DNA of 44,943 bases from Candidatus Uhrbacteria bacterium (GTDB taxonomy: Bacteria; Patescibacteriota; Patescibacteriia; UBA9934; UBA11717), in contig JABIWD010000050.1 in NCBI GenBank assembly GCA_018701105.1, positions 1 through 44,943 on the forward strand. Reading direction: 5' to 3'. The notes below the pieces were generated by a model. The model saw only the letters and a list, made by a program, of their open reading frames with translations. It did no database searches and was not told where the DNA came from. The translations under genes were made by a program, and so were the position numbers. Below, piece by piece: positions 1-44,943 of the stretch (within the stretch, counting starts at the first letter, position 1; the number at the start of each line of letters is the position of its first letter).

Positions 1-3000
1 ACAACTTGTTGTATTTTAGGTTAAAGATTCTCACGATTGCTTTTGCAAGCGGTCGGTGCGTCTTCTCGTCGTAAACGATTCCCCAACTTGTTGGCTTCTG
101 TGGAATGGCCAACTTTATAAAGAGGCCGAGCACCACAACTTGCACAACTGCAAGTCCGATTGTCCACCAAGATGGATCGATCACTGCGACAATCATCGCA
201 ACTATCGCCCCGACAACTGAGAATACGTACATAAATCGACGTGTCCATGTTGCCAGTAACCCTTTCTTCGATGCTGCTATCTCTTGTCCTACAGGATCTG
301 CAGGTACATTCACAGAAATCGCAGAAGACATCTCGTTCACCTCAATGTTTTCACCATGGTAAAGATCCAGGAAGTCGCCGTCGACTTTAAGGCCACTTAG
401 ATGGTCACTTGGGAAAGTAAATCCATCTTTGCGAACCTCGATCTTATATACACCGGTGTCAACAACGAATATGAACCGCCCTGCCTTGTCCGTAACCTGA
501 CTCTTTACTATTCGATTTGTCGCTACATCGATCAATCGAACTATGGCCAAGTCAACTGGAACCTTGCGAAGACTGTCATACACGACTCCCCACTTCTTTC
601 GACGTCGTCGTTTTAGAAGCAAGAATGGTGCTGTGAAGAGATACTGCAGGAACCTGATCGCGTTAAATGAAGTTGCAAGCATGGTTACAGTAGATACTGC
701 CGTAAACGCCACGATTGGCGCTGCAACATCTGCTGACTCCTGTGCCGCCGCGTTTTGTCGCACGATTTGTACAGAGTTCACTGCGCGTCTTGTAAGAGCA
801 GGAAGCACATCTGCAATCGTCTCAATCTCCTCCGAAAGTGGAGGTAAAAGTTCGATCAGCTCAAACGGTGCGTTTACTATATTGCCCGCTATCGTGATCT
901 TCGTTGAGCTCAATGCATTGTATCCGTCCCTTCGAAGCTCGAGTGTGTACGTTCCATTTGGAACATACCAGGCATAGGTACCACTCTCACCTGTTGTGAG
1001 TGGATTGGTCTGAGCGTATGGGATTGCGTTCCAAATGTTTGGGCCGCCACCTTGAGCAAATAACGTAACTACTGCGTCATCCAACAAAGTTCCCTCGTTC
1101 TTGTCTCGGACGCTACCCTCAGGCTTCACCTCTAGTACATAATCTAATACCTGCGTCTCTCCTGTTATGTAGTTGATGTTGATCTGAAGCGATGTCCCAA
1201 CGTTTGGCGTAATTACGCGAGCTGAATACATCTGATTGTCTTCGACTTCTACCAACTCACCGTCCGTACTAGCAACAATGCTAGTTTCCTGGTTCATCAA
1301 GTACCCTGAATTTCCAACGCTCAATTGTACAGAAACTATGTCTGCCGGGGCGTTTACAAGATCCAAGTTCACACTAAGTCCACGACCTCCGAGTACGCGC
1401 ACTTCGTTTTCTACTGATGGCGTAAGTGCAATTGCATCACGCGCAACCAAGAACTCTACTTCCGTTCGTGGAATCAAGACAGATGGTACTGGCGGTGTGT
1501 CTTCATCAGGGATCACCACCACATCGTCGTCATCGTCTTCTCCGACAACGATATCATCGTCGTCATCGTCGTCATCATCATCCTCGCCTCCTCCTCCATC
1601 ATCATCATCGTCATCTCCTGGCGCAGTTGGCGGTATAACACCGTCAGCTAGCGTGGTAAAAGATGTATTTGCTGATGCTACCGACGCTGCAGCATCCGTC
1701 GAAGATGCAACCAAAGCGTAAGTAGTGTTTGCCAACAATCCGCTAAGTGGCAAACTATGGTTAATAACTAGTGGTGTGTCCGAGAATGTACCGATACCCA
1801 CTATCACAGCTGTGCTGTCCGCAGCTCTGCTAGTTACCCACGTAACTGTCGCCGAAGTCTGTGTGATACTCGTCACTTGAAGATTCGAGATCGTGAGACT
1901 GGTTGTAGGCGTGACAATAATCGGTGGTGCTGTACCAACTGGAGTCGCACTGTCGCTTGCGCCAGATGACACATTGCCTCCTGCATCAATCGCAAATATG
2001 GTGTAGAAATATTCCGTACCATTTGTGAGCGCTGTATGCAGGTAAGATGAGTCTGTTCCCGAGTAAATCTCTGTTCCGTCTGTAATTGATGTTGGCGCAC
2101 TTCCTAACTTGAATCGGAGTGAAACACTCGCGAAATCTAGGTCAGGTGGGTTAGTCCAAGTGAGTCCCACTTGTTCGTCGCCCGCTGCAGCTACAAATCC
2201 AACTACGTTTGTTGGTGGAAGGTCGATCAACGTCGTGAACGATGTTGAGTCTGTCGCGTCGTTCGCACTTGCATCTGATGAAAAGACATCAATAGGATAA
2301 AGAGTGCCGGGAGTAAGTCCTGTTAAGTTCACACTGTGTGTCAAAACCATGGTCCCGTCGGTGATTGTCCCGAAGGATCCCACCACCTCTGTGTCTGAAA
2401 GCTCGTCCGTGTCCCACGACACCGTCGCCGTCGTCTCCGTAATACTTGTTACTTGGAGATTCGTGATTATAGGCGCTGTCGTGTCTAACGTTGTAAACGT
2501 TAGATCGCTACTCGTTGTAGGATTTCCGGAGTTGTCCGATGCCCAGATCTGAAAGTGATACAACGTTGCTTCTGTCAGACCCCCTAAAGATCGGGTATGA
2601 ACAGTTCTATACAACGTATCTGGCAGTGACGTCTCCGTGTAACTCGTATCGAGCCCATAGAATAACTCTGTCTCTGCCGCTTCATCTGTCTCCCACGACA
2701 CTGTGGCGCTTGTCGTGGTTATGTTCGATACTACGATGTTCGTGATCGTAGGTGCTGTTGTATCTCCGGGCGGAGTAATGATCGGTGGATCACCACCTCC
2801 CGTCGTTACATTGACTGTTGCGCCCACGTTGAACGCGGTGCTGTCCTGTATACCAACGGCATACATCGCATGGTCACCAAACAGTCCGTATACATCTACT
2901 TCGTATGATCCTGCAATTGCAGGATTTGTTGTTTGTTCAGATCCTCCTGCTGCGTTCGTGCCAATTTGAATCTGCACGCATCGTCCTGCAGAGATCTCTG

Positions 3001-3397
3001 ATCCCCCCGCATCTGTTGGTGCGGTAAGGGTGATAAGTTGGCCTGACACGCCAACTCCCCAAGTACCTGCAGCTGCCGAAGCTGCTAGGGTTTTGTCCGA
3101 AAACGGACCATCACAGGCGCTATCATCGTCCTCCGCAAGATCGAAATCTGCAAAGGTCAACAATGAGAGATCAAATCCACTCTCATACTCCAAGACAATC
3201 GTGTCTGTTGGAGCGTCGACACCACTTGGTGTCACGAATTCCAGCGTTTGATTACTGAGTGTACTTTCTTGTTGATTAGACAATGTCAGGCTCGCGCTCG
3301 TCAAAATGCTTGCCATCGAAGGCTGACTCCATATCAGGGAGTGCATAATGATAAACGTTATCACTATAAGGATGTGCGAAAGGGATCGAAACTTCAT
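1..3397 (-). CDS. Large secreted/membrane surface protein with fibronectin type III-like repeats, Asp-rich linker, TM segments and carboxypeptidase-regulatory-like domains; 3' end truncated by window edge
   Basis: Manual translation of the minus strand from ATG 3397-3395 gives an uninterrupted frame to base 1: MKFRSLSHILIVITFIIMHSLIW...TAPTITNIVVSNITTTSATVSWETDEAAETELFYG...TAPIITNLQVTSITETTATVSWDTDE...GDDDDDDGGGGEDDDDDDDDD...; start overlaps the stop of the upstream gene (GTATGA). Absent from ORF track because no stop lies in the window. Confidence 0.9.
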   Translation of the reverse strand, partial: MKFRSLSHILIVITFIIMHSLIWSQPSMASILTSASLTLSNQQESTLSNQTLEFVTPSGVDAPTDTIVLEYESGFDLSLLTFADFDLAEDDDSACDGPFSDKTLAASAAAGTWGVGVSGQLITLTAPTDAGGSEISAGRCVQIQIGTNAAGGSEQTTNPAIAGSYEVDVYGLFGDHAMYAVGIQDSTAFNVGATVNVTTGGGDPPIITPPGDTTAPTITNIVVSNITTTSATVSWETDEAAETELFYGLDTSYTETSLPDTLYRTVHTRSLGGLTEATLYHFQIWASDNSGNPTTSSDLTFTTLDTTAPIITNLQVTSITETTATVSWDTDELSDTEVVGSFGTITDGTMVLTHSVNLTGLTPGTLYPIDVFSSDASANDATDSTSFTTLIDLPPTNVVGFVAAAGDEQVGLTWTNPPDLDFASVSLRFKLGSAPTSITDGTEIYSGTDSSYLHTALTNGTEYFYTIFAIDAGGNVSSGASDSATPVGTAPPIIVTPTTSLTISNLQVTSITQTSATVTWVTSRAADSTAVIVGIGTFSDTPLVINHSLPLSGLLANTTYALVASSTDAAASVASANTSFTTLADGVIPPTAPGDDDDDDGGGGEDDDDDDDDDDIVVGEDDDDDVVVIPDEDTPPVPSVLIPRTEVEFLVARDAIALTPSVENEVRVLGGRGLSVNLDLVNAPADIVSVQLSVGNSGYLMNQETSIVASTDGELVEVEDNQMYSARVITPNVGTSLQININYITGETQVLDYVLEVKPEGSVRDKNEGTLLDDAVVTLFAQGGGPNIWNAIPYAQTNPLTTGESGTYAWYVPNGTYTLELRRDGYNALSSTKITIAGNIVNAPFELIELLPPLSEEIETIADVLPALTRRAVNSVQIVRQNAAAQESADVAAPIVAFTAVSTVTMLATSFNAIRFLQYLFTAPFLLLKRRRRKKWGVVYDSLRKVPVDLAIVRLIDVATNRIVKSQVTDKAGRFIFVVDTGVYKIEVRKDGFTFPSDHLSGLKVDGDFLDLYHGENIEVNEMSSAISVNVPADPVGQEIAASKKGLLATWTRRFMYVFSVVGAIVAMIVAVIDPSWWTIGLAVVQVVVLGLFIKLAIPQKPTSWGIVYDEKTHRPLAKAIVRIFNLKYNKL

Positions 3398-4323
3398 ACG
3401 CGTCTTAATCGGCGTCTTGCAGCAACGATCCCTATACTGATCGCACTAAGAAGAAGCAAGCTTCTCCATGGGACTGCCCAAAGTGTTAATTGTGTTGTGT
3501 CGACTGCATCTTCACCGTAGGTCATCGATACCGTAAATCGAAACGGCCCTACGTGTGGCTTTTGAAACTCTCTTTTGAAATCTGAGATGCGCTCCTCTGC
3601 ATGTCCACCCCAAATTACATCAAACTTTCGAGAAGTTCCTGCTAGCACGGTTCTTTGTTCTTCGTTCACGACAAGCTGGTCGATAACTCGACCGAACATG
3701 TCCCGTACTTCGATAAAGCCGGAAGGCTTAACATGGACGTTACCGTTGTTGGCAAATGAAACCGACAACGAAACAGGTTGACTGGAGAACCACTTGGAAC
3801 CACCCGTGGATCGAAATGAATCGATTACTCCTTGAACAACACTATCCGTGGAAAGAACTTCGGCAAAAACGTACGGACCTGTGACACCTATTACTGAGAT
3901 GTCACCACGTTCACCACTGCGCACAGGGCGAAACGTTGACGCGATTCCTGCTGTAAGGCTGCCAGAGGATGTCTCTGGTGCAAGGACTTCTATTGTCACG
4001 TTCCGTTGCTCACCTGGGATCAGCACAAACTGATCGGGAGTAACAGACAACCATGATAGAGAAGGATCCCCTGCGGAATCGAGAAGGAATGAGGCTTGAC
4101 CGGATGCTGCGTCGATAATGTCCAGCAGTACTGGCTCTAGCACAACGCTTGTAGATTCACCTGTCTCGTTTAGAAGTGTGAGTTCCTCACTAAAAGGAAC
4201 ACCCGGATACACTTGTGTATCAATTCTTTCCGGCGTGAACGTTAACGCGTGCACGACAGTTGGAGCTAATACGGTACCAAGCATGATGGCACACGTGGGC
4301 AATATTGTGCGCCAGGTGATCAT
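3394..4323 (-). CDS. Secreted protein with N-terminal signal peptide and C-terminal TM plus basic tail (DUF916-like/surface-module component)
   Basis: 309 aa ORF; MITWRTILPTCAIMLGTVLAPTVVHA signal-like N-terminus, C-terminal LLLLSAISIGIVAARRRLRRV; overlaps next gene by ATGA. Confidence 0.8.
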   Translation of the reverse strand: MITWRTILPTCAIMLGTVLAPTVVHALTFTPERIDTQVYPGVPFSEELTLLNETGESTSVVLEPVLLDIIDAASGQASFLLDSAGDPSLSWLSVTPDQFVLIPGEQRNVTIEVLAPETSSGSLTAGIASTFRPVRSGERGDISVIGVTGPYVFAEVLSTDSVVQGVIDSFRSTGGSKWFSSQPVSLSVSFANNGNVHVKPSGFIEVRDMFGRVIDQLVVNEEQRTVLAGTSRKFDVIWGGHAEERISDFKREFQKPHVGPFRFTVSMTYGEDAVDTTQLTLWAVPWRSLLLLSAISIGIVAARRRLRRV

Positions 4324-4606
4324 AGTTGATTTCCTTAACGAGCTGCGGTGTTAATAATGTACGACTTTGTCTCTTTTTGTTTTGTTTCGGGTCTATGACC
4401 CTTGATCCCTCCAATTTCCGTGACGATTTTTGTTTTGAATTCTTATCGTCATTATAAATAGGACAAATCGAGAAAGTAATATTGTCGAAAGAACTCTACG
4501 CTCCCTTAACTCGTAAGCCTTGGGAAGATGTTGTATCAGTTTGGACTTGATATAACACCTCATCGATCCACAGTATGGACCAGTGAGGGACTACATCTAG
4601 ACAATG

Positions 4607-5257
4607 CTAGAAGTTCCCAGTGCTTACATAGAACAGTTCGTGTGAATACGTGCCGTCTGCCGTGACTCCATCGATCGATGCCTTAAATGTAACTATCGTT
4701 TCCGCGCCATTTTTCCAGTTTGCGCGAGAGGCAATCAATGTCGGACTAGTCGTGATCGGTTGATCGTCTGAAAATGCCCGATCTGTGCCAGTCAGCGCCA
4801 TTCCGTACTCCTCTGACCCAATTGTTACGGCTCCGTCAGCAACATCGTCGATGTCATTTGCTCCAGATCGCAGGTTTCCATCCTCGATTACGGTAGTTGT
4901 GTAACCAAACGGTGCATTTGTAGAGGTTGTAGCAGTAACTGACCCCGACTGGATCGCCGAATCAAGTAGTCCACCAATAGCAACTGATGATTGGGATAGT
5001 GAAAAGGTGAACGTTGGATGCTCAGCCAATGACTGCACACCATCCAAAAGTACATAACTCGCACTCGAGCTCTCACCGGCAAAATCTTCACCAGCAGATC
5101 CGTGGAGCAAGTAGCTTCCACTTGTGCCAGTTCCGCCGCCGCTTGAAAATGAGTCCCCGAAAATCCGATAGCTTCCAGAGCTCATGAGAGCAGAAACATC
5201 GCTAATTGAAATGACCATCAGAACCAGAGCTAGAATTAGAGCAGATAGGGTTTTCAT
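4607..5257 (-). CDS. Small secreted surface protein
   Basis: MKTLSALILALVLMVISISDVSA signal peptide, Ser/Thr/Gly-rich beta-type sequence; track ORF starts at 5311 but the internal ATG at 5257 fits the signal peptide better. Confidence 0.75.
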   Translation of the reverse strand: MKTLSALILALVLMVISISDVSALMSSGSYRIFGDSFSSGGGTGTSGSYLLHGSAGEDFAGESSSASYVLLDGVQSLAEHPTFTFSLSQSSVAIGGLLDSAIQSGSVTATTSTNAPFGYTTTVIEDGNLRSGANDIDDVADGAVTIGSEEYGMALTGTDRAFSDDQPITTSPTLIASRANWKNGAETIVTFKASIDGVTADGTYSHELFYVSTGNF

Positions 5258-5506
5258 ACGGTTTTGGTTCCTTAGTACCTCTATTCTAGCAAAAAAAGGG
5301 CTAAAAGTCAACCCATAATACCCCTAATCTTAGCCAAATATCGGGCTTTGACGACAATTTGTAGTCAACTTTCGGGACTTATCCAAAGTTGTCCTCAAGT
5401 TGTTAACAGGTTGTTAAGGTTTGTGGAAAAACTTGGCTAGTTGTCTAGACTACCGTTGCCAGACATGAGTTATCCACTGTTTTTGGACGGGTGTGGAACG
5501 ATTGTT

Positions 5507-5522
5507 TGTTTCACGTGGAACA
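5507..5522. promoter_or_regulatory. parS-like site (1 mismatch)
   Basis: TGTTTCACGTGGAACA versus canonical TGTTTCACGTGAAACA. Confidence 0.75.
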
Positions 5523-5604
5523 CGGGCTCGCACAGTGCTGCCATGCACGCAGCTAAAGATCTTGATATCAAGGAGGCTTATGCATCTAGCTCTCGCCAGA
5601 ACAG

Positions 5605-5720
5605 ACCCCTCCGCCCGTTGGGCACCTCCCCTTAGTAGGGGGAGGACACCTTGGTTTACTAGTTTGTTCTCCCCTTCCCGAGGGGAGATGTCAAAGGCGG
5701 AGCCACTTTGACAGAGGGGT
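5605..5720 (+). repeat. Composite palindromic repeat family 1, copy A
   Basis: ACCCCTCCGCCCgttGGGCACCTCCCCTTag..GGGGGAGG ... CTCCCCTTcccgAGGGGAGATGTCAAAGGCGGAGCCACTTTGACAGAGGGGT. Confidence 0.9.
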
Positions 5721-5784
5721 GTAGATCTAGCTAGTGCTAGTAGCGCCAGTCTATCCACACTTGAACACAAAATTGATCACAATT

Positions 5785-5800
5785 TGTTTCACGTGAAACA
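5785..5800. promoter_or_regulatory. parS site (perfect palindrome)
   Basis: TGTTTCACGTGAAACA. Confidence 0.9.
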
Positions 5801-5885
5801 AATCCCCGACATATCCACAAATACAAACAAAAAAACAGCCAAATGCTGTCTAAATACCACTATATTCTTACTGATCACCTGCATC

Positions 5886-5918
5886 GCTGGTGCGGACGCG
5901 CAGAAGGGCGTCCCTACG
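5886..5918 (+). repeat. Palindromic repeat family 2, copy 1
   Basis: GCTGGTGCGGACGCGCAGAAGGGCGTCCCTACG; matches reverse complement of 15750-15782. Confidence 0.75.
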
Positions 5919-6032
5919 TTCTAGCATCACTAGAATGGTCGAGCTGAGCTCGACTCCCCACCAGAGCTCATACTAGAGACTCGGTGCCAACGCTCATCGT
6001 TGGAATATTGCCAATAACCGAGCTGAGCTCGG

Positions 6033-6107
6033 TGGTGCCTCTGGAAGGAATCGAACCTCCAACTTATCCTTAGGACGGATTTGTTATATCCATTTAACTA
6101 CAGAGGC
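6033..6107 (-). tRNA. tRNA-Arg (anticodon CCT)
   Basis: GCCTCTG...GTCCTAA anticodon loop...GGTTCGATTCC...CAGAGGCACCA; acceptor pairs, CCA encoded. Confidence 0.85.
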
Positions 6108-6111
6108 ATTT

Positions 6112-6127
6112 TGTTTCACGTGAAACA
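6112..6127. promoter_or_regulatory. parS site (perfect palindrome)
   Basis: TGTTTCACGTGAAACA. Confidence 0.9.
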
Positions 6128-6224
6128 TTCTTGTATCTATTGCATATACAATACGCTCCAGATCAACGCCGGCATTCTAGCACATATCGCTTTGCAACGT
6201 ATCCGCTAGCACTTGCTAGATCAG

Positions 6225-6343
6225 ACCCCTCTGTCATAAGCGCTTCGCTGTATGACATCTCCCCTCAATCAAGGGGAGAGCAAGCTAGTAGACTAGGTGT
6301 CCTCCCCTTGACTCAAGGGGAGGTGCCCAACGGGCGGAGGGGT
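6225..6343 (-). repeat. Composite palindromic repeat family 1, copy B (inverted)
   Basis: ACCCCTCTGTCATAAGCGCTTCGCTGTATGACATCTCCCCTcaatcAAGGGGAG ... CCTCCCCTTgactcAAGGGGAGGTGCCCAACGGGCGGAGGGGT. Confidence 0.9.
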
Positions 6344-6412
6344 CTGTGTCAGGAATACTTGAGAATGCTCGTCATGCTAGTGTCGTAAAATACTGTTGAC
6401 TACGTTCACACA

Positions 6413-7459
6413 ATGGTTGCTACACAACGACCAAAACAAACATGCGCCTTATGTGCTAAAATGGGCCACATGGACACATTAACACTCGTAATTCTCATCC
6501 TAGTTGGCGCCACGCTTCTTGGTGCCGCCTTGATGATACTCAAAAAACTACAGGAGGTAAAAGAAGCGCAACTCGGTTCACAGAATGACAAGGTAATCTC
6601 ACAACTGAGTGAGAATCTCCAGGGAGTTCAGAAGATGGTTCAGAATCAAATGCAAGGGATGCAGGTGAACATGAACGATACTACCAAGGGAATGAATGAG
6701 CGTCTTGATAACGCGGCCAAAATCATCGGTTCACTAAAACATGAGCTTGGTGGCATGAAAGAAATAGGACGATCTATCTCTGACTTCCAACAATTCCTTA
6801 AATCGCCAAAGATAAGAGGGAACTTAGGAGAGCAGATATTGTACGACGCATTAGACCAAGTCTTCTCTCCTGAGCAGTACTCAAAACAGTACAAGTTCAA
6901 TGAAGGTCAGGTCGTAGACGCCATGTTGAAGACGTCCGCGGGGATTATTCCTATTGACTCCAAGTTTCCAATGGAGGCATACCGCCGATATCAGGCAACG
7001 AATGACGAGAAAGAAGAAAACGTGGCTCACAAAGAGTTCACAAACGCTGTTCGTAAGCATATTCGCGACATTTCAAACAAGTACATCCTCCCACAAGAGG
7101 GAACTGTTAACTTTGCCGTGATCTACATCCCATCAGAGGCCGTATATTACGAGGTCACGATGCAACACGAGGAGCTCAACCGCTATGCGCAGGAGATGAA
7201 CATCATGGTGACGTCACCAAACACGTTCTTTAACTTCCTACACATAGTAATGATGGGCATGGAGCGCACTCGGCTACAAGATCAAGCTCAGCAGATCTGG
7301 GAGATCTTAAAAGGCGTTCAAAAAGAGACAGAGAAGTTCGGAGAGAAGATGGGTGTACTGTCGCGACACGTTACGAATGCAAAGAATGCGATGGATACGG
7401 TAAACTCAGAGTACACAAAGCTATCAGGCAAAGTAGATCAAGTTAAATTATTGAAATAG
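6413..7459 (+). CDS. rmuC: RmuC family DNA recombination protein
   Basis: N-terminal TM, coiled coil, then KSPKIRGNLGEQILYDALDQ...IIPIDSKFPMEAYRRY typical of RmuC; likely start at an internal ATG (MDTLTLVILILVG). Confidence 0.85.
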   Translation: MVATQRPKQTCALCAKMGHMDTLTLVILILVGATLLGAALMILKKLQEVKEAQLGSQNDKVISQLSENLQGVQKMVQNQMQGMQVNMNDTTKGMNERLDNAAKIIGSLKHELGGMKEIGRSISDFQQFLKSPKIRGNLGEQILYDALDQVFSPEQYSKQYKFNEGQVVDAMLKTSAGIIPIDSKFPMEAYRRYQATNDEKEENVAHKEFTNAVRKHIRDISNKYILPQEGTVNFAVIYIPSEAVYYEVTMQHEELNRYAQEMNIMVTSPNTFFNFLHIVMMGMERTRLQDQAQQIWEILKGVQKETEKFGEKMGVLSRHVTNAKNAMDTVNSEYTKLSGKVDQVKLLK

Positions 7460-7460
7460 T

Positions 7461-7814
7461 ATGAAGATATACGTAGTCCACTCAAGCGCGTTTGATTATA
7501 CGAATAAACTGTACGCTCCTTTGAAGGATTCACCGTTAGCAAAAGTTCACGAGTTGATATTTCCACACGACGGCACGACTGCTGTCACGAATTCAAAGGA
7601 ACTCATAGGCTCCGTTGATCTCGTACTTGCCGAAGTGTCATTCCCAAGCACGGGAATGGGAATTGAGCTTGGCTGGGCAGAGGCACAGGGCACTCGTATT
7701 CTGTGCATTCATAAATCTGATGTAAAACCATCCGGTTCAATTAAAACAGTATGCAAACAGATCGTGAGCTACGATGAAAACGATCTAGTTGCTCGAGTTT
7801 CAGAATCATTATAG
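7461..7814 (+). CDS. Nucleoside 2-deoxyribosyltransferase-like protein
   Basis: MKIYVVHSSAFDY...ELIGSVDLVLAEVSFPSTGMGIELGWAEAQGTRILCIHK. Confidence 0.6.
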   Translation: MKIYVVHSSAFDYTNKLYAPLKDSPLAKVHELIFPHDGTTAVTNSKELIGSVDLVLAEVSFPSTGMGIELGWAEAQGTRILCIHKSDVKPSGSIKTVCKQIVSYDENDLVARVSESL

Positions 7815-7821
7815 TAACTAT

Positions 7822-8412
7822 ATGAAAAATCTAATCTTAGGATCAACCTCGCCGCGTCGTAAGGCGTTGCTGGAGCTGATCAACCTTCCGTTCGATATCG
7901 TGCCGAGCGAATATGAGGAAGATATGACGTTGGATATGCCACCGAAGGAACTCGTGCAGCACTTGTCTAAAGGAAAGGCTGACTCGGTGGTCAAGAAAGT
8001 TGAGAAAGGTATCGTGATCGCAGCGGATACGATCGTTGCTCTTAACGGAAAGGTGATGGGGAAGCCGAAGTCTGATGAAGAAGCGAGAAAGATGCTGCAG
8101 GAGCTTAGCGGTAATACGCACGAGGTCATGACCGGTCTTACTTTGATCGATGTGGAGAGTGGTCGGAGTCTATCTCGAGCAAACATCTCTAAAGTCACAT
8201 TCAAAACCATTCCTGAACACGAGATCGACGCATACATTGCGAGTGGTAACACAAGAAACCGTGCTGGTGCGTATGGTATACAGGATCTCGGTTCGCTGTT
8301 CATCTCTGGTATAGAGGGCGACTACTACGGAATAATGGGAATGCCGTTGTATGAGCTCATGAACATGCTCAAAGAGTTCGATGTCGATATTTGGAAAGAG
8401 ATGATCACGTAA
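7822..8412 (+). CDS. maf: Maf-like nucleotide pyrophosphatase
   Basis: LILGSTSPRRKALLELI...IVIAADTIVALNGKVMGKPKSDEEA...GAYGIQDLGSLFI. Confidence 0.9.
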   Translation: MKNLILGSTSPRRKALLELINLPFDIVPSEYEEDMTLDMPPKELVQHLSKGKADSVVKKVEKGIVIAADTIVALNGKVMGKPKSDEEARKMLQELSGNTHEVMTGLTLIDVESGRSLSRANISKVTFKTIPEHEIDAYIASGNTRNRAGAYGIQDLGSLFISGIEGDYYGIMGMPLYELMNMLKEFDVDIWKEMIT

Positions 8413-8413
8413 T

Positions 8414-8674
8414 ATGAAACAAGAAATATGCCAAAGTTGTGGAATGCCTCTCAAGAAGGACCCGCAGCATGGAGGGTCAGAGAAAGACGGGGGTAAATCC
8501 AAGCTATATTGCAGCTTATGCTACAACCTTGGAGAGTTCCGACAAGACATGAGCCTTGAGGAAATGATGGCACTCGTCGAAAACGTACTCGTAGAAAAAC
8601 GAATACCTCGATTCATCGCCAAGTTTCTCGCCAAGCAGACTCCGAAGTTGGAGAGATGGAGAGAAGACAGGTAG
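8414..8674 (+). CDS. Putative zinc-ribbon protein
   Basis: CQSCGMPL...LYCSLCYNLGEF Cys4 pattern; starts right after maf stop. Confidence 0.7.
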   Translation: MKQEICQSCGMPLKKDPQHGGSEKDGGKSKLYCSLCYNLGEFRQDMSLEEMMALVENVLVEKRIPRFIAKFLAKQTPKLERWREDR

Positions 8675-8680
8675 ATATAT

Positions 8681-8716
8681 AAAAACACCCCCCGGGATTC
8701 CGGTAGGGGTGTTTTT
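8681..8716 (+). terminator. Intrinsic terminator
   Basis: AAAAACACCCC...GGGGTGTTTTT hairpin. Confidence 0.85.
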
Positions 8717-8747
8717 GTTTATTGAATCACGGAATAGAGGAAGACTA

Positions 8748-8776
8748 TTGACATCTTGCTCGAAACGAGCTAGGTT
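8748..8776 (+). promoter_or_regulatory. Sigma70-type promoter of 8804 gene
   Basis: TTGACA-N17-TAGGTT. Confidence 0.65.
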
Positions 8777-8803
8777 GGCCGTAGACAACAGAGAGGAGAC
8801 GAC

Positions 8804-9586
8804 ATGAGATCCCCATTTATCAGCGTGACAGACGTGATGACACGCAGACAGGTGCTGGACTTGCTGCAGGCGTTCCGTGGCGAAGGAGGAGACGAGATTG
8901 CGCAGACACTCGCAGTCGGCGTGATGACTGGACGCAAGGTGCTCACCGGACTTTCGTCTGAGTGGAGCGAGATCTGGCCTAAGCCAAAAGACATTGCCGG
9001 CATCTTCTTGAACCACCCGGACGTCTTCAACGTCCTGCACTACGTGGACTACACGAACACGCAGGTGCTCGTGAACCTGAACCGAGCGCGACAAGTCGGT
9101 GGCAAGTACATGGACGCCATCCAGCTGGACATGTGCTGGCCGGATCCAACCAGCCTGTGCACCTTCAAGAGAATCAGCGGTGACATCAAGATCATCCTGC
9201 AGGTAGGACGTAAGGCCTTCGACGAGGTCGGGAACGACCCCGCACGTCTGGCAACGCGGCTCATGCAGTACATCGACTCGGTGGACTACATTCTCTTGGA
9301 CAGAAGCATGGGTGAGGGGCTTCCGATGGATGCGGCGGACCTTGCACGGTTCGTCCAAGCGATCAAGGCTCTTGCACCCGTGTTCGAGATCGTGGTAGCG
9401 GGTGGACTTGGCCCATACACGATGGACCTCGTCGAACCACTGGTTGAGCTTTATCCGGACATCAGTATCGATGCTCAGGGTCAGCTCTGCTATGACGGTG
9501 ATTCACGGAGATCGCTCTCAGAGCCACGTGTTCTCCGCTATCTTGAGAAAGCGGTCGGAATGTTCCGCAAGCATCAGGGCCGATAG
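8804..9586 (+). CDS. TIM-barrel protein, phosphoribosylanthranilate isomerase-like fold (tentative)
   Basis: 260 aa; GAGAGGAGACGACATG SD; ...GGLGPYTMDLVEPLVELYPDISIDAQGQL. Confidence 0.6.
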   Translation: MRSPFISVTDVMTRRQVLDLLQAFRGEGGDEIAQTLAVGVMTGRKVLTGLSSEWSEIWPKPKDIAGIFLNHPDVFNVLHYVDYTNTQVLVNLNRARQVGGKYMDAIQLDMCWPDPTSLCTFKRISGDIKIILQVGRKAFDEVGNDPARLATRLMQYIDSVDYILLDRSMGEGLPMDAADLARFVQAIKALAPVFEIVVAGGLGPYTMDLVEPLVELYPDISIDAQGQLCYDGDSRRSLSEPRVLRYLEKAVGMFRKHQGR

Positions 9587-9600
9587 CCACACAAACAACG

Positions 9601-9628
9601 CCGCGTCGGCTGACGCGGTCATTTTTTT
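9601..9628 (+). terminator. Intrinsic terminator
   Basis: CCGCGTCggctGACGCGGtcaTTTTTTT. Confidence 0.85.
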
Positions 9629-9690
9629 GACATAGTTGTATACTGTGTTAATGTCGGATGTGCAGTAAATGCGCGAAGGAGGAAGAGAAG

Positions 9691-10710
9691 TTGAAAGTAT
9701 TCGTAACAGGTGCAGCAGGATTCATTGGAAAGCACCTGGTTCGTCATTTGTCCCAGGTTGCGAGTGTGGTCTGTCTGATCCACGCGCAGAGCACGTCCGA
9801 GGAAGACGTGGAGATGCTACAGGCACTTGGGTGCAGGATCGTCTTTGGCGACATCACCCAAGGTTCGGAACCGTTGATTGAGGCAATGCGCGGGTGTTCC
9901 CACGCGGTTCACCTCGCGGGGATGTACAGCCTTTCCGCAACAGAGGAAGAACTCGACAGGATCAACGTCGAAGGAGCGCTGAATGTTGCTAAGGCGGCAC
10001 TCGAGCTCAACGTACACCTTGTGTACTACAGCACAGTGGCTGCTTGGGGGCTGCAGGTCGGTGTTTTCTCGGAGCTGTCGCCACACGGCAAGGCGATCTG
10101 TGCATACGGTGCCAGCAAGGCGAAAGCCGACAAGCTGATCAGACGCCTCCGCGACCTTCGTGGGCTCAGAGTAACCATCATCTTCCCGGGACCGGTTCTG
10201 GGAGAGGGTGATCACAACATCAGCGCCGACTACATCGACTCCATCACAACCTCGCCATGGCGAGGTGGGATGCCCGGTCAGACGTACAGGCACTCGGTAC
10301 ACACCTGGTTGCACGTGCATGACGCGTGCGATGCTGGGATCGGTGCGCTCATGAGCAGGCGGACCATTGGACGGGAATACCTTGTCGGTGGTCACATGCT
10401 GTCGTTCGAGCGCTTCAACGGGTTGATCGCACAGATCTGGTTTGGACAGGAGCGTCTTCGCCGACCCTGGCTTTCATGGGCGCTCGGAATCACGGTCATG
10501 GCGTACGTCTTCGGATGGATAGCGCGAACGTTTGGCACAAAGCCTCTGTGGACGCTGACACCTGACTCTGATGAAGTGATGCGCAACGGATTCGCATTCA
10601 AGGGAGCTCAAGCACGCCAGGCACTTCTTGGCAGCATGCCCTACAGAGAAATCGAGGGCGCTCTCACCGACTACAAAGACGGTCACTGCAGCGTTTGCAG
10701 CCGTCTCTGA
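9691..10710 (+). CDS. NAD-dependent epimerase/dehydratase (extended SDR)
   Basis: GAAGGAGGAAGAGAAG-TTG start: KVFVTGAAGFIGKHLVRHL Rossmann motif and YGASKAKAD (YxxxK); track start 9658 probably too long. Confidence 0.85.
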   Translation: MKVFVTGAAGFIGKHLVRHLSQVASVVCLIHAQSTSEEDVEMLQALGCRIVFGDITQGSEPLIEAMRGCSHAVHLAGMYSLSATEEELDRINVEGALNVAKAALELNVHLVYYSTVAAWGLQVGVFSELSPHGKAICAYGASKAKADKLIRRLRDLRGLRVTIIFPGPVLGEGDHNISADYIDSITTSPWRGGMPGQTYRHSVHTWLHVHDACDAGIGALMSRRTIGREYLVGGHMLSFERFNGLIAQIWFGQERLRRPWLSWALGITVMAYVFGWIARTFGTKPLWTLTPDSDEVMRNGFAFKGAQARQALLGSMPYREIEGALTDYKDGHCSVCSRL

Positions 10711-10723
10711 CAACACGACACTC

Positions 10724-10778
10724 GCCGACCGAAGGGTCGGCACTTTTTTTAAAAAAAATTCCGCGTCTTTCAACGCGG
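10724..10778. terminator. Back-to-back convergent terminators
   Basis: GCCGACCgaagGGTCGGCacTTTTTTT AAAAAAAAtt CCGCGTctttcaACGCGG. Confidence 0.85.
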
Positions 10779-10790
10779 ATGAAGAGCCTC

Positions 10791-11516
10791 CTACGACTTC
10801 TTCTGTTCTATGTGCTGGCCTTCGTACCGGAGCACGAATTCCTGAGCCCATGCGTGGACCTCGTGAGTCCAGATCTCTTCTCCGAACCCAGGCAGCCCGT
10901 CTACCAGTCTTCCCATGTGCGGAATCTGGTGTCGCAGCACCTGGAGCAACATCACGTGATCACCCGTGTTCGAGAAATGCTCGAGAGGGTACATCATGTA
11001 GTCCCAACGCTCCAGAGCATCGAACGCCAGAACCTCGAGCGGATTGCGCTCACGAAGATCACGCGCGATCCTCTGGGCATTCTCCGGCAATAACGCCAAC
11101 ACCTTTGGCTTGCCTGCGAACTGCAGCATGAACGCCCTCTGGAACACACCGAACATCAACGGTTCGAGCTCCATGAATCGCTCTGTGAAGTACCGGTACT
11201 CCAGCGCATCATCATCAGGCGTCTTGTCGATGTAGAGCGTGTCGGAGCCCTTCTCGGCCTCCCCGGTGTCGTGCACGAGCACCGCGATGATCAACAACGC
11301 CCAGTCCAGGTTGACGTACTTCGTGAGCTTGCTCAGCATCATCACGCTGAGCAGCGTAGCGGAATACGAGTGGTCCAGACTGTTCTGGGTACGCGGATGC
11401 TTGATTCCGAGCCCGCGTAGGTACTTGTCCCAGCGAGTGATCGTAGGCAGCAACCTCTGGGTCATCGTCCACACTTCCAGCATGGATCCCCATTCACCCA
11501 ACATTGGGCTTTTCAT
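10791..11516 (-). CDS. HD-domain phosphohydrolase (YfbR/HDDC-like)
   Basis: SLDHSYSATLLSVMM...WALLIIAVLVHDTGEAEKGSD HD signature. Confidence 0.75.
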   Translation of the reverse strand: MKSPMLGEWGSMLEVWTMTQRLLPTITRWDKYLRGLGIKHPRTQNSLDHSYSATLLSVMMLSKLTKYVNLDWALLIIAVLVHDTGEAEKGSDTLYIDKTPDDDALEYRYFTERFMELEPLMFGVFQRAFMLQFAGKPKVLALLPENAQRIARDLRERNPLEVLAFDALERWDYMMYPLEHFSNTGDHVMLLQVLRHQIPHMGRLVDGLPGFGEEIWTHEVHAWAQEFVLRYEGQHIEQKKS

Positions 11517-11695
11517 AGCGCCTCCGTTCCGATCGAGAGTACGATCTACAAAGATCTTCCCATACCCTAATCATATTGACAAATCCAACACCCCTTGCTA
11601 TATTGCGGTCACTCAGTAAGAGGAGTCACGACCTCGAAAAGACCCTGAATACTTATACAACAGACGTTTTACACGTTTTTATAGATCAACCAGTT

Positions 11696-11959
11696 ATGCC
11701 AAATAAGGCAAGTGCAAAGAAAGCGTTGCGACAAGATGCAAAGCGTGGTGAGCGAAACAAGATCGCCAAGCGAAACATGGAGCACGCAGTGAAGACTACT
11801 CGAAAAGCAGTAGCAGCTGGCAAAAAGGCGGAGGCTTCAAAGTCACTCCTTCTTGCGCAGAAGTTGCTCGACAAGGCTACAAAGAAGCACCTGATCAAGA
11901 AGAACAATGCTTCACGTACCAAGTCACGATTGTCTAAGGCGATCAACAAACTCAAGTAA
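11696..11959 (+). CDS. rpsT: 30S ribosomal protein S20
   Basis: MPNKASAKKALRQDAKRGERNKIAKRNMEHAVKTTRKA; promoter TTGACA-N17-TATATT upstream. Confidence 0.92.
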   Translation: MPNKASAKKALRQDAKRGERNKIAKRNMEHAVKTTRKAVAAGKKAEASKSLLLAQKLLDKATKKHLIKKNNASRTKSRLSKAINKLK

Positions 11960-11994
11960 TCAAAAAACGAGCCGCGAGGCTCGTTTTTGTTTTG

Positions 11995-12954
11995 TTAGAG
12001 CACCAGATCGGTTACTAGCTGCTCGAGTACAGCCTTATCTTTCATCGATCCGTTCTTCAATCTCTGATCCGCAGTCATCACCGCAGCGATCATCCCCTTA
12101 AGCTCATCCACCGACACCGCTAAAGCTCTCGGCATAGTCTTCTTTGCAACATACGGGTGCACTCCCAACTCCCGCGCGGCATCACGTTCACTCCCTCTAC
12201 CATTAACTGCGGCGTAAGCTCGTAACTCGGTGAGTAATTGCACCTCTCTAATCAACATATTGATCAACTGACCCGGCGCAGTCCCTCTGTCCACCTCATT
12301 TCGCAGAAGTCCGACGGCTTTTTTACCGTTGTGAGCTCGAACTGCATCCAAAAACGCGAATAAAGTGTCATCGTGCGACGCAGCCACGAGCTCGGTGACG
12401 AGTTTACGCGTTACAGCGACTCCGTTCGATGCTGCGGAGACTTTATCGAGCTCATTCTTCATGCGCCACGTGTCCGATCCTGCACGCATCACAAGCTCAC
12501 GAACCGCATCCGGCTCCCACTGAGCACTTGAGTGTGTCTGCACCCACGCCGAAGCCTCACGATCCGTCATAACTCCCAACGGATACTCATGAACATCGTC
12601 CCCAACGCGCAACGCAGCGTACAACTTGTTCTTAACCGACCGCTCAACCGTAACCTCAGCATCGGCAAGAATAATAATCGTCTCTTCCTTGCGCCCAAGT
12701 AACTTATCTGCCCAAGACTGTGCGTCAGCCTTCTTCGTGATTGACGCCGCAAGCCCCCTAACCACAATCATCCGACGCTCGGCAAGGAATGGAGGTGCGC
12801 CAACCGCGCTCAAAATGTCACCTTCGTTTTTACCAAACTCAAACACATCAACGTTCATCCCACTTGGGTCAAACTTCTCTTTAAACTTGTTCACCATCCC
12901 GGAAATCTTCTCCTTTATCCGGAACGCATCCTCTCCATAAACCAATATCACCAT
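11995..12954 (-). CDS. holA: DNA polymerase III subunit delta
   Basis: MVILVYGEDAFRIKEKI...LPFLAERRMIVVRGL-type sequence, 319 aa. Confidence 0.8.
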   Translation of the reverse strand: MVILVYGEDAFRIKEKISGMVNKFKEKFDPSGMNVDVFEFGKNEGDILSAVGAPPFLAERRMIVVRGLAASITKKADAQSWADKLLGRKEETIIILADAEVTVERSVKNKLYAALRVGDDVHEYPLGVMTDREASAWVQTHSSAQWEPDAVRELVMRAGSDTWRMKNELDKVSAASNGVAVTRKLVTELVAASHDDTLFAFLDAVRAHNGKKAVGLLRNEVDRGTAPGQLINMLIREVQLLTELRAYAAVNGRGSERDAARELGVHPYVAKKTMPRALAVSVDELKGMIAAVMTADQRLKNGSMKDKAVLEQLVTDLVL

Positions 12955-13019
12955 AGTTCCAGTATCTTACCACAAACTCAAAACGACCCAACTTCTCGCG
13001 AGAGGCTGGGTCGTTTTGC

Positions 13020-15707
13020 TTACTTTACGTCTCTCCAGTTTTTTCCAATCTCTACATCTACCGTGAGAGGCACTTTACACTTCACGACATTCTCCATGAT
13101 CCGTTGCGCGTTCTTTGCAACCTCGTCAACGAGCTTGTCATCGACTTCGAACACGAGTTCATCGTGCACCTGCAAGATCATCCTCGCCCTATCACCATAA
13201 CCTTGCTTCTCCAACCACTCGTCCACCTCGATCATCGCTTTCTTGATGATGTCAGCAGCCGATCCTTGCAGTGGCATGTTTGTCGCCATGCGTTCTGCGG
13301 ATGCTCGTACCATCTGAACGCCAGAATCGAGGTCCGGTAATGCTCGGCGTCGGCCGAATGATGATTCCGCGTATAGATTCTCCTGTGCGTCGGCGAGAAT
13401 CTAGTCGAGGTACGTGCGAACTGTAGGGAAGACCTCAAAATACTTTGCAATAAACTCTTTCGCCTCCGAGAAGCTCACTCCAATACCTCGCGACAGGGCA
13501 CGTGGCCCCATTCCGTAGATTATTCCAAAGTTTACAGCCTTCGCAGAACTTCGCTGCTTCTTTGTAACCTCTTCTTCCTTGATATCGAACACTTTCGCGG
13601 CAGTTGATCGATGAATGTCCCCACCTTCGTTAAACACTTTCACCATGCTCTTGTCGCCAGAGAACGCAGCAACGAGTCTGAGCTCGATCTGCGAGTAGTC
13701 GGCAGCTATAAGTGACTTTCCCTTAGGTGCAGTGAAGGCTCGGCGTATGTCGCGACCAAGATCCGTGCGGATTGGGATGTTCTGTAGGTTTGGATTCGAG
13801 CTTGAAAGGCGTCCAGTCGCCGCAACGGTCTGGTTGAAGTCTGAGTGCAATCGTTTATCACTTGCGACGAGCTCAGGTAACGCATCAATGTACGTCGACT
13901 TTAGTTTTGTAAGCTCTCGGTACTCTTTAACAAGATCGATGATCGCATGTTCACCACGAATCTTCTCGAGCTCGGGTGCAGCGGTCGAGTATCCTGTCTT
14001 AGTTTTCTTAATTCCCTTTACTGGAAGTTCAAGATCAACAAACAAAACGTCCGCCAACTGTGAAGGGGACTTAATATTGAAGTCCTTGCCCGCGAGTTTT
14101 AGGATCTTCTTGGTCAGCGCTGTGATTCGAATCTCCAGTTCACCCGACATCTTCTTAAGTGAGGGCTTGTCGAGCAATACTCCATAGCTTTCCATGCCGG
14201 CCAGTACAAAGATCAACGGATGCTCAATCTCTTCGTACAACTTCGTCATCCCGGACTCCTTTAACCGACTGCGCAACTCCTTTTCTGCAGGAATGAACTG
14301 CGCGACGATCTTCCCAAGTGTCTCGTGCGCTGTATCTGTCGTGAATGTCTTTGGTAGATCTGGAACCGTTGTACCCACGAGGTCGGCCAACACCGTATCA
14401 ACATCCACATTGCGAGATCCTGCACGCACAAGGAAGCTTGCTACCTTTAGATCCATGCCCTTTTCCGATAACTCGAGTCCTGACTGTCGCAGAATATGAA
14501 ACACGCGCTTAAGATCATGCCCAACGAACGATGCATCGCGCACAAATAGTGCGAGCTTCTTTAATGTAGCCTCAGTTGGAGAAACAAACACGTACGATGT
14601 AGTCCCGTTCGAAATCGCCATCGATGTAACAGAGGTTCCAAACAGATCCATCGCGTGATCGTGAACGTCGATTGCATACAGAGCACTCTTGTCAGCGAAT
14701 ACGCTCAGCATCTCTTTCACGAGTGACCCGTCGCGATCTAGCTTTACCTCGAGCTTTGTCTTTGAGCTCTTCGTTGATTTCTTTTTAGGCTCCTCTGCAG
14801 CCTCGGTAACAATCCCGCGCTGCTCGAGTCGTCTTATAAGACCCGCAAACTCAAGATCTCGATAAATATTCTTCACCCCGTGCCAGTCAGGAACCTCCAC
14901 TGCTGCATCATCCATAGAAAAGTCCATTGGAACGTCACGAATGATCGTAGCGAGCTCGTGAGACATGAGTGCGTTGTCCTTGTCAGCTTTGAGCTTCTTG
15001 ATTGTTCCAGGCTTTACCTTGTCCTCAAGCTTTCCAGCATCAAGCGCTGCGTAAATCTGCTCCAATGTTCCAAACTGCTGAATCAAATCTGTTCCACCCT
15101 TGTCTCCGATGCCTTTCACACCTGGAATATTGTCTGATGAATCTCCCTTGAGCGACTTGTAGTCGACAATGTGCTCTGGACCAAAACCGTACCGCTCTTT
15201 CACGGCTGCAATATCGTAAACTTTTGTGACAGAGAATCCTTTTACAAAAACCATCACCTTAGTGAGCTCATCTACGAGCTGTAAAGCATCAAGGTCACCT
15301 GTAATAATGATCGTCTCAGTCTCAGGATTCTGTCGCTCGTGCTCAGCTATAGTCCCGAGTAGGTCGTCAGCCTCAAATCCCTTGATTCCAAAGTGGGGAA
15401 TACCATGGGCGTCCAAGATGTCGTCGATAATTGGAATCTGATCATATAGTTCCTGTGCTTTCTCTGCACGACCAGCTTTGTAGTCCTCGTAAACATCATC
15501 TCGGAATGTTCCACCAATGACATCCCAACACACAACAAGGTGAGTAGGCTTCATTTCTGCAATGATCTTATCTATCGCCATCGAAAATCCGTAAACTGCA
15601 TTCACGACTGTCCCGTCCTTCGTAGTAAGAGGAGGGATTGCGTGCCATGCGCGATGCAATAGTGAGTTTCCGTCAATTACGTAAAGTTTGTTCTTGTTTT
15701 TTGCCAT
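13020..15707 (-). CDS. polA: DNA polymerase I, interrupted by in-frame TAG at 13401-13403
   Basis: 15707-13401 encodes MAKNKNKLYVIDGNSLLHRAWH...VRTYLD*, then the same frame continues ILADAQENLYAESSFGRRRALPDLDSGVQMVRASAERMATNMPLQGSAADIIKKAM...QVHDELVFEV...NWRDVK* to 13020. Confidence 0.9.
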
Positions 15708-15749
15708 ATATAATGCCAGATTAGCATATTCACAGGCTATTTTCCAACC

Positions 15750-15782
15750 TGTAGGGACGCCATTCTTTGCGTCCGCGCCAGC
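15750..15782 (-). repeat. Palindromic repeat family 2, copy 2
   Basis: Reverse complement GCTGGCGCGGACGCAAAGAATGGCGTCCCTACA. Confidence 0.75.
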
Positions 15783-15801
15783 CATACAGAAATTTTCAAA
15801 A

Positions 15802-15838
15802 TAAAAAAAACGCGCGCCCCGGGAGTACCGGGACGCGG
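15802..15838 (-). terminator. Intrinsic terminator of 15863 gene
   Basis: minus strand CGCGTCCCGGtactCCCGGGGCGCGCGTTTTTTTT. Confidence 0.8.
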
Positions 15839-15862
15839 GTGTGGTCTAGGCCGCCGTGAGGC

Positions 15863-16849
15863 CTAGTTGACCGTCTGGTCCAGCTGGACCGTCTTGGTCG
15901 GGCCCGAGAGCTGCATCGCGGCGATGAACGCCTCGGGCAGGTCCAGGGGCTTGTACGACATGGTGTCGCCGTCGTCGAAGACCGCCATCGGCGTGTCGGT
16001 GACCAGGTCGAGCGCGAGCATCGCGCCGAACTCGGACTTGGCGGTGATCGCGGTGATCTCCGTCGGGTCCTGGTTGGTACCGATCGCCGTGTTGTGACCG
16101 TCGTCGTAGCCGACCACCAGCACCTTGCCGATGCGGACCAGGGTCACGGGCGCCGCGTCGGGGAGGTCGATGTGCTCGACCATCTTCAGCGTCATGATCG
16201 CGCCGCCGTCCTCGAGGACGCTCTGCGCGTTGGCGATCAGGTTCGTGCCGTCAGCCGTGTAGCAGGCGTCGTCGGTGACCATGTAGTCGACGCCGTCGAC
16301 CGTCTCGATGAAGCGGATGACGGTGCCGTCGGGCGTCGTCAGGAGCGTCGAGAAGGCGGTGATGTCGTCGCCGGTGTACGACTCGAAGTCGATCACGCGG
16401 AACTGGATCACGCAGATGTCGCCGGCGTCGGTCTTGGCGTGGCGGAACTCGATGTCGCCGTCGGCGAAGTTCGCCATGAGGACGGTCTCGATGCCCGTGA
16501 GGAACGCCTTGTTGTCGACGAAGTCGGCGACGTTGCCGGTCACGCGACCGAACATGGTGCCGCCGGCCCGCTTGATGCTGGCGAGCTGCTTGTAGCCCGC
16601 AGGGAGCTGCATCTCGACGGTCGAGCGGATGACGCCCTTGTCGGCGACGATCACGGCGTACTTGCCGGTCTCGTCGTTGAAGCCGACCTCCACGGAGCTG
16701 AGCTTCGTGGCGAACTTCTTCAGCAGCATGCCGAGGAACTTCGGGGCGACGATGTACATGGTGCTGCGGACACCCTTCTCGACTCCGAGCTTGTCGGTGT
16801 TGAGCACGAGGGCCAGAAGCCAGAAAAACATGAACGTGGCGTGAGCCAT
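15863..16849 (-). CDS. Hypothetical protein, markedly GC-rich; N-terminal hydrophobic segment
   Basis: SD AAAGGAGATCCTCCC-ATG at 16849 (MAHATFMFFWLLALVLNTDK...); promoter on minus strand TTGACA(16960-16955)-N17-TATTGT. Confidence 0.8.
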   Translation of the reverse strand: MAHATFMFFWLLALVLNTDKLGVEKGVRSTMYIVAPKFLGMLLKKFATKLSSVEVGFNDETGKYAVIVADKGVIRSTVEMQLPAGYKQLASIKRAGGTMFGRVTGNVADFVDNKAFLTGIETVLMANFADGDIEFRHAKTDAGDICVIQFRVIDFESYTGDDITAFSTLLTTPDGTVIRFIETVDGVDYMVTDDACYTADGTNLIANAQSVLEDGGAIMTLKMVEHIDLPDAAPVTLVRIGKVLVVGYDDGHNTAIGTNQDPTEITAITAKSEFGAMLALDLVTDTPMAVFDDGDTMSYKPLDLPEAFIAAMQLSGPTKTVQLDQTVN

Positions 16850-17088
16850 GGGAGGATCTCCTTTCAGGAGTGATTGTTCCCACATTTGAGTGCGACCCTT
16901 CGGACGGATTGTCCGTAGGAATGCAAGGCGGACAATATAACAGATAGATTATCCTGTCAACAGGGAATATCGAGTATCCTCTTACACTGCTAACCTTAGG
17001 TAATAATCGGCCCTATTTGTCCCCACATGCACGACGACCCTTTCGCTGCGCTATTGACAAAATCGGAATTTCGTGGTAGTTTCTACTG

Positions 17089-17195
17089 TCGTCGTCAAGA
17101 GATACGGGACGAATGTAAACGGTAAGAACTCACAGAGTAAGGCTGAAATTCATAAGTAGTCCGTATCAACCAAGAGCCCTTAGGGGCTCTTTTGT
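17089..17195 (+). ncRNA. Candidate small structured RNA (novel, no family recognised)
   Basis: Promoter TTGACA(17054)-N17-TAGTTT; GATACGGgAC...GTCCGTATC closing stem; terminator AAGAGCCCttaGGGGCTCTTTT; no convincing ORF. Confidence 0.5.
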
Positions 17196-17212
17196 GTTAT
17201 TCTGGCAATATT

Positions 17213-18016
17213 ATGAAAACAGACATCAAAATCATCTCATGGAACGTAAACGGTATTCGCGCCGTTATCCGCAAGGAAGCCTTTGCCCCCTTTATAAAGA
17301 AGCACGAGCCGGATATCCTTTGCCTGCAGGAAACAAAAGCAATGAAAGGGCAGGCCGTGATAGACCTTCCAGAGTATGAGGAAATCTGGAACTCGGCAGA
17401 ACGCAAGGGTTATGCTGGTACCGCGATATTTACAAAAATCAAACCCATAAAAGTTACCTTCAACTTACCTGACATAAAGGAAGGGGCGATGGAAGACTCG
17501 TTCGGTGACACTATGAAGGAAGGAAGAGTGATAACAGCCGAGTTCGAGAAGTACTTTCTTGTAACTGTTTACACTCCAAACTCAAAACGGTCTCTCGAAC
17601 GCCTACAGTATCGCCACGAGGTCTGGGATCCTGCTTTCTTGAAGCATATAAAGAAGCTTGAAAAGGAAAAGCCCGTGGTAATGTGCGGTGACCTTAACGT
17701 CGCACACAAAGAGATCGACCTCGCACGCCCTAAAGACAACAAAAAGAATGCAGGGTTCACGCCAGAGGAACGAGAGGGCTGTGACAACATCGTAAACCAC
17801 GGGTTCATCGACACATTCCGACTCAAGCACCCAGACGCAGAAGGCGAGTACTCATGGTGGAGCAATTTTCAAAACTCAAGAGCAAAGAATGTGGGGTGGA
17901 GGATAGATTATTTCTTTGCATCGAGTACGCTCGAGTCTAATGTGAGCGACGCGTACATCCTTCAAGAGGTGATGGGGTCGGATCACGCACCAGTTGGAGT
18001 TGAGTTGAAGATCTAA
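17213..18016 (+). CDS. xth: Exodeoxyribonuclease III
   Basis: KIISWNVNGIRAVIRK...DILCLQETKA...GDLNVAHKEIDL...GWRIDYFFAS...GSDHAPV. Confidence 0.92.
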   Translation: MKTDIKIISWNVNGIRAVIRKEAFAPFIKKHEPDILCLQETKAMKGQAVIDLPEYEEIWNSAERKGYAGTAIFTKIKPIKVTFNLPDIKEGAMEDSFGDTMKEGRVITAEFEKYFLVTVYTPNSKRSLERLQYRHEVWDPAFLKHIKKLEKEKPVVMCGDLNVAHKEIDLARPKDNKKNAGFTPEEREGCDNIVNHGFIDTFRLKHPDAEGEYSWWSNFQNSRAKNVGWRIDYFFASSTLESNVSDAYILQEVMGSDHAPVGVELKI

Positions 18017-18056
18017 GTACAAAAAAACACGCCATGAAGGCGTGTTTTTGATTTAA

Positions 18057-18362
18057 CTACTTTCTCACAACGACAGCATGCGTCACTCCCGACGCACGAG
18101 ACCCAGGCGCAGCACGATACGCTTCCACATAGTCGTGAGTCTCCAGGTGAGCACGAACCGCTGCTCGCAATTTTCCAGTTCCATCGCCATGAACAATCCT
18201 AACCGACGCTTCACCCGCCATCATAGCCTCATCTATCACCGCATCAACCTCCCGCAAAGCCTCCGGCACGAACATCCCGTGTAGGTCCGCTGGTATGATG
18301 GCGTCATCAAGCTCGGCGGCGAGTAATATTGAGTCGAAGTCTTGCTTAGTTCGTTTTTTCAT
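18057..18362 (-). CDS. Smr-domain protein
   Basis: ADLHGMFVPEALREVDAVIDEAMMAGEASVRIVHGDGTGKLRAAVRAHL. Confidence 0.8.
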   Translation of the reverse strand: MKKRTKQDFDSILLAAELDDAIIPADLHGMFVPEALREVDAVIDEAMMAGEASVRIVHGDGTGKLRAAVRAHLETHDYVEAYRAAPGSRASGVTHAVVVRK

Positions 18363-18441
18363 GACAGTAGTTTACCAAACAAACAAAAAACCCGACATCA
18401 TCGACACCGGTAGCGAAAAGGTGTCTCGTCGAGTTTCTTGC

Positions 18442-18517
18442 TGGGGCGGCTAACGGGAATCGAACCCGTAATACTGGTACCACAAACCAGTGTGATAACC
18501 GTTTCACCATAGCCGCC
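18442..18517 (-). tRNA. tRNA-His (anticodon GTG), G-1 encoded
   Basis: GGCGGCTATGGTGAAACGGTTATCACACTGGTTTGTGGTACCAGTATTACGGGTTCGATTCCCGTTAGCCGCCCCA. Confidence 0.9.
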
Positions 18518-18582
18518 ATGGTTATGCGAAGGGATACTAGCATATATATGATCTTGTTTCAAGGGAGGCGTCATATTTATCA

Positions 18583-18702
18583 TTTTCAATTTTGCAATTC
18601 GGCAATTTTCAATTTAATGTAGATCTTTTGTTGAATCTAGAAAACAATTAATAACTCTTCTATAAATTGCAAAATTGCCGAATTGCCGAATTGAAAATTT
18701 GT
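18583..18702. repeat. AT-rich inverted repeat family 3 (two arms)
   Basis: TTTTCAATTTTGCAATTCGGCAATTTTCAATTT and AAATTGCAAAATTGCCGAATTGCCGAATTGAAAATTT. Confidence 0.75.
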
Positions 18703-18723
18703 TTTTTCTGCTATAATCCCCCC

Positions 18724-20493
18724 ATGACTGAACGGCAAAAAATCTGGGCGATGTTGAAGCCCTCATATGCGAAAGCGAAGTGGCCATATACGGCCTCTAT
18801 CTTTATTACTGTTCTCGTGTCGATCGCGCTCGTTCTTGAGCCTGTGGTCTATGGACGGATGGTAGATATCGTAATCAACGCCCTGACGATCAACGATACT
18901 TCACAACTCTTTCAAGATATAACGTTGCTACTCGCGGCGTGGATCGGAATCTTCCTCTTTAACACACTGTTCGGAATGCTGGCCCGCTACCTGAGCTGGT
19001 TCGGAACCAATAAAGCATCGGAAGACTTTGCGAACAAGTCGACATCGAACATGTTGCTCTGGAGCCAACAGAGATTTGCAAATATTCCAGCAGGAAAACT
19101 CATCCGCACTTTCGATGAAGCGTGGAGTGCGACTCACCGTGCGCCGGGAGCGTTCATGAACAACATTCTACCGACTTCATTCTCGTTCATCGCAGTGCTC
19201 GTGGTTGGACTCTACATTAACTGGCAGCTGACATTGGTTTCTCTCACCATGTTGCCGGTCGCTGTACTGATGGGTCTCTACTCATGGAAGCGTGCAGAGC
19301 CAAAGCAAAGAAAAGTGTTTAACGGATGGAGCGCGCTGTCACGACACATCGGAGAAACCGTTAACAATGTAACGACGATCCAGAACTACGCGCAGGAGGG
19401 ACAGAGAGAGCAGGGTCTGTCGAAGAAAATGCACAAGGTAATTAAGAACCAACTCAACCTAAATGTTTTCTGGGCGATCTTTCACAGCATAGGAAGCTCG
19501 CTCAACCTCATAGGTCGAGTGATCGTCTTCCTTGCCGGTGTATACCTTGTATCAAACGGAACGATTACGCTTGGAGTCCTCATTACGTTCCTCGGACTCA
19601 TTACATTCCTCCTTTCACCGGTACAATACGTGATTGCCGACGCTCTCCCACAGCTTTCAAAGAACTGGGCGGCGTTCCAAGCTATTGCTGAACTACAAAG
19701 TGTGGAGAACGATGTGCAAGAAGCGGAGGATGCTATTGAGATGACGAGCGTTGTAGGTGACATTGAACTCAACAACATCCACTTCAACTATCAGGACCAG
19801 ACAAAGCCAACGTTAAAAGGACTCGACCTCAGAATTCCGGATGGAAGCAGCTGTGCGTTGGTTGGACCAAGTGGTGCAGGAAAGACGACGCTGATCAAAT
19901 TGATGAACCGAGCGGTAGACGCAACGAAAGGCGAGGTGCTGCTCGACGGTAAAAACATCAAGCGCTACAAGCTCAAGTCGCTGCGGTCAAAGATAGGCGT
20001 CGTCTCCCAAGACACACTCCTATTCCACGACACGGTAATGAACAACATCAGGTTTGTGAGACCAAGCGCTACAAGAGACGAGGTTATTGAAGCTTGTAGA
20101 CGAGCTGAGGCTCACACGTTCATAAACGCGCTCCCAAAAAAGTACCGATCAATCGTCGGAGAGCGTGGTGTGAAGTTGTCAGGAGGGGAGAGACAAAGAA
20201 TCGCACTCGCTCGCATCTTCTTGGCAGATCCTCCGATACTTGTGCTGGATGAATCGACAAGTGCGCTTGATTCTGAGACCGAGCACAAGCTACAGGCGAC
20301 GTTGCGGAAGGTCATGAAAGGACGAACGACGATCTTGATCGCACATAGGTTGTCTACGATATACCTTGCAGATCAGATAGTCGTGATGAAGGATGGAAAG
20401 ATCGCAGACAGAGGAACGCACGCAGAGCTCATGAAGAAAGGTGGACTCTACGACAGGCTTTGGAACCTTCAAGCTGGTGGATATATAAAATAG
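18724..20493 (+). CDS. ABC transporter, fused permease/ATP-binding
   Basis: Six-TM region plus GPSGAGKTTLIKLM Walker A, LSGGERQRIALARI signature, ILVLDEST Walker B. Confidence 0.92.
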   Translation: MTERQKIWAMLKPSYAKAKWPYTASIFITVLVSIALVLEPVVYGRMVDIVINALTINDTSQLFQDITLLLAAWIGIFLFNTLFGMLARYLSWFGTNKASEDFANKSTSNMLLWSQQRFANIPAGKLIRTFDEAWSATHRAPGAFMNNILPTSFSFIAVLVVGLYINWQLTLVSLTMLPVAVLMGLYSWKRAEPKQRKVFNGWSALSRHIGETVNNVTTIQNYAQEGQREQGLSKKMHKVIKNQLNLNVFWAIFHSIGSSLNLIGRVIVFLAGVYLVSNGTITLGVLITFLGLITFLLSPVQYVIADALPQLSKNWAAFQAIAELQSVENDVQEAEDAIEMTSVVGDIELNNIHFNYQDQTKPTLKGLDLRIPDGSSCALVGPSGAGKTTLIKLMNRAVDATKGEVLLDGKNIKRYKLKSLRSKIGVVSQDTLLFHDTVMNNIRFVRPSATRDEVIEACRRAEAHTFINALPKKYRSIVGERGVKLSGGERQRIALARIFLADPPILVLDESTSALDSETEHKLQATLRKVMKGRTTILIAHRLSTIYLADQIVVMKDGKIADRGTHAELMKKGGLYDRLWNLQAGGYIK

Positions 20494-20548
20494 AGCGCTT
20501 TACGGCGTTCTATTTTTGTATTAAGGTTTGATTCAGACGGGAGGGAAT

Positions 20549-21076
20549 ATGTTCATTAGAGCATTCGTACATGAGGATTGCCCAAGCGCAATAGTTCGAT
20601 GGCTGAAAGTCGTGAGGGTCAGGTTCCTGACGCTCGATGGTGAGGAAGAGCACGGTCGGATAGTACTGGATCGTCGTCTGGCAGCTGACGTGGAGAATGT
20701 CTTCGAGCTGGCGTTCAGGCTCAGGTACCCGATCCACAGCGTTGTTCCGATCAACGTGTACGACTGGGACGATGACTTGTCCATGTCGGCGAACAACAGT
20801 TCCGGTCACAACTACCGGTTCATTGCCGGAACGACCGAGCTGTCGTTTCATGCGTACGGCATGGCGATCGACATCAACCCGCTGTGGAACCCCATGGTTC
20901 TGCACGGCAAGATGTTCCCGGCATGTGGAATCCAGAATCCGGATCATCCCGGAACGCTGACCGCTGACCACCCGATCGTTCTGCGCTTCAAGGAACTCGG
21001 CTGGACCTGTGGAATCGACTGGCAAGAGCCCTTCGACCCGCACCACTTCCAGAAAGACGTCCGTGCCGCCATCTAG
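20549..21076 (+). CDS. M15-family peptidase (VanY/LD-endopeptidase-like)
   Basis: SD GGAGGGAAT-ATG; motifs SFHAYGMAIDINP and FKELGWTCGIDWQEPFDPHHFQ. Confidence 0.8.
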   Translation: MFIRAFVHEDCPSAIVRWLKVVRVRFLTLDGEEEHGRIVLDRRLAADVENVFELAFRLRYPIHSVVPINVYDWDDDLSMSANNSSGHNYRFIAGTTELSFHAYGMAIDINPLWNPMVLHGKMFPACGIQNPDHPGTLTADHPIVLRFKELGWTCGIDWQEPFDPHHFQKDVRAAI

Positions 21077-21104
21077 GCGGTGCTTTTTTTGATACAATGG
21101 TGTC

Positions 21105-22886
21105 ATGAATGGAAGACTAAGAAAACGAGAAGGTCACGAGCTGGCTCCAGAGGTGATCGTTCCACAAATAAGCACCGAAGCGCCAGAAGATCCACCGGAA
21201 TCTTACAAAGAAAAACGTGAGCGGCTTTTAGATGTGTTAAGCGCAAGAGTTGAGATTTTCGAAGGTGTATATGCAGACATCATGGCGCTGGAGCCTGACA
21301 TGAGCTCTCTCACATCTCACTTTCACTTTGATGAGCTCGTAGAAAAGTGGACCGCACAATTTCCAGAAGCAGCACGTAAGACTCTTGAACGAGCCGCAGT
21401 TGCAAAAATAGAAAACTTGCCCACCAATCCCTTAGACCCTGATTTCGATCCCATTGCAAATGACGCAGAGGCCACGGCTCTCCAGTCTGTCAGAGAACTG
21501 ATCATGACCATGAGGAGGAAATATGCAGTCGTAGATGCTATGCGTATAAAACCGGAACATCTGCAAGCATCAGTAGACAGGTACCTCAAACACCACAAAT
21601 TAAACCGTACTGACCTGGTTCGCATAGACGTGAATACTACCGATGTCTCACTCGTTTTCTCAGAAGAAGTGGTTCTGCTCAACAGAAAAGATGTTGGAGG
21701 GTTTCACGCCAATGACTCGGTCTTCCTTGTTACAAAAGATTTCGGAGTACACACGGCCAACGTTGTTAGGCACGAGCGGATACACAATGTGATGGATGGA
21801 GTTAAACCTATTTCAGACAGAACCCTAGAACCCAAGAAACATTTTCAAGATCTCGCGCGGCAATCTCCAGATAGTCACATTCAAATTGATCAAGAAACGC
21901 GTGACCATTACGCACTAAAAGAACTTAACCCCATAGAGCTTTTTGATTCTCTTCATGAAGAGATCCTTGCTGAACTTGAAATCGCAGAACGTAAAGATTT
22001 CAATCGGTGGTGGCACACTGTCCCCAATGAGCACGGTGTTATCCAGGCAGACCTTTCGACGGCTCAAAGATACGTTAACGAGTTTGTTGAGTTTGCAGAA
22101 GAAAAAGCAGCGGCAGGTCCAAGAAAAACTCAAGCAATGCAGGACCAGTGGCAAACTGTCGCAGACGGTTTCAAATCACGGTGGAATAAAATGGTTTCAA
22201 ATCTTGTAGAAACAACTACGGCAGCCAGAGGCGTTGGCCCTGACGCGACCGAGTTCGTGCATATGGCATTCGTTGCGCTAAAGCCAAGTCAGTACAGACA
22301 CGTCAATAAACTTCTGGAACGCAAGTACGGGAAGGAGGTAATAGATGCGGGGCGGGTAATTGCGAGCATCAACAACGGCCAGCCTCAGTCACTCCCCGAA
22401 TTAAACAATGCGTTCATAACTCTGAACTTAACACCGGATGAAGATCAGAGAAAAGCTGTTCACAACGAGGCGATGTACCAGGCACAGCACGCATCGGCCC
22501 TACCTGACACAGATAGCGTGAGGAAGTTACTGCAGGACACGGATGAGATCTACGCCACTATGGGCATAGAACCACTGGCTGAAATCAGCATTGTAGCAAT
22601 ATGGAGTGACTACCTCTACGAGCGGGTAGTCTCGGTCGGCTTCGATGACGAAGTCCTTGACCCAGCGTTACTCGATGTAGACATGTCAGAGAAGGATATA
22701 AAACAAGTTGTTACAGAGGCGCTGCAAGACGTTATCTTCCACGAGATGGCTGATCTAGAAACCCTTTCAGACCTCAGACACAAACCACTTTGGAAGATCG
22801 TCACTCACTACGGCCTCGAATATGTCGCAAAGCATTTATTTGCAGAACGGATGGCCATAGACGCAGAAGAAAAAGACGCCGCATAA
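21105..22886 (+). CDS. Putative zinc metallopeptidase-like protein of unknown family
   Basis: 593 aa; VVRHERIHNVMDG (HExxH) followed by LHEEILAELEIAERK. Confidence 0.6.
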   Translation: MNGRLRKREGHELAPEVIVPQISTEAPEDPPESYKEKRERLLDVLSARVEIFEGVYADIMALEPDMSSLTSHFHFDELVEKWTAQFPEAARKTLERAAVAKIENLPTNPLDPDFDPIANDAEATALQSVRELIMTMRRKYAVVDAMRIKPEHLQASVDRYLKHHKLNRTDLVRIDVNTTDVSLVFSEEVVLLNRKDVGGFHANDSVFLVTKDFGVHTANVVRHERIHNVMDGVKPISDRTLEPKKHFQDLARQSPDSHIQIDQETRDHYALKELNPIELFDSLHEEILAELEIAERKDFNRWWHTVPNEHGVIQADLSTAQRYVNEFVEFAEEKAAAGPRKTQAMQDQWQTVADGFKSRWNKMVSNLVETTTAARGVGPDATEFVHMAFVALKPSQYRHVNKLLERKYGKEVIDAGRVIASINNGQPQSLPELNNAFITLNLTPDEDQRKAVHNEAMYQAQHASALPDTDSVRKLLQDTDEIYATMGIEPLAEISIVAIWSDYLYERVVSVGFDDEVLDPALLDVDMSEKDIKQVVTEALQDVIFHEMADLETLSDLRHKPLWKIVTHYGLEYVAKHLFAERMAIDAEEKDAA

Positions 22887-22914
22887 AGCGACGTCTTTTC
22901 TATTTCAAAACCTC

Positions 22915-23685
22915 TTACTTCTTTTTTACAATATCTCCCACCGCCTCAAACGCTCGCAGTATCTCCAGCGGTATCGCGAAGATAACTGTGTTTGACTGGT
23001 CAGACGACAAGTCGTTGAGCGTACTCAACGTTCGCAAGTGCAGCGCACCCGTTGTCTTGCTCAAAGTCTCGGCAGCAATCTGCAAGTTCTCCGCAGCCTG
23101 CACCTCACCCTCGGCCTTGATCACAACAGAACGTCGCTCTCGCTCGGCTTCAGCCTGCTTACCAATCACGCGCTTCATGTCTTCTGGAAGCGTGACGTCC
23201 TTTAGCTCCACATTGTCCACACTGATTCCCCATGGGTCAGTCAACGAGTCGACGATGTCCTTGATCTTTCTAGATGCCTGCTCACGATTCTGCAGCAACT
23301 CGTCCAACTCCATCTCTCCAACAACGTTTCGCATAGTTGTCTGAGCAAGCTGGCTCACAGCAAACCGGTAATTCTCAACTTCGATAACAGCCTTACCTGC
23401 ATCCTTCACCTTATAGTAGATAACGGCGTTGATGCGAGCAGAGATGTTGTCCTTCGTAATCGCTTCCTGGTCAGGCACGTCTACCGCCTTCACACGAATG
23501 TCGACTTTACGCATCGACTCGATGATAGGAAGAACGATTCTCCAACCTGGTTGCTTAGTTCCTACAAACTTTCCGAGACGAAACTTAACTCCTCGCTGAT
23601 ACTCGTTCACCTGACGGATCGAAATCAACAAAACGAAGATGACAACCGGCCCAAGTGAGAAAAACAATGTAAATATTGCTTCCAT
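22915..23685 (-). CDS. SPFH/Band 7 (slipin/stomatin-like) protein
   Basis: QYQRGVKFRLGKFVGTKQPGWRIVLPIIESMRKVDIRVKAVDVPDQEAITKDN-type sequence. Confidence 0.9.
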   Translation of the reverse strand: MEAIFTLFFSLGPVVIFVLLISIRQVNEYQRGVKFRLGKFVGTKQPGWRIVLPIIESMRKVDIRVKAVDVPDQEAITKDNISARINAVIYYKVKDAGKAVIEVENYRFAVSQLAQTTMRNVVGEMELDELLQNREQASRKIKDIVDSLTDPWGISVDNVELKDVTLPEDMKRVIGKQAEAERERRSVVIKAEGEVQAAENLQIAAETLSKTTGALHLRTLSTLNDLSSDQSNTVIFAIPLEILRAFEAVGDIVKKK

Positions 23686-23729
23686 ATATAGATGTTAATG
23701 ATTGTCTAGATCCTAGCCCCTAGCGACCG

Positions 23730-23749
23730 TTGTGTCAATTGACACAACA
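23730..23749. promoter_or_regulatory. 20-bp perfect palindrome overlapping divergent -35 elements
   Basis: GTTGTGTCAATTGACACAAC; TTGACA on both strands, each about 17 bp from TATATT (+) and TAGGAT (-). Confidence 0.65.
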
Positions 23750-23774
23750 AGCTTTTCCTGCTATATTCCAGTGT

Positions 23775-23890
23775 GAGCGCAGCGAAATGGATGAGATTTG
23801 CGTGAAGGCCCGAGGAGCGAAGTAAGTAGTATCTTTATACTACGTCGAGCACCGCAGGGACTGAACGCAAAGGTCGCCATTTCGCCAGCG
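23775..23890 (+). ncRNA. Candidate structured leader RNA 5' of tRNA-Arg
   Basis: Nested stems GCGAAATGG(23782)/CCATTTCGC(23877), TTTGCGT(23797)/ACGCAAA(23865), GTAGTAT(23826)/ATACTAC(23837). Confidence 0.55.
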
Positions 23891-23895
23891 AACGC

Positions 23896-23972
23896 GCCTT
23901 GGTAGCTCAACTGGATAGAGCAGGAGGGTTCTAACCTCAAGGTTGCAGGTTCGAGTCCTGCCCGAGGCACCA
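23896..23972 (+). tRNA. tRNA-Arg (anticodon TCT)
   Basis: GCCTTGGTAGCTCAACTGGATAGAGCAGGAGGGTTCTAACCTCAAGGTTGCAGGTTCGAGTCCTGCCCGAGGCACCA. Confidence 0.92.
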
Positions 23973-24059
23973 CCGAGTTTAGGTCGATCGCTTATGCAAC
24001 ACCGGCGATCGAGATGAATTCGGTAGCAAAAAAATCAGCGCAAGCTGATTTTTCTGTTT

Positions 24060-24986
24060 CTACTTCTTCCTCTTCTTGTCGTGATGCTTTTTATGAATCT
24101 CTCGCAGATGTTTATTCGTAACGTGAGTGTAGATCTGCGTCGTAGTGATAGATGCGTGTCCGAGCATTGCCTGCACGGACCGAATGTCGGCTCCACCTCG
24201 CAACAGATCGGTAGCAAACGTATGACGCATAGTGTGCGGAGACACTTTCTTCGTGATCCCAGCCTTTCTTGTATGCTTGTCGACGATGCGCTGGATCGAT
24301 CGCGGCGTGAGATTAAGATCATCTCTCTTTCCCTTAGCGCGATCATGACTCACAAACATGTGCGGCGACATGTCCTGTCTCTTTTTCAAATATTTTTTCA
24401 CCGCATCCCGGGCTCGTTCACTCACGAACACGATTCGGTTCTTTCCACCTTTACCAAGCACTGTAAACTCATCGCGATCCAAGTTTACGCTCTCGATCTC
24501 AAGCCGCGCAAGCTCGGAAACTCGCAACCCAGTAGAGAACAGCATCTCCAGTATCGCCGAATCTCGCAAACTCACGAGGTTGTCACCACCCTTGAGTGGG
24601 GAATCGAGTAGTCGGAGCAACTCTTCCTCCTCTAGAAACTCAACCTGTCGCTCTGGATGCTTAGCAAGCTCGATCTTTTCCGGTGCGAGCGTCTTAATGT
24701 CACGCTTCGCCAAGTATTTTAGAAACGATCGTAGCGCAATCAAGTGATAGTTCTGCGTAGTAACCTTTGGAGCCTCTCCATCCCTTCCTTTTACATTACG
24801 ATTCATCCAAAGGCGGAACTTCCGCACCATCTCAAGCGTAATAGCGCCTGGTGCCGGATGTTTTGCCCAATCAAAGAAACGGCGAAGATAAAAATCATAG
24901 TTTCGCAGAGTCCGCTGGCTACGACCTTTCTCAATCTCGAGATGCTCGAGAAACTCAGTCAAAAGTTTTTCAATCTTGTTGACCAT
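24060..24986 (-). CDS. Tyrosine recombinase XerC/XerD-like
   Basis: LFSTGLRVSELARLE...SPHTMRHTFATDLLRGGADIRSVQAMLGHASITTTQIYTHV. Confidence 0.92.
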   Translation of the reverse strand: MVNKIEKLLTEFLEHLEIEKGRSQRTLRNYDFYLRRFFDWAKHPAPGAITLEMVRKFRLWMNRNVKGRDGEAPKVTTQNYHLIALRSFLKYLAKRDIKTLAPEKIELAKHPERQVEFLEEEELLRLLDSPLKGGDNLVSLRDSAILEMLFSTGLRVSELARLEIESVNLDRDEFTVLGKGGKNRIVFVSERARDAVKKYLKKRQDMSPHMFVSHDRAKGKRDDLNLTPRSIQRIVDKHTRKAGITKKVSPHTMRHTFATDLLRGGADIRSVQAMLGHASITTTQIYTHVTNKHLREIHKKHHDKKRKK

Positions 24987-25158
24987 GCCGGTATTATACG
25001 CCACATGTGGTTAATTTCAAATGGGCAATTCGGCAAATTTCAAATGAATTAATCAATGTTCCAATGAACCAACGGGCACGGTGGTTGTCAGACGATTGAC
25101 GACCCCTCTGTTTTATAGTAAGAAATCAGAAGGAAACCCAGGACAGCCAGGAGAGTAC

Positions 25159-25530
25159 ATGAGTAGACTCCACGACAACAAGATCGACTTTCTCGCAGAG
25201 TTTCACAGTGAGGTGGCGCTTAGCCGTGCAGGTGCCGTGCTGAGACGGCTCACATTCGGGCACGAGTTCGGGTTCTCGGTCTCTCGGCTTCGGAAAGATG
25301 CGCTCCTGATCGATCCAGCGATCCTGATCAACCGCTTTGGGACGATCGACCTCGGCAGTACACGTGAGGGCTTCTCGTTCAGCTACGTGGACTGCGGCAT
25401 TGAGGTCATCATCGACGATGTCGGTGGGAGGAACAGACTTCGCTTCATCGTCAAGGATGGCGACAAGGTCGTTGCAGACATCATCAACAAGAACGCCCAG
25501 GGTCGACAGACCTGGGAGCACGTCACCTGA
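25159..25530 (+). CDS. Hypothetical protein (module gene)
   Basis: CCAGGAGAGTAC-ATG; promoter TTGACG(25096)-N17-TAAGAA; terminator CCGCGCCAGgactCTGGCGCGG. Confidence 0.7.
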
Positions 25531-25540
25531 CAACCACGCA

Positions 25541-25573
25541 CCGCGCCAGGACTCTGGCGCGGGCGTTTTATTT
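25541..25573 (+). terminator. Intrinsic terminator
   Basis: CCGCGCCAGgactCTGGCGCGGgcgTTTTaTTTT. Confidence 0.85.
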
Positions 25574-25706
25574 TCGTTGCTGGTATCGACCCAGAATGGT
25601 TGACAAAAAACCCTCTTTCCTGTATATTTTCAGCATTAATACCGCCGATGCCTCGGTTGTCCGCTCACTCCTGACGGCTACTTGGACATCGCATAACGAC
25701 AGAACT

Positions 25707-25970
25707 ATGCTTTCAAAGAAGCAAAAGGAGAATATTATTGCAAAGTACGCGACTCACAAGAGTGATACCGGTTCACCTCAGGTGCAGATCGCCATTTTAA
25801 CGGCCGAGGTCACTGACCTTACCGGGCACTTGCGCACACACAAGAAAGATCACTCATCACGACGTGGTCTTATCCGAAAGGTTAACGAGCGACGACGATT
25901 GCTCCAGTACCTTGAGCGTGAAGACAAGAAAGCCTACAAGAAGTTGAAAGAAGCTTTGAAATTGAAATAA
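25707..25970 (+). CDS. rpsO: 30S ribosomal protein S15
   Basis: [55 protein letters not shown]; promoter TTGACA-N17-TATATT. Confidence 0.95.
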
Positions 25971-26050
25971 ATCCCCTTTGGGGATTTATTGGTTCCATTT
26001 AAGAACCGCAAATTTTTGCTCGAACTACGAGCACGAACATTAAATTATTT

Positions 26051-26890
26051 ATGATTGACTATAAGAACCAACGCGTTGGTGTGTTTATAGATGTACAGAA
26101 CATGTATTACACAGCGCGCAATTTATACAATCGCAAGGTAAACTTTGGAAACATTGTTAAGAAAGCCGTCGGAGAACGACAGCTTATCCGAGCGATTGCT
26201 TATGTGGTGTCAACAAAGACGGGAGAAAATCAACCGTTTTTCGACGCCCTTGCCAATATTGGCATCGAGACAAAGGAGAAAGAACTAATGGAGTACTACG
26301 GTGGTCAAAAGAAAGCTGACTGGGATGTCGGTATCACCGTGGATGCGATTCGAATGAGCGAAAGCTTGGACGTTATCGTATTGGTATCCGGAGACGGAGA
26401 CTACATTCCACTAGTTGACTACTTAAAGAGTAGAGGGAAGATTGTAGAGGTGGTTTCATTCCGCGAGACAACGTCAACGCGACTTGTTGAGGCGATTGGA
26501 ACAGAACACTACACAAACTTGTCAGAGAACAAGCGTGGATTCCTAATTGGATCTAGAGCATCTGGCGCAAAAGCAGCTGCCAATGCGGCATCAAAGTCGA
26601 AGGATATTTCTAATATCATTGATGGTCAGGAGAAGACTGATGACAAACCTAAGGCTCGTCCAGCTCGCAAGCCTGCAGCTCGAAAACCTGTAGCAAAACC
26701 TGCTACAAAGTCGAGTGCCCGAAAACCTGCAGCTCGCAGCGCAAAACCAAAGGCTCGAACTGCAAAACCTGCAGCTCGAAAACCTGCGGCATCGACAAGA
26801 CGAAATAAACCACTTCGAAAAAACGTCCGCACAGCCCGAAAGGGTAACGATGAAGGAATGTCGGACAACGAACGTGCGTTGAATAACTAG
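26051..26890 (+). CDS. NYN domain (LabA/DUF88-like) protein with histone-H1-like K/R/A/P-rich tail
   Basis: RVGVFIDVQNMYYTAR...ADWDVGITVDAIR...VLVSGDGDYIPLVDYLKSRGKIVEV; tail KARPARKPAARKPVAKPATKSSARKPAARSAKPKARTAKPAARKP. Confidence 0.88.
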   Translation: MIDYKNQRVGVFIDVQNMYYTARNLYNRKVNFGNIVKKAVGERQLIRAIAYVVSTKTGENQPFFDALANIGIETKEKELMEYYGGQKKADWDVGITVDAIRMSESLDVIVLVSGDGDYIPLVDYLKSRGKIVEVVSFRETTSTRLVEAIGTEHYTNLSENKRGFLIGSRASGAKAAANAASKSKDISNIIDGQEKTDDKPKARPARKPAARKPVAKPATKSSARKPAARSAKPKARTAKPAARKPAASTRRNKPLRKNVRTARKGNDEGMSDNERALNN

Positions 26891-26952
26891 GATTTAGGCA
26901 AGGAGGTTCAAGGATACCGGTACTTGAACCCCTGATCGTAAATCTTAATTCA

Positions 26953-27009
26953 GCTGGCGATTAGACAATGAGACCTCAAAGAATTGAGCTCTTGAGTCTG
27001 ATTGCCAGC
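26953..27009 (+). promoter_or_regulatory. Long hairpin in pnp 5' leader (possible autoregulatory RNase III-type stem)
   Basis: GCTGGCGATTAGAC / GTCTGATTGCCAGC, 14 bp with G-U wobble, 15 nt before pnp ATG. Confidence 0.6.
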
Positions 27010-27023
27010 GAGCAATATACACT

Positions 27024-29252
27024 ATGGACGTAAAGACGTTCGAGACAGAGTGGGGTGGCCGCACTCTTAAAATTGAGACAGGCCGATTTGCGCATCAGGC
27101 AGATGCGTCTTGTACCGTGACGTATGGCGATACCGTCGTACTCGCAACAGCGGTTATGTCTAAGGAGCAGCGCCCAGGCATGCACTTCTTCCCACTTATG
27201 GTGGAGTTTGAGGAAAAGTACTACGCTGCAGGAAAAATTAAGGGATCCCGCTTCATCAAGAAGGAAGGGCGCCCATCCGACCAGGCAGTTTTGGCTGGAC
27301 GAATGATCGACCGAGGTATTCGTCCGCTTTTTGATAACTCAATGCGAAACGACATACAGGTAATCACATCTGTATTGTCTTTCGACGCTGAGAACGACGC
27401 GGACGTACTCGCCATCACGGCAGCAGCATGTGTCTTGCACATGTCGCACATCCCTTGGAATGGTCCTATCGCAGGATCACGAGTTGGACGCATTAACGAC
27501 GAGTTTGTTTTGAACCCAACCTACGCACAGCGTGAGGAGAGTTCAATGGACCTTGTTGTTTCAGGAACACCTGAGCGACTACTCATGATCGAGTCAGACT
27601 CAAAGATCATGGGAGACGAAATCATGGGAGACGCTATTGACTTCGGTCTAAAGGCGCTTGCACCTGTGATTGAGCTACTCGAGCAGGTACGCAAAGAAGT
27701 TGGATCAGAAAAGACTGACCCAGCGTCGTTGACTAACGTGTCAGACGAGGACAAGGCAACTCGCGCAAAGGTAGAAGAGCTTTCAAAGCCTCTTATCGCT
27801 GCGGGTACAGAGAAATATTTCTTTGGTGAGCCTCTAGCACGAAAAGTTGATCGAAACGTTGGACGTGCAAACATCAAAGCCGACCTTGTAGCTGCTCTTA
27901 TCGACCAGGGAGTCGAGGAAGAGAACACAAAGTACGGAACAGACATGATTTATAGCGAAGTTGAGAATGTTATCTCAGCACAGATCCTAGAAAATGACCG
28001 ACGAGTTGATGGACGAGCCCTACTCGACGTTCGAACAATCAATGCAGACACAGGTTTGCTACCACGAACACATGGTTCAGCGTTGTTCGCACGTGGAGAG
28101 ACACAGATCCTTTCAACTGTAACTTTGGCAGGACCTGGAGCGCAGCAGATCATTGATACCATGGAAATGGACATCAAGATCCGCTACATGCACCACTATT
28201 CTTTCCCTCCTTTCTCTGTTGGTGAAGCAAAACCAATGCGAGGACCGGGACGACGAGAGATTGGACACGGTGCGCTTGCAGAGAAGGCATTGATCCCAGT
28301 GCTTCCTCCAGCAGCAGAGTTCCCATACACAATGCGTGTAACATCAGAGACGATGGGATCTAATGGATCAAGCTCAATGAGCTCGGTGTGTGGATCAACT
28401 CTCTCATTGATGGACGCAGGTGTACCAATTACAGCGCCAGTTGCTGGTGTTGCTATCGGACTTGCATCAACTCCTTCAATGGACAAGTGGAAAGTGTTCA
28501 CAGACTTGCAGGATCTTGAGGACGGAAAGGGAGGAATGGACTTCAAGGTTGCAGGAACACGAGAAGGTGTTACAGCAATGCAACTCGACACAAAGACAGA
28601 CGGAATCAGCATGGAAATTGTGCGAGAGGCGTTGTCACAGGGGAAAGCTTGTCGAAACAAGATCCTCGATGTGATCGAAGCCGAGATCAAGGAGCCACGA
28701 GCAGACCTTTCAAAGTACGCTCCACGTATCAAGGCAATCCAGATCAACCCAGATAGAATTCGAGACGTTATCGGACCTGGTGGAAAGATGATCAACGAGA
28801 TCATTGCAGAGACTGGAGTAGATATCGATATTGAAGACGACGGAACAGTTACCATCACATCAGCTGCAGCTGACGGAATGCAGGAAGCTATCACTTGGAT
28901 CCAGTCTCTTGTTGAAGAGGTGGAGGTTGGTAAGACATACAAAGGAAAGGTGACGCGACTCATGGACTTTGGAGCGTTCGTAGAGATTCTTCCAAAGCAG
29001 GAGGGACTCGTGCACGTTTCAGAGCTTGCGCCTTGGCGTGTTGAGAAGGTTGCGGACATCGTGAAGGAAGGGCAGGAGATCTTTGTTAAGGTAATGGAGA
29101 TTGATTCAATGGGACGAGTTAACTTGTCTATGAAGAAGGCAGAGGGTAATGTGTACCCAGAGAAGCCTGCTAGTGCTAGCAAGCCAACAGGCAGTGGCGC
29201 GCGTGATTCAAAGGGACCTCACAAGCCACGACCTCGACCAGACAAGAAATAA
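27024..29252 (+). CDS. pnp: Polyribonucleotide nucleotidyltransferase
   Basis: 742 aa; RNase PH domains, KH (IGPGGKMINEIIAETGVDIDIEDDGTV) and S1 (GKVTRLMDFGAFVEILPKQEGLVHVSEL). Confidence 0.95.
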   Translation: MDVKTFETEWGGRTLKIETGRFAHQADASCTVTYGDTVVLATAVMSKEQRPGMHFFPLMVEFEEKYYAAGKIKGSRFIKKEGRPSDQAVLAGRMIDRGIRPLFDNSMRNDIQVITSVLSFDAENDADVLAITAAACVLHMSHIPWNGPIAGSRVGRINDEFVLNPTYAQREESSMDLVVSGTPERLLMIESDSKIMGDEIMGDAIDFGLKALAPVIELLEQVRKEVGSEKTDPASLTNVSDEDKATRAKVEELSKPLIAAGTEKYFFGEPLARKVDRNVGRANIKADLVAALIDQGVEEENTKYGTDMIYSEVENVISAQILENDRRVDGRALLDVRTINADTGLLPRTHGSALFARGETQILSTVTLAGPGAQQIIDTMEMDIKIRYMHHYSFPPFSVGEAKPMRGPGRREIGHGALAEKALIPVLPPAAEFPYTMRVTSETMGSNGSSSMSSVCGSTLSLMDAGVPITAPVAGVAIGLASTPSMDKWKVFTDLQDLEDGKGGMDFKVAGTREGVTAMQLDTKTDGISMEIVREALSQGKACRNKILDVIEAEIKEPRADLSKYAPRIKAIQINPDRIRDVIGPGGKMINEIIAETGVDIDIEDDGTVTITSAAADGMQEAITWIQSLVEEVEVGKTYKGKVTRLMDFGAFVEILPKQEGLVHVSELAPWRVEKVADIVKEGQEIFVKVMEIDSMGRVNLSMKKAEGNVYPEKPASASKPTGSGARDSKGPHKPRPRPDKK

Positions 29253-29270
29253 AAGCTGATAACAGCAACG

Positions 29271-30344
29271 ATGTACTCACAACAAGTACAAACACAGATT
29301 CACACAACAGCCCGGCCAACCATTGCCCGGGCTGTTGTTGGTTTTGTGACGATAGCAGTATTTTTTACACTAGCCGCGCAATGGGCGAACACTTCGCTCG
29401 CTAACCAGTCAGGAGGCGTAGCGTCAGGCACTAAGCTCGGAAACAATGTGGTTGCAGTCGTTAGCCTATATGACAGGGCACAAGACCATTCTTTTTTAAA
29501 TCGCACAAAGGCCCACTTGCTTATAGATAAGGAGGCGCGCACTATTGGTCTGTTCGATGATGGCGAGATCGTCGAGATCGGTGACGACGAGCTCGCTGAG
29601 TACATTACAGATCGATCACGCCCACACGGCTGGTTCATGCCGGGCACACTTGGCGTTATTCACTTTCGAGATGACTCAGGACAAATAAGAAGCTCGAGGC
29701 TGTCCGGTGGCGACAATCAGCTAACCTTGGCGGATCGGAACTCGCAGGATGCGATCTCGAGCTTGATCCCGGAGAACGCAATGTATGGAGCGCACCTCGA
29801 ATGCGGTGATGAATGCCCTAAGGTTAGCGTCCATGATATCGAGATGCAGATTCCGCAGAGCTTACGGGGATCAGACTTCTTCTCTATCAATGTAGATAAG
29901 GACATGGAGTCACTCTTTGTAATAGATGAGAAGCTTTCACAATTTCAGGAAATAGAGGACTTTGCACGCAAGATAATCTCACGATCGCAGCCAGAGGTGC
30001 GAGAGCGCACGTTATCTGACGGTGTTGTTATCAGTGAGCTTGTTCCTGGGAGCAACCTTGCCACCGAACAACACGGCGGTGTAACGCAGTACGGGAGTAC
30101 AGATGCTGCCCTATACATGTTTGGAGCAATAAAGAACAACGGTATTACCCGATACCTGAGCTCAACAAACAGCATCTTTAGTGACGACGGTTCATTGTCC
30201 ACGCTGTCGTGGACAAACAAAGTTTGTGATGTAAAGCCGTCTTACTTCTTTGCATTAAGTTTTTCCGCAACCTTCGCAGAGAATCCAAAGGCGCCACTGT
30301 ATGTAGCACGGTCACGCGATGGATGGAGAATTTGCGAGCGTTAG
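29271..30344 (+). CDS. Single-TM hypothetical protein
   Basis: 357 aa; ARAVVGFVTIAVFFTLAAQWA TM near N-terminus; N-terminal coding overlaps a 12-bp perfect hairpin. Confidence 0.7.
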   Translation: MYSQQVQTQIHTTARPTIARAVVGFVTIAVFFTLAAQWANTSLANQSGGVASGTKLGNNVVAVVSLYDRAQDHSFLNRTKAHLLIDKEARTIGLFDDGEIVEIGDDELAEYITDRSRPHGWFMPGTLGVIHFRDDSGQIRSSRLSGGDNQLTLADRNSQDAISSLIPENAMYGAHLECGDECPKVSVHDIEMQIPQSLRGSDFFSINVDKDMESLFVIDEKLSQFQEIEDFARKIISRSQPEVRERTLSDGVVISELVPGSNLATEQHGGVTQYGSTDAALYMFGAIKNNGITRYLSSTNSIFSDDGSLSTLSWTNKVCDVKPSYFFALSFSATFAENPKAPLYVARSRDGWRICER

Positions 30345-30360
30345 TACACGGTGATCAGTT

Positions 30361-30417
30361 TGTGGATAAGCTGATGATAACTGTGTACAAATGTGGATAA
30401 CAGTATGGTTATCCACA
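30361..30417. other. Cluster of three perfect DnaA boxes
   Basis: TGTGGATAA at 30361-30369 and 30392-30400, TTATCCACA at 30409-30417. Confidence 0.75.
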
Positions 30418-30554
30418 CAGCAGCTTACCCGCATAATTGTTCACGTCGATTTTTTCGCTAGTTTTAGTGACCTTTCGGTGTTGACATTTCGTGTTCAGAG
30501 TGCTATTATATCTGTGTACCCTTCAACGTTCATTTCAAAACCCCTACCACGGGG

Positions 30555-30707
30555 GTGTGCAACGAAGAAGATGCGATCGGGTACTCGCTCTTGGTTACAT
30601 ACCTCTCCTCGCTACTGTTCTACTTTAGAACACAAAAACAAAAAATCGCGGGATTTAAAAAGCCACGGCGATCCTCAAAAAAGTTGGTGCATAAAGCTCT
30701 GACGTAG
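30555..30707 (+). CDS. Possible 50-aa membrane microprotein (GTG start)
   Basis: VCNEEDAIGYSLLVTYLSSLLFYFRTQKQKIAGFKKPRRSSKKLVHKALT*; downstream of TTGACA-N17-TATTAT. Confidence 0.35.
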   Translation: MCNEEDAIGYSLLVTYLSSLLFYFRTQKQKIAGFKKPRRSSKKLVHKALT

Positions 30708-30910
30708 AGGTAAGCCATAGAATGGTGACGAGGGAGTAGACTCTTCCGGCATGCAAGTCGTTAGAGAGCCGAGTTTAGTAGATAGATCCATGTCTGTTGA
30801 ACCCGGTTCTCTTCAACCTCTTCTGCGAGCCGGTCTTCTTAGGCCGACACAACAGCATTTCATTCGCAAAAGCAAGGAAATCGCTCTGGTGCCGGCCTTT
30901 TCTTTTCCCT
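30708..30910 (+). ncRNA. Candidate structured RNA/3' region ending in intrinsic terminator
   Basis: GAGAGCCGagTT...AACCCGGTTCTC hairpin; GGCCGACAC...GTGCCGGCCttttctttt terminator. Confidence 0.35.
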
Positions 30911-30968
30911 GGTTTTCCACTTGACTATTAGGGTTCTGACTGTTAGAGTATTGAAATCAAAGACGCAT

Positions 30969-31346
30969 ATGAAAAAGACTTTTTTGAAAAAAATGACCAC
31001 CCGACTTACTGCTGAACGCGAGAAAATCGCGGCTGAGTTAGGTAAGATCGGAAAAAAGGATCAGAACTCCAAGGATGGCGCTGATTGGAAGGCGACTTAC
31101 TCCGATGTTGGGTCAGATACTGCTGAAGATGCCTACGAAGTTGATCGCTACGGAACGAACTTGAGCATCGTCAGCGAGCTTGAGAAATCTCTGCGTGATA
31201 TAGACAAAGCACTCGCAAGTATAGAGAAGGGTAACTACGGAACGTGCAAGTACTGTGAAGAAGAAATCCAAGAAGCACGACTAGAAGCACGACCGGACTC
31301 GTCATCGTGCATTAAGTGTAAAAAGACTTTCACAAAAGAAGCATGA
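30969..31346 (+). CDS. DksA/TraR-like zinc-finger protein
   Basis: DIDKALASIEKGNYGTCKYCEEEIQEARLEARPDSSSCIKCKK. Confidence 0.88.
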   Translation: MKKTFLKKMTTRLTAEREKIAAELGKIGKKDQNSKDGADWKATYSDVGSDTAEDAYEVDRYGTNLSIVSELEKSLRDIDKALASIEKGNYGTCKYCEEEIQEARLEARPDSSSCIKCKKTFTKEA

Positions 31347-31789
31347 TACACAAGCAAACAGCTTTTGTCGGCGCGCTAGCGATAATCCTCACCATCGCTG
31401 ACACGGCTGCAAAACTAGTTGCAATCCAAATACTCCCTGAAAACGGGAGTATTCCTGTACTGGGGAAGATAGTTGGATTACAGCTACATAAAAATGAGGG
31501 CATCGTAGCTAACATCGCGGTGCCGATGCCTATCATCGTGATCCTTACGTTCGCGATACTTGGCGCGCTCATCTACTGGCTCAACCTCGCCTGGAAGAAG
31601 AATGAGCGGTGGGTGGTCGCGAGTCTGCTTGTACTGATCCTAGGTGCAGCAGGAAACCTCGTCGACAGAATCGCGCATGGCTTCACCACTGACTACATCA
31701 TCCTGTTCGGTCGATCAGTGATAAACCTCGCAGATATCATGATCGTACTCGGAGTAGTCGGCCTCCTTACATCTCCAACGAAGAAATAA
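31343..31789 (+). CDS. lspA: Lipoprotein signal peptidase
   Basis: Four TM; LHKNEGIVANI, LVLILGAAGNLVDRIAHG, VINLADIMI; ATGA overlap with upstream gene. Confidence 0.85.
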   Translation: MIHKQTAFVGALAIILTIADTAAKLVAIQILPENGSIPVLGKIVGLQLHKNEGIVANIAVPMPIIVILTFAILGALIYWLNLAWKKNERWVVASLLVLILGAAGNLVDRIAHGFTTDYIILFGRSVINLADIMIVLGVVGLLTSPTKK

Positions 31790-31826
31790 AGCCTCCCATT
31801 GATTATTCATGGGAGTTTTTGTTTAT

Positions 31827-33338
31827 ATGAGTTACACAATCAAGTCAGCAGCAGTGCTCGGTCTCAACGTCGAGCCAGTATCAGTAGAAGTCGACATCTC
31901 GTTTGGAATGAAGAAGTTCAACATCGTGGGTTTACCGGACCGCGCAGTGTCGGAGGCGTGCGGTAGGGTAGAGTCCGCAATCAAAAACAGCGGGCTGCCA
32001 TTTCCTCGATACAGAATCACAGTAAACCTCGCGCCTGCGAGCCTTAAGAAGCAAGGACCCTCGTACGATCTACCTATCGCGGTCGGATTACTCTACTCGC
32101 AGGGGCATTTAACAAACCACGAACTCGACGATGCCCTCGTTATCGGAGAACTTGGACTCGACGGAGTTATAAGACATGTCGATGGAGTCTTACCGATAGC
32201 CCTCGCCGCAAAAATGCTTGGGGTTACAACATTGATCGTTCCAAAAGAGAACGAGAAGGAGGCCGCGCTCGTTGAAGGACTCATCGTGATCGGAGTCGAC
32301 CACCTGAAGACACTCGCAGCACACCTCGAAGGCTCGTCAATCATCGAGCCCACGCCAACTACGGTTGTAGACTTCCATCCTTCCACATCATTTTCCCACG
32401 ACATGGTCTACATCAAGGGTCAGGAGCGAGCAAAGCGTGCGCTCGAGATTGCAGCAGCAGGGCAGCACAACATTTTACTCTCAGGACCACCAGGATCTGG
32501 AAAAACTATGCTCGCTCGTACGCTTCCAACGATCCTCCCCGATCTCACACTCAACGAAGCACTCGACATAACACGCATCCACTCAATCTCCGGCAAACTT
32601 AAAGGCCGCGCACTTGTAGATGAGCGGCCTTTCCAAGCGCCACATCATACGACGTCCGGTGTCGCGCTAATCGGTGGAGGGTCGAACCCTAAGCCGGGGC
32701 AAATCAGCATGGCGCATCGTGGCGTCTTGTTTCTTGATGAGTTTCCGGAGTTTAAGAAGAACGCGCTCGAGAATTTACGGCAGCCGCTCGAGGACGGAAC
32801 GATTACAGTCGCACGAGCTGCAGGCACAGCAGAGTTTCCTGCAAAGTTCATGCTCGTCGCCGCCATGAATCCGTGTCCGTGTGGTTTTGCGAGTGATCCG
32901 TTTCATCAATGCGTCTGTACTCACAGTCAGATAATCAAATATCAGAAGAAGCTTTCAGGCCCATTGCTCGATCGCATCGACCTACACCTGGAGGTACCTA
33001 AGATCGACGTCGAGAAACTGACAAGTCTCAACGAAGGCGAGCTCTCGGCGAGTATTCGCGAACGAGTACAGGCAGCTCGCAACATTCAGACGCTCAGGTT
33101 CGAGGGATCGAGCCTGGTTAGTAACACTGACATGCGCGCGCAAGACGTTAAGGAGTATTGTCCGATGGAGAAGACCGCCGAGCAGGTGTTGACTACTGCG
33201 GCACGATCGCTTCACTTGTCGGCACGTGCGTATATCAGGATTATTAAGGTCTCGCGGACGATTGCAGATCTTGCTGGCGTGGGCGAGATTATGTTGGAGC
33301 ATGTAAGTGAGGCGCTGCAGTTTAGGGAGCGGGGGTAG
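31827..33338 (+). CDS. comM: YifB/ComM family Mg-chelatase-like AAA ATPase
   Basis: IKSAAVLGLNVEPVSVEVDI...GPPGSGKTMLARTLPTILP...FQAPHHTTSGVALIGGG...AAMNPCPCG. Confidence 0.93.
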   Translation: MSYTIKSAAVLGLNVEPVSVEVDISFGMKKFNIVGLPDRAVSEACGRVESAIKNSGLPFPRYRITVNLAPASLKKQGPSYDLPIAVGLLYSQGHLTNHELDDALVIGELGLDGVIRHVDGVLPIALAAKMLGVTTLIVPKENEKEAALVEGLIVIGVDHLKTLAAHLEGSSIIEPTPTTVVDFHPSTSFSHDMVYIKGQERAKRALEIAAAGQHNILLSGPPGSGKTMLARTLPTILPDLTLNEALDITRIHSISGKLKGRALVDERPFQAPHHTTSGVALIGGGSNPKPGQISMAHRGVLFLDEFPEFKKNALENLRQPLEDGTITVARAAGTAEFPAKFMLVAAMNPCPCGFASDPFHQCVCTHSQIIKYQKKLSGPLLDRIDLHLEVPKIDVEKLTSLNEGELSASIRERVQAARNIQTLRFEGSSLVSNTDMRAQDVKEYCPMEKTAEQVLTTAARSLHLSARAYIRIIKVSRTIADLAGVGEIMLEHVSEALQFRERG

Positions 33339-33390
33339 GAGCCCTCTTTGTCTGGCGTTACTTGAGTTCTACTGGCGCTTGCTGGTATAG

Positions 33391-33522
33391 ACCCCTCCGC
33401 CCTTTGGGCACCTCCCCTTCGTAAGGGGAGGGGTTATGCTAGTGATACTAGGGAAACCAAGTCCGCCTCTCCCCTTACGAAGGGGAGACGTCATAAAGCG
33501 AAGCGACCTATGACAGAGGGGT
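33391..33522 (+). repeat. Composite palindromic repeat family 1, copy C (abuts DUF559 gene)
   Basis: ACCCCTCCGCCCTTTGGGCACCTCCCCTTcgtAAGGGGAGG ... CTCCCCTTacgAAGGGGAGACGTCATAAAGCGAAGCGACCTATGACAGAGGGGT. Confidence 0.9.
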
Positions 33523-33563
33523 GTGACCTAGTGAAATGCAAGCAAACCAAGCCATTCAAGACT

Positions 33564-33932
33564 ATGACAACCATCTTCAACAAACACTCAATGAAAACTA
33601 GGAGACGCGAGCTAAGACACGCGGCGCCAAAAGCTGAACGAATCCTCTGGAAACACCTGCGCCGCAAGCAACTCGACAACCACAAGTTCAGACGACAGCA
33701 CAGCATCAACGGCTACGTCGTTGACTTCTACTGTCCGCAACAAAGGCTCGCCATTGAAGTCGACGGCCCAACTCACTTTCGAGGGATCGAGTCCGAGGTA
33801 TACGACAAAGAAAGGCAAATACAAATCGAGTCCCTCGGCATCACCGTCCTTCGTTTCACCAATGCCGATGTCTATGAAAATACTGACAATGTCATACTTT
33901 CTATCTTGAATTGTTTGAGATGGAGCCCTTGA
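33564..33932 (+). CDS. DUF559-type endonuclease-like protein (PD-(D/E)XK/Vsr-like)
   Basis: RRELRHAAPKAERILWKHLRRKQLDNHKFRRQHSINGYVVDFYCPQQRLAIEVDGPTHF...KERQIQIESLGITVLRFTNADV; track start 33510 lies inside repeat copy C, ATG 33564 more likely. Confidence 0.85.
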   Translation: MTTIFNKHSMKTRRRELRHAAPKAERILWKHLRRKQLDNHKFRRQHSINGYVVDFYCPQQRLAIEVDGPTHFRGIESEVYDKERQIQIESLGITVLRFTNADVYENTDNVILSILNCLRWSP

Positions 33933-33957
33933 CAAACACCCTCACAATTGCTAACGT
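33929..33957 (+). promoter_or_regulatory. Sigma70-type promoter of 33984 gene
   Basis: TTGACA-N17-TAACGT. Confidence 0.6.
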
Positions 33958-33983
33958 CGAAACACACCACGAAGGGAGAAGCC

Positions 33984-34409
33984 ATGCGCATTGCATTTGA
34001 TCTCGGAATTGCGATGGGAGTTGGAAGGGCAACAGATTTGCTGCGAAAAGCCTGGAGCGGAGAGCCGCAGCCGGGCTTCACAGAGGCCATCGAAAGAGGG
34101 GCCACCATCCAAGTGCTCGTCTTGATCAGGCTCGTGAGCGACTGTGCCCGTGACGAAGAGGCCGGCGCGGTCCTGCCTTCATTCCAGGCACTGCACGAGC
34201 TCATCAAGAGCCGCGTGAGCGCAGGCCACAGTGTCGACAGTGGGCTCGTTCAGGTCCCCCTCGCTCGCCTCTGTGCTTCACTGGATGTCATGGCCGCGCG
34301 CCACGAAGGTCGAGGAGTGTCTCGTGCACGAAGCGCGGCCGGGTGCCACGACGGCGACACCGTGACTGCGGAGACCCTGTCCGTGGAGACCCTGCCCGGA
34401 GAGGGGTAG
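33984..34409 (+). CDS. Hypothetical protein (module gene)
   Basis: GAAGGGAGAAGCC-ATG; terminator CACGCCGCaactctGCGGCGTGTGTTTTTTT downstream. Confidence 0.7.
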   Translation: MRIAFDLGIAMGVGRATDLLRKAWSGEPQPGFTEAIERGATIQVLVLIRLVSDCARDEEAGAVLPSFQALHELIKSRVSAGHSVDSGLVQVPLARLCASLDVMAARHEGRGVSRARSAAGCHDGDTVTAETLSVETLPGEG

Positions 34410-34523
34410 AAGAGAACTACGAACCACGCCGCAACTCTGCGGCGTGTGTTTTTTTAAAAAAAGAGGACAACTTCCATAAATTGAAATTTGCCCAATTGCT
34501 CAATTGAAATTGTTTTGTTTTGT

Positions 34524-34910
34524 TTATCTCCACCTCAGATACGCCCAAACCAACACCAACCCCCCAAACCAAACGTACGCCAACGTGTCCACCAACCTCT
34601 GTCTCTTTTTAAACTCATCAAAATTTGACCACCCACCAACATGCCACGACCATCGGCGACCAAAGATAAACATCGCCCCAAGTGCAGCGAACCCTACAAC
34701 CGGAATCAACGAGACAACAAACCACATGTATTGCCGCGTACCAAGCGCGTACCCCTGAGTCCAAAACAAACCACCGGGAGACGGGCGGCGCAAATACCGC
34801 TCCATCACCTCTTCCTTTGGCACGAGCTCAATAGTGTAACCACACGCCTTACACGCACGCTGAGCTTCTCTAAGTTTTGTTAAACAATCCGGGCACGACT
34901 TTGAATCCAT
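34524..34910 (-). CDS. Zinc-ribbon membrane protein
   Basis: CPDC...CKAC ribbon then two hydrophobic segments. Confidence 0.65.
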   Translation of the reverse strand: MDSKSCPDCLTKLREAQRACKACGYTIELVPKEEVMERYLRRPSPGGLFWTQGYALGTRQYMWFVVSLIPVVGFAALGAMFIFGRRWSWHVGGWSNFDEFKKRQRLVDTLAYVWFGGLVLVWAYLRWR

Positions 34911-34945
34911 ATAAAAAGATTATATCACGAGAAGTACATGAGCGA

Positions 34946-34974
34946 TTGACAACCGAGGGAAATATTGATAAACA
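34946..34974 (+). promoter_or_regulatory. Sigma70-type promoter of 35006 gene
   Basis: TTGACA-N17-TAAACA. Confidence 0.6.
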
Positions 34975-35005
34975 TATTTTGTCATCTAGGAACTGGAGGA
35001 TTGCC

Positions 35006-35605
35006 ATGAAACGTGACAACGAAGCACTACTCAGAGCAGGCAAAGTGATCGATCTCCTGCACGTCAGGGGCCCGAAGGAAGTAGTTGGGCGTGCACAGAA
35101 AGCCCTGCAGGAGCTACTGCAGGATCGAGCCCGTGTCGTAATCGAGAATTTCGGTCCAGCGGCCTTCTGGCTCGTGATCTTGCATCCGAAATACGACGAA
35201 AGGCGTCTACACGTCAGCGACGATGGAAGTCTCTGCGTCAAGAACTTCGGGCAAAAAGGTGAGGTGATTGATACGTGGGCCACAGCTCTTCTGGTCAGCG
35301 AACTGGCGCGGGCAAAAAAGGAAACCGTGCTGGAGATGATCTCGCGGCTGTACACCACGGAAGAATCGCCTACCGTAGTCGCACAGATCTACGACATGCT
35401 TAACGGAGACGGGTACGTCCAACCGATCATCAGCGGCGGTATGGTACGACTCGACCTGCACTTGAACGCATCAGGCGGAGCGGGTTTTCACATCATGTCC
35501 ACGGAAGGTACCGTGGTGATCTACGACAAGAGCAAGTCAGAGCACGCCGCGATCCTCGACGAGGAGGTTGCCGAAGCCATCTTCGGCCAGCTCCGACGAA
35601 GCTAG
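35006..35605 (+). CDS. Hypothetical protein (module gene)
   Basis: CTGGAGGATTGCC-ATG; MKRDNEALLRAGKVIDLLHVRG...; terminator CCCCTC...GAGGGGTGTTTTC. Confidence 0.7.
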   Translation: MKRDNEALLRAGKVIDLLHVRGPKEVVGRAQKALQELLQDRARVVIENFGPAAFWLVILHPKYDERRLHVSDDGSLCVKNFGQKGEVIDTWATALLVSELARAKKETVLEMISRLYTTEESPTVVAQIYDMLNGDGYVQPIISGGMVRLDLHLNASGGAGFHIMSTEGTVVIYDKSKSEHAAILDEEVAEAIFGQLRRS

Positions 35606-35670
35606 AACACTCAACCCCCTCACCAGATCCGCTGGCGGAGGGGTGTTTTCTTGCCTATAGCTCGCGGCTA

Positions 35671-35699
35671 TTGACAAAATCGGTAGTATTTCCTATACT
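35671..35699 (+). promoter_or_regulatory. rpmH promoter
   Basis: TTGACA-N17-TATACT. Confidence 0.75.
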
Positions 35700-35728
35700 C
35701 CTGTTACTTTAATACTCATTCCTAGGCT

Positions 35729-35878
35729 ATGCCAAAGAGAACTTTTCAACCGAAGCGAAAGCATCGAGCGCGTGTCCACGGCTTCCGAGCTAGAATGCGT
35801 ACGGTTGGAGGACGAAACATCCTCAAACGACGACGGGCAAAGGGGCGAAAGCGCCTTGCAGTCATAGCGAGCCGATAA
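35729..35878 (+). CDS. rpmH: 50S ribosomal protein L34
   Basis: [49 protein letters not shown] (not in ORF track, 49 aa). Confidence 0.95.
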
Positions 35879-35906
35879 GGCTCGTTTTTGGTATGATATA
35901 TGAGAT

Positions 35907-36263
35907 ATGTTACCTCGCGACAATAGACTAAAACGAGAATCGGACATCAAGAAGCTCTTCAAGAAAGGGAAGGGTGTTTTTGATAGCCACGTTGGAGCAA
36001 AGATAATGAAGAATAACCTCGCTTTATCAAGGTTCGTTGTCGTGGTTGGAACGAAAGTCCACAAACGCGCATATAAACGCAATAAGATCCGCCGAAGGAT
36101 TCGATCAGTACTGTACGATCACATGAGCCATATCGCCACTGGGTTCGACATTGCTATCATCGCAAAACCCCAGGCGCTCAATGCAAGCTTTAACGAGTTA
36201 CAAAACTCAACACTCTACGCCCTTAAGAAGGCTAAGGTGCTTGAAGAAGTACCAAAGCTATGA
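35907..36263 (+). CDS. rnpA: Ribonuclease P protein component
   Basis: MLPRDNRLKRESDIKKLFKKGK...KRAYKRNKIRRRIRSVL. Confidence 0.88.
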   Translation: MLPRDNRLKRESDIKKLFKKGKGVFDSHVGAKIMKNNLALSRFVVVVGTKVHKRAYKRNKIRRRIRSVLYDHMSHIATGFDIAIIAKPQALNASFNELQNSTLYALKKAKVLEEVPKL

Positions 36264-36532
36264 TGAACCACTTTCCTAGGTTCTTCCTAGTCTCCATCAT
36301 AAAGGTCTACCAAAAAACATTGTCGATGGACCACGGACCATTACGCCATCTTCACCCGGAAGGGTACTGCAGATTCAAACCAAGCTGCTCTCAATACGGA
36401 ATAGAGGCGGTGGAGCAATTTGGAGTTATAAAAGGAGGAGGTAAAACTTTGTGGCGAGTTGCCCGCTGCAACCCTTGGAACGACGGTGGATATGATTCGC
36501 CGGTGCAAAAGAAAGCGGACGACCAAAACTAG
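36260..36532 (+). CDS. yidD: YidD membrane protein insertion efficiency factor
   Basis: IKVYQKTLSMDHGP...CRFKPSCSQYGIEAVEQFGVIKGGGKTLWRVARCNPWNDGGYD. Confidence 0.92.
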   Translation: MMNHFPRFFLVSIIKVYQKTLSMDHGPLRHLHPEGYCRFKPSCSQYGIEAVEQFGVIKGGGKTLWRVARCNPWNDGGYDSPVQKKADDQN

Positions 36533-36771
36533 ATATCAATACTCAATGTTTAAAGGCTCAAGTGCTTAGAGCGCTTGAGCCTTTGTGTTTGACCTGAATA
36601 TTTTTGTCCACTTTCTGCTTAGGTTATCAACAAGTTGTCCTCAGTTTTCCCCACCCTGTGTCCTCAGTTACTCCCCTGTGGATAGGTTGGGGGAGCTGTG
36701 GATATGTGATATGATTCTGTGCACATGAGACCCCATGCTGGTCTCGCTTGTCACTTCTCAAACAAAAAAAT

Positions 36772-38148
36772 ATGGATACACAAGAGCTGTGGGAAACCGC
36801 TCTTGGAGAGCTTGAGCTTCAACTCTCTAAGGCCAACTTCACGACATGGTTTAAGGATACGTTCATTTCGGAGATCAGTAATGATCGAATTGTCATTGCT
36901 GTTCCGAATAATTTCACTAAGGCTTGGTTAGAATCCAAGTATCACAAAGACATCCTTAAATCCCTGCAGCGAGTGACGAGTGACGCAGTGCGAGAGGTGA
37001 ACTATAAGGTAGAGGTCCAAAGCGCGTCTTCGGGCCCACAATCAATTCCAGTACAAGAGGTTCCTTCGTTCGACCAGAACAAAGGGTTCCAACTAGAGGG
37101 AGATGCAAAAACAAACTCGTCAGGAGACACCCTCAACCCTCGATACACTTTTGAAACTTACATCGTTGGAAAGCAGAACGAGTTTGCACATGCTGCGGCA
37201 ATGGCAATTCCAAAAAATCTTGGAACTACGTACAACCCCCTCTTTATATATGGAGGCGTGGGACTCGGCAAAACTCACCTTTTGCAGGCAATTGGTCACG
37301 ACGTTGTACGCCAGCACCAGGGAAAGCGCGTAATGTACGTAACTAGTGAGAAATTCACGAACGACTTCATCAATGCGGTGCGTACTGGGCGAGCGAGAGA
37401 GTTCAAAGACGTTTATCGAACAGTAGATGTGCTAATCTTAGACGATATTCAGTTCTTTTCCGGGAAAGTTGAGACACAGGAAGAGTTTTTCCACACATTC
37501 AACGCCCTCCACCAGCAGAACAAACAGATCATTCTGTCAGCTGACCGACCGCCAAAGGCAATCGCAGCTCTAGAAAATCGACTTTTGTCTCGCTTTGAAT
37601 GGGGGATGACAGCCGACATCAGCTCTCCTGACTTTGAAACACGAGTAGCGATCCTGGAATCCAAGTGTCGCGAGCGACAGTGGACCATGAAATCTGACGT
37701 CGTTCACTTCGTGGCAGAAAATATTTCATCCAACGTCCGAGAGTTGGAAGGAGCACTCAATAAAATTATCGCCTACCACCAGCTAAAGAACCAGGCGCCT
37801 TCTATTGAATCTATCGAGCCAATCATCCAGTCGTTCAAGCCGGTAGACATCATTAAGACAGTTACGCCGCGCGAGCTGATGAATGTTGTTGCAGAATATT
37901 TCGATATCACGAACGACGAAATTGTAGGAAAGAGCAGAGAGAAGAGACTCGCATTCCCGCGACAAATAATCATGTACTTGATGCGTGAAGAAATGGCTTT
38001 CTCTTACCCAAGCATCGGAGCGGAGCTTGGAGGACGAGATCACACGACGGCAATGCACGCTTACAGCAAGATCAAAAAACTTTTCGAAACAGATGAAAAG
38101 TTGAAGCATGACATTGAAATCATCAAGCAAAGAATGTACACGAGCTAG
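36772..38148 (+). CDS. dnaA: Chromosomal replication initiator DnaA
   Basis: FIYGGVGLGKTHLLQAIGHDV...VLILDDIQFFSGK...LGGRDHTTAMHAYSKI; ATG at 36772 (track uses TTG 36748). Confidence 0.96.
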   Translation: MDTQELWETALGELELQLSKANFTTWFKDTFISEISNDRIVIAVPNNFTKAWLESKYHKDILKSLQRVTSDAVREVNYKVEVQSASSGPQSIPVQEVPSFDQNKGFQLEGDAKTNSSGDTLNPRYTFETYIVGKQNEFAHAAAMAIPKNLGTTYNPLFIYGGVGLGKTHLLQAIGHDVVRQHQGKRVMYVTSEKFTNDFINAVRTGRAREFKDVYRTVDVLILDDIQFFSGKVETQEEFFHTFNALHQQNKQIILSADRPPKAIAALENRLLSRFEWGMTADISSPDFETRVAILESKCRERQWTMKSDVVHFVAENISSNVRELEGALNKIIAYHQLKNQAPSIESIEPIIQSFKPVDIIKTVTPRELMNVVAEYFDITNDEIVGKSREKRLAFPRQIIMYLMREEMAFSYPSIGAELGGRDHTTAMHAYSKIKKLFETDEKLKHDIEIIKQRMYTS

Positions 38149-38423
38149 TCGGGTAGGAGGATGTCCACAGAGAATGTGCACAATACGTGTGCAACCCTGT
38201 TCACAAGTCTGTGTGAAACTATGTGGATGCAGTGAGGAGTAACCGGGGGATAACGATACCCACACGGGTGTGCACAGATCCATACACTTTTCCCACAGTG
38301 TCTGTGAACACAATATGTGGATTGAATACGTAATAGGGATGGTAGCGAACGTGGGTTATACACGCTATCCACCGCCCTACTACTAATACTAGTTATATAT
38401 AAAGAATTCTTAGGAACCTCAAC
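38149..38423 (+). other. oriC: Likely oriC: tandem DnaA boxes, DnaA-trio and AT-rich unwinding element
   Basis: TTATACACG(38356)CTATCCACC(38365)GCC then CTACTACTAATACTA (38377-38391) then GTTATATATAAAG; more ATCCACA/TGTGGAT variants upstream. Confidence 0.75.
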
Positions 38424-39551
38424 ATGATCTTCTCGTGCACTAAGGACAATCTGTACAAAGGACTAAGTGTGGTGAGTCACATTTCCAATAAGCAGGTGAA
38501 CTTGCCTGTTCTACAGAACGTTCACATCAAAGCAGATGGAGGGACTATTGTTTTATCGACAACGAATCTTGAGATTGCTATTAGAATAAACTTGAGAGGC
38601 AAGATAGACCGGACAGGAGAGTACACAGTCCCAGCAAAACTTTTCTCGGACTTTGTAAACCTGTTACCAAATGAAAGAGTAGACATAGAAATGGTTGATA
38701 CATCTTTGGACGTTTCTTGTGGCGACACATCTACGAGTATTAATGGAATCGACGCAGCTGAGTTCCCATTGATCCCCGCTGTGGAAACTTCCTCAAGCTA
38801 TACCGTCCCAGCATCAGAATTTAAAGATGCTTTGTCGCAGGTTTTGTTCTCAGTTTCAAATAACGAGGCGCGACCACAGCTTTCAGGTGTATTGTTGAAG
38901 TTGAAAGACGAAACTCTTACATTAGCGGCAACCGATAGTTACCGTTTGAGTGAGCGAGTCGTTAAGTTGGATGAATCTGTGGCAGAGCGCGAGGTCATAG
39001 TGCCGTCTCAGACGCTCCAGGAGGTCGCCAGGATGATTCAAGTACTGAAAGACGACCCAGAGATCGAAGACAAGCTCGAAATCAAGTTCTCGGACAACCA
39101 AGTGGTTTTCGAGTTCGGGCCAGTTAACCTCACTTCACGCACAATCGACGGAAGTTATCCCGACTATACACAGATTATCCCCGACGTGTTTGCAACTGAG
39201 TTAGTTGTGGGGAGAGATGAGCTTACAAAAGCTATTAAAACAGCTAGTTTGTTCTCACGCACCGGGATCTTTGATGTGATGTTGAAAGTAGACCCTGACA
39301 CCAAGAAAATTTCTGTGACTGCCAACGAAGCCACCCGCGGAAAAAATACAGCAAGCTGTGATGCGGATGTGAAAGGTGGGAGTAACGAGGTGACGGTGAA
39401 CTTCCGGTACTTGATCGATGGTTTGAACGCGATGAGTTCGGAAGGTGTTACGATAAAGATGATTGATGGAGTGAATCCTTGTGTGGTCGTACCAAACGGC
39501 AGCCTCAACAAAGGATCTTATCAGTACATAGTAATGCCAATTAGGCAGTAG
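38424..39551 (+). CDS. dnaN: DNA polymerase III subunit beta
   Basis: 375 aa sliding clamp, DGSYPDYTQIIP, C-terminal YIVMPIRQ. Confidence 0.95.
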   Translation: MIFSCTKDNLYKGLSVVSHISNKQVNLPVLQNVHIKADGGTIVLSTTNLEIAIRINLRGKIDRTGEYTVPAKLFSDFVNLLPNERVDIEMVDTSLDVSCGDTSTSINGIDAAEFPLIPAVETSSSYTVPASEFKDALSQVLFSVSNNEARPQLSGVLLKLKDETLTLAATDSYRLSERVVKLDESVAEREVIVPSQTLQEVARMIQVLKDDPEIEDKLEIKFSDNQVVFEFGPVNLTSRTIDGSYPDYTQIIPDVFATELVVGRDELTKAIKTASLFSRTGIFDVMLKVDPDTKKISVTANEATRGKNTASCDADVKGGSNEVTVNFRYLIDGLNAMSSEGVTIKMIDGVNPCVVVPNGSLNKGSYQYIVMPIRQ

Positions 39552-39559
39552 AAAATAAA

Positions 39560-39594
39560 AACCGCCGCCCGAGAGATCGGGCGGCTTTTTGTTG
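39560..39594. terminator. Bidirectional terminator between dnaN and 39596 gene
   Basis: AAAAACCGCCGCCCGAGAGATCGGGCGGCTTTTT. Confidence 0.85.
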
Positions 39595-39595
39595 T

Positions 39596-39998
39596 TCAGC
39601 TTTCGTTCCTGATGATCGAGGTGCAGGCCGGTTCGGCGGGCGTAGGGCCCGCACTGCAGCACGCGGTCGCGCTGATCATCTGCGTCTCATCACGAGTCGC
39701 CCAGACGACGTAGGCCTTCTGCGTCCCGCTCGGGCACTTCGCATCCGAGGTTCTGCCGCCGAAGTCGCCCATGATCCTGACGTTGTTGAGATTCTGCGCT
39801 TGCATGAACTCGATCACGGCCACTTGATCGATGGAAGTCTCGTTCTTCTTCATCATGCGGATTGTGTCCACTGTGATGAACACCGTGATCGCCACCACTG
39901 CGATGCAGAACAACATCAGAAGCCGGAGCTTCACCGTAGTCCTCTTCGCTTCACGGTCGTCGTTGTCTGGCCGCCGTACTTGGTCTGTTCGCAACATT
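39596..39998 (-). CDS. Single-TM hypothetical protein (module gene)
   Basis: Minus promoter TTGACA(40049-40044)-N17-TACGTT; SD CTGGAGGTGCCAA-ATG; LRLLMLFCIAVVAITVFITV TM. Confidence 0.7.
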
Positions 39999-40064
39999 TG
40001 GCACCTCCAGTTCTGGCGTGAACGTATCAACATTGAGGAGGGGTGTCAATTGTATGTGCGGTTA

Positions 40065-40093
40065 TTGACGCACCCGCCGCTACATGATAAGCC
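40065..40093 (+). promoter_or_regulatory. Sigma70-type promoter of 40120 gene
   Basis: TTGACG-N17-TAAGCC. Confidence 0.6.
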
Positions 40094-40119
40094 TAGTGTG
40101 TCTTTCGAAAGGGGCAAAA

Positions 40120-40707
40120 ATGTCAGAAGCAGAAGAGGCAGAAGTAGAGGAAGAGGCGACGGAGGCGGAGGTGCCAGAGGCGGTGGCGGAGTACATCGAG
40201 CAGATCCGTGCTCACGGAGATTCGCAGCCGACGATGGAGTTGGTTCACGCGACTCGTGCATGGCTTCGGGCGTTGATGACGCACGTCAACTGGCCTCAGC
40301 CGTTCTCGCCGATGGCGGTGTTGAACGCGTACGTTGAGCCCGTGATCCACGCCATCGGTATGGACATGGGCTACGACACGGATGCTGGCGCGGCCGAGCT
40401 TCTCACCGTGAACACAATCCGGGCCGCTGTGCTCGAGATCGCTCGGCTGCGGCTGGGTACGCGGGTGATCGAGCAGGTCGGGACTATGCCGGGCATGAAG
40501 CTGTATCTGCAGCTGGTGTGCAGTGATGGTGAGTATGGGGACGTCGTGAGTCGGCAAGGCGAGCTCGGAGGAGCGGCTGGCGTTGCGAAGCTCATCATGG
40601 CGGCAAGCGAGTCGGGCTTGGTCCCGATCATTCCCGACGTCGACCCAGCCACAGACTTTCCCAACGCGCGGATCGTCTGCGAGCTGATCGAGTACGGCAC
40701 TCTCTAG
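40120..40707 (+). CDS. Hypothetical protein with acidic Glu/Ala-rich N-terminus (module gene)
   Basis: MSEAEEAEVEEEATEAEVPEAVAEYIEQIRAHG...; terminator GGGCGGCCCgcacTGGGCCGCC..TTTTTTTT. Confidence 0.7.
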   Translation: MSEAEEAEVEEEATEAEVPEAVAEYIEQIRAHGDSQPTMELVHATRAWLRALMTHVNWPQPFSPMAVLNAYVEPVIHAIGMDMGYDTDAGAAELLTVNTIRAAVLEIARLRLGTRVIEQVGTMPGMKLYLQLVCSDGEYGDVVSRQGELGGAAGVAKLIMAASESGLVPIIPDVDPATDFPNARIVCELIEYGTL

Positions 40708-40798
40708 ACACGGGCGGCCCGCACTGGGCCGCCTAATTTTTTTTAAAAAAATAGCGCGGGCACGCACTTGCCCTATTACCTGAATTTGCTAGATCTAC

Positions 40799-40945
40799 AC
40801 CCCTCTGTCAAAGTTGCTTCGCCTTTGACATCTCCCCTCCGGAAGGGGAGAGGCGCACTTAGCTTTTCTAGCATCGCTAGTTTTCCAGCACCACCAGCAA
40901 AACCCCTCCCCTTACGAAGGGGAGGTGCCCGAAGGGCGGAGGGGT
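40799..40945 (-). repeat. Composite palindromic repeat family 1, copy D (inverted)
   Basis: ACCCCTCTGTCAAAGTTGCTTCGCCTTTGACATCTCCCCTccggAAGGGGAG ... CCTCCCCTTacgAAGGGGAGGTGCCCGAAGGGCGGAGGGGT. Confidence 0.9.
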
Positions 40946-41018
40946 CGGTGCGAGCAATTCAAGAACAGTCGAAACAAAAACACCACCCTCTCGGGTGGCG
41001 TTTTGCTTCTAACTTACG

Positions 41019-41516
41019 TTAGAAAATCTCGATTGTTGTGTAGTGGACACCAAACTGAATGGCGTCGTCGTACTCGGTCATCCAGATGTCCGCTTTGTAA
41101 TTGTATCGCTTGTTCATTCGGTCTTTCACGATAAACACCTTATCTCCGTATAGCTCTGGGAAACGCACACGCGTATCCAGGGGGAGAAAGTTAGCAGCGA
41201 TCAATCCGTCACGAACGTGCGTACCATCGGCCGTATGAAACGGCGTCGAGTCGGTCTGGTTTGGCAACGAGTTGTATGCCGAAACCGGAATCGTCATCGT
41301 ATAAGATGGCGCACGGGTACCTGCAACAGGGAAGGTGGCCTCGTCGGTTACTGAAGCCTCAGCAACCAACTCGTCCAACATCGCTTGTGCATGAACAGTA
41401 GGCGCCGTCATTGGCACTACTGACACAAAAGACGAAAGCATCGCCATTGTTCCAAGTGCCGTGTTGTGAAGATATTTCTTCAAACGGATCTGGAATTTTT
41501 GGATGAACTTATTCAT
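41019..41516 (-). CDS. Secreted 3D-domain (RlpA/MltA-barrel-like) protein
   Basis: Signal-like N-terminus; VRFPELYGDKVFIVKDRMNKRYNYKADIWMTEYDDAIQFG. Confidence 0.75.
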   Translation of the reverse strand: MNKFIQKFQIRLKKYLHNTALGTMAMLSSFVSVVPMTAPTVHAQAMLDELVAEASVTDEATFPVAGTRAPSYTMTIPVSAYNSLPNQTDSTPFHTADGTHVRDGLIAANFLPLDTRVRFPELYGDKVFIVKDRMNKRYNYKADIWMTEYDDAIQFGVHYTTIEIF

Positions 41517-41719
41517 ATGTTTGCTGAATAATAAAAACTCCCTGTTAAAGGAGAACGACACAGTTATAACACATATATCCACTTTTGTCAAGGGGTAAAA
41601 CGTGTTTTTTGACCAATCTTAGCGGTATATTAGACCATCGTTTTTTAATCTTCTTGACGACTATCCACCATTCTCGTACGGTCTCTTTTGTTGTATAATT
41701 CAATTCATACAAAGCCCAA

Positions 41720-44656
41720 ATGGCAGACCCACATTACAATAGATCTCATCGATGGAAGAAACACCGCTCTCGTCGACGCCGAGTAATTCGAAAGCCCAAG
41801 ATGGGGCTCAAGAAAAAGCTCGGTAAGTTTAAGGTGATTTTCTCAAGAGGATTCTTGGGGAACGTTCTTCTGTTTGGAGGTGTTTGTCTTGCCGGTGGAG
41901 TGGTGGTACTTGGTTTGACGTTCTTGTTTATAGGGCGCGACCTTCCAGATCCGAATGCGCTACAGGAACGGTCCATCGCACAGAGTACAAAGATCATGGA
42001 TCGTACCGGGGAGCATCAACTCTTTGAAATTTTTATTGATGAACGACGAACGCTGATCAAGCTCGACGAGATTCCTCAGCATTTGGTTGATGGTGTGATC
42101 GCGACAGAGGACACGCGGTTCTACGAGCATAAAGGTATTCGTCCACTAAGTATTGCGCGCGCAGTTTTCTATGGTGTGTTCACGAGTAAGAGAATTTCGG
42201 GAACATCGACGCTGACACAACAGTTGGTGAAGAACGCGATTCTTACAGATGAACGATCGATCACGCGAAAGCTCAAAGAAGCTATCTTGTCCGTGAAGCT
42301 TGAGCAGCGATACACGAAGGATGAAATTTTGCAGATTTACTTTAACGAGATTCCTTACGGTTCTACTAACTATGGAGTCGAGGCTGCATCACGGTCTTAC
42401 TTTGCGAAGAGCGCTTCCGAGTTGTCTTTGTCTGAGTCCGCAGTTTTGGCTGGGCTTCCAAAGGCACCGACAGCTTACTTGAATAATCCTGACGCTTTGA
42501 AGACTCGACGTGACTTTGTGTTGCGACGAATGTTCGAAGAGGGTTACATCACGGAAGAGGAAAAGAACACCGCGCAGGCAGATGAGCTTGTGTTGGAGCG
42601 AACGCTTGGAGAGATTGATGCGCCGCACTTTGTTTTCTATGTTAAGCAATTGCTCGAGGACGAGTTTGGCCAGCGTGCGGTTGAAGAGGGCGGTCTAACT
42701 GTCATCACCACGCTTGATTACGACTTGCAGGGGATTGCGCAGGAGGCAGTCACGGACTCAGTTGCAGCGAACGGCGAGTCGTTGAACTTTAGCAACGCCG
42801 CATTGGTAGCTATCGATCCTGCGAACGGACAGGTGTTGTCTATGGTGGGAAGTCACGATTACTTTGACGAGGAGAGTGACGGTGCTGTGAATGTTACGAC
42901 GCGATCGCGACAACCGGGATCGTCCATGAAGCCGTTGGCGTACACTGCTTTGTTTGAGGCGGGATACACGCCGAATACTGTTTTCTACGATGTTGAGACA
43001 GATTTCCCATCAGATGTAGGAACGTATCATCCACGAAACTACGACCTTTCTGAGCACGGTCCAGTTACAGTTCGAAAAGCTCTTCAAGGATCGCTAAACA
43101 TCACAGCGGTGAAAGCGTTGTACATGGTTGGCGTGTCGAACTTCCTAGATTTTGCAGATCGTATGGGCTACACGACGCTGGGAGACAGAAGCCGGTTTGG
43201 TTTGTCTGTGGTTCTGGGTGGAGGAGAGGTGACATTGCTTGAGCACACGAATGCATACGCAACTTTTGCGAATGATGGAGTTCGCAATGAGACGGTCGCA
43301 ATCATGAAGATCGAAGATGCTAAGGGTGAAGTGCTGTTTGACTATGAGGAAGAGAAGAAGGATGGTTCGCGGGTACTCGACGAGAATATTTCGCGGATGA
43401 TTACGAATGTTCTGTCTGATGACGGCGCGCGACAGTACGCGTTCGGTGGAGGTTCACAGCTTCAGCTTGGTGGACGACCGGTTGCGGCAAAGACGGGAAC
43501 AACTAACGACTATCGAGACGGTTGGACGCTTGGTTACACACCGCAGATTGCGATTGGAGTGTGGGGAGGGAACAACGACAACACTGCGATGGCGCGAGGA
43601 GCCGGTGGATCTTCCGTTGCAGCGCCAATTTGGAACAAGGTTATGCGAGGTTACCTTGCAGACAAGGCTGTTGTAGGTTTCCCTGGACCGAATATTCCTA
43701 ATCTTGGAAAACCTGCGTTGGACGGAGAGCTTGGATCGTCACAAACTTTGTTGATTGATCGCGTGTCAGGAAAACTTGCAACGGACGAGACTCCTGTACG
43801 ACTGCGTGATGAAAAAACTTTTGTTTCACATCACTCGATCCTTCACTATGTTGATCGAGCGGACAAGTTAGGCGCTCCACCTTTGTCTGATTCCAAAGAT
43901 CCTCAGTATCAGAACTGGGAATCTGCTGTTCAGGACTGGGTTACTCGCCAGGAGGAAGAGCTTGGAGAAGAGTTTGTGAACGAGGAGCCTCCGACAGAGT
44001 ATGACGATGTTCATACCGCCGCCAACGTTCCTGATGTGGACATTGAGTCACCGCGTAAGGACGACACACTGGAAAATCGAGAGGTTGAGATTCGGGCACG
44101 TGTTTCTGCGCGACGACCGGTCTCTCGTGTTGAGGCATACATTGATGGATTTTATCTTGGTGGAACTTCATCGTCACCATACGTGATCAATGCTGTGATT
44201 CCTGGATTCGTTCAGGCTGGTGATCGGAACATCCGTGTGGTTGCGTTTGATGACATGGAGAACGAGGGCGACGATATTGTTCGCGTGAACGTTCCTGGGA
44301 ACGATGCTGGATCGATTCAAGTTGTGGATCCACGTCCGGGACAGATCATCGTAAAAGTGAATCCAACGTACTCGGTGAAGCTTGAACTCGACGACCCTGC
44401 GAAGTACGAGAAGATTGATTTCTTCTTGGGACCACGAGGTGGGGGTGGGACGCTCACGGGATCGATCATTCAACCGGCTGGATTTATAGAAACGTTTACT
44501 TGGAATCTGCCAGAGCCAGGTGAATATATCTTGTCCGCGGTTGCCGTAGAAGCAGAGTCGGGTAACACGATACAGGCAGGAAATATTTTGCTGGAAGTAG
44601 AAGACCCAGCACCGGAGCCACCACCGGAGGGTGAGGATCCGGAAACAGAAGAATAG
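41720..44656 (+). CDS. Penicillin-binding protein 1A-type bifunctional transglycosylase/transpeptidase with C-terminal Ig-like domains
   Basis: IATEDTRFYEHKGI, GTSTLTQQLVKNAIL, SRQPGSSMKPLAYTALFEAG, AAKTGTTNDYRDGWTLGYTP. Confidence 0.94.
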   Translation: MADPHYNRSHRWKKHRSRRRRVIRKPKMGLKKKLGKFKVIFSRGFLGNVLLFGGVCLAGGVVVLGLTFLFIGRDLPDPNALQERSIAQSTKIMDRTGEHQLFEIFIDERRTLIKLDEIPQHLVDGVIATEDTRFYEHKGIRPLSIARAVFYGVFTSKRISGTSTLTQQLVKNAILTDERSITRKLKEAILSVKLEQRYTKDEILQIYFNEIPYGSTNYGVEAASRSYFAKSASELSLSESAVLAGLPKAPTAYLNNPDALKTRRDFVLRRMFEEGYITEEEKNTAQADELVLERTLGEIDAPHFVFYVKQLLEDEFGQRAVEEGGLTVITTLDYDLQGIAQEAVTDSVAANGESLNFSNAALVAIDPANGQVLSMVGSHDYFDEESDGAVNVTTRSRQPGSSMKPLAYTALFEAGYTPNTVFYDVETDFPSDVGTYHPRNYDLSEHGPVTVRKALQGSLNITAVKALYMVGVSNFLDFADRMGYTTLGDRSRFGLSVVLGGGEVTLLEHTNAYATFANDGVRNETVAIMKIEDAKGEVLFDYEEEKKDGSRVLDENISRMITNVLSDDGARQYAFGGGSQLQLGGRPVAAKTGTTNDYRDGWTLGYTPQIAIGVWGGNNDNTAMARGAGGSSVAAPIWNKVMRGYLADKAVVGFPGPNIPNLGKPALDGELGSSQTLLIDRVSGKLATDETPVRLRDEKTFVSHHSILHYVDRADKLGAPPLSDSKDPQYQNWESAVQDWVTRQEEELGEEFVNEEPPTEYDDVHTAANVPDVDIESPRKDDTLENREVEIRARVSARRPVSRVEAYIDGFYLGGTSSSPYVINAVIPGFVQAGDRNIRVVAFDDMENEGDDIVRVNVPGNDAGSIQVVDPRPGQIIVKVNPTYSVKLELDDPAKYEKIDFFLGPRGGGGTLTGSIIQPAGFIETFTWNLPEPGEYILSAVAVEAESGNTIQAGNILLEVEDPAPEPPPEGEDPETEE

Positions 44657-44844
44657 CTGGTACTGCTGAAACGAAAAGGTTGCTTCACTCCCGTTCGCAA
44701 TGACGTGCTGGTAGTGCTCGCAATGACGATCTAGGAAAAATCGAGCTTTTACGAGCTCGGTTTTTGTTTGACGGTGGACGGTGTTGTTGGTACAAAGGTT
44801 AGGTTCGAGTTTGAGAGTGATCGAAACCTGTGCTGGAGGAGCTG

Positions 44845-44943
44845 ATGGGGAGTTTTACGGGAGCCGTATTTGCTTTGGGATATTTCGCGGCGTCGCTCGG
44901 TGGTTACGCGATTGGGCCAGTGACGAACACGCTGGGCCACTAC
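44845..44943 (+). CDS. Partial ORF running off right edge
   Basis: TGGAGGAGCTG-ATG: MGSFTGAVFALGYFAASLGGYAIGPVTNTLGHY...; promoter TTGACG(44768)-N17-TACAAA. Confidence 0.55.
   Translation, partial: MGSFTGAVFALGYFAASLGGYAIGPVTNTLGHY

Follow-up and report, generated by a model that had tools for sequence, protein, structure and literature searches.

The window analyzed here, a 45-kb stretch of 44,943 nucleotides from a Candidatus Uhrbacteria genome, contains a tRNA-Arg(TCT) gene (23896–23972, + strand) preceded by a strong promoter and a long hairpin. The promoter (23739–23767, + strand) consists of a -35 box TTGACA, a 17-nt spacer, and an extended -10 box TGC-TATATT, giving 11 of 12 consensus matches, and the orthologous tRNA-Arg site in the sister species has kept it. 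The predicted transcription start, at about 23774, is the left edge of the element, which begins about 7 nt past the -10 box. The leader between promoter and tRNA gene is filled by a 36-bp nested hairpin (23780–23888, + strand), whose last base pair lies 10 nt before the tRNA gene; together with its flanking arms (GAGCGCAG ... CAGCGAACGC) the element occupies 23775–23895 on the + strand, with its right end abutting the first base of the tRNA gene, which is its right-side neighbor and lies outside it. A terminator-like site follows at 24030–24053, downstream of the tRNA gene. In addition, a tyrosine-recombinase-like ORF, called by eye from the sequence, lies at 24060–25004 on the - strand and converges on tRNA-Arg(TCT).

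The original prediction had described three nested stems in this leader, and all of them were found, namely an outer stem of 9 bp (23782–23790/23877–23885), a second stem of 7 bp (23797–23803/23865–23871), and an apical stem of 7 bp (23826–23832/23837–23843), all on the + strand. The 121-nt stretch has a folding energy of -50.8 kcal/mol, compared with -32 ± 3.3 kcal/mol in dinucleotide shuffles (z = -5.8; 0 of 200 shuffles as stable), and its minimum-energy fold adds further short helices and purine-rich internal loops to those stems (UGAA/UGAA and GA-GGAGC-GAA / GA-GCACC-GCA). Three loop modules can be distinguished on the + strand. Module A (AUGAGA, 23791–23796) lies opposite GGUCG at 23872–23876, a position at which most copies have GAUGAGA / AGAUCGC; module B (UGAA, 23803–23806) lies opposite UGAA at 23862–23865 with a tandem G.A geometry; and module C has a 5′ side (GAGGAGCGAAGUAA, 23812–23825), whose GGAGC forms a helix with GCACC that is interrupted by an A.A mismatch (the two being swapped to GCACC/GGAGC in other copies), and a 3′ side (CGAGCACCGCA, 23846–23856). 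The apical hairpin itself is GUAGUAU-CUUU-AUACUAC (23826–23843). A search against Rfam 15 returned no family for the window hairpin at the gathering threshold or even at E ≤ 1, the ribozyme families included, which bears out the earlier impression that it belongs to no recognized class. None of the observations hinted at self-cleavage.

The same DNA recurs in the window's own genome before tRNA-Leu(TAA) (98% identical) and before tRNA-Ile(GAT) (81%), and the sister species carries three copies at the same three tRNAs (tRNA-Arg, tRNA-Leu(TAA), and tRNA-Ile(GAT)). In what follows, G000 denotes the own genome, G001 the sister species, and other G numbers relatives. The flanks GAGCGNAG ... AAGCGAAC are common to the window copy, the tRNA-Leu(TAA) copy of G000, and several G001 copies. 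A covariance model, R1, was built from 10 full copies from five genomes; it scored the hairpin core (23780–23888, + strand) at 114.6 bits (E = 1.4e-28) and the opposite strand at 23 bits only. With filters off, and with the element and its reverse strand set aside, the next-best match in the window reached 15.8 bits. This match, an AT-rich stretch at 18591–18688 upstream of tRNA-His, scored weakly on both strands (15.8 and 11.5 bits) and is perhaps a decayed copy or an unrelated hairpin.

R1 gave 4 matches in the own genome and matched 57 of the 73 genomes of the window's order (Uhrbacteria) at E ≤ 0.01, with up to 36 copies per genome, low-scoring matches being less sure family members as a structure model of this kind favors any long hairpin. 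With the own order included, matches were found in 33 of 288 genomes of a class sample at 1e-4 and in 18 of 337 genomes of a phylum sample at 1e-6, and they were sporadic outside the own order. The exact core pattern was also found in GTDB genomes of Uhrbacteria, Moraniibacteriota, Yanofskybacteria, an unclassified Patescibacteria MAG, and one Methanoculleus MAG contig. The last (L058; MAG SM3-B2, JAHDQM010000001) carries two tandem exact matches on an archaeon-assigned contig that is perhaps mis-binned. An Rfam scan of the relatives' loci returned matches to tRNA, tmRNA, and rRNA only, phage and plasmid records gave no match to the element, and no description of such an element was found in the open-licence literature, most subscription journals and preprints lying outside this search. 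The elements, about 110–130 nt long and each forming as a whole one imperfect hairpin, make up a previously uncatalogued family found in many Patescibacteria.

For covariation analysis, 54 diverse copies were chosen by score only, aligned by sequence only with MAFFT, and folded de novo. The fold of this alignment comprised 35 predicted pairs, 33 of them with pair-keeping changes on both sides. When the window-copy structure was used as the reference for the same copies, 93.4% of cells were able to pair compared with 67.0% in shuffles, double changes occurred in 482 cells compared with 139, and 33 of the 36 pairs covaried; sliding the partner by one column reduced pairing to about 34%. The stems vary, the sequence of the outer 5′ arm being almost free among copies yet complementary to its partner, and the internal-loop residues A34, A46, and A77 occur in all 54 rows and A42 in 53. 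The two A's of the mismatch inside GGAGC/GCACC are present in 51 and 47 of the 54 rows, and the helix around it appears as GGAGC/GCACC, GCACC/GGAGC, GGACC/GGACC, GGAAC/GTACC, and GCAGC/GCAGC; the count of helix types required pairing and the A.A, and the evidence was drawn from the unselected alignment only. Furthermore, G.U cells (152) far outnumber A.C cells (19), as they do without three wobble-rich columns (69 compared with 19), indicating that the + strand, which is the transcribed one here, is the folding strand. Folding energies point the same way, being lower for the + strand in 13 of the 14 copies tested. The original proposal of a discrete structured RNA element is thus upheld, the element covarying strongly and belonging to no Rfam class; neither of the outcomes named beforehand as refuting it (an Rfam match or a lack of covariation) was obtained.

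Placement was surveyed over 140 distinct matches in loci fetched by model score, in which tRNA or tmRNA genes within 150 nt were counted. Such a gene adjoined 59 of the 140 copies, on the right (3′) side in 56 of these and 4–15 nt from the model end in 55. In 43 of the right-side copies the gene was on the same strand, with the element before its 5′ end, and in 13 it was on the opposite strand, with the right end of the element against its 3′ end. Left-side genes were seen for three copies only, at 52, 55, and 121 nt, and none came within 50 nt of the left end. This polarity was not built into the survey, because R1 carries no information on neighbors. Among other copies, some had their right end 9–13 nt ahead of a protein-gene start (clpB and mraZ, each in two genera, and rpmA), and others approached the stop codon of an opposite-strand gene to within about 15 nt, many stop codons being abutted; the protein-gene neighbors were called by simple ORF finding and named from reading N-termini, both of which are rougher. 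Sites common to species were tRNA-Arg(TCT), tRNA-Leu(TAA), tRNA-Ile(GAT), tRNA-Phe, tRNA-Leu(TAG) at its 3′ side, tmRNA, clpB, and mraZ.

Two arrangements among these sites may be described separately. At clpB (L030 and L099) and mraZ (L038 and L165), where the placement is common to genera, about 9–13 nt separate the element from the start codon, and a Shine-Dalgarno sequence is not obvious. At a tRNA-Arg(CCT) gene (L232; G025:C1), the gene stands between two elements whose right ends both point towards it, and the arms of the 3′ element overlap the ACCA end. When the sequence to the left of the copies was searched for a promoter of their own at a constant spacing, no clear -10 peak emerged. 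A tRNA-Arg-specific or amino-acid-specific regulator was rejected, as copies accompany tRNA genes of many specificities as well as tmRNA, 23S, and protein genes. With regard to co-transcription with the tRNA, the original prediction stands as one drawn from promoter position, but not as the recognition of a special tRNA leader, since the same element precedes many different tRNAs, tmRNA, clpB, mraZ, and rpmA, lies antisense to tRNAs at their 3′ ends, follows stop codons, and in one subfamily (described below) is a transposable element.

Some of these results would agree with a functional cis-acting RNA. In such a reading the folded leader would attract an RNase or an RNA-binding protein, or protect the 5′ end of the transcript, and would in this way control how the downstream tRNA or mRNA is processed or how stable it is; copies would have spread as useful ones. 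The compensatory changes with invariant loops, the joint conservation of promoter, element, and tRNA in G000 and G001, the sites common to genera at clpB, mraZ, and tRNA-Leu(TAG), and the consistent distance from right end to genes all speak for such a role, and the covarying fold is on the transcribed strand at the window copy and at the 43 copies before RNA genes. However, for about one-fifth of the RNA-gene-adjacent copies (13 of 59) the gene is on the opposite strand, and at these tRNA and tmRNA 3′ ends its transcript carries the poorly folding complement; moreover, most relatives' tRNA-Arg(TCT) genes have no recognizable element, and there is neither gene nor amino-acid specificity. As an account of the family, a cis-acting function is possible but doubtful.

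Evidence of mobility was obtained from G043, which has 24 matches to a related variant sharing the outer loop modules and having a different apex. A perfect 7-bp target-site duplication surrounds 12 of these 24 copies (e.g., AAACTTA, TGATATA, and TAAATAA) and an imperfect one several more, and this subfamily, which is without the GGAGC/GCACC core and not flush with genes, is a transposable element. At its loci (L190–L213) the 131-bp hairpin transposon has the terminal bases CC..GA or TC..GG, which are mutual reverse complements relative to the constant interior, and the interior may flip relative to the ends. No autonomous long relative was found among the 24 pattern matches in G043, the ends lying 126–127 bp apart where both were found, apart from one at 260 bp and five without a second end nearby. 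No target-site duplication is visible at the window copy or at the tRNA-Lys copy described below, and the G043 subfamily is the only one with clear duplications. That the G043 variant shares an ancestor with the leader copies is suggested by the GATGAGA/GATCGC and UGAA/UGAA modules and the hairpin architecture that they have in common, rather than by a tree. Like miniature inverted-repeat transposable elements, the elements are short, non-coding, multicopy (up to 36 matches per genome), and paired at their outer arms.

Comparison of orthologous sites revealed both empty and occupied states. The spacer between tRNA-Arg(TCG) and the following tRNA-Lys(CTT) is an empty site in G000 (1 nt) and in G002 (about 10 nt), and in G004 about 210 nt lie between the two genes, with a full element flush with tRNA-Lys and an apparent decayed copy on its left. 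Similarly, tRNA-Arg(TCT) begins only 8 nt past the -10 box of a promoter of the same type in G003 and after a leader of about 35 nt in G002 and G004, in each case with no element. Apparent decayed copies also lie left of intact ones at tRNA-Phe, at tRNA-Ile of G001, and at tRNA-Arg(CCT) of G029, and such older remnants count further against the cis-acting reading. The tRNA-Arg and tRNA-Leu copies within the own genome are 98% identical, whereas those of G000 and G001 are about 80% identical, indicating recent copying or conversion between sites. At another locus (L139; G043:C77), an intact tRNA-Thr is preceded by two elements that have a truncated tRNA-Thr, its 5′ part, between them, as if the tRNA 5′ end had been copied by insertion or duplication.

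A helper for this mobility was sought among Y1/RAYT transposases, reverse transcriptases, and TnpB in genomes of the order, and none of the three tracks element number; absence from a draft genome is weak evidence singly, but the pattern holds across several genomes that are 96–100% complete. Y1 transposases (PF01797) are common in the order, and this and the dispersed extragenic hairpins recall a REP/REPIN element moved by a Y1 transposase (RAYT). However, PF01797 and element counts disagree across the 73 genomes, Y1 genes being missing from the own genome and from the element-rich G014, G018, G033, G044, and G056, while their numbers peak in the element-free G037, G009, G040, and G046; there are exceptions, G043 for example having both. 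A REP/RAYT element was rejected on this distribution, which leaves the idea scarcely credible. A SINE-like element retrotransposed by a reverse transcriptase would be in line with the conserved strand being the RNA-competent one, and the target-site duplications and tRNA-edge placement recall tRNA-targeting retroelements; against this, the element-rich G014, G018, G032, and G033 and the own genome G000 have no match to a reverse-transcriptase domain, and the duplication length is constant at 7 bp. A reverse-transcriptase-borne element was accordingly rejected as a candidate, and we consider retrotransposition of this kind very improbable.

The constant orientation of the right end towards the 5′ or 3′ ends of tRNAs and towards start or stop codons, together with a folded + strand bearing conserved loops, could also reflect RNA-guided homing, with the element as a guide-RNA scaffold, the gene sequence 3′ of it as the guide, and copies persisting where that flank is conserved, hence the right end facing the gene. 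The omega-RNA of TnpB is a structured RNA that adjoining genomic sequence could follow, which is the likeness here; the difference is that TnpB is nearly absent from the Uhrbacteria order, TnpB/Cas12f-like zinc-ribbon proteins occurring in 2 of the 73 genomes. A TnpB-guided element was rejected on that count, and with no nuclease partner found (TnpB being the guide system covered), RNA-guided homing is improbable.

Taken together, the family is multicopy, covarying, and strand-specific, with near-invariant loops and a polarity towards RNA genes, and transposition has occurred in at least one subfamily. Our preferred explanation, to which we assign a probability of roughly 0.6, places the hairpin in a dispersed family of mobile elements that are non-autonomous, show a polarity at gene boundaries, and in places have possibly been exapted. 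A putative helper would recognize the loops of the folded + strand, in the form of single-stranded RNA or DNA, and insertion would be steered to gene edges, or copies would survive only there; insertion at such edges should harm little, because tRNA leaders and trailers are removed in maturation and the 3′ UTR is dispensable. In the case of the window copy, insertion would have occurred between the transcription start and the 5′ end of tRNA-Arg(TCT); the hairpin is then expected at the head of the transcript and would make up essentially the whole tRNA-Arg leader, presumably cut off by RNase P. Weighing against this explanation are the lack of a helper among the Y1/RAYT, reverse-transcriptase, and TnpB proteins, the confinement of clear target-site duplications to the G043 subfamily, and the signs of selection on some copies described next.

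A role in cis may have been acquired by some of the copies that different genera retain at the same site. The tRNA-Phe elements of G002 and G004 differ at one position, in a pair-preserving manner, whereas their left flanks show several differences and gaps; this favors constraint, within the limits of a single comparison. The change at tRNA-Phe, together with retention between species at clpB, mraZ, tRNA-Leu(TAG), and tRNA-Phe, suggests selection on some copies. A more far-reaching and distinctly tentative proposal is that the family represents a new structured RNA class of Patescibacteria that moves as a folded single strand and also acts at gene boundaries, its right end being placed next to tRNA and protein genes by a putative machinery that recognizes its non-canonical loops, and would be a bacterial counterpart of the tRNA-targeting elements in compact eukaryotic genomes.

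Patescibacteria genomes are tiny and gene-dense, and to our knowledge little is known about the repeats that they tolerate. If the preferred explanation is true, a mobile hairpin family with loop conservation and strict polarity at tRNA, tmRNA, clpB, and mraZ would be an unannotated feature of many Patescibacteria genomes and would account for unusual tRNA leaders. It would also offer a test of whether tRNA-edge safe havens have arisen in bacteria as in amoebae and yeast, and, given the conserved loops, a dedicated binding protein is predicted, which could be searched for directly.

Among known systems, REPIN/RAYT elements (PMC3116915) resemble the family in being dispersed extragenic hairpins with tandem clusters, decayed remnants, and no gene of their own. 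REPINs depend on RAYTs (PMC3116915), whereas the Patescibacteria family has no Y1/RAYT association and consists of one long hairpin with loop modules instead of two inverted REPs. The retrotransposons TRE5, TRE3, DGLT-A, and Ty3 of Dictyostelium and yeast find safe havens beside tRNA genes, upstream or downstream, and one tRNA-targeting family inserts about 4 bp upstream of them (PMC5006619). The likeness to these elements is placement beside tRNA genes in compact genomes, but they are eukaryotic, kilobase-sized, and equipped with their own enzymes, while the Patescibacteria element is 0.1 kb long and has no known enzyme. The nearest kind is represented by ERIC, NEMIS (Correia), and QMITE2, which are extragenic, multicopy sequences of about 100–160 bp that form long stem-loops on transcription and are flanked by short target-site duplications, the direct repeats of QMITE2 being 7–9 bp (PMC2229807, PMC10969869). 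A word search of these two papers found tRNA unmentioned in both and Patescibacteria unmentioned in PMC10969869. Size, extragenic and multicopy occurrence, stem-loop folding, possible co-transcription with genes, and, in the G043 subfamily, short duplications are features in common with ERIC, NEMIS, and QMITE2. In contrast to them, the constant part of the Patescibacteria family is its internal loops and not terminal repeats, its arms vary with compensation, and it keeps a fixed polarity beside tRNA genes while spanning many genera of a phylum.

Follow-up and report, generated by a model that had tools for sequence, protein, structure and literature searches.

What spreads the short palindromic repeats that can fold into triple helices and are scattered through many bacteria, E. 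coli included, and does a small nuclease gene lying beside them take part? The question is raised by a contig of a Candidatus Uhrbacteria bacterium (assembly GCA_018701105.1, JABIWD010000050.1), whose whole analysed stretch of 44,943 nucleotides is called the window here. A sequence-only reading had described four copies of a composite palindromic repeat, one of them immediately upstream of a DUF559 (PD-(D/E)XK, Vsr-like) gene, and had proposed, by parallel with REP/RAYT systems, that the enzyme mobilises or processes the repeats. The repeats and the gene were found to be as described, and that observation is confirmed. The interpretation is supported only in part, since the association of gene and repeats proved to be real and far wider than this genome, whereas the action of the enzyme on the repeats remains an inference.

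The repeats and the nuclease gene of the window

The four copies lie at 5605-5720 (A, forward strand), 6225-6343 (B, reverse strand, beside a tRNA gene at 6036-6107), 33391-33522 (C, forward strand) and 40799-40945 (D, reverse strand), each with the modules that had been described. The motif ACCCCTC occurs 14 times in the window, against 3.5 expected. In the whole genome (893,575 bases in 63 contigs, 96% complete) the strict left-end pattern occurs 7 times, and hairpins of the form CTCCCC-N3-14-GGGGAG occur 17 times, against 0 for the reversed control pattern. These make up seven full composites (three more on contigs C2, C12 and C59), one left half copy (position 3561 of contig C42) and two other hairpins. 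A search for known RNA families returned only tRNAs in the window.

Aligned, the seven copies share the arrangement GACCCCTCC-[GCCC..GGGC]-A-CCTCCCCTT..AAGGGGAGG-variable spacer-TCTCCCCTT..AAGGGGAGA-[GTCA..TGAC]-AGAGGGGT. In copy C, the left outer block ACCCCTCC (33391-33398) is the mirror image of the left hairpin arm CCTCCCCA and could act as a third strand, and it is followed by a GCCC-TTT-GGGC mini-hairpin (33399-33409) and by the left hairpin CCTCCCCTT-CGT-AAGGGGAGG (33411-33431). The right half contains the hairpin TCTCCCCTT-ACG-AAGGGGAGA (33468-33488), a GTCATA...TATGAC hairpin (33490-33514) and the right outer block AGAGGGGT (33515-33522), where AGAGGGG is the mirror image of arm GGGGAGA and is again a possible third strand. 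A hairpin plus an adjacent mirror block is the signature of an intrastrand triplex, and this feature is visible in all seven copies. The composite is therefore best described, from sequence alone, as two triplex motifs in inverted orientation, whose second loops are the GCCC/GGGC and GTCA/TGAC hairpins. The earlier suggestion that variable loops with maintained stems reveal selection for structure could not be drawn from these copies, since 31 of 35 stem pairs never vary and none changes on both sides; the argument for structure comes instead from the comparison between genomes, where the stem letters differ but the plan is kept.

The DUF559 gene (33510-33932, forward strand) has its first ATG in the end of repeat C but lies outside, not inside, this repeat, and its domain starts near 33591. 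It matches PF04480 at 113 bits and is the only copy in the genome. Upstream lies a Mg-chelatase/ComM-like (ChlI) gene (31809-33338, forward strand). Among the relatives compared (genomes are denoted by G and a number), DUF559 also follows this gene in the same-genus G001, but not in G002 or G004; the DUF559 proteins of the window and of G001 are only 41% identical, and the composite lies on opposite sides of the DUF559 gene. An apparent inversion of the DUF559 unit between these two genomes was discarded as an artefact of loci read on different strands. G001 carries diverged composites of the same plan at or next to sites B and D. Nevertheless, comparison at sites A-D gave no precise boundary, as G001 has contig breaks or a diverged repeat there and G002 and G004 are too distant. 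The window also holds a second interspersed hairpin family (TAGGGACGCCCTTCTG..GCGTCC; 5886-5917 and 15744-15782) with more than 15 matches in G001, and a third short repeat (44666-44704) with at least eight matches in the same genome.

Association of DUF559 with the repeats in relatives and across phyla

Had the repeats been equally abundant in genomes without DUF559, and adjacency not enriched, the proposed link would have failed; neither proved to be the case. Of 59 genomes of the order and family, 25 have PF04480, and these contain a median of 9 hairpins against 2 in those without it (p=0.0006, phylogeny not corrected), while all 10 genomes without any hairpin lack DUF559. However, some genomes have many repeats and no DUF559 (G028, G037, G046), so the gene is not needed to keep existing copies. 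When read on the right strand, almost every true DUF559 gene of these relatives is flanked by such hairpins, in two layouts: the gene lies inside the pair, with its reading frame ending in the right-hand repeat (four loci), or between two units (two loci). Moreover, in one genus (g9) the two ends of the DUF559 unit found at a trx site recur without the gene, as pairs about 100 bp long, at many loci. As for the enzyme of the REP system, no Y1 transposase was hit in the genome of the window or in the most repeat-rich relative (G032), and 0 of 20 Y1_Tnp loci have a hairpin of this kind near the gene, which led to the rejection of RAYT/Y1 as the mobiliser. Two divergent, low-scoring PF04480 hits have none either.

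The 80 nearest DUF559 loci among GTDB species come from Bacteroidota, Chloroflexota, Cyanobacteria, Nitrospirota, Pseudomonadota, Spirochaetes, Patescibacteria and others, and from one archaeon. Of these, 69 have C/T hairpins within 260 bp, 48 of them on both sides, with a density of 3.68 per kb near the gene against 0.166 elsewhere in the same loci, that is, 22 times higher. Pooled with the relatives, 95 of 108 loci carry hairpins beside the gene. In fact, 196 of 215 hairpins have the mirror third block, where 27 are expected in shuffled flanks, and 103 are perfect, where 1.6 are expected. In 36 of 65 loci with hairpins on both sides, the loop cores match or are complementary (2.2 expected, the largest of 2000 shuffles giving 10). 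By contrast, 0 of 23 loci of Vsr, the nearest related enzyme family, have any such hairpin in up to 3.2 kb.

ycjD and BoxC in Escherichia coli

The DUF559 gene of E. coli is ycjD, which hits PF04480 at 167 bits. In K-12 its last codons run into a C/T repeat, and the gap between ycjD (1,351,407-1,351,760) and fabI holds the motif CCCTCGCCCCTCTGGGGAGAGGGTTAGGGTGAGGGG, which is TM_ECO number 9 of MG1655 (1,351,204-1,351,239) in the published list (PMC4666352). TM_ECO is BoxC, also called PIT, a triplex motif shown to fold in vitro, with 23 copies in MG1655 that include five inverted pairs, each of a type A and a type B motif, 29 copies in strain 55989 and one in IHE3034; the authors looked for mobility genes around the sites, found none and called the origin unclear (PMC4666352). 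Across Enterobacter, the motif number is reported to vary from under 30 to over 300.

ycjD is present in 3365 of 5426 E. coli genomes, and in three genomes read without it other transporter genes occupy the site, reported as the eef operon (PMC12817139). Strong BoxC hits occur in 4132 genomes, and further BoxC hits were found in 47 of 48 ycjD+ genomes sampled with an approximate ycjD query (80-84% identical to real copies). This leaves 1294 genomes with no strong hit, which, judging by that sample, are nearly all among the 2061 without ycjD, about 63% of them. This is an estimate from totals and is confounded with phylogroup; in addition, O157 strains keep some BoxC although their group is reported to carry eef in place of ycjD. 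A gonococcal DUF559 gene, of the NGO0050 type, is likewise flanked on both sides by C/T hairpin repeats, which are CCCTCTCCCTGTGGGAGAGGG-like.

Filled and empty sites

BoxC pairs are present or absent among E. coli strains at hrpB-mrcB (102 bp difference), fepB-entC (186 bp) and lldD-trmL (150 bp), with partial loss at alx-sstT (75 bp). At base level, in a comparison not polarised by an outgroup, 5-20 bp of target is replaced and no target duplication is seen (hrpB-mrcB and fepB-entC), which does not fit a classical MITE of a DDE transposon. Some short alleles are hairpin-mediated deletions of filled ones, in which a pair has collapsed to a single hairpin (hrpB-mrcB, alx-sstT). In genus g9, the trx site holds a DUF559 unit in G010 and G032 and is empty in G015, G024 and G034. 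The clearest case is the leucyl-tRNA synthetase gene, leuS, of G045, where the hinge before the editing domain holds hairpin, DUF559 and hairpin in one open frame of 717 codons, whereas same-genus G344 has a short loop; a NUDIX-like domain and an assembly gap follow downstream. DUF559 also lies in frame within HsdR-, MmeI-type and ISP-type genes and in an intein-like stretch of a Chloroflexi DNA methylase, where the repeats are read through as APSPSTGRAGEGV; these cases rest on the interrupted genes alone.

The predicted nuclease

The structural model of the window protein (pLDDT 86.5) matches NGO0050 of Neisseria gonorrhoeae (3hrl, Z 17.2), the homing endonuclease I-Bth0305I (Z 13.4) and Vsr (Z 11.1). 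Residues that fit a Vsr-like active site (E, D, ExDG, H) are invariant or nearly so in 26 sequences, which places the protein among the DUF559 PD-(D/E)XK Vsr-like nucleases, its activity being inferred. The Vsr family PF03852 was not among the Pfam hits of this protein. A defence-system role was discarded, as only weak PADLOC hits were obtained for the window protein and none for YcjD. Neither was a phage or plasmid origin supported, since only 3 weak phage hits were found and many of the 45 "plasmid" records are multi-megabase replicons, at least those of E. coli and Neisseria being chromosome-sized.

Comparison with known systems

With BoxC, the composite shares the C/T hairpin plus mirror third block, inverted pairs of two types differing in loop 2, and an intergenic, strain-polymorphic distribution. 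Nevertheless, the window's repeats do not fit the TM_ECO consensus, CCCTCNCCC-N3-6-GGGNGAGGG-N3-GGGNGAGGG, since their stems are CTCCCCTT and loop 2 is a mini-hairpin of 12 or about 27 nt instead of 3 nt; no enzyme had been linked to TM_ECO (PMC4666352).

REPIN-RAYT systems (TnpA_REP, REPtron) also consist of inverted pairs of palindromic repeats scattered in intergenic sites, with a small dedicated nuclease gene flanked by the same repeats, an organisation that was found here. However, RAYT is a Y1 HUH enzyme and REPs carry GTAG (PMC8266576), whereas here the enzyme is of the PD-(D/E)XK type, the Y1 family (PF01797) gave no hit in the genome, neither GTAG nor CGTC belongs to the conserved composite in the seven copies, and the repeats are triplex motifs. 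YcjD, NGO0050 and VsrA are nucleases of the same DUF559 family, none of which had been tied to repeats in the papers found. The homing endonuclease I-Bth0305I and Vsr share the predicted catalytic fold, but Vsr genes show no such repeats, and I-Bth0305I has extra DNA-binding parts and is intron-borne. Rickettsia palindromic elements are likewise inserted in frame in genes, although they are not known to carry a nuclease gene.

Interpretation

The explanation favoured, with moderate confidence, is that the repeats and the DUF559 gene are parts of one mobile-element system, whose ends are intrastrand-triplex motifs arranged as an inverted pair. In this view, the DUF559 protein would recognise and cut or nick DNA at the motifs of its own lineage, and host break repair or replication restart would then copy the unit into new places. 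Pairs without the gene, such as those of the window's genome and the BoxC pairs of E. coli, would be non-autonomous copies, as REPINs are to RAYTs. The analysis itself establishes the physical association across phyla, the matching ends on both sides of the gene, the gene-less copies with the same ends, the presence/absence alleles and the in-frame insertion into leuS, so that mobility of the units is well supported; that DUF559 cuts the motifs, that cutting drives their spread and how the copy is made are all inferred, no cleavage data being at hand. A PD-(D/E)XK nuclease alone is not expected to join strands, so host enzymes are needed. The lack of a clean target-site duplication in E. coli, the repeat-rich genomes without DUF559, the phylogroup confound and the position of the gene outside repeat C weigh against this explanation.

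The main rival, although unlikely, is that DUF559 is a homing-type selfish gene that cuts repeat pairs, or other sites, lacking it and is copied in by homologous repair with the repeats as homology arms, the repeats themselves arising and spreading by other means. The fold match to I-Bth0305I, the second best, the position of the gene inside a pair or between two, and the DUF559 in an intein-like stretch are in accordance with this. Nevertheless, gene-less pairs sit at many unrelated sites, which homing alone does not explain, and the unit in leuS carries its repeats along. Less likely still is passive linkage, in which a repair or restriction-like nuclease merely travels with repeats spread by replication slippage, host recombination or another enzyme. 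Repeat-rich genomes without DUF559 exist, and VsrA of Caulobacter is reported to act in a Vsr-like, methylation-linked way (PMC12907096), but the association holds across phyla with lineage-specific matching loops on both sides of the gene, and Y1 and Vsr genes show none of it. Finally, a caretaker that resolves or repairs triplexes or cruciforms, kept in linkage because each needs the other, is very doubtful, since, although triplex-motif loci are reported to be unstable in E. coli and the motif to stop polymerase in vitro (PMC4666352), and a Vsr-like fold fits a structure- or mismatch-directed nick, a caretaker need not sit inside or beside the repeats, nor insert in frame in leuS.

Significance

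The repeat class and the enzyme family were each known, but no report joining them was found in the open-access literature, to which the search was confined. As the system fails the defining tests of REPIN-RAYT and of duplication-making MITEs, it is regarded as a new kind, with mobilisation by the enzyme still inferred. In its boldest form, which is about as likely as not, DUF559 nucleases would be the dedicated enzymes of a cross-phylum class of mobile elements with intrastrand-triplex ends, and E. coli YcjD the unrecognised mobiliser of BoxC. This would be a mobile-element class driven by a lone PD-(D/E)XK hydrolase acting on triplex-forming DNA, able to insert even in frame inside essential genes. 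BoxC/triplex repeats are reported from hundreds of bacterial genomes (PMC4666352), and the old question of how they arise and spread becomes directly testable in E. coli K-12 through ycjD. One common gene family of unknown role, DUF559, is now their candidate partner, and the repeats, in turn, provide this family with a concrete candidate substrate.
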